Source of the DNA: Cercospora beticola
Lineage: Eukaryota; Ascomycota; Dothideomycetes; Mycosphaerellales; Mycosphaerellaceae
Length of the DNA: 64,000 nucleotides
Direction of reading: 5' to 3'
NCBI RefSeq assembly: GCF_033473495.1
Contig: NC_088940.1
Coordinates: 2,976,001 to 3,040,000, forward strand
Shown here: one piece after another, positions 1 to 64,000 of the stretch
Numbering within the stretch: position 1 is the first letter of the stretch
How the letters are laid out: each line of letters begins with the position of its first letter
Program-made: the position numbers and the translations under genes
Notes under the pieces: model-generated
Told to the model about the DNA's origin: nothing
The model's database searches: none
What the model saw: the letters and a program-made list of their open reading frames with translations, nothing else

Positions 1-2024
1 TCGATGATATTGTCAGCCTTCCGAGTTGCAATAGCGTCATGCAGCAGGGGCCACTGGCACAGTGGCGTCCGAATAGTCTCTGGGTTCGGATTGAATGTGA
101 GCAAGGCATTTAGCGCAGTCTCATCACGCAGCTGCGTTGCTTTTGCCAGCGCTTTAGCATATGAAGGAGTCAACTTGGCGTCGCGAAGTTGTTTGACCAA
201 ATATTTCACCACTTCCTCATGCTGTGCCTCAACAGCTACCGCTAGTACTGGCTCCCGGCGCTCATCAGCGAGCTTGAGTGCAGTCCTGATGCCATCGGTC
301 GGTGATTTCTTCTTCCAGGCCTCGATGAGCAGCTCGATCGTTTGCAGCCGTCCGTACCGCGTCGCAAACCAGATCGCATCTCTGTCGTTGTCCAGCTCAC
401 TCAAACTGAGATTTTTGGTGTCAGTGAAGAATCTCAGTGTCTTTTTGCTGCCGCTCTCAACTGCAAATAGCAATGCCGGTCTCGTCTGTGGTACAGACGG
501 GCTGGCCTTGTAATTTGCCGACATGAGCTCTCGAACGAGGTCGACATGATCTCGTTGGACGGCGTAAAGCAAGGCAGTCATACGGCCGTTGGGGTCCACA
601 TAATTTATCTTCGCATCATGCTTCAATGCGCGACGGATCTTCTTCAAGTCTCCAGCCTTTGATGCACGGATGAGATCGTCGCCAGTGCCAGTGATGCTCG
701 GATTCCAGTCTTTGTGGTAGCGAGGGAAATTAAGCGCACGTGTCTCTCGGCCCTTCCACAACTTGCGGCCTACCTGCCATGTCAACACGTAGAACCAGTG
801 TATTGCACCTGCAATGGCAAGTACGAGAGCTGCGCTCTGGCCCCAGTCAGTGATGCTGGCGTCTGGTGGAAGCCGAGCCACAATCACCTCCAGACTGGAT
901 ATCGCGACTATTGTAGAGTTCAGCCAGTCGACCCATTTCGAAAAGACCGTGCCCGGTAAGGAAGCATAAGGATATTTAGATATCTCGCCTTTGTCATCAT
1001 CGGTATCCTGGTCGGCCGGGGCTGGCTCTGACCAATCTTCCTCGATGCTATCGAAGCTGAAAGTGTGACACCAGTCGAGCCAAATGCCATGCAAGAGGAT
1101 CAGGCCACGTATAGCGATATGCATCCACACTGGTTCGGATGGGCCTGTGCAGGAATCGATTCGGCTCCACCAGACGAGGTGAGTACAGTCTAGACCCTTG
1201 TAGTTGTGCCGTATGCGGGCGAGCATGGCTATGATGTTCCCGTAGGCAACCAACTGGTTGAGTGTGGAGGCGAAGATGAATTTCCGCGCCGCGAGAGTAT
1301 CTTTTGCGGAAGTCGTCATGTGCAATGTGGCGGCCGCAAGATCAAGGCTTATATATACAAGCACCACCTCGGGAAAGGTAAGCTGCTTGTACCCTGGAGT
1401 TGCGGCTTTGACTGAATTGAAGTTGATATAGAAGAGTGCTGGACAGCAGGTCAATAGTCCGCCATCTTGCATCTGCGTAAGTTGGCTCCACGGTGAAGAC
1501 TCAGTTATCAGCAATGCGCTTCCAATTTCCTTGGCGGCACTGTCTTCCATGTGGAACAAGCCAGCTACAAGTGTCAAGAAGGCCAAGCCGAACGGTATAT
1601 AGAATCCAATCCGAATTCCAAGGCCCCCTATGTCAGGGTTGACGTCGGTGAGAAGGCGAATATCTGAGCCGATGGTCCTGTTGACATTCCAGTCCGATAC
1701 GAGTGTGGTCAGAGGTAGAGCATGTCCTGGCGCTACATTCGTGAGTAGCTGTAGCAAGGCCGGGATGATGCTAAAGGCCCACAGCCAGCCTGGAAGGCAA
1801 ATGATCCACGCAAATAGGGGCAGTTTGGAGTTTCGCACAATTTGACTTGCGATTCGTTCTTCTTGTGCACTGTCGATGTGAACGAGCTGGCCTTGCTTGG
1901 TGGGAGCTTCGGCCCCATCGTTCCCCGCACCACTTGATTGATCGACCTGTGCTGCTTCCGTCGAGCCTATGACTTCATTTTCGTCTTGGGTAGGATGTGA
2001 TTTCGAGGTCAAAGAAGATGCCAT
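1..2024 (-). CDS. Polytopic membrane protein with C-terminal ankyrin repeats (3' end cut by window edge)
   Basis: The frame opens at ATG 2024 and stays open without an intron to the window start, giving 674 codons; the stop lies outside. Residues 1 to about 70 are polar and Ser/Gln/Glu-rich. A hydrophobic part follows with several membrane segments (for example LPLFAWIICLPGWLWAFS, IGFYIPFGLAFLTLVAGLF and SAALVLAIAGAIHWFYVLT). From about residue 440 come helical ankyrin-like units: DDLIRASKAGDLKKIRRALK, then units built on TALLYAVQRDHVDLVREL and DAIWFATRYGRLQTIELLIE. I do not recognise a named family. Ankyrin repeats usually bind other proteins, so the membrane part may anchor a cytosolic interaction platform; that is inference. 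The first ATG is preferred because the hydrophobic region begins soon after it. Confidence 0.8.
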   Translation of the reverse strand, partial: MASSLTSKSHPTQDENEVIGSTEAAQVDQSSGAGNDGAEAPTKQGQLVHIDSAQEERIASQIVRNSKLPLFAWIICLPGWLWAFSIIPALLQLLTNVAPGHALPLTTLVSDWNVNRTIGSDIRLLTDVNPDIGGLGIRIGFYIPFGLAFLTLVAGLFHMEDSAAKEIGSALLITESSPWSQLTQMQDGGLLTCCPALFYINFNSVKAATPGYKQLTFPEVVLVYISLDLAAATLHMTTSAKDTLAARKFIFASTLNQLVAYGNIIAMLARIRHNYKGLDCTHLVWWSRIDSCTGPSEPVWMHIAIRGLILLHGIWLDWCHTFSFDSIEEDWSEPAPADQDTDDDKGEISKYPYASLPGTVFSKWVDWLNSTIVAISSLEVIVARLPPDASITDWGQSAALVLAIAGAIHWFYVLTWQVGRKLWKGRETRALNFPRYHKDWNPSITGTGDDLIRASKAGDLKKIRRALKHDAKINYVDPNGRMTALLYAVQRDHVDLVRELMSANYKASPSVPQTRPALLFAVESGSKKTLRFFTDTKNLSLSELDNDRDAIWFATRYGRLQTIELLIEAWKKKSPTDGIRTALKLADERREPVLAVAVEAQHEEVVKYLVKQLRDAKLTPSYAKALAKATQLRDETALNALLTFNPNPETIRTPLCQWPLLHDAIATRKADNII

Positions 2025-3887
2025 TCGTTTTGGCAATGCTCTCACTTCCTGGCCGAGCTTGGTCAACGGAGTCCGAGTCACGATCTCGCAGCCGTAGTAT
2101 ACGGCATGCAACGTCAGGAAGACTGTATAGAAGGCATGTTGCGCGGCGTCGTAGCCATTCATTGTTGACCTTTGCGACTTGCAATGTTGATGAATGCTGC
2201 TGGTGACCACGGCCAGGAGGGGGTAAAAGGCACTGCTCTTCACAGGTAGCCGTGTACATATTACAGTGATCCGCAAGCGATCCTGCATTTCAGCTCATGC
2301 CAGCCAACCATGGTACACCTCGAATGTGGCTAATCTGAAGGGGACACCACATTTGGGCCGAAAGCTCGTGGTGGCCATGGCAGCGGCAGCAGGAGGACTG
2401 CAACAGGCTGAGGAGATGGCTCACATGCTGCACGGCGTGTCAGCTTGTTGGTGGCGTCGGCGTGGAGCAGCTCGATGGGCATGTGCAGCTGTACAGCGTA
2501 CAAGATTGCCTGAGGTCACGGAGGGAGGTGTTGTGCCGGGCGCTTCAATTCGCCGTCGCCGTCCGCCGCAGTTCTCCCGCGTCCCGAGCTCCGACAAGGA
2601 TTCGAAGGAGAACCAGGCAACACATCGTATTCATGTGCACTTCATCTTATCACTCTCCTCTACACCCTTCTGCTATTCTTTACTGGAGCCCAGTACCCAG
2701 TGAAAACTTCGTGCAAAATCGCTGATCAAAGCTGGGCGGCGCACGTGCTCGGCCTGCCTCTCTCCAATGTCGTCGCGCCTTCAACCTCTCACCCGAGAGC
2801 CTGTGCTCAAGAGCCATCGCCTAGCAAGCAACCGCGATGAGAGTTGTTGAGGAGCCTCAAGCGATACGATTGCTGCTTCAGGTCCTGTCCATATATTGTG
2901 CCATCGCCAACAGCAGCAATCGTCGGGGGATGACCTGTTCTTCCAGCGACGCCACCATGGCAGCTGAAGGCGCTCAAGCCCAGTACGAATGTGGCGGCCA
3001 CGTTGACTCTCAGCGCAGAGTTCTTGGAAATAATGCAGCCATCGCGCCCGTCGACGCACTGTCCTACTGCATGACGATAGAAGCAGATATTGTAGCGTGA
3101 CGAGCCGGAAGATGGAAGCCGCCGAGAATTAGTCATGGACTCAACAGACTGGAAAGGTCCTTGGATATCATCAGCTCGCGGCCCAGCATGCAATTTCGCA
3201 TCCCTCTTGCGATCGAAACAAGCCACAGTTTGGCATGCTGACTGTACTTCGGTTGAAGAGACGACTACTCCATCGCAAGTCGTTTCCAAATTCCTGCCAT
3301 CATGTGGCATTTGGAGCACGGTGCGAGCATGATGTAAGCGGCATTATCGAACAACTTTCTCGAAAGCCTTCGATCGCATCTCCGACGACAGCAGAGCGAG
3401 GATTCGCGTGCAGCCCAATGTGTACAAGCCCAGCGCGACGCCGAGCCTGCCGGTATGCTGGGCAAACTCTGTTGGCCGAGGAGTCGGGTCTTGGTTTGGG
3501 GTACACTCGCCACTTTCATTGGCCGGAATGCGAAGCGGCAAGCTAGAGTTGAATAAATCCCTCCCGCAAAACACATGGCGTTCATGGCATTGCCTAATTC
3601 AGCCACTTTCTGGTGCGCTCGCATATCACTGCCATGGAGATGGTACTTATTAGCGGCAGAGCAGCCTTGGCAATACGCAGGTACTGTCATGAACCAATGG
3701 ACGCGACGCTCGCCCAGGTGAGAGTGCGCGCCGTATAACAACCATCACAGCCGCGCCCCCTGCTCTTGTGACTCTCCACGCGACTACGACATTCGTTTGA
3801 AGAGGCGCTCAGAATACACATCACTGTTTACCCACCAACACAAAACACGAACACGCTACCCGATAATAACTAATACCATCAATCAAC
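2025..3887. other. Intergenic, 1.9 kb
   Basis: It holds the presumed promoters of the membrane-ankyrin gene (leftward) and the wall-protein gene (rightward). Several open frames of 60-170 codons exist on both strands, but they overlap each other and show no domain, signal peptide or splice continuity. I see no supported gene here. Confidence 0.6.
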
Positions 3888-4508
3888 ATGCGCTACCAAC
3901 TCATCGCCATCGCGGCTGCCGCGACCGTGGCCTCTGCCAGCTACGCTCCTCCTGCCTATGAGTCGACTCCAGCTGCGTACGAGCCAGCTCCTCCAGCCAA
4001 TGAGACACCGGCTCCAAAGTACCCAGTCTACACTCCAAGCAAGAACGAGACTACTCCAGCTCCTTATCCAGAGCACGAGGGTACGTGATTGATGTCGCAT
4101 CGATATGGTACGCGCAAAATGCTAACATTCCTGGCAGATGAGCACGATGACTACACCAAGCCACCAACCTACTGCCCAGATGACGAGGAGAAGCCACCCC
4201 ACTACGGCCCAGTCGAGCCATACCCAGAAGAGCCAGAGACTCACCCAACCGCTCCAGCTGAGACTCACCCAGCTGCTCCTACCTACCCAGCCGAGACTCA
4301 CCCAGCTGCTGCTCCAACTTACCCAGCTGAGACCCACCCAGCTGCTGCTCCAACCTACCCAGCTTCTACTGTGACCGCACTCCCAGTGCCACAGCAGAAC
4401 GCCACCCGCACTCACACCCCAGTGCAGTACACCGGCGCCGCATCCATCAACGGCGTCGCCACTGGCCTCACCGCCATGTTCGCCGGTGTTGTCGCTCTTT
4501 TGCTGTAA
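3888..4508 (+). CDS. Repeat-rich GPI-anchored-type cell-wall protein, 187 aa
   Basis: Exons 3888-4080 and 4138-4508 are joined across a 57-nt intron (GTACGT...CTAAC...GGCAG) and give 187 residues. The first 18 residues (MRYQLIAIAAAATVASAS) are a typical signal peptide. The body is rich in Pro, Thr, Glu and Ala, with N-glycosylation motifs (NET, NAT) and tandem copies of a unit like ETHPAAAPTYPA. The C-terminus is a short spacer plus a hydrophobic tail ending AMFAGVVALLL, the layout of a GPI-attachment signal after a small-residue omega site near ASINGVA. Such proteins are surface or wall components; no enzymatic domain is visible. Repeat number is likely to vary between isolates. The splice joins GAG|G to AT and keeps frame. 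Confidence 0.85.
4236..4365 (+). repeat. Coding tandem repeat, ETHPAAAPTYPA-type units
   Basis: Four imperfect units in the wall-protein gene, each starting GAGAC(T/C)CACCC. The first is shorter; the last two are nearly identical at the DNA level. This is the usual substrate for slippage-driven length variation. Confidence 0.8.
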
Positions 4509-5316
4509 ACGACCCGAAACCTCGGGATCTCATTATTCCTTTGATCGCTATCATGTACATGAGAGAAGAATCGGAAGACTGATGCTCTGTGGTTGACGGC
4601 AGTAGAGAGAACACGAGAAGAAAAGAGAACTGATTTCATGGAGATACGCCTGGACATGTCGCAACGTGTATACCCCTTTTTCAATACTGGTTTCCTGTAC
4701 ATATCTTTTTACTGAGAATGCGGAATTTGCCTCTGCTCACACGCGCTCAGGTCAGCGACGGGAAATAATTCAGTGCAATCGAAGTCGCTGCGCACAAACA
4801 ATGACTCACTTCACTTTTGTTCAACGTAATGCTGTTCGTTGGCGTCGGGGATGCTACACCTAACTATCACCATTTTCAATGGTTCTCCCACGCAATTTTT
4901 CCATTCTGAGGAAAGGCTATTGGAAGAACCAAACACCTGAAGCCCGTCTTGCTCGCGACATCTGGATAAAGATCGCGTTCGAGGCCGACACTTCAACTTA
5001 CACTCACGCATGAAACCTAATGCACCACGACCAAATGAAGATCGGAGAAACGCACATCTCAGAGCTGCGACATTCGACATGTCAGCCTCCTAATAGCTAA
5101 TATAGAGAGCAGACTTAGTAGAGAACTTACTTTTGCATACAGCTAAACTGTCTATAACGAAGTGAAGAGAGGTACGCGCGCAAGCCTATACAAGGTAGGA
5201 GCTTACCAAGCCCCGTAACACCTAGTACGCTTAATACTTCGAATAGGATGTACGACTATAGTTTCGCCTAGGAATAGGATACTGGAACGTCCGAGTTTGG
5301 CCACGAGCTGCTTTAA
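4509..5316. other. Intergenic between wall protein and DyP peroxidase
   Basis: The two genes converge here, so this is 3' flank of both. About 5090-5290 is richer in TA, CTA and TAG words than its surroundings and could be a decayed repeat, but I could not find its ends. No gene seen. Confidence 0.5.
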
Positions 5317-7230
5317 TTACAATTTCGCCTTAGGTGGCAAGTCGTAGTCGCTTGGTCCTGTGAGGTAGCCCATGATGGCTTCGATGGATGGGCTGAAGAA
5401 ATATTCGCCACCTTTGTGATTAACCCAGCTTTCGAGTTCCATTCGATGCTTGGTAGGGACTTCGCCGTCAGGCAAAGCGATCAGTCGCGGTGGATGGTGG
5501 TCGAGTCTTTGGCCAACTATAGGGTCGATGCCTGGGCCTTCGACGCCAACGGATTCATGCTTGCCATTGGGGTAATGGTGTTGACTGGCCCAGCCTTGAG
5601 GAAATCACATCCCGTCAGCGTATTGTCCTCGCTTTAATGAGGAAGATGCTAGCACACTTACGAGTTGTCAGGAAATTGAATCCACTGCGAATATCGCTTT
5701 GGTAGCAAGCAAAGATTAGACCGCGTTCACGCTCTGCAGCAGTGTCCGAGGTTTTGGCTGCTTTCTCTCCATCGCTGACTTCAGGCCCATACGGGATCCC
5801 GCGTCGAATAATCACCGTGTGATCGTGGCTAAGATCTGATCTCGGTCGCATTTTCCGCGTGTGGGCCGCGAATGGACACTTGTCATGCTGGTTCCGAGGC
5901 TCGTAGTCGAAGTTATTGGATGCGTGCAAGCTCTCGTCCTCGTCGCTGTGGGGGCTCTCGTGGACAGGTGTTCCGTTCCTCCATCTGCCCATCAGATATG
6001 CCGCAAGTTTTTCTGCTGGCTTGTCAGAGCCTTGGCAGAAAGGAGCCTTGGGGCCGTTTTTCTGGAGCCATCTAATCATGTGTAAGACTTTGGTTTCAAC
6101 AAAATTGGCAGACGCGGCTTACTCTTCGAATTCGGGGACCATCTGCTGCAGATCTCTAATCACAAGGAAGCTACCATCATTGCTCCATGCCGGTTGCTTC
6201 ATTGGGTCGCCTTTGTGTCCGCACAGAATGAACCTGTGGGTACACAGGTTAGCGGGCTGAAGAATGTCGCCAGTCCAATGTCTGCGAACTCACCCTGCGT
6301 CCATGGCCTTCGGCTCCTTGTTTGTGGGCAATTTCGCGTTGGGAAGAGTATCGTCCAAGCCTTTGATGAAAGGCTGGCTGAGTCCATCTGCATACCCAAA
6401 ACTGTTCAAATGGACAGATATCAGTACCAAACTTAGCGGAAAGCGCTCGAATCCTCAGCACTTACTGCTCTTTCCCTTTAGCATCTCCAGGTCGGACGTG
6501 ACCCTCTCTCACCAAGGGAAATGTAACAACTCCATCGTCAAGAAAGTGCTGAGTAACACTCTTGACATGCTCCAGGATATCCGATTGAACGCTGGAGGTA
6601 ACCAAAAGGACGCCATCGATCTGACGGCGATCACGCCCAGGGACGTGAGAAGGCTGGTATTCGGGTCGGAGGTCTTGTGGGTTATCCCATCCCTCGCCTA
6701 CCAGGTCTTCGAACATGCCCACTTCGAATTGGGCGCCCCGCAGTTGATTCCGTCGGAAGATCTTCAACAAGGCCGGGTCCGACTGGACGGCTTGTTGGTC
6801 GGAAGTTTGCACAAACTTGCCGAGCTACATACGGAATGGTAGAGTCAGTGCTGGACAGCCAGAGATAGTCATGTCACCCACCTTATGTAGACCTGATGAT
6901 GCGAACGCGATGTTGACACCAGGGAGAGGTAGTAACGGAGCCTTTTTCCCGGAGCTCTTGAATAACTTTTGTGCGCCTGATATCACATCTTTCATCTCGC
7001 ATGCTTGTGCGGCAGTAGTGATGTGACCATCGCTCACAAACTGTTTCAGTCGAGATTTGAACAGATCCGGTTTCTGGATCTGGAAAAATAGAAAGGATTG
7101 AAACCTCTTGGGTAGTCCGGGCCTGGTGTCAACGACGATTAGCAAGTTCTCCACTGGTAGAGAAGAGTGATAGTAGGACTTGCCATATGTCGCCTTGGAT
7201 GTTTGTCTTCCTGATGACCGACGCCGCCAT
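5317..7230 (-). CDS. DyP-type heme peroxidase, 517 aa, seven exons
   Basis: Exons, read leftward: 7230-7184, 7122-6882, 6824-6466, 6401-6294, 6233-6123, 6071-5662, 5594-5317; together 518 codons including TAA. The protein opens with IQGDIWPGLPKRFQSFLFFQ, the usual N-terminus of fungal dye-decolorizing peroxidases. It has the GxxDG motif (GYADG, residues 218-222, acid-base Asp221). The heme-ligand motif is CPFAAHTRKMRPR with the proximal His near 359, followed by RRGIPYG and ERGLIFACYQSDI. These enzymes oxidise dyes, phenolics and lignin-like compounds with hydrogen peroxide. I see no signal peptide at the chosen ATG, so an intracellular enzyme is likely. An ATG at 7373 is an alternative upstream start, but I found no in-frame splice from it. 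The first intron (7183-7123) is best read as GC-AG. Confidence 0.92.
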
Positions 7231-9112
7231 GCTTGTTGTTCGACCGAGGACTTACGGTGATGATGAGAAGTGGTAAAGCGATGAACATGTACTAGAGGGC
7301 AATTCAGGAAAGGCGTATTTGTAGGTCTCGCAAGATCGGAAGGCGTTGACCGAGCTGACGAGATCAATTCCATGGTGGATGATTCCCACTTACTGGTCAC
7401 TGTCCAACGAACACATTCTGGTTGGTGATACGAGTAGGCCAGGCCTGATTCGCCAATCTGATATATTTGCCAAGGCGCTCAGATCAGATCATAGCTATTG
7501 ATTTGACTATCGATCCAGATTTAGACTCGTTTAAGCGGTCAACATCCCTTCGTGTGCCATTGAGAGAGTTGGTACTTCCTAGCAGCTTCAACGGCCGCCG
7601 GTGGTACTGATCCGCGGCGTACGACTACGAGATCCTGCAGAGCTCATAACTCCGGTCGCCATGGACCGCCGTGCTCCCCGAATGGATAAGCATATCTATC
7701 GACCCCGTTACCTTTGGCAGTGATTTGGCACTACCACGGATAGCTAATCCGAGCGCAAGTCGGATGCAGCTAATGCAGCGCACGAAACATGCAGAACAGA
7801 ACCGAAGTCCCCTATCTAACCGCCACTATCTGTGCGTCAAGACGAGTGCGGGGACTGCAGCTCATGCTTAAAGGCAAAAAGAGTTACAGACCCTTATGGA
7901 TATAGTGGAAACACGCGACTTGCTTGGCAACAGTTAACGTGTCGAATGAGAAGGTGTATCTACCACTTTTTGCCCTTTACACGCTTACCACCTGTTAGAT
8001 CTAACTGCTTCAGTCGCCTGACAAGTCGAATACCCTGTCTTGAAGTTCCCACTGCTTCGTTGAGTCTTGAACAGTCATAATAGCAGCCCCCAATTGGACT
8101 CTGTGTTGTTTGTCAGCTCAGAAGATGTTTGTCGCCTTCCCTCTCTTGCTCATAATCATAGCCTTGCCTCTTTCACTTATATGCCTGTAAGGTCTAAACA
8201 CTTTGACTGCTCTCGAAACCACTGATAATCCAGGTTCCTCAAATCTTGAGGTCCTGCAGCCATGGTTGTAATGGCCCAGCCTGTATCGGTCCTGTGTCGT
8301 CCAAGAGGCTTTTAAGAACCGATCTTCGCGTAGGGGTGGAGTGCAGTGCGACGACTGCAGGCTGTGATTGTTTGATCTATATCGTAGCAACTGTGTAAGA
8401 AGGGCACCAGTCCTCGTATTGGTGGGCTCTTCAGAAGGCTTGCTTGTTGTTTTGGTCTGGCTAGTCCATCAAGGCCTATCAAGACACACTCCTTTTCGTT
8501 CTCTCAACCATCCGAGGTGCTACTCAAAGTCTTGAGCGATTGCAAGTGTGTACAGGCATGGTGTCATTGAGGACCCACCTTGTGAAGTTGACGCATTGAT
8601 GGTGTCTACAATGCCAAGCCACTAGCGTGTCTGCACCGTATCTGAAAGGGCTGTGATGTTACATGTGTGATGGGGCTCCAGCTTTGGCACGGCTCGGAAG
8701 CCGCGATCCGCTGCGAGCGGCCCAGTGGTCGTGCACGGACAGATGGAATGATGGAATTGCCGAAAAGAGGAAGTACGCACCAGCAGAAGCAGTGAGGACT
8801 GTTAAAAGCGTGGGTCGGAAGCATAGTTCTTGTGAATCACAGTGGATCGTTAATGATGCGTGGTAGGTATTAGCTTCTATTGCTCGTTCCGACGGACGGC
8901 TCAAGACCATCACATCGACCCACGCCACACGGGGCGTGCATGAGAAATACCTGCTTTCCGACCATCCAAAGAGAAGACATAAAAGCTTCGAGTAAGACCG
9001 GCTTGTGCTCGTGTCCACCAGACATCATTCCACTCGGGAACCTTTTGTTCCCGGCTTATTTCTCTACTTGCACTTATTCCACTGATTGTGTCCTGAGGAC
9101 TCACGCAACACC
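7231..9112. other. Intergenic between DyP peroxidase and galactose oxidase
   Basis: Shared divergent upstream region. A TATA-like CATAAAAG lies near 8988-8995, about 120 bp before the galactose oxidase ATG. The frames seen (for example 8118-8390 minus and 8659-9018 minus) have no recognisable content. Confidence 0.5.
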
Positions 9113-11239
9113 ATGAAGCTCCAATGGTCCCTGGTGGCCCTGGCTACTGCGGTCAACGCAAGCCATAAATACTTGGAAGAAGCCATGCGCGGAGAGCGTG
9201 TCTCTGGATATGGTACTTATGACAAACCATCCTGGGAGCCATCATTCAAGGATCAGTCTCCACCTTACAAGGCGCACCGCATCACACGTGAAGATTGGGA
9301 TCTTTCATGCAGCAGTGGCGAGACCAGCTGCCGGGATGCCGTCGACGGCTCGAACACGACAGCCTGGCGCAGCGAGCCTGGTCAGAGTCCTTACATTACG
9401 ATTGATCTGCACGATCACTACGCTGTCAGCGCAGTTGTGGTGTTGCCCCCCATAGATTTGAACAGCTCGGCCGGCTTGATCACTCACCACGAGATTTACC
9501 TGAGCCATGACGCCAAAAATTGGGGTTCGCCTGTAGCCCATGGCATGTGGCCGACCACGAACAGACAACGACTCGCGGCTTTCGAGCCCATGTCAGCTCG
9601 ATATGTGCGTTTAGTTGCCACATCTTCCGACGAGGGGTCACCGTTCTGGATTGGCATCTCTGAGCTCAACATCTATGCGAATCTTTACACTATTCCTAAA
9701 GATCCCAGCCGAGGGATATGGGGTCCCACCATAGACCTGCCTGTCGTGCCAGCTTCGGGCGCCCAAGTAGCCACCGGTGAAGTCCTGCTGTGGTCATCGT
9801 GGGGAGATGACCAGTTTCATTCAACTCCAGGCGGGAAAACGGCGATGTCATTCTGGGATTTCCGCAGCAATACCGTGTCTAAGCGAATCGTTTCTAATAC
9901 GCATCATGACATGTTCTGCCCTGGCATCGCTATCGATGGGACCGGCAACATGGTCGTGACTGGCGGTAATGATGCTGCTCAGACCAGCCTTTTCGTCGCC
10001 AGTGAAAACAAATGGCATTCGGCCAAGCCTATGAAACTTGAGCGCGGTTATCAAGCTACGACGACCCTATCAGATGGCCGGGTCTTTGTCATCGGGGGTT
10101 CCTGGGCGGGCGGGTCGAACATTGACAAGAACGGTGAAGTTTATGACCCTGCGACTAGGGAGTGGACGTCTCTGCCAGGCGCTAGAGTCGAACCCATGCT
10201 CACGGATGATATGGAAGGCCCTTGGAGAGCAGACAACCATGGCTGGCTGTTTGGATGGAAGAACCGCACCGTGTTTCAAGCTGGTCCCAGCCAGCGCATG
10301 AACTGGTATTTTGTGGAAGGCAACGGTGATGTCCTGCCTGCGGGACAGCGTTTAGAAGACGAGGATTCGATGTCTGGAAACGCGGTCATGTTCGATGCCA
10401 CCAAAGGCAAGATCCTCACATTTGGAGGTTCACCAGACTACGAAAAGTCGCTAGCCCATGCAAACGCTCATATCATCACTCTCGGTAACCCTGGAGACGA
10501 AGTTGATGTGCGACCCGCTGGTAAAGGTGGCGCGATGAATTATAAACGCGTCTTCCACACTTCGGTCGTGCTTCCAGACGGCAAAGTGTTCATTGTTGGA
10601 GGCCAGACGTATGGCGTCGCATTCAACGAGGAGAACATACAGTTCACGCCCGAGTTGTACAACCCAGAAACGGATACTTTCGAGGAGATGCAGCATAACA
10701 ACATCGTTCGGACATATCACTCAGTCTCGATCCTTGTACCCGACGGACGCGTGTTGACCGGCGGAGGTGGGCTTTGCGGCAACTGTTCAGCAAATCACTA
10801 CGATGCGCAGCTTTTCACGCCCCCGTATCTTCTGACTGATTCGGGTGATGAGCGTGAGCGGCCCGCCTTTGCTTCCAACTTACCTCGCACAGTCGGCGTC
10901 GGCGGGCGGCTGTTCTTTAGCACCACGACCAAGATCGCTTCTGCGGCGTTGATCCGCATATCCAGCGCCACCCACACTGTCAACACCGATCAACGTCGTG
11001 TACCGTTGGTTCTCAGCAGATATGGTTTCTTCAAAAATAAATACAGCGTGCAAGTCCCGATTGACCCAGGAGTTGTCATTCCTGGCTACTGGATGCTCTT
11101 CGTCATGGACGTACATGGTACTCCAAGTATCGCCCAGACCATCTTGGTTACTGTCAAACAGAATGTCAAACACGGTGCTGCTTTTAGCGACGAGAGTGAG
11201 CCGTATCTATTCCGGATACAAGAAGGGCTACGTCGCTAA
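9113..11239 (+). CDS. Galactose oxidase-like copper radical oxidase (AA5_2) with N-terminal CBM32
   Basis: Single exon, 708 residues from ATG 9113; the frame also runs a few codons upstream, but the signal peptide (residues 1-16, MKLQWSLVALATAVNA) fixes this start. Residues about 45-195 form an F5/8-type (CBM32) galactose-binding domain. About 205-580 is a kelch-type propeller and the rest a DUF1929-type C-terminal domain. All catalytic residues known from galactose oxidase have counterparts: Cys269 (MFCPG) and Tyr313 (RGYQA) for the thioether cofactor, Trp331 (GGSWAGG) stacking on it, and Tyr535, His536 (RTYHS) and His621 (HTVNTDQRR) for copper. It should oxidise primary alcohols of galactosides or related alcohols to aldehydes, releasing hydrogen peroxide outside the cell. 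The exact substrate cannot be read from sequence. Confidence 0.95.
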   Translation: MKLQWSLVALATAVNASHKYLEEAMRGERVSGYGTYDKPSWEPSFKDQSPPYKAHRITREDWDLSCSSGETSCRDAVDGSNTTAWRSEPGQSPYITIDLHDHYAVSAVVVLPPIDLNSSAGLITHHEIYLSHDAKNWGSPVAHGMWPTTNRQRLAAFEPMSARYVRLVATSSDEGSPFWIGISELNIYANLYTIPKDPSRGIWGPTIDLPVVPASGAQVATGEVLLWSSWGDDQFHSTPGGKTAMSFWDFRSNTVSKRIVSNTHHDMFCPGIAIDGTGNMVVTGGNDAAQTSLFVASENKWHSAKPMKLERGYQATTTLSDGRVFVIGGSWAGGSNIDKNGEVYDPATREWTSLPGARVEPMLTDDMEGPWRADNHGWLFGWKNRTVFQAGPSQRMNWYFVEGNGDVLPAGQRLEDEDSMSGNAVMFDATKGKILTFGGSPDYEKSLAHANAHIITLGNPGDEVDVRPAGKGGAMNYKRVFHTSVVLPDGKVFIVGGQTYGVAFNEENIQFTPELYNPETDTFEEMQHNNIVRTYHSVSILVPDGRVLTGGGGLCGNCSANHYDAQLFTPPYLLTDSGDERERPAFASNLPRTVGVGGRLFFSTTTKIASAALIRISSATHTVNTDQRRVPLVLSRYGFFKNKYSVQVPIDPGVVIPGYWMLFVMDVHGTPSIAQTILVTVKQNVKHGAAFSDESEPYLFRIQEGLRR

Positions 11240-12156
11240 GTCACTTCGTAACCGATAGCGTCAGACGAAAGAATGCGATGGATTTAGTAATATCGCGTTA
11301 GTAGCTTTTCGGTTAGAGACCTGGATGGCTGGCGGCCACGGACCACTGTTCACCTTTGAGATCAAGCCAAAGCGCCCGTCGTTCAAGGAAGCATAGTTAC
11401 GGGTGTCTCAACTGGAAGCATTTGTAGCACAAATTCATCTGCTTTTCTGCGGCTGAGCAGACACCCTTCGTCAACTTCACCGGTCAACATATGCACCAGA
11501 AACCGTTTGAAACACGCATCACCGAGCCCTGCCCTACGTTACAATGGTTCTCCTTGTGACAAACAAAGGCAACGGGACAACCATCAGCTCTCTCAAGCAT
11601 TTGGTGCACGGTGTTCACTTAAAGCCAAGAAACCAAGAAGGTCCGGGTCAAGCTGATACATGAGGCGCGGAAGCTACTGTCTAGGAGCGCAAAGACAGAA
11701 GTACATGTGATTTGCAGCTTGCGACAGTGACATTGTTTGCACCGCAATCGACCCATCTGTCGGTGCCTTTGCAACATCTCAAATGTACAAAACGACGGCG
11801 AACGGGCTGGCTTCGAAACGAACATGTTCCACTGAGTCGGGATTCGGTATGCAGCCACAAATGTGTTTGTCGTTCGTGGTGCACTGGAGACACCGACACG
11901 TCGGGATATCTTGCTGGTCGTCGTTGCATGAGATCTTCTGAGGTCCTACCAGGCCGATACAGCGCTGAGCTGTACTCAAGAAAGCTTCGAATCCTTTGGT
12001 AACCATTTCCAGGTTATATATGACCTATGAACTCGTCTTCCGGAACCACACTCTTGCTCAACACCCCCCAGCTTCAATTCGAAAGACTTCTGTCAAAACC
12101 AAACCACTTTCTCCTATCCAAACTCACACTTCAACCTAAAACTTGCCACCTGCACC
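11240..12156. other. Intergenic; promoter of the small secreted protein gene
   Basis: A TATA box (TATATA, 12015-12020) sits 137 bp before the ATG of the cysteine-rich protein, and the 100 bp before that ATG is C/A-rich, as in many fungal 5' leaders. No gene supported in the rest. Confidence 0.55.
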
Positions 12157-12486
12157 ATGCGTTCCAACATTCTCAAAGCAGCAGTCCTACTCTCCAGCGT
12201 ATTCCAACTCTCGACCGCCGCAGCACTGACCCCAGCCGGTGAGATCCTCGCGCAGGCCCTCGCAGATTACGGAGGCGTTGGAGCCTGCCATCGATCGCGC
12301 GAACGATGCCCAGATGTGGAACTCTCGCCCTCCTGTCGCCCTGAAGATCTGGCACCGTGCAGAGACTACTGCCTGAGGAAGGTTGGCAATGTGCCTGGTC
12401 TCCAGTGGGAGTTTCAGAGGAATATTAATTCTGCTCATCCGGAAGATACGTCTGGTGGGAGTCAGTGCGTTTGTTTGGTGATTTGA
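12157..12486 (+). CDS. Small secreted cysteine-rich protein, 109 aa (effector-like)
   Basis: Single exon, 109 residues. A signal peptide covers about residues 1-22 (MRSNILKAAVLLSSVFQLST, cleavage near AAA-LTP). The mature part of about 87 residues has seven cysteines, five of them in one stretch (GACHRSRERCPDVELSPSC, then PC and YC), and ends in QCVCLVI. I recognise no family. Size, secretion and Cys content fit candidate effectors or antimicrobial-type secreted proteins, but an odd cysteine number means one Cys is free or pairs between chains. A TATA box and a C/A-rich leader support real expression. Function unknown. Confidence 0.75.
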   Translation: MRSNILKAAVLLSSVFQLSTAAALTPAGEILAQALADYGGVGACHRSRERCPDVELSPSCRPEDLAPCRDYCLRKVGNVPGLQWEFQRNINSAHPEDTSGGSQCVCLVI

Positions 12487-13244
12487 TGGGGTTAGCTAGG
12501 GTAGTAGCGCTGATTGGGAGGTGGCTGGCATCGTCTGGAGCAATGTCTTCGAGCAGCGGATTGTGGCATTGGATCTTCGGGGATAAGGTTCGTCCAGTGA
12601 CGGGGGCAACATGCAAAGGCAGAGTGCTGCAACTGGAGAACGCAGTTTTGGTGAAGGGAAGCACAAGCGAAGTTGTGATGATGGCAACACACTCTTTAGG
12701 ACGCGTCTGTACTTTGACGAAATGGGACGTGAGCCTCCAGATATGGGGCGAAATGCAGTAGCCAAAAATTCTTGGGTATTGAAGCGAAGTATTGAACATC
12801 TCGCAGCGTGTGTACTCCTTCTCCTCTTTCAGTCTTTGGATCACGTCCGATTCTCATAAACGCGAGATTTTTGCTATCGTAGCCGCTGATGAACATGTGC
12901 TTCCAGATCGGTGAGGTGATGCAGGTGGCTGCATATTCGGGCTGGCAGCTCTATGCATCCTTTGTGGCGCAGTTCTCGACCTCAGTTTGTCCCACCTTGA
13001 CACGGGCTGAGCTAAAGCAACACAGCCCAGTGTTTATATCCTTCGTTCTCTCCATTCTGACTTTTGTATTTTTTTTTTTGCTCTGGGTGAATCTGCACAA
13101 GTCGTTGTATAAACAAGTATTTCTGACCGCGCGTGTGTCTCTGAGGGGAATACCAGCACGGTTCCCTGCAAGAACGAAGAAAACAGACATCATCTTGAGC
13201 TTCTCGGACCCGGCTCTTCAGGCTTGAAGAGTGAAGGGAGCAAG
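12487..13244. other. Intergenic before the gasdermin-like gene
   Basis: It contains an 11-nt T run at 13069-13079. The frame at 12889-13227 looks membrane-like only because of that T-rich stretch, and it has no other support. No gene called. Confidence 0.5.
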
Positions 13245-14045
13245 ATGCCAGAAGGTCTCAAACTCACGTACATGCTCCCGCCAAATCTATCACTCGTCCC
13301 AGACCGCGACATAAAGCTCGGCCAGCTTCTACCGCTATCATACGACAAGCCTCGGTTGCCAGATCCCGAGTCCAATCTCACAGACTCTCCAGATTACGTT
13401 TACCCGGACCCAAGTCTCATCAAACACGAAGTCGAAGAACCCTGGGAGTATGGCGAAGGCTACAAGAAAGCAGTCTCGGGTGGTGTCTGGGCCGATATCC
13501 CAGTCCTAACAGCGATCTGTGGATCTCTAGGCTTCCAGCGATCCGGAGGCGAGGATATCACAGTGGAAGCCAAAAAGGTCGAGACGAGTTGGTTTAGTCC
13601 CAGTGCCAAGTATCTCGCCACGGCGCTGCAGCAGCCTACAGCAAGCGAGCATTTGCTGCAGGATCCGAAAGCACCGGTGTTCATGGTGACGGGCTTGAAG
13701 GTTGCTTATGATGCTTCGATAACTTTTGGAAAAGAGAAGTCGAAGGAGTTCCATGGCAGTGTCGGTGCGGATCTCACGGCTGTTGGAGCTCCGGTCAAAG
13801 TAGGGCCAGAGGCTGCTTTCAGTCGGTCTCGCGAGGTGCATTTTCGTACGCACAAGGATGGGCCTTTTGTGCTTGCGTATCAGTTGAAGCGGATCCGGCA
13901 GAAGAGAGATGGGTCGTTGGAAGTCAAGGGCTACAACTCCCGCGCTTTCCTCTTCGACGATGAGCTTCCGACTGCTGAGACCGAATTTGAAACTCTGTGG
14001 GTAGTCGATGAAGTGACATCGGAGATGGTGCTCGATGAAGAATGA
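13245..14045 (+). CDS. Gasdermin-like protein (HET-Q1/RCD-1-type), 266 aa, putative pore-forming cell-death protein
   Basis: Single exon from ATG 13245; an in-frame TGA lies just upstream. The 266 residues form one compact domain with no signal peptide. The N-terminus has the short pattern LKLTYMLPPNLSL...IKLGQLLPLSYDKP. Residues about 143-215 are long alternating, Gly-rich strands (PVFMVTGLKVAYDASITFG; GSVGADLTAVGAPVKVG) that could make a membrane-inserting hairpin, followed by a basic patch RIRQKR near 217-221. The last 35 residues are acidic (LFDDE...MVLDEE). In Podospora HET-Q1 a C-terminal tail of similar size is removed by the linked subtilisin-like protease HET-Q2 to activate the pore former. 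The neighbour 36 bp downstream on the opposite strand is such a protease, which is the strongest support. The family call rests on likeness and context, not on a search. Alternative: another fungal self-recognition protein of unknown fold. Confidence 0.6.
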   Translation: MPEGLKLTYMLPPNLSLVPDRDIKLGQLLPLSYDKPRLPDPESNLTDSPDYVYPDPSLIKHEVEEPWEYGEGYKKAVSGGVWADIPVLTAICGSLGFQRSGGEDITVEAKKVETSWFSPSAKYLATALQQPTASEHLLQDPKAPVFMVTGLKVAYDASITFGKEKSKEFHGSVGADLTAVGAPVKVGPEAAFSRSREVHFRTHKDGPFVLAYQLKRIRQKRDGSLEVKGYNSRAFLFDDELPTAETEFETLWVVDEVTSEMVLDEE

Positions 14046-14081
14046 GGCCGATGACTTGTTTGTGAGCAGTGTTCCATCTGC

Positions 14082-16722
14082 TCAATCATGACGTCTTTTA
14101 GTAGTCTTGCAATATGTAGATAATGGTCGTATCCGCTTAGTCCCTGCAGCAGCATTGAGGATGGTCTCAACACGAAGGCTTTTTGTAACATGATGATTGT
14201 GAAGTAGCTTCCAAGGCCGCAGGTAATTGTATCCGTCACGCGGGATCGCCATCTTCTGCAGAGCGTTGCTCATGCCCTTGCAGCGTCTAAGTTCGTGAAC
14301 CCGCATACTGTACTCATCTGAGGTTGATTCAGGGAATCGAAGAAGGTAGTCGGCCTGGTTGAGGAGAACATCATCCAGTAGCAACGATGCAATGCCTGCT
14401 GCAACGGGAGTGGCCACTGAAGTTCCAGATTTGGTACCACGCACGCCAGGCCTGACCAGTGCTTGAACCTCGCATCCAAGAGTAGCGAACTCTTTGTGTG
14501 AATTTTCCATCCTCACGTTGCGAGAGTATTTGTTGCCAATGCCATCGGCAGCGTGGATGCAGATCACTCGATCGTGACATGCTGGCCACTGGACTTCATC
14601 ATTGCCACCGAAATTTGAGGCTGCAGCGAACACCAGGCAAGGTCTCTCAGGTCGTCCCACTGCACCCTCTATAGCCTGATTTATGATTGGGACTTCTTGC
14701 GCGAATCCAAATGATAGTGAGATGATGTCCACGCCCTCGACATTGACCGCGTAATTGATGGCCTACAGGTAGAGCAGAAGTCAGCTGCGGGAGTAGACGA
14801 CGGGAACGAGTTGATACCTACATTGGCTATTCGGCGTGCCTGCTCCTCTGTTGGCATTACGCTGATGATATCTTGCTTGCCTCGGAAAGCCTGAGCGACA
14901 AAGGTCTTGCAATGCGGGGCGACTTGACGCAATACAGACACGGCATGAGGGCCATGATCGTCAGTCGCTGCGCATTGCTCCAAGACATTGCCCACATCAT
15001 CACAGCCTGGCTGGCCTTCAACGGCTCCGTGGTCGGTGCACCAGGTACGGTAGCTAATACATCTGTGATGGACGTTTTTGTATTAGTTCTTGTCGAAATT
15101 TGCTCCAGTATCAATGATCGCGACTTTGACCTGAGAAGACATACGTTTGTCTGATAGAACGGCCTTGTGAGCCTCGTTCCTAAGGTTAGCGAACCACTCC
15201 GCCGCATATTTAGATTCCGGGCCTTCTATAGAGGCCACTGGGGTGCAGCCTTCCCCTCTTGGCCTGATATCTTGCTTGTTTGCAGAATCTATCGAGCGTG
15301 TGTCGTCGCTCTGCGCTGCGCCCGATTGCGCATCAAGTTCTGTCTGCACGCGACCAGAGTCGCGGAGCAGTGCCAGGAACTTATCGGGCGGAAGTTCGGC
15401 GCATCGTGCCACGAGCTGTAATGACTTCACAAGAGTGGTGAATTTTTCATATATTGGTGAGTCTTGTATCATGGGTCCCGATTGCTTGAGATCCTCCTCG
15501 GCTTTGATACAGGCCATAGCGACCTCGTGAACCTGGTGCCCAATGGTAGGCTCTACCTTCTGGCACTCCGGTACCAACTTTGGCACTTCATCATATACAA
15601 TGATGCGTCCAAGCCAGATGGTCAGGATCAGTTTCCCGAATGCTGGGAGACTGGGTCGTGCTTTGTTCATGAAGTGCTCCATGAATACCTCGGGATAGAT
15701 TCGTGAGGTCGAAAAGGGTAAATATGGCTGCAACACCCCGCCAGCAGCATCGCTTGGAATGTGCAAATCAAGATCCACGCGACCATCGTGCCAGAATGCA
15801 GTGCCGCTCAGATGGAGGTATGCGTAGGCCAAGAGCAGCACAACTGCCAAACGATGTTTGACGTCTGGAAGGAAGCTGTCACCTGGCTCAGTCAGCCAGT
15901 CAGCCAAAGGCGTCAGCGTTATGCTGCCGCTTCTTCTGTGATTCGTTTCTGGGATAACTTGCAGGAACCCTGCTTTCCCAGGCCGCAAGTAGATTTCTTC
16001 GAATCCGTCGGCTAGGATCTCACACAGAACGGCGTGTTGCCTTTCTTCCGCGCTGCTGGTCGGCCACTGAAGTCTGATTCGTGCAGCTCTCCATTGACGT
16101 ATCGACTTCTCTCGACTGTCTGAAGGTCTCTGCCCCACTTGTGAATGAGACCATGGCATCATGTTGAGACGTGCAATGCGAGCATCTCAGTTGAAGACTG
16201 ATCAGCTTCTCAAGTTTGCGTACACTCTCATACGTGCTGCCAATGGTCTGCAGCAATTTCTCCCCTTTCACGAGGTCTATGATCGAAGCTGGAAGAAATT
16301 CTGGGTCCAGAGCAACGGCACATGTTTCCAGATCGAATTCGAGTCGCTCGCGAATGTCGGTTCCGGGGCAGAACAGAAATGGCTTGATGGTCGTGTGGAA
16401 GCTGTGTTCCGTGTTCGCAATCACATCAGTGCCTTCCCACTCTACGGCATGCTTGATGCTGTGCAGATTTGGCCAGAGCTGGAGCGTGCCCGGGCTGATA
16501 TCGGTTCGAAGGAGCGCCTCGAGGGTCATCAAAAGCTGATGAAATGACGCGGAACTGCGCGTAAATTGAAGCATGGAAAGGTTCGTCGTCCAGCTGGGAG
16601 TCCCGGTTCACGGCGGCCTGGGCCGCCTTGCCGTCGCCCGTCTTCGCGACGAGGAGCTCAGCGACGCAAAGAAACGCCGGTAATATTCCCCTCAAAAGGC
16701 TGATATCAGATTCCGCATCCAT
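14082..16722 (-). pseudogene. Subtilisin-like (S8) serine protease with DUF7580-like N-terminal region, HET-Q2-type partner; interrupted reading frame
   Basis: Reading leftward: an N-terminal helical part (LLRGILPAFLCVAELLVAK; HSIKHAVEWEGTDVIANTE), then a region resembling DUF7580 (CEILADGFEEIYLRPGKAGF; HRLAVVLLLAYAYLHLSGTA), then a peptidase S8 domain. The Asp box is VAIIDTG, the His box DDHGPHAVSVL, the oxyanion Asn box FAAASNFGG and the Ser box SGTSVATPVAAG. Introns: about 16.1-16.2 kb (borders uncertain) and 14821-14763. Two problems: an in-frame TAA at 15083-15085, nine codons after the catalytic Asp, with the same frame continuing to the His box and no usable donor; and a frame change near 16525-16550, which could be a short indel or a weak 76-nt intron (16611-16536). 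All four catalytic positions survive, so inactivation looks recent. It converges on the gasdermin-like gene. A sequencing error remains possible. Confidence 0.65.
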
Positions 16723-16923
16723 CCCAGTAGTTAGAGAGCGGCAACGCTGCGTCGTAAAGATGGAGCCAACAGCAGCAGCCGCCGACACTGGATCGGGTCA
16801 GGTGCGACCTCGAGACGCCGTCGCCGTCGCAGGCGCGCAGCCTCGTTTGATCCGCGCAGCTGCACGTGAGGGGCGTCTGCCGTGCATGCTCTAGACTCCG
16901 GCGTGGGCAGAGCTGGAAGCTAG

Positions 16924-19900
16924 CAAAAGACGAAATTGAACCTTTTCGCCGACGTATTGGGCGTCTTCGCGCACGGCTCTCTGTCTGTGGAACACAGGCT
17001 GAGGAACAATAGCGCAGTTCGGAGCAGCATCGCGCAGCTTCTGGAGGCGATCAGCAAGAACCTTTGTCTCTGCATCAGATCGAGAGTGCAGCTCGTAGAA
17101 CACCAGCGAACGACAGACGATGATCCGATCGAGCCCGCTCCAGCATACGATGTCACGAAGGTCGCGTGCCGACGAATTGGTCGCCATGTCGCGAACCTGG
17201 TCAGATTTGCGGCGCTGATACGATTGCGTAGTATGCAGCAGTATCGTGAGCGCAGTGAACATCATGAACCTTTGGATCATGATGGTCTGCCTCTCCGAGA
17301 CTATTTTGACAAGGTTGTTACACGAGTTCTGAAGGAGACATTCGAGGACACGGACATGGCAGGGTTTCTTGACGGCCCACCACAAGATATGCAGCAAAGC
17401 GTTCCACAGAGGATAAAACAGACCGTGACTAGCCGGTGGAAGCGTATATGCTACCATATTGCTCGCTACCAACAATTACGAGCGTCGGACAGCCCGGCTG
17501 AAGAAAACATGGATGATGAGGACACCTTTATGGAAGATGTGCAACTCGACGCAGGCGTCAAACACGCTGTTCCCTTGGGAGGCGATCGAATCCATGTTTC
17601 GAAGAACGTGGTCATACCTCAGCACGAGAAAGCCACCACATTTCAGGGGTCTTTGAACGACCAGGTCAAAGTGCCTCAGCCGCAGAGTATTACCCCCTCC
17701 GTAGCGTTGACAAATGTTGCAGGGTTCAGCGTCCGGATGCCCAAACTAAGAAAACAGGATGTTACGTATGAGAATGGAATGCTCGAGTTCCTCTGTCCTC
17801 TATGCAAGATCCCGCAGCAGCTGCCGAGCGATAAGTCTGCTGTTCACCAACATCGGGCGTGGGAGTGAGCATACAAACGGCAATATTTGGAATTGCAAGG
17901 AACACTGATCATTCGCAGGAAGCATGCATTCTACGATCTGGAACCTTACATTTGCCTTTTGGATTGCAAGACGCCAGAAGCCACTTATCGCACTTTCGAG
18001 GACTGGACACGACACATCAACAACGAACACGCTCGTTATACTTGGCAGTGCCAAAATTGTACACAGTCCTGCGATAATCAAGCTGCGTTTGAGCATCACC
18101 TGCAGTCCCAGCACGAAGCCAAGCTGACAGCAGGCGAACTAGCCTTCGTAGCCAAGACTTGCGAGCGGCCTGTTGCAGCATTCTCGGCCTGTTTCTTCTG
18201 CGGGAAATATGAGCTGACCGGGCAAACACAAGCCGAGAATAAAGATGCTGCAGCTGTGCGAGAACGGAAGATGATGCATTGTATGGCACAGCACATGAGA
18301 TCTTTGGCCTTGACATCTTTGCCGGATCAACTGTCAGTTTCAGATGGCTCTGCTGAATCAGCAGCAAGAGTCTCAGATGCAAGCGAAGCCTCAGCCCCGC
18401 TTCGGACAGTCACTCAAAGCAACGCCAAGTCGACCGATCCGAGTAGCGAAGCCTTTGAAAGCATACTTTCTCAGCTCAAAGTGCAATACGAGGTGACAGA
18501 TGGGCGAGCAGAGTTCACCAACGAGTGGAGACTGAAGTCTGATCTAATGAGCTCCGACAACAGGCCTGCGGACCACGAGGAATTGATGCTGGACCCAGAA
18601 GCTTATTCCCAGCGGTATGCCACCGTATTATCAGCAAGATTGAACTTTGTTAGCAAAGATCCGCCACGATGGGATGGAGTACCATTTGATGTTCAGGGTG
18701 AAAATGGCTTTGCTTCGTATCCTGGACTACCACAACAGGAAGGGCAGGATGGAGGTCCTTCGCGCAGTATGAGTTTACCGGGCGTGGGCCAGGACAGTCC
18801 CAAACCGCCTGCGTCCAACAAACATCACAAGTGCCCATATTGCGAGTTCGAGTTCAGGCGACATGACGACCTCAAATCGCATCTCCTTACTCACAGCCAG
18901 GAAAAGCCGTACGTGTGTCAGACGTGCCAAGCACGTTTCCGGCGTCTGTCCGATTTAAAGCGACATACCAAGAAGCACACGGCCTCCAATCTAGTTCACG
19001 GTGGACGGTCATTTGATGAAGATGATAGTGGCTACGCGTCATTGCATCAATACCAGGGTGGCCTAGTCATGCCAGATTCCAATCCACCTCCCAGACCGAA
19101 TTTCGAAGCAAATGCCATGTTTCAGGAGCCCTCGAAAAACTCGCAACCTTTCTACGGTCAGCTACCCGAGTCTTCATCTGTTCAAGACCCGTTCAAATTC
19201 TTCGGCGTCAAAAATCCGCGACTGAACACCGATCTACCCCCTTCCATAGCAAGTTGCGACATTCACTGCCGCTCGCTTTCAATAGGAGCTTGGAAAGTTG
19301 TTGGCCGAACTGTGAAGGACTTATCAGTCTATTATTGGGTCGATCAGGCGGTAATAGCATACTTTTTCAGAGGCAACGGCATGGGGTGCAAAATTGAATA
19401 TCCCTTCGCGTGGATCAAACATATCATGGCAGATGAACTTGTCATCGAGCTAATCAGGCCGCCAAAGTTTTACAGAGAAAACACTGCCAATTTCACCGGA
19501 GAATTTGTCGAGTGTAGCGACTTCACCGACTACAAGCAAGCCAGTCAGATCATGATACACCGTCTCGAAGGACACACCGAACTTGTATGCCAGGAGCTTA
19601 AAATCATGAAGTCACTTGACATATATCGGCAAAGACACGACAATGCTAGTGCTGCTGTGGACAGCGGACTTCCATATCCATATGCTAACATGATGAAGCG
19701 TCCGATCGATAAGTTCCAGACGCTTGATGAATGGGAAGAGGATAGCCTCTCGCGCTTAAAGTCTGGACAGGACCCCTCTGCTGCCAGCAGTATACGCAAA
19801 CAAATCCTCCATGACGACGGAGAGAATCATCCCGGACCAGTCCGAGATGCTGTCGTGACTTCTGACCATACGACCCTCAGGATGACACAGGAGCGCATGG

Positions 19901-21491
19901 GTAACGATTTTCGTACTGCGGCTAGACGGAGGGGAATGCTGCCCTGCATTTTTCACATTGGTGAGCCACTCAAATACCCTGATCATACTGGGACTTATGA
20001 GTTCACGTCGCAACTGCTGTAAGTACTGCGATCCAAAGACAAACCGCTATCACTAATCTGTACAGGCGGCACTTGGCGTCAGTGCACGGATTTCATGCTT
20101 GTCAGAAGTGTTTCACATTGCGTGCAACGGCTTCACAGTTGCACGACCATATCTGCAAGAAAAATTGTGCAAACGCAAGCTGCAGGAGGGCTGTTCTCTT
20201 GGGGGTGGATCCGCCGATGGTTTGCCAATGCATTACGACTCAGGAGGAACAGTGGCAAGAGCTCTACAAATTGCAGTACAATTCGTTGGACCAAGCTGCG
20301 ACGAGTAGGACTCCGGAGGAACAATGGCAAGAGCTCTACAAATTGCAGTTCAATTCGTTGGACAAAGCTGCGACGAGTAGGAATGCCGCTCCATCCACCA
20401 TTGGGGGCGATGAGGATACCTTACATGACATTGATCGTGCTGGCGAACTCAAAGTATCGAAGGATGGACAATTACGTGGCGGTCGTGAGTATCAGTGCAG
20501 AACCTTTACGCTCCCAGGCCGTGGCACTACGATTTACATGTTAGCTACTGAATGTGCTCGTGTACTGGGCTACCGCGACTCTGACATTCTGTTCAACGAA
20601 AATCAGACTTTGGGCAAGATTATCATAGGCCAAGCGGAGAAGGATGACCTACTTGGTCGAAACATCTTGCCGCGCTTTGATAGAGCCCGACAAGTTGCCG
20701 TCGTTACAGCTCGATCAATGTTCAGGCAATTCGGAAGTCGTGTGATTGAGGACGGGCAGCCCGGACGCGACGATTATTGGGAAGCAGATGCTCAACACCA
20801 AGTTTTTGCAGGGTTCGGTCTCCCCAGCCCCGGGTTTCTCAATGAGTTCCAAAGCCATCCAGGCATCAGAGATCTCGTTGGAAACAATCCTCCCGACCGC
20901 TACGAGGCCGTATCTCCCCTTCTGCTGCCCATTGACAGCACAAGTGCTAATACTTCGCGAGATCCGCAACAGTCACACCAGCCACGCAAGGGGCGGAAGA
21001 GGCCCGCGACATGCTGCTTGCCTTGCAGTGAACTCAATATACGCTGCGACCTAGGCGTGGAAGGTTGCGTGCAATGCGCGAGGGCAGGTATACCGTGCCG
21101 AATGCGCAGCGCGAATGCTGAGTCTTCGCGAGATCCGAACGAGCTACGTGACCCACCAGAGGCACAACAAGGCCGTGCGGAAAGCTGTCTGGCCTGTAGA
21201 GAACGGAAATTACGCTGCGATCCAGGAGACGATGGCTGTCTGCAATGCGCGGAGCGAGGGACACCATGCCGGATGCTAAGCCGCCGCAGAGTAAAGCCAT
21301 CTGGGCCAACATCTCAGTACCCAATGCCACTGGAGGAGCACGAAATCACTCAATCGAAAGCTCTAGAGACTGTACGACCTGAAGATACCATGGACGTGGA
21401 TACGGATGAAGAGGGTGGCCAAGTTGTTCACATGGCACGGGTTCAACCAGGTGTACCTTTGAACACAAGTCCCGTTTTGAACAAATTTTGA
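16924..21491 (+). CDS. Giant chimeric regulator: C2H2 fingers + DUF domain + Rsc7/Swp82-like segment + two Zn2Cys6 clusters
   Basis: Exon ends 17864, 17919-20018 and 20066-21491 are joined by introns of 54 and 47 nt with good GTGAGC/GTAAGT, CTAAT and CAG signals. Phases match across both, giving about 1,480 residues. Exon 1 lacks an early ATG; it probably starts after an acceptor at 16922-16923, with a first exon near 16760. Visible parts in order: helical N-terminus (HRLRNNSAVRSSIAQLLEA); CPLC...H finger spanning the first splice; CQNC...H finger; a classical C2H2 pair (CPYCEFEFRRHDDLKSHLLTH, linker QEKPY, CQTCQARFRRLSDLKRH); a domain like that in Medusa-type regulators (GAWKVVGRTVKDLSVYYWVD); a finger-like CQKCF...HDHIC; an Rsc7/Swp82-like stretch (FTLPGRGTTIYMLATECARV, VVTARSMFRQFGSRVI); then CLPC...C and CLAC...C zinc clusters. 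Probably a nuclear DNA-binding or chromatin-linked regulator. Confidence 0.75.
20244..20381 (+). repeat. 72-nt tandem duplication inside exon 3 of the chimeric regulator
   Basis: Two copies, the second shortened to about 66 nt, encode EEQWQELYKLQ(Y/F)NSLD(Q/K)AATSR. The copies differ at only a few bases, so the duplication is young and kept in frame. Confidence 0.85.
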
Positions 21492-22551
21492 CTGAGCCAA
21501 GTGCAGGAGAAGCATATTGTAGCGGCTCATTTGCGAGCACTCAACAAAATACATCGAGGTGCAATGGAACCTAATCAACAGATCCGGCGCAAACGTAGCG
21601 TTGGTGATGCTCGCGACTTGCGACACCTCATTTGTCTGCCAAGTGTTGCGATTGCTTCCAGCTCTTGTTTGTTTCATGACTTGGCTCAACAGATGACCAA
21701 CACATCGCCAGCGAGCAGCCTCACGTCTGGAGGACGATGAGGCACTCGCTGCGTTGCGAAACAACGTATTGCTCCTCTCATAAGCATCGAGATGCTCGAA
21801 GACGCACAGCGCCATTCGAAAGTCTGACAAAAGTAGCACGCATCACGACCAGAAGAGTGTCGGTCGGGACGATAAGAGAGCCGGTTTGTCTAAGCTGACG
21901 ATGCATGCAATTGCAATCATGTGATAGGCACATTCTGTCGAGATGTGCGTCCAGAGCGAAAGAGCGCAACGTACAAAAACGGCACTTCAATGTGGAGAGC
22001 AATATAGCTGAGGCCTAAACGACTGCGTGGTGCTTCAATGTGCGACACACTGGCTGAGAGTTGGCTGGAACACGCTCGGTGACGAAGCTCGGAGAGGAGG
22101 GGGTTTTCCCCTGCCAGCGCTGAAGGTTCAAAGACGATTATCAATTGGCAGTGCATTGATTTTCCATTGAGCGTGTCGCTCGCAAGCAGCATTGTTGTCC
22201 TGCTGGGCTTGCCTATTCCAGTATCGCGGCATTCTGGTCTACACTACGCGAAGCGATGACGATCACTCGCTGCAAGCGACCTTTCAACTACGTTAACACT
22301 GTCCACCACGAGCACCGGCATCACGCACCAAGCGTCCGCTGGTCCGCAATCTATTCTGCCCCTCACAATATCATCCTCAACCAAGCTTTCAATAAAGGCT
22401 TAATGCAAACACGCATTCCATCTTGCAGCCACCTTCGCTTTTTGCCGGGAGATGCGTCTATGTGAAACGGGTATAGTCGTTACTCAAACTAGCTGCCGAA
22501 GCAGTGGATCATGCCCCGTTTCAGCATCGATTGCAAGACGACTTCTTGCAA

Positions 22552-22577
22552 GGCTAGACCACAGCTCCACTTTAGCC
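22552..22577. promoter_or_regulatory. Two XlnR/Xyr1-like sites upstream of the xylanase
   Basis: GGCTAG at 22552-22557 (plus) and TTAGCC at 22572-22577 (GGCTAA on minus) form an inverted pair about 300 bp before the GH11 ATG. GGCTAR is the known XlnR/Xyr1 core. Hexamers occur by chance, so pairing and position carry the weight. Confidence 0.45.
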
Positions 22578-22776
22578 GACAACGTGTTGCAGGACTATCC
22601 AACAGCAGGTCATAGGGTCGCAGCCAAAATATGCGTTTGATCAAATGCGAAGACATCGTTGGAGATGACTGGACAGACCGTGCATGAAGACCGCGAGTTG
22701 GCGTAGATTCTGTTCTCGTCAATTTACCCGGCATGTTTGGGACGACACTGGACGGTGTCTATCCTCTCGGCCAAGA

Positions 22777-22784
22777 TATATAAG
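22777..22784 (+). promoter_or_regulatory. TATA box of the GH11 xylanase gene
   Basis: TATATAAG lies 95 bp upstream of the xylanase ATG, within the usual range for a strong, regulated fungal secreted-enzyme gene. Confidence 0.65.
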
Positions 22785-22878
22785 CCCAGTCTCGGAAGTC
22801 TTGTCGACGATAAACTTCCTCCCAAGCTCCTCATCACATCCTGGTCACTCAGCCTTCTTCGGCTCAATCACAACAACA

Positions 22879-23609
<731 letters not shown>

Positions 23610-24049
23610 GGAGTTGCGGATGTGTGAGATGAGGAGTTGTGGTGGTGGGTGATGCTTGATGCATGACCAACGAAGAAAGTTCGGGAGAGCAAGTACTAGC
23701 TACGCTTTCCAGCCACTCGTTTACATGTACGCTTTGGAATGTTTGGCTGTGTGTATAGCCATTTTGAGCCAGGTCCGCGACCAAATCATTCTCTCTCATG
23801 AAGAAATTGCACAGAGCATGGGCAATCTTTCTCCAATAAAAGCTCAGCATGGGCTGCTGCAAGTGTACTGGATCTTCTCTACAGCCCAACCCAATCGAAG
23901 TCGGACTGGAGACCAAGAAATCGCCATATCTGTGACGGATGGTTTGTTCTCCTGGTACGGCTTTGCGAAGCAGGCATATACACATCATCTCTCTCGAACG
24001 CTTGATGAGACGAGTAAGATGATCTTCAATGAAACAGTTACGTGTACTG
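23610..24049. other. Short convergent spacer between xylanase and P450
   Basis: 3' flanks of both genes; no further feature seen. Confidence 0.6.
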
Positions 24050-25972
24050 TTATCCATCCCAGGCCCCCTCAATAGCCCCAGCCTCAACTTGCAACTCCCT
24101 CGAATCCAACGCATTACGATCCTCCTCGTTCTTCCTCTCTGTAACAACAAAATTCATATTCGTATGAACATAAAACCCGACAACCATTTCATCAAAAGGT
24201 TTATCAAGCCGGCAAGGTTGGAGATTGAATCGCAGTAAAGTCTGCGGTTGGAAAGAATCAGTAAACAAAACGGAACCATCGTTGTGAAAAAGAAGAGAAG
24301 CAAAATTGGGAAAACTCACCTCCAAAATCGCCTTATTCAACTCCATCATCGCAACGCCCCTCCCCAAACATCCAAACCTTCCATACCCAAAACATAACCC
24401 CACCGTATCCGTCATCCTCGCGATCCTCTCACGCTCTTTCTCCGCATGAGCTGCCTCATCCACGCCCTTGCTGCTACTTCTTAGAGGCAACCACCTCTCC
24501 GGCCTAAAAATCTCGACATCCTCCCCAAAAATCTCCTCATGCCTCATCATGCCCCAACTATTCCAACCTATTTGCGTACCTCCAGGCACGAATTTCTCCT
24601 CGCCATCGACGTCGATTCGGACTCCGTCGTCAGGAACGCGTTTGGCTAAGAGGCCGGTGACGGGTGGATATATTCTTAGTCCTTCCTTGATACAGGCTTG
24701 CAGATAAGGTAATTGCCTTGCTTCCGAATCTTGGATGACTGGTCGTGAGATTCTACCCTCGGCAATGCCAGCTTGGGCTTCCGCGAGCAAACGCTGCAAA
24801 ACAGGTGGGTTTGTGGAAATGAAATGTAGAGCCAGACGGAGAGCGGAAGCAGTACTGTCCGATCCTGCAGTGATTTGGGTCAGAGTTTCGCTTTCGAGTT
24901 CGCCTTGCGTGAGACCTTTGTTGATGAAGGCGCTCAGCATGTCTTGTCGTACGACAGGTTTGTTGCCAAAGCGTTCGCGGACACGATCAGCTGCGAAGCC
25001 CATTACGCGACCGAGACCACGTTTGTCTGTGCTTTTGGGGAGAGCGGCTTTGAGGAGGGGGAAGTTGAGGAGTTTGGTCAACTCGGTGTAGACGCCAAAG
25101 ACGATGATTGCAGGAAGGAATTGTGCCAGGTTCTCCAGATATCCGAACGGATCTTCATCTTTGTCGAGAAATCCGAAAGGTTGGCCAAAAGCGATTTTGG
25201 AAATGACATCTAGGGTGAAGAAAGACGTGACACGTCCGAGATCAACAGTCTTGAAGATACCTTGATCAGGCTTGTTGAGATACTTTTGGCTCAGAAGTTC
25301 ATGCATCTGCAATAGCTTCTCATCTACTTCCTGCTCCAGGTGGAAGTTCTCTTTGCCGGAGTAGCCTGGAGCCATGCGGTTTCGGATATCGGCATGTTTC
25401 CTTTCGTCGATGTATGATGTGATGTTGTCGCGCTCGGGATGAAGCTTGAGAGCGGCATACCAAGGACCTCGTGTAAATGGAGACCGAACTGCATTCATGC
25501 GCTTGAGGATTTCAGGATCCGAGGAGATGAGCATGCCAGGTGCGATGCGTGCCGTCGAGCCTGTTCTGGTCAGCCAACATTTTGGACATGTACACCGCGG
25601 GTCTGGACTCCGGAACAGGTGGAGGAGCGAGGTGTTGGAGCTGTAGCAAGGTGTGATACATCACATTTGAATATCCATGCGCCCTCTGTGGCCATGCCGT
25701 GCCGCACGCGCGCAGCTAGTGTAACACAGACACGAGATCGACAAGGTATATATGCCATTATAGGAAATCGCATCGAACATACCATACTTTCGATTGACAT
25801 CTGTGAATATCCTGTTCATGCGACCGCTACCCTGAGTTTTGAGCAGCCATAGTCTTGACCACCCGCTGGACCAGTGGCCACCAAAGTGCTTGAGAGCGAA
25901 GTACTGCCGGGATTTGCGGAAGATGAAAAGAGCTAAGATTGCAAGTACGAGCAGGAGCATTGAAGGAGCCAT
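24050..25972 (-). CDS. Cytochrome P450 monooxygenase, 540 aa
   Basis: Exons, leftward: 25972-25783, 25560-24320, 24241-24050; introns of 222 and 78 nt; total 541 codons with stop. An N-terminal membrane anchor (SMLLLVLAILALFIF) precedes the catalytic domain, so it should sit in the ER facing the cytosol. The I-helix reads AGSDSTAS (about 295-302). The ExxR motif is EGLR (356-359), then the PERW motif (FRPERWLP), and the heme loop FGYGRFGCLGRG with Cys about 461. Overall form resembles pisatin-demethylase-like fungal P450s. The substrate cannot be told from sequence. The 222-nt intron is long for this genome, and the joined frame KYG-STARIAPG is what supports it. The 78-nt intron is a multiple of three and open, so retention would insert 26 residues just after the heme loop. 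Confidence 0.93.
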
Positions 25973-27495
25973 TGCGCTGGGATTCCGTAGACGTTGTGGA
26001 CCCGCTCGTGAGCTGTCGTTGGGAAGCAGCTCAAATCCTTTTGCCGTTTTTGAAGATGTGCAGAATTTGTACTCAGTCGAACACCAAGTCCTCGGTATAC
26101 AGGTCCTGTGGACTTTGAACTTCCTGAATGGGTTGAGAGTGCGTTCTCAACTATGCTGAGCAAGCTGTGGTTCAAAGGGGCGTTTGATTGGTTGTCAATG
26201 ACGCTTGTTTCATGCCACCGGATGTGTAATTCCTTCCACGTGGGAAATCTCAAGTCGAAGCTGTACGTGCCCTGGCCATGGCATTCGAGAATGCGATTGA
26301 AGACGTGAAGACAAGAGAGAGTACGTGCAAGAGCGTGGGCAATCAGCGCACGCGAGATTGGCACTAGTGTCGGCAACGAAAATGCCCTTGACACAGCTTG
26401 TGCACCCGAGGTGTGCATCCAGTAGGCTGTGGGGTTGAGTTGAGTGAGCGAGCCCTCCATGTTGCCCATACCGGGCCATGATAGGCTTGATCTCCGCATG
26501 ATGTCGAGTTTTGGCAGGCTCACCGTGTTTGCCGCAATGCGATCTTTTGCCAATCGATGCAGCTTTCCACAGCCAGCCAACAGCGGTTGCAGCGGTCGGT
26601 GAACGGGGTGGACAGGAGATCTCCGGGTGGCTGCATTTTCTGACTGCCCTTTTCGCCGTGCCTGTCAGTCCACGTGGCGATGACAGGCGAGGACTGCCGG
26701 GATGAGAAAAGTCGCCGCTGGACTTGTTCTCTCCATATTGCGAGTTGGAGTCGCTTTGCCGTGGTCTTCGATTGGCAGATGGAGGGCGGCCAGAATTGGA
26801 CAGGGATTGCGGTCTCCATCCTTGCTCCTCTCGCGTGTTCGGCCAGTCCGAGGCGCGGCGATGTCTGATGCCGGGAGGATGGCAGCGTGACGCCAGAGAC
26901 GGTGTGGTTGAAGTCGAGAGCTAACAATGCTTCAACAGGGTCGGGAGGCGGGGAGCACTGTTCCACCCGCGCTGGCCGGCGTCAAGCTGCAACGTGAATA
27001 TGCAGCAGAATGTGCAGTGCAGCGGCGGCCATTTCCAACGCAGGCAGTTGCTGTTAGTTGCTGTGTGCCAACGGGCGAAGTCGCGTTGCGGGACACGAAA
27101 GGAAAGGCAAGCTCTGCATCATTATCGCTTAGATAAACGGCTATGCACATCCTTCTGGTCTGGTACCGAAAAGCCGCGCGAATCGTTGTCGATTCCCGCC
27201 ATCCTTACACAGTTTGACTGCAGAGCTTTGCTTGAGGCGTCTCGTTCGATGCATCTGAATTCCTTTCTTGGCAACAGCGTCGCGCTCCGCCAGAGATGAG
27301 CCGTGCCGTGTGGTCGTGAGAGCTGTTGTCAGTACACAATCATCTCGCTCCCGTCACGCGCATTGTATATTGAGGCGGAGGAGTGAGAGAGAGGTCGGAA
27401 CAAAGAACACAACATTCGCGGCACTGGCTCCGGGCAATCCAAGGGACTCAAAATCTAGCCAAGCCCGCCGATCTTGTACGATCGAGCAGTGAGCA
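25973..27495. other. Intergenic between P450 and methyltransferase (divergent)
   Basis: Upstream regions of both genes. A 215-codon minus frame at 25933-26580 overlaps the P450 start and has no recognisable domain, so it is not called. The rest holds only short overlapping frames. Confidence 0.5.
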
Positions 27496-28854
27496 ATGGC
27501 GGAAGACAACAATATTCCGCGACCTGGCTCACTTAATGGACATGATCAACAGCGAGCGCCAGCCTCAGCTAATAGCTCCGCTAAGCGCGCGCCGCCGAAC
27601 AGTGCAAACAGCAACAATGACTCAGACGAACGCCAGGCCATCGAACGTGAACTTGCAGCAAAACTACGAGGCACAAGAGATTACTTCAACAACCTGCCAA
27701 CCTCAGATTCAAATGCCGCTCCGGTGAACGGAAACTATGCGCCGACCAGTAGCGATACACAGCCGCAAGCAGCAAATTCAGATCCGCAGTTCGTCGTCGC
27801 CAACAACAATGGCGACGGGAATGCTGGAGATCAACAGCAATCGCAGGTCTCCTTTGACGCAGGCCAGAACGCCGAGGAGCAATCTCTGGAAGTCGACGAG
27901 CTAGATACTGACTCTGCTCTTGGCAGTGACACAGAGAGTCAAACGGCATCCTTGAGCGAATCCATTTACAATTATCGGAGAGAACACGGTCGGACTTACC
28001 ACGCATACAAAGATGGCAAGTACATCTTTCCCAACGACGAGCGAGAGGCGGACCGCTTGGATTTGCAACACCACTTGTTGCGGATAACGTACGCCAACAA
28101 GCTGTACTTCGCGCCTCTCCAGAATCCCAAACGTTGTCTCGACGTCGGAACAGGAACCGGAATCTGGGCAGTGGACTTCGCGGATGAGTGGCCGGAATGT
28201 CAGGTGATTGGCATAGATCTCAGCCCAGGACAGCCCAATGTGGTCCCACCCAACATCAAATTCATAGTGGACGATGCGGAAGACCAATGGCTGTACGACG
28301 AGAAGTTCGACTTCATCCACGCGCGCCTCATGTCGGGATGTTTCGCAGACTGGCCAGCTTTCATTCGTCAAGCGTATGACAATCTGGAACCAGGCGGCTG
28401 GCTGGAGCTGCAAGATTATGGCCTGCCGGTGAGGTCGGCGGACGGAACACATCTCGATACCCACATGCTGCGCTGGGGCGAGTTACTCCTCGAAGCGGGT
28501 CGAAAAATGGGAAGACCACTGGGTTCAGATGTCAGCGAGCATTTCGAAACGTGGCTAGAGCAAGCTGGGTTCGTCGACATTCAGCACAAAATGTTCATGT
28601 GGCCGACATCTAGCTGGCCTAAGGACCCATTCATGAAAGAGTTGGGCAGGTGGACGCAAGTAAATATTATTGATGGACTCGAAGCCTTCTGTTTGGCCTT
28701 GTTGACGAGAGGACTTGGGTGGCAAAAGGAGGAGGTCGACGTGTTTGTTGCGAGGATTTCGAACGACTTTCGGAACAAGAAGATTCACGCATATTTTCCG
28801 ATGCCAGTGGTATGGGCAAGGAAGCCTTTTCCGGGAGAGATGGCGTTCCATTGA
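27496..28854 (+). CDS. LaeA-like class I SAM-dependent methyltransferase, 452 aa
   Basis: Single exon from ATG 27496. Residues 1 to about 150 are low-complexity (Asn, Gln, Ser, Asp) and probably disordered. From about 156 comes the usual fungal form SIYNYRREHGRTYHAYKDGK. The SAM-binding motif I is LDVGTGTGIWAVDFA (215-229), then an acidic motif II (VIGIDLSPGQP) and DFIHARLM/PGGWLELQDYG. This is the pattern of the TAM/LaeA-like methyltransferases that are abundant in filamentous fungi. Some members, such as LaeA, control secondary metabolism in the nucleus, but most are uncharacterised and the substrate is unknown. It is divergent from the P450; a shared metabolic role is possible but unproven. 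Confidence 0.92.
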   Translation: MAEDNNIPRPGSLNGHDQQRAPASANSSAKRAPPNSANSNNDSDERQAIERELAAKLRGTRDYFNNLPTSDSNAAPVNGNYAPTSSDTQPQAANSDPQFVVANNNGDGNAGDQQQSQVSFDAGQNAEEQSLEVDELDTDSALGSDTESQTASLSESIYNYRREHGRTYHAYKDGKYIFPNDEREADRLDLQHHLLRITYANKLYFAPLQNPKRCLDVGTGTGIWAVDFADEWPECQVIGIDLSPGQPNVVPPNIKFIVDDAEDQWLYDEKFDFIHARLMSGCFADWPAFIRQAYDNLEPGGWLELQDYGLPVRSADGTHLDTHMLRWGELLLEAGRKMGRPLGSDVSEHFETWLEQAGFVDIQHKMFMWPTSSWPKDPFMKELGRWTQVNIIDGLEAFCLALLTRGLGWQKEEVDVFVARISNDFRNKKIHAYFPMPVVWARKPFPGEMAFH

Positions 28855-29724
28855 GGTATGGCCAGCGGCTTGTTCAGTTCTATACATTCATCAGCAATGG
28901 CGAATGTGATGCTGTCCCTGTTCTCAGCAGTTAGTCATATATCTTCGAGTGGCGAAAACTCTGCTGGTCAGTAATAACATCGACAGTCTACAAATGTTGT
29001 TGGGCCTAAAAGTGTCTTTGTCGCTGACCATTGACGCCGTTCGCCGAACGCGTAGTACGCGCGCGTCAAGTCGTGCACCTGAGGCGTCATGTCATCAGTC
29101 TACACATCACGCCACAGAATGAAACTTTTCGCCATTTCCGACGCTGAAGATGGTCTTCCTGAAGCCGTGGAAAGACGGCGTAGGTTGCAAGTGACATCGG
29201 CCATCACAGTCTGCAGTTCTCGGTGCCCTGGCTGCCGCGACTTGCCGACGCGCGCGTATCGTTGTATCCCCGCATTCGGCCGATAACAGATAAGAAGGCG
29301 TTCTTGCATCATCGGCTGGCGGATGGAGCACCGTGGCAACGCCAGACATGTGAAGGCGCAGCGACGAGCGCAGTGAAACAAGCTGGTGGCGACGTCTCGC
29401 ATCTGAAGCCGCGAGAGATTGAGTTGCGAGTGGCAGGTGAAAGGTGGCTAGAACAAGTGAACAGCTCGCGGCTGCCTCGCCATGATTCGCCATTCGTCAT
29501 CACTCGTGGTTCGAGAAGGCACGAACGCTACGCACGGACCCTCGTGACTGTCGACCTGCCTGTTTGCTTCGCCTCCTCCGCCGCTACAAGTACCTGCTGA
29601 CTTCCTCTCTCTTCCTCCACCTGAACATCAACACCAACCACACCCATTTGCACGGCAGCGCACTTCAGCATCACACTCATCAATCAGCAACACACTCGAC
29701 GACACACCACACCCAATCGCAATC
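28855..29724. other. Intergenic; polyubiquitin promoter and leader
   Basis: The last 120 bp before the ubiquitin ATG are rich in C/A and CT tracts (CTCTCTCTTCCTCC, repeated CACAC), typical of strongly expressed fungal genes. No gene supported in the remainder. Confidence 0.55.
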
Positions 29725-30488
<764 letters not shown>

Positions 30489-31230
30489 AGGCTTTGACGA
30501 CTTTGGCTGCATCCGATGTGATTAGAGCACGGGCGGCACTCTTGCAATGACTGTTATGAGCGAGCGGGTAGAGGTTGCCGGCGAGCAGCACTCTTAAATG
30601 AAATGAATGAAGTTTCGGGCTTCCACCTCCTGACTTGCTGTGTCTCTCCAGCTTCCTTTCTTAAATTATTTCTTCGTTTGCCATGAACTCGCCTGCCTAA
30701 TGCCTTGAGTCTGCCTCAGTATGTCACCGCTCTTTGATCGTGGGCGCGGGCGTCTGCCTCGAAGTTCGACCTGGGGATGGTGACGCTTCCGCTTTTAGCT
30801 ACGACCTGGTCTTGCGAGACTCTGCGACAGCCCGTTTGCCAGTACGACGGCAAAGTGTGAGCTCAGCACCATTGCAAACACCCACAACAGCATCGAGTGG
30901 GGTGGTTGGGGATGTTGGGGTCGCTCGGATGGGTCCGCAGGCCAGTACGGTATTGCTTGGCAACATTCGCAGATGGCTTGCCAAAGAGTGCACTCCATCC
31001 CACCAAGTACAATGCCACTCTTTCTCACCTGTCCAGAACGCATCCCACATGCCACGCTGTAGCACGTAATCCTCGTCAGTCAAGTAGGGTCAAACAGGCT
31101 GCCTCAGGACTGCTTTCCTGCCCGGAGTAATCGTGGATTGCGACCACCACAAAGAAATCTTCTCTGCCTAACTCTGCAACCTAAGTCATAACACAATGCT
31201 GTCTAGTGCGCCTGTAGGTTCCCGAGTGTC
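30489..31230. other. Intergenic between polyubiquitin and the RING protein
   Basis: 3' flank of polyubiquitin and upstream region of the next gene on the same strand. No gene or clear element seen. Confidence 0.55.
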
Positions 31231-33396
31231 ATGTCTCACTTCTTCTTTCACTTGAAGCTCGAGCTGTATCCCACTCCAGCAGAGAGCACCACCAGCTCCA
31301 GCGACCAGGCAAGCTCTTCTTCCAACACCACATCCTTCTCCACTGCCCAGCAGCGATTCACCCTTCGGCCTGGCATCGACATCTTCAGCAAGACCGCCCT
31401 TCCGGCTCACCGCACGAGCAAGTGGCCTAGTCAGACCTTCGCCAAACGAACGAGCCCGTCAACAAACCGATCATCTACACCGACGCGCTCATCGTTCGAC
31501 TCATCCTCCAACCACATCTCGCCCGAGCACGATCGAGTGAAAGAGTCGCATGGGAACGCCTTACTACTGCCAGAGCGCAGCTCGAACCTCAGGAGAGACC
31601 TGCCGCCTTCGCCGCGCATACCTGTCACAACCAAACACTCGAACGAGGCAGCAGCGCAGGACTGGCGATACGATAAGGTGGAAATTGAGAGCATAGACAT
31701 GGAGAAGAGCAAGACAAGTTCCACTGGTGGCCTACACACCAAAGCTGTATACGTGCCGAGCGATTCCAAGACGACAGAAGCAGGCTGGGGCGTCGTCCAC
31801 CTCTACCGCGACCTGGAAGAGAGCAAGGCTTTGGATGCAGATGGTCTACCGCAGAAGAGCTTGGAACGTACGTCGAAAGGATCAGAACAAGATGGCAAGT
31901 TCGATCCAGAAGACTGCTCGACATTGTGCATACTGGCAGTTCCTAGCTGGATGATGCCTTCAGATCTGCTCAGCTTTCTAGGCGAACAGGCAAGAGAGGA
32001 CGTCAGCCACTTTCGATTAATCCGCACAGCAAGAGCGAACAAGTACATGGTGCTGTTGAAGTTCCGTTCGTCAAAGAAGGCACGAGATTGGCAGAAGGCG
32101 AACAATGGACGCCTATTCAGTGATCTGGAACCGGAGAACTGTCATGTCGTCTTCATCAAGAGCGTCGAATTTCTGTCGCCTGACGAGGGCGTGACCTCGA
32201 CGACATTCCCGCACAACACCAATGATCCCTTCACTGCGTCAAATGGGGCGAACTCGATACTACTCAGCAAGCCTATGCCGCCGCCACCACCGAATCTACT
32301 CGAGCTGCCGACATGTCCAGTGTGTTTGGAGCGTATGGATGAGACGACTGGGCTACTCACCATTTTGTGTCAGCACGTATTTCATTGCGCATGTCTTGAG
32401 AAATGGCGAGGCTCAGGCTGTCCTGTCTGCCGATATACTCATGCTCCTTCATATACCTTTCCATACCCACGTCCAGGTGGGCCAGAAGATGAAGAACAGG
32501 AAACCATGTGTTCAGTCTGCGCCGGCACGGAGAATCTTTGGGTCTGTCTCATCTGCGGCAACATTGGCTGCGGACGGTACGACTCTGCTCATGCCTACGC
32601 TCATTACGAAGAGACGAGCCATTGCTACGCCATGGATATCAACACGCAGCATGTGTGGGATTACGCCGGTGATGGATACGTCCATCGACTCATACAGAGC
32701 AAACCACCTACGACTCCTGCGGTCACTCATGATGGATATGGCTCTGGGTATGTCGACATGCCAGCTCGCAGCCGCCACGAGAACGAGGCTTTCAGAGCAG
32801 AAGGTGGCGACAGCGTCCCTCGCGAGAAAATGGAGAGCATGGCGACTGAGTACACATATCTACTGACCTCGCAACTCGAAGGGCAGCGTCGCTACTTCGA
32901 AGAACAAGTCGCTCGTGCTGTCGACAAAGCTACACAGGCCTCGCAACGTGCAGAAGAAGCTGCCACTCATGCGAGTAAACTCGAAACCGAAGTCTCACAA
33001 CTTACCACCAACCTGACCGACTTGAGAACTCAACTCCAGGCCGCCGAAACTAAACTTGAGAAGGCGGAGAAATCCCGCGCGAAATTCGAACAAATGGCCC
33101 GGGACATGGGAAACAAGTGGCGAGAAGAAAAGACGATGAATGAAGGCTTGAGTCAGAGAATCACCAAAGCGGAGGAAGAAGTCAAGACTGCGAAGGCGGA
33201 AAAAGAAAAAGTTTTGCAGGAGAAGAAGGATTTGGAAGATATGAATCATGATTTGACAATGTTTATTTCTAGTCAGGAGAAGGTGAAGGAGTTGCAGGAG
33301 CAAGGGGAGGAGGTTGTGGAAGGGCATGCTTATGCGCCGGAACAGCAGCAGCAGCAGGGTGGGAAGGGGAAGAAGGGGAAGGGGAGGAAGAAATAA
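31231..33396 (+). CDS. BRAP2/ETP1-type RING and UBP zinc-finger E3 ubiquitin ligase, 721 aa
   Basis: Single exon from ATG 31231. Order: Ser/Thr-rich N-terminus; BRAP2 RRM-like domain about 185-315 (TLCILAVPSWMMPSDLLSFL, KYMVLLKFRSSKKARDW); a Pro run (PPPPP, 350-354); RING finger 362-400 (CPVCLERMD, CQHVFHCACLEKW, GCPVC); ZnF-UBP about 427-485 (CSVCAGTENLWVCLICGNIG, HYEETSHCYAMD); coiled coil about 540-695; and a basic Lys/Gly tail after a run of Gln. This is the domain set of human BRAP (BRCA1-associated protein 2) and yeast ETP1. The UBP finger binds the free C-terminus of ubiquitin and the RING recruits E2. Yeast Etp1 acts in the response to ethanol; the role here is inferred. It sits directly downstream of polyubiquitin on the same strand. 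Confidence 0.95.
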   Translation: MSHFFFHLKLELYPTPAESTTSSSDQASSSSNTTSFSTAQQRFTLRPGIDIFSKTALPAHRTSKWPSQTFAKRTSPSTNRSSTPTRSSFDSSSNHISPEHDRVKESHGNALLLPERSSNLRRDLPPSPRIPVTTKHSNEAAAQDWRYDKVEIESIDMEKSKTSSTGGLHTKAVYVPSDSKTTEAGWGVVHLYRDLEESKALDADGLPQKSLERTSKGSEQDGKFDPEDCSTLCILAVPSWMMPSDLLSFLGEQAREDVSHFRLIRTARANKYMVLLKFRSSKKARDWQKANNGRLFSDLEPENCHVVFIKSVEFLSPDEGVTSTTFPHNTNDPFTASNGANSILLSKPMPPPPPNLLELPTCPVCLERMDETTGLLTILCQHVFHCACLEKWRGSGCPVCRYTHAPSYTFPYPRPGGPEDEEQETMCSVCAGTENLWVCLICGNIGCGRYDSAHAYAHYEETSHCYAMDINTQHVWDYAGDGYVHRLIQSKPPTTPAVTHDGYGSGYVDMPARSRHENEAFRAEGGDSVPREKMESMATEYTYLLTSQLEGQRRYFEEQVARAVDKATQASQRAEEAATHASKLETEVSQLTTNLTDLRTQLQAAETKLEKAEKSRAKFEQMARDMGNKWREEKTMNEGLSQRITKAEEEVKTAKAEKEKVLQEKKDLEDMNHDLTMFISSQEKVKELQEQGEEVVEGHAYAPEQQQQQGGKGKKGKGRKK

Positions 33397-33960
33397 GTTG
33401 GCGGTGCGGTGTTTTCAGCCTTCTGGTCTTGAGGAGCGGTTGTGGAGGTGCAATCCAACGAATTCGAGCTTACGATAGAGAATTGTTGATTCGGTTGATG
33501 TATACGTGTGTGACACATGTACTTCTATCATTGTCCTGCCCCCTCAACTGTGTTTTCATTTCTCTTGGGGTCCTTTTTCTCTCCATTTCCTACCTCCTTG
33601 TCTATTTCCCTGCTCGTTCAATTCAAGTTCGCGATTTTGTGTCGAACTTTGGTGCTGGAAGCTTGTCATTCTTCTGCTTGTCATGATTCCACTGCGTTGA
33701 TTCATGTCATGCATTTGAGTTTCGCAAGAATGCATTAAAATCTTCGTCCGCGGTTTCTCGAGACTGGGGAGCCGGACGATTTGTCAAAATCATTGGAGGT
33801 GTGGTCACAAGGATGACGGGAAGCATGAGGCAGTGTTACACAGTCGAGATGAGGATAAATGACGCGAGGAGATCGAAGTCATAGCAGTCATACGACTCCA
33901 GAGGACGATGCATTGAGGACAGTATTGAGCATATCTATACAACTTTCCTGTCATCACTCA
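33397..33960. other. Convergent spacer between the RING protein and nucleoporin genes
   Basis: 3' flanks of both genes with a T-rich stretch near 33530-33600. No gene seen. Confidence 0.6.
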
Positions 33961-36609
33961 TCATCTCGCGCCCATCTGCAAATTCTCTAACCGCGCACTG
34001 ACAGCTTCAACAAGCGCTGTCTCTCGCTCAAGTAACTGCCAGACCTCATCCATTTTTCTCTGTCTGAAATCCGTGCCTTTGAAGTCAGAACTTGAAGTGG
34101 GTCTCGATGCGCCCTCCTCCGTTGCAGCTTCACGCTCTTTTTGAAGCTGCTCTGTTTGTGATTTCAATTGCGCGACCACCTTCTGCACCTCCTCGAATCT
34201 CGACGTAAGAGACTCTTGCTCCTCGTCATCCTCTTCTTCTGTTCTGGTCGTCAAATTACTGTTCTCCATTTGCAATATCCCGGCAGGACCAGTGGGATTG
34301 GGTGATGAGTTCTTGCCTCCGAGAACAGTTTGCTGGATCCTCTCTACCTCTTCAGCGAACTGCCTTTCCCTAGAAGACAATTCTTTCCCAGAGACAGTCC
34401 GCATCTTCCTTCGCAGTCGCTCAACACGGTCTTGCAGTTCTCGGGTCTTTTCTCTCTGACCCTCAACTCGTTTTTGGATCTTGTCGCGCCCCCCTCGGAC
34501 CAATTCTGGCTCACCAGGTCTCTGACTTTGCGGGAACTCGTCTTCGCCAGTAACGGAATTGACGCGATTAGAAAGGTCTCGGACTTTGGTGACTTGGTCC
34601 TTCATCTCGCTCAGCATTCGATCAACTCGTCTGAACAATTCTGCGGCTGCCGTGTTGATTGCGTGGGTCTCATTGGACAGAATCTGATGAGCGGCTGTGA
34701 ATTTCTGTAGAGTGTAAGGAGAGAAGTTGAGATCGCCTCTGAGATTGCCGAGATCGGCTCCTGTACTGCTGGCACGGCGCCAGGCTTCGATTTGGGCCGG
34801 AAGTCGAGAAGGCTGGAAGAACTCGTCTGGAGGTATGTACGGGGTGCGCGACTCGAAGGTTATGAGAGGATTGTTGCGGTGGTAGTCGTCGGGTTCGAAA
34901 GGATGGCTTGCAACGACAGGCTGGTCCAGCAGTGCAGCGAGTGGGCGGGAGGAAGCGGATGTCAGGACGACAAACTCTGCATCAGTAGCATCGATGATTG
35001 CAATGGCTGCATTTGCCTGCTCAAGTGGCTCGAGCGAATTTCCCACGAGATGCTCCACATTTGTGCTCGAGGAGTTGAGTATAACATCCAGGCGGAACTT
35101 CACACCCTTCGTGCCGTCCTGGGGTGCCAATTCGTCTTCAAGAGCGGCAATCCAGGGTTTAAAGGACAAGCTGTAGATCCCTGATGGCTGCGTTGTGAAA
35201 AGCTCGTATCGGTTCTCGGGAGAGTGTGTGAACGTAGGACGTGTGGTGGCAGGGCCGTTAGCAAGATCGAGGGTTTCGAAAAGGAGTAGATTGTGCGTCG
35301 AATCATCCTCAAGCTGGAAAGCACGCGAGCGTTTCATGGGCAACCACTCCGCTTCCACGCCTTCTATGTTCAGGCACACGTGGATCTGGTTTGTGCTTGT
35401 CGCCAAGCAGACTATACCAATGCTCAAGCCTTCGTCGACGGAGCGTTCTTCGTACTCATCGTCATCGAAAAGATCATCCTGGTTGACTTTCGGTGCCACA
35501 ACATGAATGTCGGTGATCTCACCAGAAAGCGGTTCGGGCGACAGCTGGAAAGGTCCCTGCAATTTAGCGATGGGACTCAGCTTCTTTGGTCGCTCGTAGA
35601 CATCCATGTCCTCTCTTCCAGGGATGCGAATTGGTTCTTGTTCATCGAGCTCTTGCAACCAAAGTTCCTGCTGTCTTGCAACACGTCTCTCTGCTTCCGA
35701 TGCTTCCTGGTCGTGGGCAAGAAAGTTTGACTTGGCCACAACACTCGTAGTCAGACTGGGTAGTAATGTAGGAGGAGCGTAGAAGTGAACCGGCAAGAAG
35801 GGGCAGAGCGCATAGACGTCTCCCTCAGTCATGGCAACCCAAAGAGTCATGCTCGACCAGCCGTCTTCATCGTCCCCAGCCGTGCCTCCAAAACACGCTC
35901 CGGCAACGAGCATGTCCACGTCGTCTGCAGAATAGCCTTTGTTGACCCCGTATTTGCTCGCAGATAGGTCCTCTCGCGCAGATGTTGCATTTGCCAGCTT
36001 CTTCAGATCCACCGCGACCGTCGGCTGCGAGAATGTGCTTCTATCGTGGATATTCAGCTCCCATAGTCTGACGCAGGCGTCTTTTGTGATTGTGACCAGA
36101 CCACTGCCAAGCGATGACAGTGGATGCCATATGGCGCTGACTATTGGTGACTTCTCCAGCACATGCGCCGTTTCTCCCACCGTGAAGTATCTCATCTTGT
36201 GCGGCGCCTGCTCCGGGGAGCGAAGTTGCTCGGGCGAAGGCAGAATGCAGACATGGCAGGTGTGGGATGTCACGATCGCGATCAAATTGCCGTCTGGCGC
36301 AACGGATATTTGCTGGATCTGTCGGTCGGCTGGTACGGGTGTGAGGAGCACTTTGTACGGTGGCTGCTTCTCGGTGTCTCTGCCATGTCGTCCTTCTCGC
36401 CGCTCCCCAGCATCTTTGAAGTCCCGCAAGTCGGCCCAGCGCAGTTCCTTGCCGACGGCGAAGAAGACTTCGGTCCCGCGGTGTGCGATCCTCTTCGTTG
36501 GCGCATCGTGTTTCTGTGTCGATCTCGTTTTGCTCTTGTCCTGGAAGAAATCAAATCCGGGCGTGCTGTAGTTGAGCCAACGCGGCGCGCGATCCAAGAC
36601 TCTCACCAT
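33961..36609 (-). CDS. nup82: Nucleoporin NUP82 (NUP88 family), 882 aa
   Basis: Single exon from ATG 36609 (MVRVLDRAPRWLNYSTPGFD). Two codons upstream read GTG AAG, so this ATG is the first usable. Residues 1 to about 500 form a beta-propeller with blade-like phrases (QISVAPDGNLIAIVTSHTCH; PIVSAIWHPLSSLGSGLVTI; ACVRLWELNIHD). From about 640 the chain is helical and coiled-coil (VDRMLSEMKDQVTKVRDLSN; REKTRELQDRVERLRRKMRT; KVVAQLKSQTEQLQKEREAA). This is the plan of Nup82, which anchors the Nup159-Nsp1 mRNA-export module on the cytoplasmic face of the nuclear pore through its C-terminal coiled coil. It shares a 202-bp divergent promoter with the cap-binding gene. Confidence 0.88.
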   Translation of the reverse strand: MVRVLDRAPRWLNYSTPGFDFFQDKSKTRSTQKHDAPTKRIAHRGTEVFFAVGKELRWADLRDFKDAGERREGRHGRDTEKQPPYKVLLTPVPADRQIQQISVAPDGNLIAIVTSHTCHVCILPSPEQLRSPEQAPHKMRYFTVGETAHVLEKSPIVSAIWHPLSSLGSGLVTITKDACVRLWELNIHDRSTFSQPTVAVDLKKLANATSAREDLSASKYGVNKGYSADDVDMLVAGACFGGTAGDDEDGWSSMTLWVAMTEGDVYALCPFLPVHFYAPPTLLPSLTTSVVAKSNFLAHDQEASEAERRVARQQELWLQELDEQEPIRIPGREDMDVYERPKKLSPIAKLQGPFQLSPEPLSGEITDIHVVAPKVNQDDLFDDDEYEERSVDEGLSIGIVCLATSTNQIHVCLNIEGVEAEWLPMKRSRAFQLEDDSTHNLLLFETLDLANGPATTRPTFTHSPENRYELFTTQPSGIYSLSFKPWIAALEDELAPQDGTKGVKFRLDVILNSSSTNVEHLVGNSLEPLEQANAAIAIIDATDAEFVVLTSASSRPLAALLDQPVVASHPFEPDDYHRNNPLITFESRTPYIPPDEFFQPSRLPAQIEAWRRASSTGADLGNLRGDLNFSPYTLQKFTAAHQILSNETHAINTAAAELFRRVDRMLSEMKDQVTKVRDLSNRVNSVTGEDEFPQSQRPGEPELVRGGRDKIQKRVEGQREKTRELQDRVERLRRKMRTVSGKELSSRERQFAEEVERIQQTVLGGKNSSPNPTGPAGILQMENSNLTTRTEEEDDEEQESLTSRFEEVQKVVAQLKSQTEQLQKEREAATEEGASRPTSSSDFKGTDFRQRKMDEVWQLLERETALVEAVSARLENLQMGAR

Positions 36610-36811
36610 CTTCACATGAACTCACTCCACCTCCAGCATGTGATTGTCCAAGTGAAAGTGGTGAAGTTCAAGTGGAAACGCGACTTGCGGATCAAAACCC
36701 GCGTCAAGCTCCAAAGCGGCTGCTTCCGCGCGAACCTACACCTTCACCCGTCCGCGTCCACGACGACATCCCTTTACAGACATTAAGACAAATCGCAACA
36801 CGTTCGCCACG
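36610..36811. promoter_or_regulatory. Divergent promoter between NUP82 and CBP20
   Basis: Only 202 bp separate the two start codons, so the promoters must overlap. I see no clear TATA box, as is usual for housekeeping genes. Confidence 0.6.
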
Positions 36812-37420
36812 ATGCCCTCGAATTTCCAGATGCGCAGCACGGTGGAGCGGCTCGACAAGCCGTCCACCTACGCCATGAGCAAAGTAAGCAGCCTCCGTTG
36901 TTCAGGCACACGATCTACCAGTAACTGACACCACCTCTCTCTACAGTACAAGAAGCGCAAGCGCAACCCGGACGAAGGCCCCGCCGAAGGTCGCGCCCCC
37001 TCTCCCGATCTCGAAGAGAAACTCTCCAATGCCACGACCCTCTACGTCGGAAACCTCTCATTCTACACAACCGAAGAGCAAATACACTCTCTCTTCAGCA
37101 CGTGTGGCGAGATCAAACGTCTGGTGATGGGTCTGGACCGCTTCGCTAAGACGCCTTGCGGTTTCTGCTTCGTCGAGTATTACACACACCAGGACGCGCT
37201 GGACTGTTTGAAATATGTCGGAGGGACGAAACTGGACGAGAGAATCATTCGAACGGATTTGGATGAGGGATTCAGCGAGGGGAGACAGTATGGACGTGGT
37301 AGGAGTGGTGGGCAAGTAAGAGATGAGTATCGGGAGGAGTATGATCCTGGGCGAGGAGGATATGGAAAGCAATTTGCGGCGGATCGCGATTATGGTGATG
37401 AGTATGGGCAGGGAAGATAG
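36812..37420 (+). CDS. cbc2: Nuclear cap-binding protein subunit 2 (CBP20), 181 aa
   Basis: Exons 36812-36883 and 36947-37420 (63-nt intron, GTAAGC...CTGAC...CTACAG) give 181 residues. One RRM spans about 50-130: RNP2 is [15 protein letters not shown] and RNP1 is [15 protein letters not shown], with the family signature [19 protein letters not shown] and an Arg/Gly/Tyr-rich tail. The RRM stacks on the m7G cap of nuclear transcripts together with the large subunit CBP80, helping splicing, 3' processing and export. Length and order match the usual CBP20. Confidence 0.95.
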
Positions 37421-38484
37421 ACGCGATGCGGCTGTGGTGTTAACACTGGAAGCTATTGCGCCTCGCGGCGCGCGGCTATGAATGCGCCGAGAGCTTCTGC
37501 GTTCTGCCCTGAGACCATCATCGGACAGCTCGAACTTGAGAAGGCTCTACAAGTGCGATCCTGGATGCTGCAGAAAAACAGTGGTTGGACCGGCAACCAA
37601 CGCGAAGACGAGAATGAGCATGGCGTTTGGGCGCAATCGAAGGAAATCGAGATACCCTATCAACCACAAACAGGTCAACGAAAGAACTATTGGAAACGAG
37701 GTCCAACGTCAATCAGGTATTTGCGGCAGTAAGGCAATTCGCCCCTACAGAACGCTAGTCTACGCGCGACGAATCCCGGTTCTGGTCCGGGCGAAAGGTC
37801 TAGCATGCCTTTTCCCCGAGGTTCCGTATGCATGCCAGCTGTTATCCGAGGCAACGAATGTGAGGCCGCGAAGATAGGAATCGTACCATCAAAAGCATGT
37901 GATCCAGACCAGAGATCATCACCACTTTGAGCAAGTCTCATGTACGCAGGAGAGGTCAACGCGATCCTCATACTCGTACATTCGATGGTTCGAGCCCAAA
38001 TCATCAGCCGCAGCCTAGCTCTCGCGCAACTACAGGAGTTGCTGTAGCAGCTCATCGAGACATCAGGCATCATCAAGTAACTCTGAGGACATGGCACAGG
38101 ACAAGATCATCACAAAAGAAAGCTCATACTCGATTTTTCCAACTTCTCATACCAAGGGTACAGCCACACTCCTCTCCAGCTCGAATGTGTACAAGAGTGT
38201 AGTAGTCTTCGTAGGTTTCATAGTCGTACCAAAAGCCGCCCTAAGCAAAACCAAACCGAAGTGCGCGCACCGCTGCTCCCCTCTATGCTCTATCCGATCC
38301 GTTGTATGTCTATAGTGTATGCGTTGTTGTTGTGTGTAACCCGTTTCAAAGCTCCATTTGAGTTGATTTCAAGTTTCGTGATACTGTTACAATTGCTCCG
38401 AGATAACACCGCCCCGCTATGCTGCAATAATAGTGGTGGTGGTGTTGTTGTGTGCGCGCGTGTTGATGAGGTTGATCGATTCGT
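37421..38484. other. Convergent spacer between CBP20 and ATP synthase subunit c
   Basis: No gene supported. A GTGGTGGTGGTGTTGTTGTG microsatellite-like tract followed by alternating GC lies near 38429-38460, close to the 3' end of the ATP synthase gene. Confidence 0.55.
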
Positions 38485-39144
38485 TTAGACGTACTTGCAC
38501 ATCATGGCAACCTGGAATTCATTAGTATTCGGACCGGAGTTGTGGAAGAGCGGCAACGTGGACATACCATGAGGTCGAAAAGACCAATGGCTTCGACGAA
38601 AGCGAAACCCAAAATGGCGTAAGAGAAGAGCTGGCCACGGAGAGATGGGTTGCGGGCAACAGCCTGGAGGAGAGCGGCGAAGACCAAACCAATACCGATA
38701 CCTGGACGCTCGAGTCAGATAGCTGTCTCCATCACGATAAAGCAATGGATATCCTTACCGGCACCACCGAGACCAATGGCGGCAGAACCCATACCCAAGT
38801 TCTGCGAGACCTGGACAAGGGCGTTGGCCATCTCAGAAGAGTAGGCACGCTTGGCCTGGGCACCGATTGGGGAGACCTTGGTGCGGGCGGCCTGCATGAT
38901 GGTGGATGTGCGCTTCATGGTGTTGAAGGTGGCGGTGTTGCGGGTGGCAGCTATATCGAAATCATCGTCAATGGAGCTGGACCTCTGGAAGCTCTGTTTG
39001 GAGCTCTCATCTTCTCCTCGCCGGAAGCTTACCAGAGTATGCACGAGTGAACTTCTGGAACTGAGCTGGGCGAGCGACCTTGGTGGTGCTCTGAGCGGCC
39101 ATGGAGGCCATCTTTGGGACGGACATGCGGAGAGAAGAGGCCAT
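38485..39144 (-). CDS. atp9: Mitochondrial ATP synthase subunit c (F0 subunit 9), nuclear-encoded, 154 aa
   Basis: Exons, leftward: 39144-39033, 38950-38759, 38701-38568, 38511-38485; introns 82, 57 and 56 nt; 155 codons with stop. Residues 1 to about 73 are a Ser/Arg/Ala-rich mitochondrial targeting sequence. The mature proteolipid (about 81 residues, from near [20 protein letters not shown]) is a hairpin of two membrane helices joined by the polar loop ARNPSLRGQ. The proton-carrying Glu is in [12 protein letters not shown], and the chain ends VAMMCKYV. It forms the rotor ring of F0. The final exon encodes only eight residues. Nuclear location with a long presequence is the normal state in filamentous ascomycetes. 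Confidence 0.96.
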
Positions 39145-40810
39145 TGTGATGGATATGATGGGTTTGATGGTCTTCTTCGTGATGGAGCGGAGTGGTTGTG
39201 ATGAGCTGGAAGAGACTGGAGGGAGCTGTCACGGGGAAAGTGTGGGAGACAACGAGAGCAGATTTTTGCTTGAGGTCGCCGCTTAAAGATCGGGGAGTAG
39301 AGAGCAAGCTTGGACCTACACACCTACCTGGCCAACCTTCTGTGATTGGCACGGAGAGGCCCCTTTCACCGAAGAAAGTGATGTCGTTTGTATCAGGACC
39401 ACTCTGTGTTCCGATGTTGCCCGGGACGCACAGGCAGGAGGACGCATATAAAATGCCATGACCTCGACCAACCTATGATTCGTGATGGATGATCCATTCC
39501 ATCGATGAAGCAGGTGCATTCAGATGTTTCCATCTCAGCCTGTCTACCCCATCATTCCTACAACGTTGGCCAGCCATCAACATGAGGTGCGAGGCGATGG
39601 CAGCCCGCCACATCATGCAATCCTCTGCTTACGGGTAAGGCTGTCGTTGTTTGCGACATGCGGCCCGCAGATCAAATTCTGCGCAGTCCGAGCTCGAGGA
39701 TATCCGGCTTCGCCCGATTTCTGTGCTATAAAGGTGCGCTTTCGCATCCTTTCGCAGGTCGCGAATGCGTCGCCTTTGCCCTCGTGATGCATGCCTGTGC
39801 CCCGATGACTGCGTCGACACAGCGATGCCTTTCCGCCAGAGGTGTGCAATTTTTCGCCGGAGGTCCCGAACACCTGACGTCGAAAAGAGCTCTGCTCGGC
39901 CCGTGCGCGCCTAGGGGCCGACGGCAGTGGGTCCGGCTTGCACGTTTTTCACGCACCACCGTGTCGTGCAAATGGTCCGACGAGGTTGCGCCGAATCTTG
40001 CGCGTTGATAGCGTGGCCCAACCATTGGCGTGGATCATCTCCGATGCGCGCCATCGACAATGATTCCCGGTCTTTTGGCGATGCGCCTGAAGTCGGGTCA
40101 TGCATCTGTGCATCCGTCATATTTCCGGTATCTTGTGTGCTGCACTGATGAAGACGCTCCTTTTGGAAGTCCTTCCTGTCCCAAGTTGAGTGAGGCAAGT
40201 TGTCTTTTGGTGAGACGCGTTGAGAGCAGGGAGCGCGTGGAAAGCCAACACCTCCCCACGCGGGATGTCCTCGAATGTGCGCTGCTCTTTCTCGCACGTG
40301 AAAGGAGCGGCGAGCTGCCGGACATGAACCTTCCACCTCGTGCCAATGATAACAACAATTCGGCCTGTTGTGTCTGTTATCGTGCAAGAATCATGACATG
40401 GCCGACCCACTCGGCAGAGACAACTTGCGGGCGGGTTCGTGTGTAGCGTCCGCTTCGTAGTGTCGCCGCGAATTTGCCAGAATCAGACTCTGGGGCCGAT
40501 GCGGGCCATTTCTGGGGCTTGCCGCGTTGCGTTCATGTTGGCATGAAGCAGAAACTCATCTCGCACAATGTATGAAGCAGCAGAGGTGAAGGTTGAAGTG
40601 CAAGAAGACGCGTCAGGGTGGAAGTTGCAGCTTACAGCTTGCTCTCACGCCATTGGGAGACACGTGAGCGGGGTACCGAGGGTATCCCGTTTCAAGCCGA
40701 TCTGCGCGCACATTTGGTCAGCAGTTCATGCACAATTGATTAACATGGCATGATCTGTCGCCAAATGGGAGCATTAATTGAATGATATCTACACGACGAA
40801 CGAGAGATGC
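39145..40810. other. Intergenic, 1.7 kb
   Basis: Upstream region of ATP synthase subunit c; the last 40 bp before its start are CT/CA-rich on the coding strand. Frames such as 39911-40387 minus are mutual shadows without domains. No gene supported. Confidence 0.5.
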
Positions 40811-42370
40811 TCAATAAGCGTCACCCCACATGTCTTTCTCGTCTTGCACTTGCTCCTCCTCAGTAATGGCACCTCGTATTGTCCTGTCCTCCTTTTCACG
40901 CTGCCTCCGCTCTAACCTCGTTGTCAGATGTGGAGTGACAGGCGTGGGAGGCGCAATAGGCATGTATGGAGTATAAACTCTAGGACTGTGCAATGCAGCA
41001 CTGCCAATCACCAGGAAATGGCGTTCTCTGGTATACACTTCTGTGGTTTGAAGGCGTGGACTACCGACACTGCTCCAGCCTGGGGGCGCGGATAGATTGA
41101 GCTCACTGTTAGACACGGCCGCTTGCTTGTGTTGTTCTGCGAGCTGTCGGAATGCCAACGGGCGATCGGCGTTCCCCACATTACCCACGGGAGTCTGCCC
41201 GCGTCGAGGGGGCGAACCAACACGGAATTGAGCTGGGCTAGATGGCAGGCCAGGGCTCGTTGGGCTTCGAGGCTGTTGCTCCCTCGAGAAACTACTCATA
41301 CGCTGAGGATGAGCAGGAGGTAGATCACGCACGTCGTCGAAGAGCTCGTCCTCCTCTGGAAAAGGATTGCTGAGAGCGGTGCCAGGAGTAGTGGGAGTGT
41401 ATGGATAAGTATCCACCGTTCTCGCAGACGGAGGCTCAGGAGGAGGTCCTGGATTCTGGTAGAGCCTGGGCGAAAGAGGGGTACGCGCTCCGTCTTCATT
41501 GTCGCGCAGTCCTTGCATTGGTCCACTTATATCCAGCTTGCCTAGTCGCTGCTTGACGCTTTTCTTGAATCTAACCGGAGAAGATGGAGCCGCCTGGTTG
41601 CTGCTGAAAGCCGGAGAATGCAGGTCTTGTTGTGGCGGTTTGTAGGTCGGCGATAGTTGCGCCAAAAGATTTTTCGGAGGTGGCACAGCATAGTATGGTG
41701 AGCCGGGTGAGCGAGGACTACGTGGACTGAGAGGAGGCTCCGATGACTGGACACGCTGGAGTGCTGGCAACGTAGGTCTCTCCCGACGAGGGTAGGCTGG
41801 CGGCGCTCCAGCGTCCAGTCTGTTGTCTTGCAGCTCGCGTGCATCGTCGTATTCCAATACATGACCATAGAGTTGTGCCAGTTCCTCGTCTTGTCTCCGC
41901 CGATCAGCGTCCACCACGCTTTGATCGAAGCTTGCTACACTGCGCATCCCAGGAGACGCTACATTGCTCTTGCCGCTACGCATACTGCCTGCTTTCCTCC
42001 TCAGCCATCCTTTTGTGCTCCCAGTCGGGCTCATCGGGGAGGGGTCGAAGTTCTTGTGCACCGGTTTGACCATTTCTACAGGCTTCTCGGCCATAGCTTG
42101 AGCACGCTTTCGTAGACTCCGCCCAAAGGTGAGCAAGAATGTTCCGATGAGCAGCACTGAGCCTACATATGCTCCGACTATTCCGATGATCTGATAGGGA
42201 AGAAGGGATCTGTCGCGTGTCGCATGGAAAGAGAACGGAGGCCCAGATTCGGCAGGCGGTGCTGGACTTAGATCGATATCGACATCCCACAGTCCAGCAT
42301 GGCTTTCCTGGGGTATCGTGAGTAGCACCAAGGCCATGTAGCTGAGGTAGATGGCTCCGCCTCTTCCCAT
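40811..42370 (-). CDS. Single-pass membrane protein with long Pro/Ser-rich cytosolic tail, 519 aa
   Basis: Single exon from ATG 42370. Residues 1-25 are signal-like (MGRGGAIYLSYMALVLLTIP). A short lumenal part (GLWDVDIDLSPAPP) and a membrane helix about 59-81 (IIGIVGAYVGSVLLIGTFLL) follow, then a stop-transfer cluster RSLRKR. The long tail is rich in Pro, Ser and Arg with repeated SPRSPRSPGSP-type phrases, likely kinase sites. Near the end is a conserved-looking block PYMPIAPPTPVTPHLTTRLE followed by a charged segment. I recognise it only as a widespread uncharacterised fungal membrane protein type. An upstream block around 42475-42630 looks coding and ends at a good donor (CTG|GTAAGT) but does not join this frame; see findings. 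Confidence 0.8.
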   Translation of the reverse strand: MGRGGAIYLSYMALVLLTIPQESHAGLWDVDIDLSPAPPAESGPPFSFHATRDRSLLPYQIIGIVGAYVGSVLLIGTFLLTFGRSLRKRAQAMAEKPVEMVKPVHKNFDPSPMSPTGSTKGWLRRKAGSMRSGKSNVASPGMRSVASFDQSVVDADRRRQDEELAQLYGHVLEYDDARELQDNRLDAGAPPAYPRRERPTLPALQRVQSSEPPLSPRSPRSPGSPYYAVPPPKNLLAQLSPTYKPPQQDLHSPAFSSNQAAPSSPVRFKKSVKQRLGKLDISGPMQGLRDNEDGARTPLSPRLYQNPGPPPEPPSARTVDTYPYTPTTPGTALSNPFPEEDELFDDVRDLPPAHPQRMSSFSREQQPRSPTSPGLPSSPAQFRVGSPPRRGQTPVGNVGNADRPLAFRQLAEQHKQAAVSNSELNLSAPPGWSSVGSPRLQTTEVYTRERHFLVIGSAALHSPRVYTPYMPIAPPTPVTPHLTTRLERRQREKEDRTIRGAITEEEQVQDEKDMWGDAY

Positions 42371-42953
42371 GTTGGTGATCGTACCGGCCGATCTGTATTA
42401 TGGGCTTTGAATGCCTCTCTTATGTGACAAGTGACTAGGTGTAGGAAAGCATGTCCAGCAACTTACCAGAGCCATCACGAAGTCACGCGTGGGCTGCTTG
42501 CTAGCAGGTATATCTTCAGTCCAATCGAGGGCGCCTGCAGGCGTTCCAGGCACAGAGCCATGATATGTGGAAAGTCGAGCTGCGGAGGATGATTGGTGTG
42601 AGGTTGGGCGCTTAGAAGCGTGAAAGCTCGCCACTCATGCGCGCCCTGCATGCCCAGCAACAGCTCCAGCGCTTACAGAGACCAGAGTACAGAACATCCC
42701 CGGCAACGTGCCAAAGGTCCATGCGACATCTCAGACACAGTGTGATAGCGGCACGATTCCCATGTCGACATCAGTGAATCACTACGCCACTCGCTGTTGT
42801 AGCCCACGGCACGATTGCTGCTTGAGGACAGACGGTGAGCATCGCTGCTTCTCCGCCGCAGCAGCAAATTCCACAATGCTTACGTGTACGCCTGGGAATG
42901 GTCGGTCGCCCATTTTCCATTCAGTCGAGAAAGAACCGAAGTGCAGTGCTATT
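42371..42953. other. Spacer between the membrane protein and HET gene
   Basis: It contains a possible orphan upstream exon of the membrane protein gene on the minus strand (about 42476-42630, ending at GTAAGT). No other element seen. Confidence 0.5.
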
Positions 42954-44855
42954 CTATCTAACGCTCATCCATTCGGCGACAAAATAGTCCTTAAACTCCC
43001 CTTGCATAAGTCCGAAAACATAGCAAACCCCTATCAGCACGTATTCTCGCTTCCGCCCAGTTGAGCGCATCACAAAGGGCACAGATCCTCCACAGAGAAC
43101 AACGATTCGATCTCCGGACTTCATATTCGGAGGTCCAATCCCAGCAAGTCCACCTCTTGTCATGAAGAATTTGCGGCCATACATGGTCTGCTCAAATCTG
43201 GAATACCAGCGACCGGCGCGATTTTTCTCATCATGTTGCTGACCTTCTGGTACCGCAAGTCGTTGAGTCGGATACTGCTTTGAGTACCTCAGGAATGCGG
43301 CAAAGTCGTCCACGACAGTACGATCTCTTGAGGTGTTGTGACCGGCGACAAGAACAAGACCCAGCTCGTTGATCCAATCCTTCCCTGGCCTTCTTTTTCG
43401 TATCATTGAGCCAACCTGGCCCATAAGCTTAGCATGGTCGCCGTTCGTCCACGATTTTGCTGAAGAGAAAGTTGGTGAGTATTCTTCGATGCCATCGATA
43501 TCAGCACCTCTCGCCTTTAGCGTGTCCGGTTCGTCAAACATAACATAACAGGTGGCGTTGCCGTCCGCGCGGAAGCCATTTCCCAGCTTGCAAATTGGAT
43601 CAGCGTCACGTCCAGAGAGTCCGGCGTCAAAGAGCAGGGTCCATGAAGGGTAGCCAGCCGGGACCTTGGAGGGCTCTACAAACTGCAGAGCTTGCAGGTT
43701 ACGGCTGTCCTCGACACAAGCCCGTGTTGCGTCGCGAAACACCTCCGGAAGCGGCTTGGTATACTTCGGCCTTAAGAGCAGGCCACGAAGACGAAGATGC
43801 GGTTGCTGGTCCTTGAACAAGCCCATCAATGCATATACATGGTCTCTTGCTTCGGTTGCTTCAAAGTTCTGCGTCAAAACATACGCCATGAATAGATCTG
43901 TATCAGGGTTGTTCCTTCGATCCAAGATATACCACATCGACCGCGCCGCCCATAGGCCTCGTTGTTTCCTCATCGGTGGCGGCAGCATAAGACCGTTGTA
44001 GAGGAGCCAGGCAGCTGCATCGAGGATATCCGACAGCGGAAACTTGCATGGTCCAAAATGACAGGTACTTTGTTGCGAGAGTGCGGCCTCCTGGGCAACC
44101 CACAGTCGTCGGAACCACTCGCTCTGGAAAAGCAACTGCAGGGACTTTAAATCGATAGAAGCATCCAACAGTCGACCATTCTGCGTTTCAGTTCCAGCAG
44201 GATTATTCATCAGCGATCTGAATTTTCCTCCAGTGGCTCTTTTGATATTCGTCTTCACTGCCTGGAGCGAGTTCAAAATGGATCTTGCCTCTGTGGGCGT
44301 GTACTTGTACTTGTCGGGAGGCGTTAGCCAGATGAGGTTGTGATCGCCTCGCTGGTAAATATCACACATGAACGCGACCTGGTCCCCTTTTTCGGCTGTG
44401 TTGCATTGGTTGATGGATATTGCATCTATCCATAGCAGGCGTTCTTGCGTTTGGGATCGCATGCGCCGAAGCACCCTTTCTGCACTGCCTGGAACCAGCT
44501 CTCTAATCCCATCGATCTGCATCCATCCTTCGCCTGGATCCTTGCCCCAACAGTACGAGATCGTTTCGTAGGCGGGGATCTTTCTTGATTGGAGACATAT
44601 GACCTGAGTTGTGCATTGCAATGGATCGTCTTCGTTTTTTGCCGGGAAAAGCCTAAGTAATCTGATTTCTTTCTTGTCAGAGTCTATGTTGCGATATGTT
44701 CGGGGAAATTCCAGCTTCCGCTGCAGTCTTGCTGGAGGCTTGTTGTAAGAATCCGTCCCTGAGTGCTTCGCAGATAGGGCCTGTTGTTTAGTTTTATCGA
44801 TGTTTTGGGGGGCGACCGGCGCCTTCGATCTTTTGAAGCTGGAAAAGAGTGGCAT
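42954..44855 (-). CDS. HET-domain (heterokaryon incompatibility) protein, 633 aa
   Basis: Single exon from ATG 44855. The HET domain begins about residue 96 and shows the family blocks YETISYCWG (96-104), LLWIDAISINQ (140-150) and MCDIYQRGDHNLIWL (163-177). The remaining 400 residues are mixed alpha/beta with WILDRRNNPDTD-type and DHVYALMGLFKD phrases common to large HET proteins. The C-terminus contains GDRIVVLCGGSVPFVMR and YVLIGVCYVFGLMQGEF. HET domains act in allorecognition and programmed cell death after hyphal fusion and resemble TIR domains in fold; recent work ties such folds to NAD cleavage. I see no NACHT or repeat domain attached. Family members are numerous, so this particular protein's partner is unknown. 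Confidence 0.93.
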   Translation of the reverse strand: MPLFSSFKRSKAPVAPQNIDKTKQQALSAKHSGTDSYNKPPARLQRKLEFPRTYRNIDSDKKEIRLLRLFPAKNEDDPLQCTTQVICLQSRKIPAYETISYCWGKDPGEGWMQIDGIRELVPGSAERVLRRMRSQTQERLLWIDAISINQCNTAEKGDQVAFMCDIYQRGDHNLIWLTPPDKYKYTPTEARSILNSLQAVKTNIKRATGGKFRSLMNNPAGTETQNGRLLDASIDLKSLQLLFQSEWFRRLWVAQEAALSQQSTCHFGPCKFPLSDILDAAAWLLYNGLMLPPPMRKQRGLWAARSMWYILDRRNNPDTDLFMAYVLTQNFEATEARDHVYALMGLFKDQQPHLRLRGLLLRPKYTKPLPEVFRDATRACVEDSRNLQALQFVEPSKVPAGYPSWTLLFDAGLSGRDADPICKLGNGFRADGNATCYVMFDEPDTLKARGADIDGIEEYSPTFSSAKSWTNGDHAKLMGQVGSMIRKRRPGKDWINELGLVLVAGHNTSRDRTVVDDFAAFLRYSKQYPTQRLAVPEGQQHDEKNRAGRWYSRFEQTMYGRKFFMTRGGLAGIGPPNMKSGDRIVVLCGGSVPFVMRSTGRKREYVLIGVCYVFGLMQGEFKDYFVAEWMSVR

Positions 44856-46166
44856 TTCAAAAAATATTTACTGAGAAATCCACGACAAGAAAATGGACAT
44901 TGCGGCGAGTGTTCCATCGAGAGCCATGTTATAAGATGACATGCATGATAAGAGAGTCCTGTAGGCACTGAAATAGCATGAAACACCTCCAGATCGCTAA
45001 GTCGGGCTTGTGCATGTTCATCGTCCTGAGCAGTACATGTCATTGTAGCAGACCAGTCAGGCTGCGCTGAAGTGGCATGGATAGTGGCGCGAAAGTTTCG
45101 AGATTTGACTGAGTGGAGGTCACTATCAAGCGCTGGCTTCGAGAGTCTGTCGTAGCCTGTAGCCCGGCGGCTAAATACATCCTGAAGCACTGTGCCGCAA
45201 GTGTACTTAAACGCCCCGAACAGGCGGCAACATTCCTTCTAGTATCAGTTAGTGCCTCAGGACTGTATCTTTGATCTCGTCGCAAGCTGCATTGCTGGAA
45301 AAGCTCGACAGATGATCTCACACCTATTGAACTGTCTCGATTCGCCAGTTTTTGGCCAAAGCTGACTGGGTTTTGGCCACTTTAGCATGTTGCGAGCGTC
45401 TTCTTACGACATTTTTGCTCAGTTGTTGGCCACGCTCATGAGAGCACACCAGCACCATTAGACGGCCGGTTTCATAGCTCTTTGCTGATACCGGCCTTCA
45501 AATGCTGCTGGTTACCTACAAGCCCTTGAAGCAAGCAGTAGAAACTTCCGAGTAGGCAAAAAATGTTCTCTCGACATGACATCTCATTCATTATCGAAAT
45601 ATGCACGGAGCGCGGCGATACTGAACTGTGCTGCTTGCATGTTTTGGTTGGAGCTCGACGTTGATCTCGAAGTACTCAAGCTGTAAGGAAATCGTTGGAT
45701 AGTCTTGACCAAGCGGAGACGTATAGATTGCATCAGTTATACTGCGAAAGCCTCCAACATGGGAATGGCGATGGCTTGATCACTTTCCTGACTTCGAGGC
45801 TACTGTGCCTTGCCATTAATCTTCGAACGTGCTGCACAAAGACGTGCAGCTAGGGCGGCTCTTGTGAGCTGCCCATACTGAGCATAATTTTTCCCTTTCG
45901 CTGATGAGCTCCACGAGCAGATGTGGAATGAAAGGGAATGACAGGCCTTGATGGTGAATCTGATGCTGATGTCGAAGTGAAAGTCATCCAGCCAACCACC
46001 GGCAGTCCTGCTTGCTGACGCTCTGGAAAATGCGCTAAGCGTGCGGCTCAACCCGCAACGTTCTTTCCCGAACACAACTCCTGCCACGCAAAAGCTTCGA
46101 CCTGTGAGCAGCACTCGATCAATCAGCCATTGGCTCATAACAGACGCAATCCCATCTACCGCCACG
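44856..46166. other. Intergenic between HET gene and QCR6
   Basis: Divergent upstream regions. The frames at 44684-45190 and 45800-46174 (minus) have no domain and overlap called genes. No gene supported. Confidence 0.55.
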
Positions 46167-46880
46167 ATGGGCATCTTCGACTATGTGTCCGACCTCTACG
46201 AGGCGCTGACCGTTCGCGAGGCCGAGGCCGAGGAGCCGCAGAAGGACGAAGGTGAGGAATCACGATGGAGATGAGAATGCGCTGCAGCATCTGCCGGGCG
46301 CACAACCATGATAACAAGCTGAAGCTGACATGACATGTCACAGGTGGTGACGAAGGCTCAGAAGAGAGCGAGGAGAAGGAAGAGGCCGAGGGCGGCGAAG
46401 AGGAGGGTGGAGATGAGGAAGAGGAAGAAGAGGAGGAAGAGGAAGAGGAGGAGGATGAGCCAGAGGACATCAAGCCAAAGCTTGAGGAGGGTAAGTCATG
46501 CCCAAGCATGTTTGCCATCACCGCACGGGTACTAGTGCAGGCACTGGGCCTGATGAATTCTGGCCTGAGATCGACAAAATGAAGGACAACGAGGTGGAGG
46601 ACAGCACGCTGACATATGAACTACACAGAGTGCCTGCAGTCCAAGCAGTGCGCGCCATTGAAGCACCACTATGACGAGTGCGCTGAGCGCGTAAAGCACC
46701 AGGAAGAGACCCACGGCAAGGCCGAGGAGGACTGCGTTGAGGAGTGTAAGTCGATAAGCTACACCGAGCATGAGAGAGACGCCCGGGTCAAAGAGAATCC
46801 ACTGACGGTATACAGTCTTCCATATGATGCACTGCGCGACCCAATGCGCGGCGCCTAAGCTGTTCAGACAGCTCCGGTAG
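46167..46880 (+). CDS. qcr6: Cytochrome bc1 complex hinge protein (QCR6), 137 aa
   Basis: Exons 46167-46251, 46344-46490, 46629-46745 and 46816-46880 (introns 92, 138 and 70 nt) give 137 residues. After the N-terminus MGIFDYVSDLYEALTVREAE comes a long Glu/Asp tract, then EDIKPKLEEE. The conserved hinge core follows: ECLQSKQCAPLKHHYDEC, HGKAEEDCVEEFFHMMHCAT, and the end CAAPKLFRQLR, with paired cysteines as in the family. It is the acidic subunit of respiratory complex III that helps cytochrome c dock on cytochrome c1. The 138-nt intron contains an open stretch (46541-46600) that would not restore phase if used as an exon, so it is read as intron. Confidence 0.95.
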
Positions 46881-47499
46881 ACAATTACACGATGACTGGA
46901 CCTCGATCGACAAGCAGAACTTCGAAGCCGCGAAAGCAACCGGCCGCGACCAGTCGAGGTGCACCGATGAGATGCATAAACCGCACTAGAACCGCCTGTA
47001 TAGCAACCTCCAGATACATTGTACTATTGTACTATTTTCCAGACAGATCATATCCTGGCAACAGCTTGTTCGGGCCACGGAGCGCCCGACGTCTTGCTAC
47101 AAGACGGTTTGAGAGCATTCGCTCGCAGCCACATCTTGATTCTGCAGCCTTGCGCAATTTGTTCCGCTGGGAGTCTCGTTCAAGAGCTGTCGAACCAAGA
47201 GCGCGTCTCACCCGCGGTGTCAGTGTCATGGTTGGTGAGCGGCGTCGAACCTTGGCAGCCAATGTGTAGGACGGGACTATTGAGTAGACGATCTGTCAGC
47301 AGTACAGGTCCGTTGTCGCAATGCTTAGGTATTTCGTGATTATCATGACCATCTTCTCGGAGCTTCGGGCTCAGGGCCAAGCCCGGGTAGTGACGTTTTG
47401 TTTGCATGAGCTCCAGCCCTTCATCATAACTGAGCTCATTGCGACAACCACAACTCTTGTAACCACTTTCCGTCAGACAGAGAGCAAACTCATCTGACA
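46881..47499. other. Intergenic between QCR6 and Mn-SOD
   Basis: 3' flank of QCR6 and promoter of the SOD gene. No other feature seen. Confidence 0.6.
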
Positions 47500-48334
47500 A
47501 TGGCATCGACACTCCTCCGTCAAAGCGCCCTGCGCACCGCCCTGCGATCCTCCGCACCATCGACCGCGAAGAAAGCAGCTCTTGCGAGCACCACCTTCAC
47601 CCGCGGCAAAGCCACCCTTCCAGATCTTCCATGTATGGCAGTCAATGCCCTTGATAGCAGCAGGCAAGCTCTGTGTTAATCATATGCTGATCAACTGGCA
47701 TAGACGACTATGGCGCCCTCGAGCCTGCGATCTCCGGCCAAATCATGGAGCTCCACCACTCCAAGCACCACAACACCTACGTGACCTCCTACAACACACA
47801 AATCGAGAAGCTGCAGGAGGCGCAGCACAAGGGCGATATCCAGGCACAGATTGCCATTCAGCCATTGATTAACTTCCATGGAGGTGAGCGCGGCAGTGTT
47901 TGGGAACACAAAAAGCGAGCAACTTGGACAAAACGCTGACAAAGATGCCAGGCGGCCACACAAACCACAGCCTCTTCTGGGAGAACCTCGCACCGAAGTC
48001 TCAGGGAGGTGGCGAGCCACCAAGCGGTGCACTCTCCAAGTCCATTGACTCTCACTTTGGCTCTCTGGACAACCTGAAGTCGCAATTCAACACAGCATTG
48101 GCCGGCATTCAAGGCTCAGGCTGGGCATGGCTGGTGCAGGATGTCCAGACTGGTGCTATCCAGATCAAGACATACGCCAACCAGGACCCAGTCGTTGGTC
48201 AATTCCGACCATTGCTAGGAATAGATGCATGGGAGCACGCTTACTACTTGCAGTACCAGAACCGCAAGGCTGAGTACTTCAGCGCTATCTGGGATGTTGT
48301 CAACTGGAAGGCGGCAGAGAAGAGATTCAAGTAG
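47500..48334 (+). CDS. sod2: Mitochondrial manganese superoxide dismutase, 231 aa
   Basis: Exons 47500-47632, 47704-47883 and 47952-48334 (introns 71 and 68 nt) give 231 residues. The first about 37 residues are an Arg/Ser/Ala-rich mitochondrial presequence ending before [16 protein letters not shown]. Metal ligands are visible: His in [14 protein letters not shown], His in [11 protein letters not shown], and Asp and His in the signature [14 protein letters not shown] near the active site and the Gln of [11 protein letters not shown] favour Mn rather than Fe use. It converts superoxide to hydrogen peroxide and oxygen in the matrix. Length and architecture match the fungal mitochondrial enzyme. 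Confidence 0.97.
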
Positions 48335-49117
48335 AGGGCAATACGGCGGAAGCAAGCTCAAAAGCGGTTCATTCGGCACGACAGAGCTCGAGGATACTGT
48401 GAGACAATGAACATTCTGTACGATATGACGAATGCACGCAGGTGTATGCAACGATTCGAAAGGCACACGCAGATCTTCTTCATCGGTCTCATCATTGACA
48501 CTACAATCCCGGAGTCGGATCCAAGTGGTATGTTGGCGCGTGACTGTCTGGATGACTGCTGTACTGCATTGATTTTGTCTTCTGAGCAGCAGATTGTTTC
48601 GCCTTCTCACCCTCGATCTTGCGGCATCGCACGTTATCTGTAAACCACCTGAACTTCTGCAGCGCATTAGCTCTGCACGTCAACAAAATCCATTGCAGCA
48701 TTATGGATGTGATGCTCGTACAGCCCCCGCATATGGCCGAGGCCTCGGCTCGACCTCCACCCAGAACTCGGAACCTCGTGGTAGCATACTGGGGTCAATA
48801 ATCCTATGGCGGCTTTTACACACACCACACTCGAGTCAAGATATATATTGGCATCGCACTGGACGATTCTCGGTTCTCGAAGGATTGCCTACGCTGCGAT
48901 CAGAAAATCGAGTGTTCTGGACCAGAATCTGTCAAGAGCAGAGCTGAAGGGAGTCTCTGAGTCCACTGGAAACGCTCACTTGCGTATCTTCAAGGTATGC
49001 AATTCAGCAAAAGCATCCACCTGACAACAGCCCTGATTTACTACCGAAGCCAACATTGGAAGCTCATTTGAAGCCGGAGCACCTCATAAACATTAGAACA
49101 AACCACTAGACGTCAAG
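48335..49117. other. Intergenic between Mn-SOD and acyl-CoA dehydrogenase
   Basis: No gene supported; the 117-codon frame at 48594-48947 lacks any domain. It includes the SOD 3' flank and the upstream region of the next gene. Confidence 0.55.
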
Positions 49118-51051
49118 ATGACGGAACTGAAGCATTCAAAACCTCCTTCAAGCGGCACGGCAGGCTTCTTCCAGGTACCTCCGGCACTTGTTCCTTCCTT
49201 TGAAGAGGATTCAACGCTGCAGAGGATCTTCAAATGTACTACCACCTGCGTGCTTCAGTATCTACCCACTAACCCTCTGGCCTAGTCTACCTTCCTTCCT
49301 CAACGCAACAGAGTGTTGCTCCCGATCTCGAACGATTCAGTAAACTAGTTTTAACTCCCCGAATTCGAGCATGGGGTGCAGACGCAGAGCGTAATACGCC
49401 ATATGTGAAGCAGTACGATGACTTCGGCAACCGTATTGATGAATTGGTCACATCTGCCGGCTGGCAAGAACTCCAGAAGCTTGGTATCCAAGAAGGGATT
49501 GTTGCCATTGGCCACGATGCGGCACATGGTCGGCATGCGAGAGTATACCAGTTCGTGAAGTACCACATATGGGATCCATGGAACGCTGGTGTCACATGCC
49601 CCAGTGCTATGACTGACGGAGCAGCAAGATTGTTGACGCTGCAGCTTCAGAAGGCAGACTTGGGAAAGCAGGAAAGAATCGTCTTTGAAGATGCCCGTAA
49701 TAGACTGATCAGCAGAGATCCAGCGATTGCCTGGACAAGCGGCCAATGGATGACTGAACGACCGGGTGGAAGTGATGTGCGGAACACCGAGACGCAAGCA
49801 TCCATAGCCGCTGAGCAGGGGGGCCAGGACCATGTTGGCAATCCTCTTGGACCAATGGCAATCTCCGGGTTCAAGTGGTTTTCGTCTGCGACAGACGCTG
49901 ACAGCACCGTCCTTCTCGCAACAGAGCCATCGGGTTCAATCTCTGCCTTCTTCGCACCCACCAAACGGCGCTTGGAGTATGCAGTTCCGGAGCACAAACC
50001 GAACGCGAAGCTGAATGGCATCCAAATTCAACGCCTGAAATCCAAACTTGGCACTCGCGCACTGCCCACAGCCGAACTTATTCTCGACAACATGCGAGCG
50101 TACCGGTTCGGCAAGCCAGGGCAAGGAACGAAGGAGATTAGCACAGTCCTCAACATCACCCGTCTGCACAATGCAGTCTCAGCCGTTGGAGATCTGGGGC
50201 GAGGTCTTGCTATCTCCAGAGCATTTGCACAGGTGCGCAGTGTTCGGAATAAACTCCTCATGGATACGCCTGTCCATATCAGAACTATGGCAGAGGATCA
50301 TATCACCTACCGTGCTATGATGCATTTGGCATTCTACACAGCCGCACTGCTCGGCCAATCCGAGAGGCCTGAGCATGCTTCAACTTCTGCTCCACAAGAT
50401 CAATCGGCGCTCGAAGCTGCTGGACTATTGAAGCCTCAGCTCCTGAGGCTCTGTACGCCGCTGGCCAAGATGTTGACCGCAAAGGCCGCCATTCATGGAC
50501 TGCAAGAGTGTATGGAGAACCTCGGCGGAGTCGGTTACTTGGAGAATGAGGATCCGGCTCTCAATGTTGCTCGCATATTCCGGAATGCCAATGTGTTGAG
50601 CATCTGGGAAGGAACGACGAACATTCAAGCAGATGATGTCTTGCGAATCGTCAAAGGACCAGGCGGAGCCGAAGTTTTGAGTGCACTCCAAGGTGTCGTG
50701 AGCAACGCAGCGAAGAGATGGGAAGGCGCTGGACCAGCTCAGTGGGCACGGAGCTTGGAAAAAGTCTGGAAAAATGTTCAGAACGGTATTCAGACACGAA
50801 GCCGGGACCAGCTGGCGTTGGATGGCAGAGCGCTGTGTCAAGATCTTGGATGGGTCATATGCACTTTGCTGCTGGCGGAAGATGCTTTGAGCGATGGCGA
50901 TGAAGTCTCTGCTGAGATTTGCGACAGGTGGATACGGAGACGCATCGAAGGCAGTCATTTTGGCAGGGTGATGTCCGCGAAAGAGGTGGAAATCGATAAA
51001 GCCATCGTCTTCGGCGACTCGGCAGCGGTCAAGCATAGTGCAAGATTGTGA
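49118..51051 (+). CDS. AidB-like acyl-CoA dehydrogenase family flavoprotein, 627 aa
   Basis: Exons 49118-49235 and 49286-51051 (50-nt intron, GTACTA...CTAAC...CCTAG) give 627 residues. The N-terminus FFQVPPALVPSFEEDSTLQR, the block GHDAAHGRHARVYQFVKYHI, and the flavin-site pattern PAIAWTSGQWMTERPGGSDV mark the AidB-type branch. The C-terminal part has the four-helix features AIHGLQECMENLGGVGYLEN and NVLSIWEGTTNIQADDVLR. Members bind FAD and an acyl-CoA-like ligand; bacterial AidB also binds DNA and is linked to alkylation damage, while fungal members are largely uncharacterised. No clear peroxisomal signal: the chain ends SARL, close to but not exactly an SKL-type tripeptide. Confidence 0.92.
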
Positions 51052-52223
51052 GGCATGGAGGCGAATGTTTGATCAAACGATCGACTTTAGCCAGTCAACT
51101 CCCAATTATTCGGCAGCACTTTTGCCAGCAGTGAGCCGAGACATCCGCGATACCCGCTCATGAGTAGGGCTTGCTCCGACAGGTTGTGTTTCTGGAGGAC
51201 AACTGCGGCAAGATACGCTATCGCAGCATGATTGCAAGTCTTGACAACAAAGAACTCAAGAAACCGCTCACCAGCACAGGTTGCACTTGTGCCATCTGTG
51301 CGACAAAACAAGCGAGCGATTGGCTGTCGATGCGTGGTTCGGAAGACTCACACGCGCGATCAGGATTATCCGTAACTTCTTCTGTTGTATGTTCTTCTGT
51401 ACTGAAAACGTAGCATCATACAGGAAGCATCAATGATCGAGCAGAGATCTCGATACAGAGGCTCGTATCTCAGCGGGTGGCACGGCATCTTGCTGCAGTT
51501 AATACTCAAAAACGACCTCGTTTCTGATGCCATGCAATGCTGCACACTTCCACACACTGCAGGCTGCATCCAATCGCACTCTTGGGACACTGTCAAGCGA
51601 TGTATACGCCACGGAGCTAGCTACCATGGGAGCAGGTGCTTGTGTCAACTTGGCAAAAGCTTGGGGACGCTAGGACAGTTGCAGAAGGCGCTTACAATTC
51701 CAATGGCTGTGATAAGATACAGGACCAACGTATGGCGCGGTACATGTGAAAGTCGTACTACGTGCGCATAAAGATGGAAACCCCTGTATCCCTGCTAGTG
51801 CCATCCCATTTCAGAGTTCTCTCTGATTCCTCTACCTCCTGACTTCTCGCTGCCACTCTATTACTGTAATTACTATGCCAAACAGGAAGCCATATACACC
51901 CTTTGAGAAAGGTGTAATCTATGGAGTCTACGTTGTCTAGCAGTAATTGAGGCAGCTGGTAGATACACAAAGTGGTAGACAGGGTAGTTACTCTATATGG
52001 TTTAGCGACATTGCAAGGGTTTCCATCTTTATGCGCACGTATGTACCCGATGCTTGCGTGTTGTCTATCGCGTGGCAAGGATTTGAGCATGGCCAGGCCA
52101 GGCCAGGGTTGCGAGATAAGATGGTGATAAGTCCCGACGAGGGCAGCTTCTGATCTTCTCCAGCAGCTTTGTCTCGCTCAAATCTTCTACAATCATTGTG
52201 CTTCGGCCCGTGGAGCTTTCACA
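51052..52223. other. Intergenic carrying a MITE-like element
   Basis: Apart from the inverted-repeat element at 51759-52041, listed separately, I see only short overlapping frames and the upstream region of the OPT transporter. Confidence 0.55.
51759..52041. mobile_element. MITE-like element, 283 bp, perfect 25-bp terminal inverted repeats
   Basis: The ends at 51759-51783 and 52017-52041 are exact reverse complements over 25 bp (left end starts TACGTGCGCATAAAGATGG). Both outer ends are TA, consistent with a TA target duplication as in Tc1/mariner-type elements; the core repeat would then be 23 bp. The inner 230 bp has no coding capacity. Such short non-autonomous elements move with a transposase supplied elsewhere. 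It lies about 180 bp upstream of the OPT transporter ATG and could affect its promoter. Identical ends suggest recent insertion. Confidence 0.8.
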
Positions 52224-54679
52224 ATGTCCGCAGGCAATGATGGCAAGGAGAAGTCGACCGTTGAGGTCAGCGGACTCCAGCCTGTGCAAACAGGCATGAG
52301 CGACCGGAAAGAGGAGCACGAAATCATGGACAATATTTCTTCTGGAGCGGGCAGCCTCTCCGATTCAGAGCTCGAGAAGCATGAGGGCTATGTCGTTGAG
52401 TCCGCGGCCGACCTTTCGACGAAAATTGTCGACATGGAAGATGACCCTACCGAGCCTGTCATGACTTTCCGAACATTCTTTCTTGGATCTGGTCTCGCCA
52501 TCTTCGCCTCCGTCCTGCAAGAAATCTTCTACTTCAAGCCGCAGACTATCTTCGTCTCATTGGTCTTTATTACGGTTATTGCGTACGTTCTTGGGGGTTT
52601 CATGGCAATTGCTATTCCGCGATGGGGAGTGCTTCGGTATTTGAATCCACATGCTTTCACCAAGAAAGAGCATGCCGCCATCACTATCATGGCATCAGCG
52701 GCTGCTGTATCTGCTCTGGCGACTGAAGCTCTCGCTGCTCAAGAGCTCTTCTATGGCGGCTATCCGAGCAAAGGTGCTGGAATATTCATCGTCCTGTCTT
52801 CGCAGATTCTCGGGTTCGGTGTTGCTGGCATGATGAGGCGCATACAAGTCAACGCGACCAAAATGATTTGGCCCACGGCTTTACCGATCAACACTCTACT
52901 CCAGACAATGCATGGCAACAAGAACGAGACCAAGAAGAAGATGCGGTTCTGGTACATTGCCTTCTTTGCCATGTTTTTCTGGGAGATCGTACCGGAGTGG
53001 ATCATGCCATTGTTGATTGGTGTTTCTGTCTTCTGCCTAGCAGATCAACATTCGATTGTCTTCTCGAATATCTTTGGTGGTGCGTCAGGGAACGAAGGTC
53101 TTGGAGTGTTGAGCATCTGTCTCGACTGGAACTACATTGCGTCGTTTCAGTCGCCGTTGTGGTATCCGCTGAAGACGACCACAAACATGATGTTGGGCAT
53201 CTTCGTCTGCTATATTATCTTTGCGAGTAAGTCTTCCAGGTTTCATTCCCTTCGAGACTTACACTGACAGCAAGAACTGCAGGCACCTACTACGGCAATG
53301 TGTGGGATGCACAAAACTACCCATGGATGGCCCAGCAGCTTTTCAACCAAACGTCGAGTACACCAACAAACTACACCACCTATAATCAGACTCTCATTTT
53401 ACAACCGGATTTCACCATCGACTTTGATGCCCTGGACGTTATGGGAGCACCTGCTCTGACAGCTACGTATCTGCTGTATCTGATCACCTCCAACATGGGC
53501 TTCACTGCTGGCATCGTTTACATGTTTCTGTGGCATTACGACGACCTCAAGGATTCGTGGTCCTTTCTGCATCTCACCAATCTACGCAAAATCTTTCAGA
53601 TCGACACTTACCGCTTCTGGAAATATGAGTCCTATGAGGAGCGCGTTGCAGCCATCCAAGGACATCCCGATCTCGATCCACACTACAAGCTCATGATGCG
53701 CAATGGGTACAAAGAGGTACCCACATGGTGGTGGGCTAGTGTTGTTATCGCAGCCTGGATCACTGGTATCGTCTGCCTTTACGTGATGAAGTCGACCTTG
53801 CCCTGGTGGGGATTCCTGCTCTCAACCGTCTTCCTCTGGCTCTTTTCACTCTTTTTCAACTCTCTCCAAGGCTTGACAGGATTCGGCTTCAACCTCCAAC
53901 CCATCGCCCAAATGCTAGCAGGGTATATGTTTCCTGGTCGCCCTCTTGCCAACTTTTACTTTACCACCTTCGCGTACAACGGTGCATCGCAGGCGGGTGT
54001 CTTGTCTCGAGATCTTCGAATTGCGCAATACGCCCATCTTCCCCCACGCGACACATTCGTGCTCCAGGTCTCCGGCTGTCTGATCGGTGCACTCATGAAT
54101 TGGGTCATGATGTGGGAGATCGTTCAGAACCAGTTCGACATCCTGATTGCTGTCCAAGGCAACAGTATTTGGTCGGGTCAAAACATCCAACAGTTCAATA
54201 CCCTCGCTATTGCATGGTCCATTGCCCCAAGAATGTTCTCCTTCGGCGCCCAATACCAATGGGTCACCATTGCCTTCCTCCTTGGCTTTGTTGTCCCGCT
54301 ACCTTTCTACCTTGGCTACCGCTACCTCCCCAAGACTTCCTTCTTGTCAAAAGTGCTAGCATACATCAATCCGTGCATAGTCCTCTGGTATGCCGGCAAT
54401 CTCTTTGTTGGCATCAACAGCTCACTCACAACGTTTTGGATTGTGGGATTCGTCTTCCAGGGGTATGTGAGGAAGTACCATGCAAAGTGGTTCGTCAATT
54501 ACAACTATCTGCTCTCCGCGGCGCTGGACGGCGGTGCGCAGGTCATGGTGTTCGTCTTGACGTTCGCTGTCGCGGGAGGAAGTGGGACTGCGCATCCCTT
54601 TCCGACGTGGTGGGGAAATCCGGATCCATCGGTGCATAATTCGGATCGGTGCATGGTGAATCCCGCGAATAATGGTTAA
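52224..54679 (+). CDS. OPT-family oligopeptide transporter, 799 aa
   Basis: Exons 52224-53226 and 53283-54679 (56-nt intron, GTAAGT...CTGAC...CTGCAG) give 799 residues. About 75 cytosolic polar residues precede many membrane helices (FLGSGLAIFASVLQEIFYFK; IFIVLSSQILGFGVAGMMRR; MFFWEIVPEWIMPLLIGVSV; ITGIVCLYVMKSTLPWWGFL). OPT-type phrases include GLGVLSICLDWNYI, LTGFGFNLQPIAQMLAGYMF, PGRPLANFYFTTFAYNGA and HLPPRDTFVLQV. The family imports tetra- and pentapeptides, glutathione or metal chelates by proton symport at the plasma membrane. Which of these applies cannot be read from sequence. A MITE-like element sits in its promoter region. Confidence 0.95.
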
Positions 54680-55861
54680 AAGGAGCAAATACTCAGCTGC
54701 AGTTTGAGTTGCGAATTGCGAGTTGCGAGTTGCGAGGGGGACGATGGGAGGCTCGGGAACGGCGTTCGTGACTTCTCGATTTCCAGATGCAAAAAACGTT
54801 GTCGAATCAGTCTGCGGTCCTGGGCTCAATGTCTAGCCTTCGAGCACTCGATAGCCTCTGTCAGGACACGGCACGGGTGGCCAGACCATTAAGGAAAGGG
54901 ATTCGTGAATCGACAGCGCAGCAGGCAAGCAGCACTCAGCCCGTGTGATTTTCTTAACGATGTTGCTCGATCCGACTCCTGTCGTCAGGCTAGAATTGCC
55001 GTGAGAAAGACATGAACAGCGTGGTTGATCATCTCGGTTTGGTGTTCCAACAGTGCGGTCAGCTCTTCACAATATGTTGCTGTGGAATGCATGCAATGAG
55101 TGGTAAGAAGTTAGTCACACCCGCCGGGCTCCTTGTCTATAATCAGTACTCGATAGCCTCTGATCTAACACTCATTACCCGATCATTAACCGTGCATGGC
55201 TCTGACTGCAACTGCCTCTGAGGGTAACCGCAGGTCGCTCAGCCAACCAGCAAAGCCCTTCGTCGATCGAGAGTCAATCTGATTAGGTGCTTGCAGTCAG
55301 AAGTAGTTGCATTCAGAGGTGTCCACGGTTAGTGATAGGCGATCATTGATCGTGCGGTAACTGAGCAGCGTTCATTCGTCGGTAATCTATCTCTGCGTTG
55401 TTACCCGACCCGCTGCTCGGTATTGACCCAGAACCCTCTTGAACAAGACACGAACAGTCTCGTCCATCATGGCGGTGTAGGCCACGTTTGTAAATCCGAC
55501 TGTGCGCTTAGCCTCTTACGACCTCACCGCCATAGGAATTGCGAAAAGGGAGCGGCCACAACTGCCAGGCTAGAAATCGCCGCTGACGGTCTGTGCGGGC
55601 TGATCCCATCGGGTCCTTCCGTCAAAGGATGAGTAAAGGAAGTTTTAGTCACACAGTATACACTTCAGGCTCGCCAAGATTGATGTGCATTTTTCCATGC
55701 CATCCCGCATTTCTCCCCGAGATGAAATTTGGTGCATATGCTTAGTCCTCGACCCATCAACTGCCATGTAAGGTTCGAGCCTGTTTCAAATCTTCTACTT
55801 TTTGAAAGCGAAGTGACTTCTCATGACGAACTTCGACGATTGATGAGAGTACAGGCATATT
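54680..55861. other. Intergenic with small repeats
   Basis: It holds a heptamer array at 54706-54736 and a weak inverted repeat around 55165-55375 (both noted elsewhere). The phrase ACTCGATAGCCTCTG occurs twice (near 54846 and 55148). No gene supported. Confidence 0.5.
54706..54736. repeat. Short tandem repeat of GAGTTGC
   Basis: Four to five copies of the heptamer GA(G/A)TTGC in a row, just after the OPT transporter stop codon. Probably a replication-slippage array. Confidence 0.75.
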
Positions 55862-56934
55862 CTATTTAATATGGGAGGAGCTCGCGAAAGCAGCCGCTGC
55901 ATTCGCCCCCGAGCCTCCATCCTCAGCAAATTGGTCGTCTAGATACTTGAGATGCATAATGGCCTCTCCCAGGTTCGCAGTCACACCGAGCTGTAACAAG
56001 CATGAGCTGGCGATATACGAAGAGACATGTTCGTACCTACACCGAGCCATTCTTCCATTTCAGGTGACAGAGAGGCTTTGACTTCTGGGCTAAGCTTTCT
56101 GGTCCAGTTCACCTATTCGTGCAATAAGTACGCAGTTGAACGCGTCGTGATCAGGGACTGCCCGGTCACTCACCTGTTGTCGAAGATGTGGCTTGGTGTA
56201 GTAACCAAAAAGCAGGGCACGATCTTGATCCTGAGTGATGTTGGCGCCCGACGTATGCCACACGGTGCCGTCCATAACGACGATCGAGCCAGCCTTTGCT
56301 TCGAATGGTCGAAGCCTTTCTTTGGCGCCCTGTCATGAGACTATCAGAACAGTCATTTCACGACCCGATAAGCTTCAACGCACTTTGGGAATGTCGTCGC
56401 GAGTCTGCCACTCATCCGACCCTGGAATACACAAAGTTGCGCCATTCTCGGAATAGACATCAGTCAAGCACCACATCACATTCATAGCTTCGATCCGAGT
56501 CCATGGGTCCGGGGTCACAAGCGACTGATCAGAGTGTAAACCCATAGACTTGCCCCCTGGCCGGGCGATGTTTGCGGTGAAATTGCTGATGAGGAAATTC
56601 TCGCCGAGCACGCTCTTCACCATTTCAATCGCCGTCTCGTGGGTGATAAGCCTTCGGAAGATCTCATGTTCGAGAAGGTAGAAGACCTATGCAAGCTGAA
56701 TTTGAGAAGACGAGTTCAAACATGCTATATAGCACTCACCCGACCGTTGCTTTCATTGGGATCGAGGAATGGTAGAATTGTGTCTTCGCCACGCTCGTTG
56801 GCTTTCGCTGCTGCAGACCAGAGCTCATCAAGCACTACTTTCGTCTCTTGCTTGCTGAGCACATCGGGAATCACGCACCAGCCTTGACCCCTCATGTGCT
56901 CCCGTGCTTGTCCAAGGTCGTTTATCGAGCCCAT
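55862..56934 (-). CDS. Phytanoyl-CoA dioxygenase (PhyH) family Fe(II)/2-oxoglutarate oxygenase, 284 aa
   Basis: Exons, leftward: 56934-56740, 56686-56384, 56329-56174, 56112-56041, 55990-55862; introns 53, 54, 61 and 50 nt; 285 codons with stop. The fold begins with GWCVIPDVLSKQETKVVLDE. The iron triad is His116 and Asp118 (GLHSDQS) plus His191 (GTVWHTSG). Arg203 (DQDRALLFGYYT) is placed to bind 2-oxoglutarate. The ending WLGLGVTANLGEAIMHLKYL is typical of fungal PhyH-like proteins. Family members hydroxylate diverse small molecules, often in secondary metabolism; this substrate is unknown. Every intron here keeps phase 0. Confidence 0.92.
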
Positions 56935-57505
56935 ATTTGCAGCGATGTGTCGCGTGTGTCGACTCGTGCTAGGAGTAGGTACGCGGCGTCTGGATAGCTT
57001 CCACGAGGTTTGCCCCAGGTTGGAAAACTACATAGTGGACATTACCCCACCAGGCAGAGAGGGCAAAAGGCATGGCCTGATCTGCCACCCTCCATCGCTA
57101 CTGCAACTGTGATGCAATTTCCAAACTGAGAAGCGGGAAGCGCGAGTCGTCTCGAGGAGGAGCTGGGCTCACGTGATCGTCCACCTCGGTTATCTTCGTA
57201 ATTGTGAAACCAGGGTGTCCACTCCATTTTGTGCCATAACAGTGCAAGGATCGCTCATATGCATAACACGGCCTGCGAAGAACGTCCTGGAACCGGTATA
57301 AACACGCCAGAACCGGCCTTGGCATGCTGACGAAGACCAAGAGCCGATTTATCGATCAGCCACACCAGCAGCGGAAACCATGGCTAATGAGTTACAAACA
57401 AGGTTTGGCACGGACGTCGATCTGACGACTAGCACTTAATCGGTGCCAGCCCGACCAGTTCGATGAGCATTTGCCATCTGGTACTCGCGATACAGCTGTC
57501 CGAGA
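56935..57505. promoter_or_regulatory. Divergent upstream region between PhyH and bZIP genes
   Basis: The 571 bp between the start codons must hold both promoters. I see no clear TATA box or operator. The neighbouring regulator could control the oxygenase, but nothing in the sequence proves it. Confidence 0.45.
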
Positions 57506-59333
57506 ATGCCTCCAGGAGCACCACGAAATGGCAAACGTCCGGCGGCCTCTCGTGATGCGGACAATACTGGCGATGAAGGCTCAAATGGCCCGGAGCAGAG
57601 GAAACTGCGGAACCGCATGTCCCAAAGGGCTTTCCGAGCACGGCAGGCAATGAGAATCCAAGAACTAGAGGAACGCCTCGAAAAGACATCGACACCTGCT
57701 GAGCTACAGGATCAGAACGCCAAGCTCCGTCAACAACTGATGGAGATCCACAAAAAAGCCGTCAGTATCCAGATATCGCTCAAAGCTGTGGCCGACTCCG
57801 CGGCGCAAGCCTTGGGCATGGAAAATGTATGTTGAGGTCCGACTTTCGTGCGACGGGCACCCCTTACTGATTTGATCGTGTTTTAGGTCCCACTGGACAG
57901 CTTTGTGACTGCCATAGACTCACGCGAGAGGTCAGTCTCCGGCAAAGCTGCATCGGCGACTCCAGGCTCTACGATCGAGCTGGCGAGGGCGTCCGACCGA
58001 ATGAACGTCCCCACAAGTAATCCGGAGGCATATGTTCCAGAGGGATATGGGCACGAACACGCGGCGTCGTCGCAAACAATCCGCGATGGAGGTGCCGGAA
58101 TTCACTCAGCTCTGCAGGAACAGAGATGGCACAATTTCAACCCCAATTATTCGTCCTCCAACTTTGGAGCACCTGGCCCAGTGTTCCAATACACGGACAA
58201 TTTGCCTATGGGAAAGTCCCATTCCACAGCAAACGGGTTCGTTCAGCAGGCCATGTCTCTAATGCCTCTACAGTCATCGCAGCTCGGTCCCGAGCGATAC
58301 CAAGATCTGGTGGAGAGGTCGATGGCGCATGGCAACATGTCCCTAGTCAAAAGAACGAATTCGATCTTCTCTGATCACATTGATACGTACGAACCATGTC
58401 TCGCACACCATTCTACTTTCGCTGCAAAACGTCATTTGGGCGACGAGAAGTGAGCGCAATCTCTAAGCACACGATTGATACGCAAACATTGACAGCCTTC
58501 GCAGACTGGCGAGCGCCATCTCCTGCGTGGTTCAAGCTTTCGCCAACAACACTTGGCAGTCCGCAACAGCCTGGGATACGAGGACTTTTACCAACCTGCA
58601 GGCGTTGACTGCTTGGAGAATGAATAGAACAGAAATGAACTGGCGAAGAATCATACCTCACTTTCGACCAACAGAAATTCAAACCTTCTCCGCACATCCA
58701 AGTATCATCGACTGGATGCCATGGCCTTCCATCCGAGACAATTTGATCATCTATCACTCTGCCAACCCTAAGCTGGACCAGATCATTGACGACATCGGCT
58801 CATGTTGGGCCATCGAAGCCGATTTGTCTCAATTAATCAAGTGTCCAACACCCGTCGTGGGATTTGTTCCGTTGTGGCCACTTGTACACACTGTCACGGC
58901 CTCGAACTGTCATTCTGACAGTCCTAACAACGTCTGTCACCATGCTTGCAATACCAGGGTATCATCAGGAGACGAAGGTTGGGCAACACGGTCCGCTTCA
59001 GAGGCTGGATCAGACGGATCAGGGAAACTTCCGGCTGCAAGCGTAGAGGAGCTATACAGCTCAGCAACTCTTGCCAGGGCGGCATTTCAGGTGCTCGGGC
59101 TGGGTATCCGTACTTATAACGACTATCGTCTGGATCCAGTGCTCTTTGAGCGGTATCCTGAGCTTTTCGACAGCCAAGCAGATGTCATGGCACGGGGGGT
59201 GCGGCTGGGATTGCCGCCTCGCTTCACAGTCTCGCTCCATTCAAGTGTTCCGCCGGTAGACCCTTCTGTGGTTGCACAATATCGAGAGTTGTCGGCGGCA
59301 TCGCTCGGGAGTGTGACTGCGGAGGTGGCATGA
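57506..59333 (+). CDS. bZIP transcription factor with DUF3425 domain, 573 aa
   Basis: Exons 57506-57826, 57887-58449 and 58496-59333 (introns 60 and 46 nt) give 573 residues. The basic region at about 31-50 (QRKLRNRMSQRAFRARQAMR) has the AP-1-like N...QRAFR core (Asn36, Gln40-Arg44), and a short zipper follows (LEERLEKTS...LRQQL). The middle is disordered. The C-terminal third matches DUF3425: HPSIIDWMPWPSIRDNLIIY, LDQIIDDIGSCWAIEADLSQ and LFERYPELFDSQADV. Such factors are nuclear regulators, often of stress or metabolite genes, and are common in filamentous fungi. It is divergent from the PhyH gene, a layout often seen when a regulator controls its neighbour; that link is inference. Confidence 0.93.
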
Positions 59334-60511
59334 TCTCGATCATTCTTGTTTCAGGCCAGAACACGACTCCCTCCTCGAACATTGATCGCGTTCAGACGGA
59401 CGGGAGTGAGACTCTTGATTCCTCGGATTGCACGCGGGAGCCAGCTTTCACTGCATCTTGAAACATTTTCAGAGCATGATGTTGTAACAGAGAATGAACG
59501 GAATGATATGATGGTTCGAGCCCTTCCACTGTGATTCCGGCGATTCTTTCGCTCAGGTCGTCCCTCTCATTCGTACTCCTCGCAAGAAGCCCACTAATTC
59601 GTTGCCAGTAAGGCGCAACTTTGTAGAGACGATAAGGGGCTTGTCAGGGGTGTCCGAGCACCATGTTTGCATTCGGTCCTGCTCTTTCGCGACCATCTTT
59701 TATTTCCAAGTCAGAAGAGATCGTTGTGGATAGCGTTCAGCTACTGACGGTATGAGATGCCGAGAAGCAGAAGGCGGGCCGGATGATCCGCATATGCACG
59801 GAGGGGCAGGGCGAGTGTATAGTGTTTCCACGCTCTTTTTATTGTGCTTGACCAACGGTTGATGCCACTCCGCTCAGCGATCGATGTCGAGATCCAGGGT
59901 CGCCGAGTTGGGGTTTGTGTTGTGCGCTCCGTGAACATCCGTCGCTCATGGTCTGTCACCGTTCACCAATAGCGGGGATCGCCGGTACCAGATGCCATAC
60001 GATAGATGTGAGCTAAGCGTTCTGTACAGCCCGTGCAAGCGACATGGGGATAGCCATAGCATGTTCGATCGATTATGCTCGTACAGCATTCTGTATACTA
60101 TCTCGTATTTCGACGTCAGAACCAATGTTCGATCAGTCCACACCTGGATCCGGATTTCACTAACCAAAGGCATCATTGCATTTTCAAATCCCAAGGCCAA
60201 GTTTGTGCGCCCCTCGTCAGACGCCAGTACAAGTGTGAGTGTCAAAAGTTCCAGCGACAATGCTGGCAGGCAACTCAGCTGCAATGACACTCATTGCTTT
60301 GGTGGTCGTGGGACGGTCGCGAGAAGTATTGATAGAGGTCCATCTCTAGAGGCAACTCACAAAGTTTGAGGCGTGGGCTGAAGAGTGGAATTATGCGATG
60401 GAACCAAGGTGAAAATTCTACATCATTCAATTTGTGGCTTTGTCTACCGCATCGCTATCCACTTTCCTGACCAGTCGTCGCAATGCTATGTGTCCCGCGT
60501 AAACATGTGAG

Positions 60512-60572
60512 TAGTCAACATGAAGATAGTAGTCAGGACATATGTAGTCAGGAACAACGTAGTAGTCAGCAC
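60512..60572. repeat. Degenerate repeat of (TAG)TAGTCAG words
   Basis: The word GTAGTCA occurs four times in about 60 bp at irregular 13-23-bp spacing. Weak evidence of a decayed tandem array. Confidence 0.4.
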
Positions 60573-60682
60573 GGATTTAGTAATCGCCATGGTGGGGAAG
60601 CACGGGCTTATTTTGACTTTGAGGCGTAGACGTCGAAAGCACGGGCCGCGTCATGATAAATACAGTCATCCTTGCATGCATT

Positions 60683-60700
60683 GCCGACTCGCGAGTCGGC
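60683..60700. repeat. Perfect 18-bp palindrome
   Basis: GCCGACTCGCGAGTCGGC is identical to its reverse complement. It lies in the gene-poor stretch with no gene edge nearby, so neither operator nor terminator function can be assigned. Confidence 0.7.
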
Positions 60701-62685
60701 CACACCGAATCCGTGGCGTTCCAGGCAAAAGCATAATGACTTATGCTCGGAAGTACTGCCGAAAGTCACTATGAAGGGCAAACGCAGCACGTTCATCGCG
60801 TCCCTGCGCCTGCCATGAGTAAAGACAATTCTGCTAAGCAGCAAATCTGACTTTCGATGCGACCAACGCCCGTGAGAATATCACAACGGCATGGTTGAGT
60901 GACATTCGGAGCCATTCCAATTGCGAAGCCCACCAGCAATGATGGAGTGCTGCCAAGCACAGAACTTATGCATCGAAACTTGTCTACGGGAAGGGGATGA
61001 CATGCACGAACAAAATTCCCGCAACGCAATACCCGTTCATCTGATTGGCATGCATTTGCTTAATAGAGAAATGTGATGAACTTGCTAATCAGTGATGCTG
61101 TGTACGCCTGAGGGACGAGTGTATCACAAGACGAGGTACACAGCTAGACCATTACTGGACAGTCGTATCGGCAGACATGGCCATGGCCGTTAGGCCGAGA
61201 GCACACTGTGATCAATCGATGAGCCAATGCAAGGTAGCACAATTAGACCCCTGTGTTTTGAAATGGTCCACTGCTTCCTCTTAGGTAACGTGTTGCCACA
61301 ACAATTTACCTTGGACGGTTTCAGTGCTTTATGAGCTGCTCTGCGTCGATCGACTGAAGGTAATGGCACAGTGTTGAGATCCACAGTAAGTTTTCCTCCT
61401 GCTCCGCAGTATCACAACATTGCTGCGACCGACAGTGTAAGCCGTACGGGATTGTCGATACCTGGATATTAGCGAAAGCAAGATCAACACATTTCCATGA
61501 CCATCAAATATGCCATGGACGACTTTACAATATTCACAACGCTCCACTCCACGGTGGAGATCGCGTACATGCCATCGGGATCGAGGCCGACGCCTACAGT
61601 ACGTCGACGTGACACTCCAGACCGCTGGTTTGATGAGGTCTAAATTGAGCTCGTGATAGCGCGGGCCATCTTCTGGGCGACCATTGTCTTGCGGTCCGTT
61701 TGTTGTAATCATTGGTACAATGCTGCTCATCTTGCATGGGCTCTGAGACTTCGTTCCAGGAACAATTTCGTTGATCCCTACTCATCCAAGTGCGTCGCGC
61801 AATCCCCAGTTATTGACCAACAGTGCGTCTGTCGGTGAGCCGCACTTGGCCTAAGCCATCATCTGATGCTCACGGAAGGCTTTGATCCGTGTGACACTCC
61901 GCTTTTGACCTGCACGCGCAGCCATGAGCGTGACTGTGTGGGCAGACCTCCAGCCAACATCATTGCAAAGGTACATGCTGATCGTAACAGACCGCAATCG
62001 CATTTACGGTTTCTCCGGCATTGTAGTACTCCTGCCAATAATTAGTCTGATCAAGCTTGTGGAAACTCAAGTCGCCCGCCGGATAACGCTTTCAATCACA
62101 TGCATGAAACCCCTGATCCTATACCACGCATGTGCCGTCTCCTGGCCAGTCTGTTACTTTTTGTCTCCTGACCACCGCCCCTGTCTACCAAATGGACCCG
62201 CGGCCTGACTATCTGTGCAGTTACGGCCGACGACACATTACTCTGTTCGCTGTACGCCCAACCCTCGACTCCGGGCGCGGCAAGAATTGCCTCGTCTACG
62301 GTTTGCGACGACGACGACTCTTGCAAGGACGAAGCCTTGATCTGAATATCGTTGCGTTCGTCACCTAACCAATCTTGCATTCCATCCGGGTTTTCGAAGT
62401 TCTGTTTGCAGGTGATTCCAAAGGCATGGGTGCCACTTCAACCAAAAGATTCTCCACATGAACGTCACAGCCTGGAGTGAAGCCGGCTGAGTGCCCAGTG
62501 CCGCTGTCCTGGACTGCGCTATCTTTCGTCATTAGCAACCCCGTGTCTTAACTTTGCTGGTTGTCAAGTTGTTCGATCGGTGCGAGCGCTTCGCTTACTT
62601 GGACGCCTACCTTGCCCGAATCGCTCTTGGATACGCAACGCATGTCATTTGCTCTAGGGTGCCTTTCTTCGCGCATAAGGACTAA

Positions 62686-64000
62686 TTACAACTTCAAGGT
62701 CTGAGCGAAACCTCGATGTCCAACAAACATTTCCGTTGGATCCCACTTCTCCCTGATCTGCAGCCACTTCTTCAGGTTCGTGTCGGTCATTACCTAGCCG
62801 AAGTTAGCACAAGCCTGCCGCCAAAGAAGCAAAATCTTACCTTGGGCTTTCTGCTTTTGACATTGAAATCTGCTACGTAAACCCCGCAAGAGACTTTGTC
62901 GGCCTGAGTGTATGCGCGTAGCAATTGCTGATCCACACTCGTATCGAAGGCGGGATCCTTCCAACAGTACATGGTGGAGACATAAGTTCTTTGTGGTAGA
63001 CTTAGAGCTTGGTCTTCTCCACTTGGATAGTAGTCGATGGGGCAGTAGGTGCCGGAAGACAGGCGGGACGGTAGATCGTGCAGTGCCGGAGTGATGGCAT
63101 CGATCAGCTGCGCTTGGTCAGTCGTGTCCAATTCACACATGTCAATTCAGATGCAAGAGTGCAGGCTCACCTCATCATCGGAGACCTTTGGGTCCACCAG
63201 GATGCTATCGACAGTCCATCTCTCGCCATTGCCATGGGGTTGGAAGCTCTCTTGTAGGTCCCAAAGTTCTTCCCATGTCCTCTCCGCAAGCGGAACAGTG
63301 GTGACAATGTGTTGTTTCAATTGGTCGGGAAACTTGTTCCAAGGACTCGCCAAGACTTCAGCTTCTGCGAAGGAGTCGACGAACATTGTCTGGTTGATCA
63401 CAAAGAACACCCTTTTCGCAGCGGACTCGTGACCACCTTTTGGATCATCCTTGTCGGCATAGAACGTGCAGTAGAACAGGTCCACGCCATACTTGGGGAC
63501 TTTTCTTATAGTTTCTAGTACCCATTTCATCAACGGGCGGAAGATGTCAGTTGAATCAACTATCGTGGTGAAGTCGTACAGCTTTCTGTGTGGTATAGTC
63601 TTGATCCAAATTCGGGTCACGACCGCGAAGTAGCCTTGTCCGCTTCCAGGAGCGGCCCCGAACAAATCAGAGTTCTCTTTCTTGTTCGCAATGACGATTT
63701 GTCCCTCAGAAGTGACGATTTCAAGCTGCTGAATCCACTGATCCGAGGTGTAGCCCCATCCGCGCAGGAAACATCCTTGACCACCAGCAAGCAGGAAGCC
63801 ACCAAGTGCCACAGAGCGCGAATGACCAGCTGGAAAGAATCTACCAATCGGTTGCAGAAACTTGGTGACGTCTTCCACTTTGTGGCCAGGGCTCACAGTG
63901 GCGACCTTCGTGGCATAGTCGAATCCCAGTCCCTTGTTCAGATTGCTCGTGTTAATGAGCAGGCCGTCTTCTAGGAGAGAGTTGCAGAAGAATAAATGCC
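62686..64000 (-). CDS. FAD-linked oxidase of the berberine-bridge-enzyme type (5' part beyond the window)
   Basis: Visible exons, leftward: from the window edge to 63171, 63107-62841, and 62793-62686 (introns 63 and 47 nt), ending at TAA. The FAD-binding part shows FFCNSLLEDGLLINTSN, FPAGHSRSVALGGFLLAGGQ, GCFLRGWGYTSDQ and LFGAAPGSGQGYFAVVTRIW, as in the PCMH/VAO fold. A substrate domain follows, then a BBE-like C-terminal end NLKKWLQIREKWDPTEMF. The usual BBE ending with YFG or NP is replaced by GHRGFAQTLKL. Such enzymes oxidise sugars, alcohols or secondary metabolites with oxygen, often secreted. The signal peptide and the His/Cys that would link FAD lie partly outside the window, so secretion cannot be judged. 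Confidence 0.9.

What the first reader, a model, noticed from the sequence alone, without database searches (positions are those of the whole stretch)
13245..16722. Gasdermin-like gene facing a linked subtilisin-like protease: a HET-Q1/HET-Q2-type cell-death pair
Seen: a 266-residue Gly-rich, strand-rich protein with an acidic 35-residue tail, and 36 bp away on the other strand an S8 protease with a DUF7580-like front part. Known: in Podospora, HET-Q1 (gasdermin-like) is clipped near its C-terminus by HET-Q2, and fungal gasdermin-like genes are commonly clustered with protease genes. Inferred: this is such a pair, with the acidic tail as the inhibitory part removed by cleavage. The DUF7580-like sensor-side domain on the protease could be the trigger module.
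Basis: partly seen in the sequence, partly recalled or inferred. Interest (0 to 1): 0.9.

Follow-up and report, generated by a model that had tools for sequence, protein, structure and literature searches.

The report
Fungal gasdermin beside an interrupted protease
This stretch of what looks like a fungal genome holds a gene of the pore-forming gasdermin family next to a gene for the kind of protease that usually switches such proteins on, a pairing already known in fungi, but in this copy the protease gene appears to be broken by a stop codon.

Summary
The pair is real and of a known kind. The 266-aa gene (13245-14045 +) is a fungal gasdermin (fGSDM): a profile of it and its one detected paralogue matches four PDB sequences, all RCD-1 (best E 3.3e-6), and a profile of RCD-1 pieces finds it again (E 1.5e-5; next unrelated 1.2). 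The gene 36 bp away on the other strand has a subtilase (S8) domain and a weakly DUF7580-like front. The paralogue also lies beside an S8 gene, with a clear DUF7580 front (E 2.4e-11): 2 of 2 fGSDMs found.

Two corrections. The protease frame has an in-frame TAA (15085-15083) between the catalytic Asp and His motifs. Of 16 GT-AG introns that remove it in frame, 0 keep the Asp motif; two GC-AG introns would, but cut 31 or 42 residues. And in Podospora het-Q1 and het-Q2 are idiomorphs; a cis pair is the general protease-fGSDM cluster reported for about 80% of fGSDMs. The protein is not Gly-rich, and the acidic tail's role is untested.

Verdict: new member of a known kind; the interrupted sensor is the unusual point.

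The parts
13245..14045 (+). Fungal gasdermin-like gene (fGSDM), 266 aa, single exon, stop included
   Evidence: profile with its paralogue has four PDB hits, all RCD-1 chains; RCD-1-only profile recovers it at E 1.5e-5; one paralogue found in the genome.
13587..13904 (+). Stretch aligned to RCD-1 (residues 115-220), with the motif P-V-F-M-V-T-G-L-K-V-A
   Evidence: Alignment; a degenerate DNA pattern of the motif occurs 2 times in the 36-Mb genome, at the two fGSDM genes, control 0.
13956..14042 (+). Acidic C-terminal tail (residues 238-266, net charge -12), candidate inhibitory part
   Evidence: charge; the role is inferred from HET-Q1, which loses its last 40 residues (PMC10989679, passages).
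14082..16722 (-). Protease gene, as modelled: weakly DUF7580-like front and S8 subtilase domain, reading frame interrupted
   Evidence: Model: exons 16722-16612, 16535-16139, 16086-14822, 14762-14082; start and introns 1 and 2 are tentative; intron 3 (14821-14763) is canonical and sits at the same place and phase as in the C9 protease (read by eye).
15083..15085 (-). In-frame TAA stop between the catalytic Asp motif (DTG, starts 15112) and the His motif (DDHGPH, starts 14962)
   Evidence: 0 of 16 in-frame GT-AG introns of 40-250 nt that remove it keep DTG; two GC-AG introns (93 and 126 nt) would keep DTG.
15476..16099 (-). Weakly DUF7580-like (kinase-like) part of the protease gene
   Evidence: PF24476 E 0.069 over residues 22-193 of 15083-16162, under cut-off; profile-profile E 3.3e-4, probability 38%.
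14082..14762 (-). Last exon: S8 core with AAASNFGG and the catalytic-Ser motif GTSVATP
   Evidence: 39% identity over 62 residues to the C9 protease.
14046..14081 (.). 36-bp gap between the two convergent stop codons

Best explanation
This is a two-gene gasdermin/protease cell-death cluster of the known kind (fGSDM beside a HET-Q2-like protease, Q2L) in what I take to be a filamentous fungus. In the working form of such a cluster, the protease gene encodes an intracellular sensor: here a kinase-like DUF7580-type front fused to a subtilase. When the sensor is triggered, its subtilase clips the short acidic tail off the neighbouring gasdermin, which then forms pores in the plasma membrane and kills the cell. 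In this assembly the sensor's frame is interrupted between the catalytic Asp and His motifs. The gasdermin at this locus is therefore probably held without its own working cis protease, while a second, diverged pair on another contig shows no such lesion in the exon stretches read. Shown: relatedness to RCD-1, the S8 domain, linkage at two loci, the stop codon in the assembly. Inferred: cleavage of the tail, pore formation, the trigger role of the front, loss of function.
For: fGSDM membership: the paralogue alone has only RCD-1-2 (E 0.15) and RCD-1-1 (E 1.1) as PDB hits up to E 10; the two-sequence profile has four hits, all RCD-1 (3.3e-6, 6e-5, 8e-4, 0.21); a profile of RCD-1 pieces alone finds the window protein at E 1.5e-5 among 2,205 sequences, where a cut piece of the same gene (by its coordinates) has 6.4e-6 and the next has 1.2. 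Linkage: S8 domain 36 bp away; the paralogue has an S8 gene whose stop lies 226 bp upstream. The two proteases: S8 cores 39% identical over 62 residues, a phase-0 intron at the same place, DUF7580 in the C9 one at E 2.4e-11. DUF7580 looks kinase-related: one of five members scanned also matches Pkinase at E 9.9e-5, under that family's cut-off; a review says that such proteases can be fused to predicted kinase-like domains (PMC12881547, passages). Both fGSDMs have acidic tails (-12 in 29 and -14 in 56 residues). Interruption.
Against: The window protein alone has no RCD-1 hit in the PDB (one unrelated hit at E 0.79) and no Pfam, NCBIfam or PADLOC family; the paralogue has only an under-cut-off Pfam match to an unrelated family at 0.027; animal gasdermin PF04598 has no hit in the genome. 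No usable structure model. The DUF7580 match in the window is under the cut-off and comes and goes with the stretch given, its profile-profile probability is 38%, and the fronts of the two proteases show no BLAST similarity. The two linked pairs could descend from one duplicated pair and so count as one event. Homologues in other fungi could not be searched.
Confidence: 0.8

Rival explanations
1. The protease is intact in nature and the TAA is an assembly or sequencing error, so the locus is a fully working protease-fGSDM pair.
For: Apart from the TAA the frame is open on both sides and carries the expected motifs DTG, DDHGPH, AAASN and GTSVATP, so there is little sign of further decay; one assembly only was available.
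Against: The genome is in 10 contigs, of which the 8 whose length I saw are 2.5-5.5 Mb, which suggests a good assembly; no read data could be checked. This assembly reads TAA.
Confidence: 0.3
2. The stop is removed by splicing. Either a GC-AG intron leaves a shortened but catalytically complete protease, or a GT-AG intron leaves a protein without the catalytic Asp, a pseudoprotease that binds or guards the gasdermin.
For: Two GC-AG introns (93 and 126 nt, both with the 5' site GCAAAT) keep DTG and the frame into the His motif. 16 GT-AG introns of 40-250 nt would remove the stop and keep the frame. A consensus-like 82-nt intron (GTATGT...CTAAT...CACAG, 15144-15063) covers the Asp motif and the stop.
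Against: The GC-AG introns would delete 31 or 42 residues between the Asp and His motifs, where the C9 protease is open and has no intron, and GCAAAT departs from the usual GCAAGT site (recalled). 0 of the 16 GT-AG introns keep DTG. The 82-nt consensus-like intron is not one of the 16: it shifts the frame away from the His motif. VKVAIIDTG is a textbook subtilase motif (recalled), unlikely to stay inside an intron. I raised this rival from 0.08 to 0.1 on re-reading.
Confidence: 0.1
3. The two genes are neighbours by chance; the 266-aa protein is a gasdermin, but the protease is an unrelated degraded gene.
For: The protease frame is interrupted and its front finds no relative in the genome besides itself at E up to 1.
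Against: The second fGSDM also has an S8 neighbour, with a DUF7580 front. With 22 S8 rows (19 places after I joined neighbouring rows) in 36 Mb, I estimate by hand, without a call, that two random genes would both lie within about 2 kb of an S8 gene in roughly 1 of 100,000 cases. Reviews report such clusters for about 80% of fGSDMs (PMC10197012, section 15).
Confidence: 0.05

Closest known systems
Q2L-fGSDM two-gene clusters (Clave et al. 2022, known here only through reviews PMC10197012, PMC10989679, PMC12881547)
   Same: Gasdermin gene directly beside an S8 protease gene; multidomain protease; one review mentions predicted kinase-like domains on such proteases.
   Different: The protease frame carries a stop between the Asp and His motifs; the front domain is only weakly DUF7580-like.
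HET-Q1 / HET-Q2 of Podospora anserina
   Same: fGSDM of similar length (278 aa against 266) with a C-terminal tail; S8 protease partner.
   Different: There the two genes are idiomorphs, alternatives at one locus, not neighbours in one genome; HET-Q2 is 388 aa, while the modelled gene here has 503 codons before its stop. HET-Q1 loses 40 residues after F238; here 29 residues follow F237, and cleavage is untested.
RCD-1-1 / RCD-1-2 of Neurospora crassa
   Same: Same protein family by profile (E 6e-5 and 3.3e-6), aligned over residues 115-220.
   Different: RCD-1 is activated by meeting its other allelic variant, not by cleavage (PMC12881547, passages); the window protein extends 46 residues past the aligned stretch and has a protease neighbour.
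The second pair in this genome (about C9:1828426-1831603)
   Same: S8 + DUF7580 gene beside an fGSDM with an acidic tail.
   Different: Tandem rather than convergent; motifs DTG, GHGTH and GTSFAAP present and no stop seen in the exon stretches read (the TAG counted is the end of an intron); a HET-domain gene follows 0.8 kb downstream on the other strand (E 9.4e-25).

Membership tests
Fungal gasdermins (fGSDM) | Sequence homology to characterised fGSDMs (RCD-1, HET-Q1) | tested here: met
   (RCD-1); not met by single-sequence phmmer of the window protein. HET-Q1 was not compared.
Fungal gasdermins (fGSDM) | Gasdermin N-domain fold | tested here: inconclusive
   Single-sequence AlphaFold2 model, pLDDT 33.4, unusable.
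Fungal gasdermins (fGSDM) | Membrane pore formation and cell killing | not testable with these tools
   Needs expression, for example in laboratory yeast.
Q2L-fGSDM cluster | Protease gene adjacent or within 10 kb | tested here: met
   36 bp; the paralogue 226 bp.
Q2L-fGSDM cluster | Catalytically complete S8 or CHAT protease | tested here: not met
   In-frame TAA between Asp and His motifs; no GT-AG intron tested spares DTG, two GC-AG introns would. No CHAT hit in the genome at E up to 1. This lowers 'working cluster', not 'cluster of this kind'.
HET-Q1/HET-Q2 incompatibility system | The two genes are idiomorphs (alternatives at one locus) | not tested
   One genome only; here both genes lie in cis, which is not that arrangement.
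HET-Q1/HET-Q2 incompatibility system | C-terminal cleavage of the gasdermin by the protease | not testable with these tools
   The acidic tail is present; cleavage was not tested.
DUF7580 (PF24476) | Profile score over the curated cut-off | tested here: not met
   13.2 bits against 27 in the window; met by the C9 protease, 44.3 bits.
Peptidase S8 (PF00082) | Profile score over cut-off, Asp/His/Ser motifs | tested here: met
   29.5 bits against 21.8 on 14082-14732; Asp and His motifs are in one frame but separated by a stop, the Ser motif follows in the last exon.

The most novel reading that the evidence does not exclude
The locus is caught in the act of becoming an allorecognition locus: the gasdermin is kept, full-length and tail-bearing, while its cis protease has lost its catalytic frame. 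This strain would then be in a HET-Q1-like state, killed on fusion with strains that carry a working protease allele. That would be a convergent, cis-degenerate origin of a het-Q-type system, as the 'pseudogenization' model in PMC10197012 (figure-legend passage) would allow.
Probability: 0.12. Interest if true: 0.6.

Novelty: new member of a known kind. Interest (0 to 1): 0.32.

Why it matters
Gasdermin/protease pairs link fungal self-killing to animal pyroptosis and bacterial anti-phage defence. This genome offers two diverged pairs. In one the sensor's frame is interrupted, and in the other no stop was seen in the exon stretches read. That makes it possible to ask, by population sequencing, whether broken sensors mark loci that turn into incompatibility systems. 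The DUF7580 front of the second pair, and the weaker likeness in the first, point to a kinase-like domain as the input side, whose signal is unknown.

Tried and rejected
A scan of the bacterial and archaeal genome collection with two peptide patterns from A1 gave 67 pattern matches, none a relative by tblastn.

Structure: the single-sequence model of the 266-aa protein was useless, so no fold search was run. The paralogue was not handed to structure prediction, because loci from the genome search and the fetch from genomes are not among the sources that tool lists.

More fGSDMs: protein searches of the own genome, the motif pattern and the RCD-1-based profiles over the six-frame ORFs of 50 held records (these include the 10-kb surroundings of 7 further S8 places) gave no third gene. 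That last test covered the window and the loci then held, not the whole genome; ORFs of 80 aa or more were used, and those that hold residues 101-130 of either fGSDM were kept out. The ORFs of L038-L043 were read by eye; those of L044-L046 were not.

'HET-Q1/HET-Q2-type' in the strict sense was rejected because those genes are idiomorphs. 'Gly-rich' was rejected (7.1%). RIP-like decay as the cause of the interruption: the TpA/ApT index of the protease gene (0.48) is not raised against the window (0.55).
Full report
What is there. The ORF at 13245-14045 (+) codes for 266 aa. On the minus strand, ending 36 bp away, lies a multi-exon gene that I model from about 16722 to 14082: exons 16722-16612, 16535-16139, 16086-14822 and 14762-14082. 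The start and the first two introns are tentative (for the second, 13 GT-AG choices join the frames). The third, GTAGGT...CTGTAG, is canonical, and its place and phase match an intron in the C9 protease (my reading).

Is the 266-aa protein a gasdermin? By itself it has no Pfam, NCBIfam or PADLOC match and one unrelated PDB hit at E 0.79. The genome, 36.07 Mb in 10 contigs, holds one detectable paralogue (P0002, 276 aa, C9:1830773-1831600, 28% identity). That paralogue alone has two PDB hits up to E 10 among 177,635 sequences: RCD-1-2 (0.15) and RCD-1-1 (1.1). A profile of both proteins has four hits, all RCD-1, the best at 3.3e-6. As a check I built a profile from the printed RCD-1 pieces only and searched 2,205 sequences: the window protein, 1,102 ORF decoys and their reversals. 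The window protein scored E 1.5e-5; a cut piece of the same gene, left among the decoys, scored 6.4e-6; the next was 1.2. One caution: the RCD-1 pieces were those that had aligned to a profile holding the window protein, so this check is not fully independent; one search is, but its E-values alone are not significant. A 29-base degenerate pattern of the motif [VIM]-x-x-[VIM]-T-G-x-x-[VIM]-A matches 2 places in the genome, the two genes, and its reversed control matches 0. I conclude that both are fungal gasdermins. The fold itself was not shown: the single-sequence model had pLDDT 33.4.

Is the neighbour a gasdermin-activating protease? Its last exon scores 29.5 bits on PF00082 (cut-off 21.8) and its best PDB match is an intracellular serine protease (3.6e-8). 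The front is weakly DUF7580-like. The paralogous fGSDM on C9 has an S8 gene upstream: PF00082 1.8e-5 and 9.1e-11 on two ORFs, DUF7580 2.4e-11 on the front, 226 bp between stop and start. A HET-domain gene (9.4e-25) faces it downstream. PF00082 gave 22 rows in the genome, 19 places after I joined rows of one gene. PF24476 gave 8 rows, of which one, the C9 gene, lies within 10 kb of an S8 row; the window's own front is not among the 8. So both fGSDM genes found have an S8 neighbour, one with a clear and one with a weak DUF7580-type front. If the pairs go back to one duplicated pair this counts as one event; but the fronts share no BLAST similarity and the gene order differs (convergent in the window, tandem on C9).

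The interruption. In the frame that carries the Asp motif VKVAIIDTG (DTG starts 15112) and the His motif DDHGPH (starts 14962), a TAA stands at 15085-15083. No GT-AG intron that starts after DTG removes it in frame; two GC-AG introns do (93 and 126 nt, 5' site GCAAAT), at the cost of 31 or 42 residues between the two motifs. Of 16 GT-AG introns of 40-250 nt that start anywhere from 15238 on, remove the stop and keep the frame into the His motif, 0 keep DTG. So from this assembly one reads a truncated front, a protein without its catalytic Asp, or, through an unusual GC-AG intron, a shortened protease. The rest of the frame looks healthy, and the dinucleotide index gives no sign of repeat-induced mutation. 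I cannot tell an assembly error from a real lesion; reads would decide.

Mechanism. From the literature I saw (reviews PMC12881547: passages and section 21; PMC10197012: passages and section 15; PMC10989679: passages; the primary paper of Clave et al. 2022 is not held): about 1,900 fGSDMs in 400 genomes; about 80% cluster with protease genes, mostly S8; protease domains can be fused to predicted kinase-like domains; HET-Q1 (278 aa) loses 40 residues after F238 to HET-Q2. By analogy the DUF7580-type front would sense, the subtilase would clip, and the gasdermin would open pores. DUF7580 looks kinase-related: one of five members scanned matches Pkinase at 9.9e-5, under that family's cut-off. The acidic tails of both fGSDMs (-12 in 29, -14 in 56) fit an inhibitory role, and residues F235/F237 lie near the number of HET-Q1's F238; this is inference, no alignment with HET-Q1 was made. 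'DUF7580' by name is in 0 papers of the held library.

HET-Q or not. het-Q1 and het-Q2 are idiomorphs (PMC12881547, passages). The arrangement here, both genes in cis, is the general cluster. The interrupted protease, however, leaves this strain with a gasdermin whose cis protease may be dead, which resembles the state of a HET-Q1-type strain. PMC10197012 (figure-legend passage) proposes that incompatibility systems can arise by pseudogenization. This is the boldest reading that the data allow; it needs population data.

Verdict. A real, correctly recognised gasdermin/protease pair; a new member of a known kind; the interruption is the one unusual feature.

Noticed in passing
L003:6414-8906 (-), G000:C9: A HET-domain gene (PF06985, E 9.4e-25) lies 0.8 kb downstream of the second fGSDM, a three-gene neighbourhood of cell-death genes.
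   Followed up: partly
window 42957-44855 (-): A HET-domain gene (PF06985, E 1.8e-24) about 26 kb from the protease gene.
   Followed up: no
window 12157-12486 (+): ORF of 109 aa with a signal-peptide-like start and several cysteines, a small secreted protein by eye, 0.76 kb upstream of the fGSDM; no Pfam match.
   Followed up: no
window 29823-30478: A 228-bp tandem repeat, 2.9 copies, 83% matches, that reads like a polyubiquitin gene (by eye).
   Followed up: no
window 13245 = G000:C6:2989245: The pair lies about 98 kb from the end of a 3.09-Mb contig.
   Followed up: no
L038:4740-5453 (G000:C9:41239-41952): A DUF7580 stretch, 28% identical to that of the C9 protease, with no S8 row within 30 kb.
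   Followed up: partly
L032:1501-2073 (-), G000:C5: A DUF7580 stretch that also matches Pkinase (E 9.9e-5, under cut-off), which suggests that DUF7580 is a degenerate kinase domain.
   Followed up: partly
window 20073-21491 (+): Rsc7/Swp82 chromatin-remodelling subunit in one ORF with a Zn2-Cys6 cluster.
   Followed up: no
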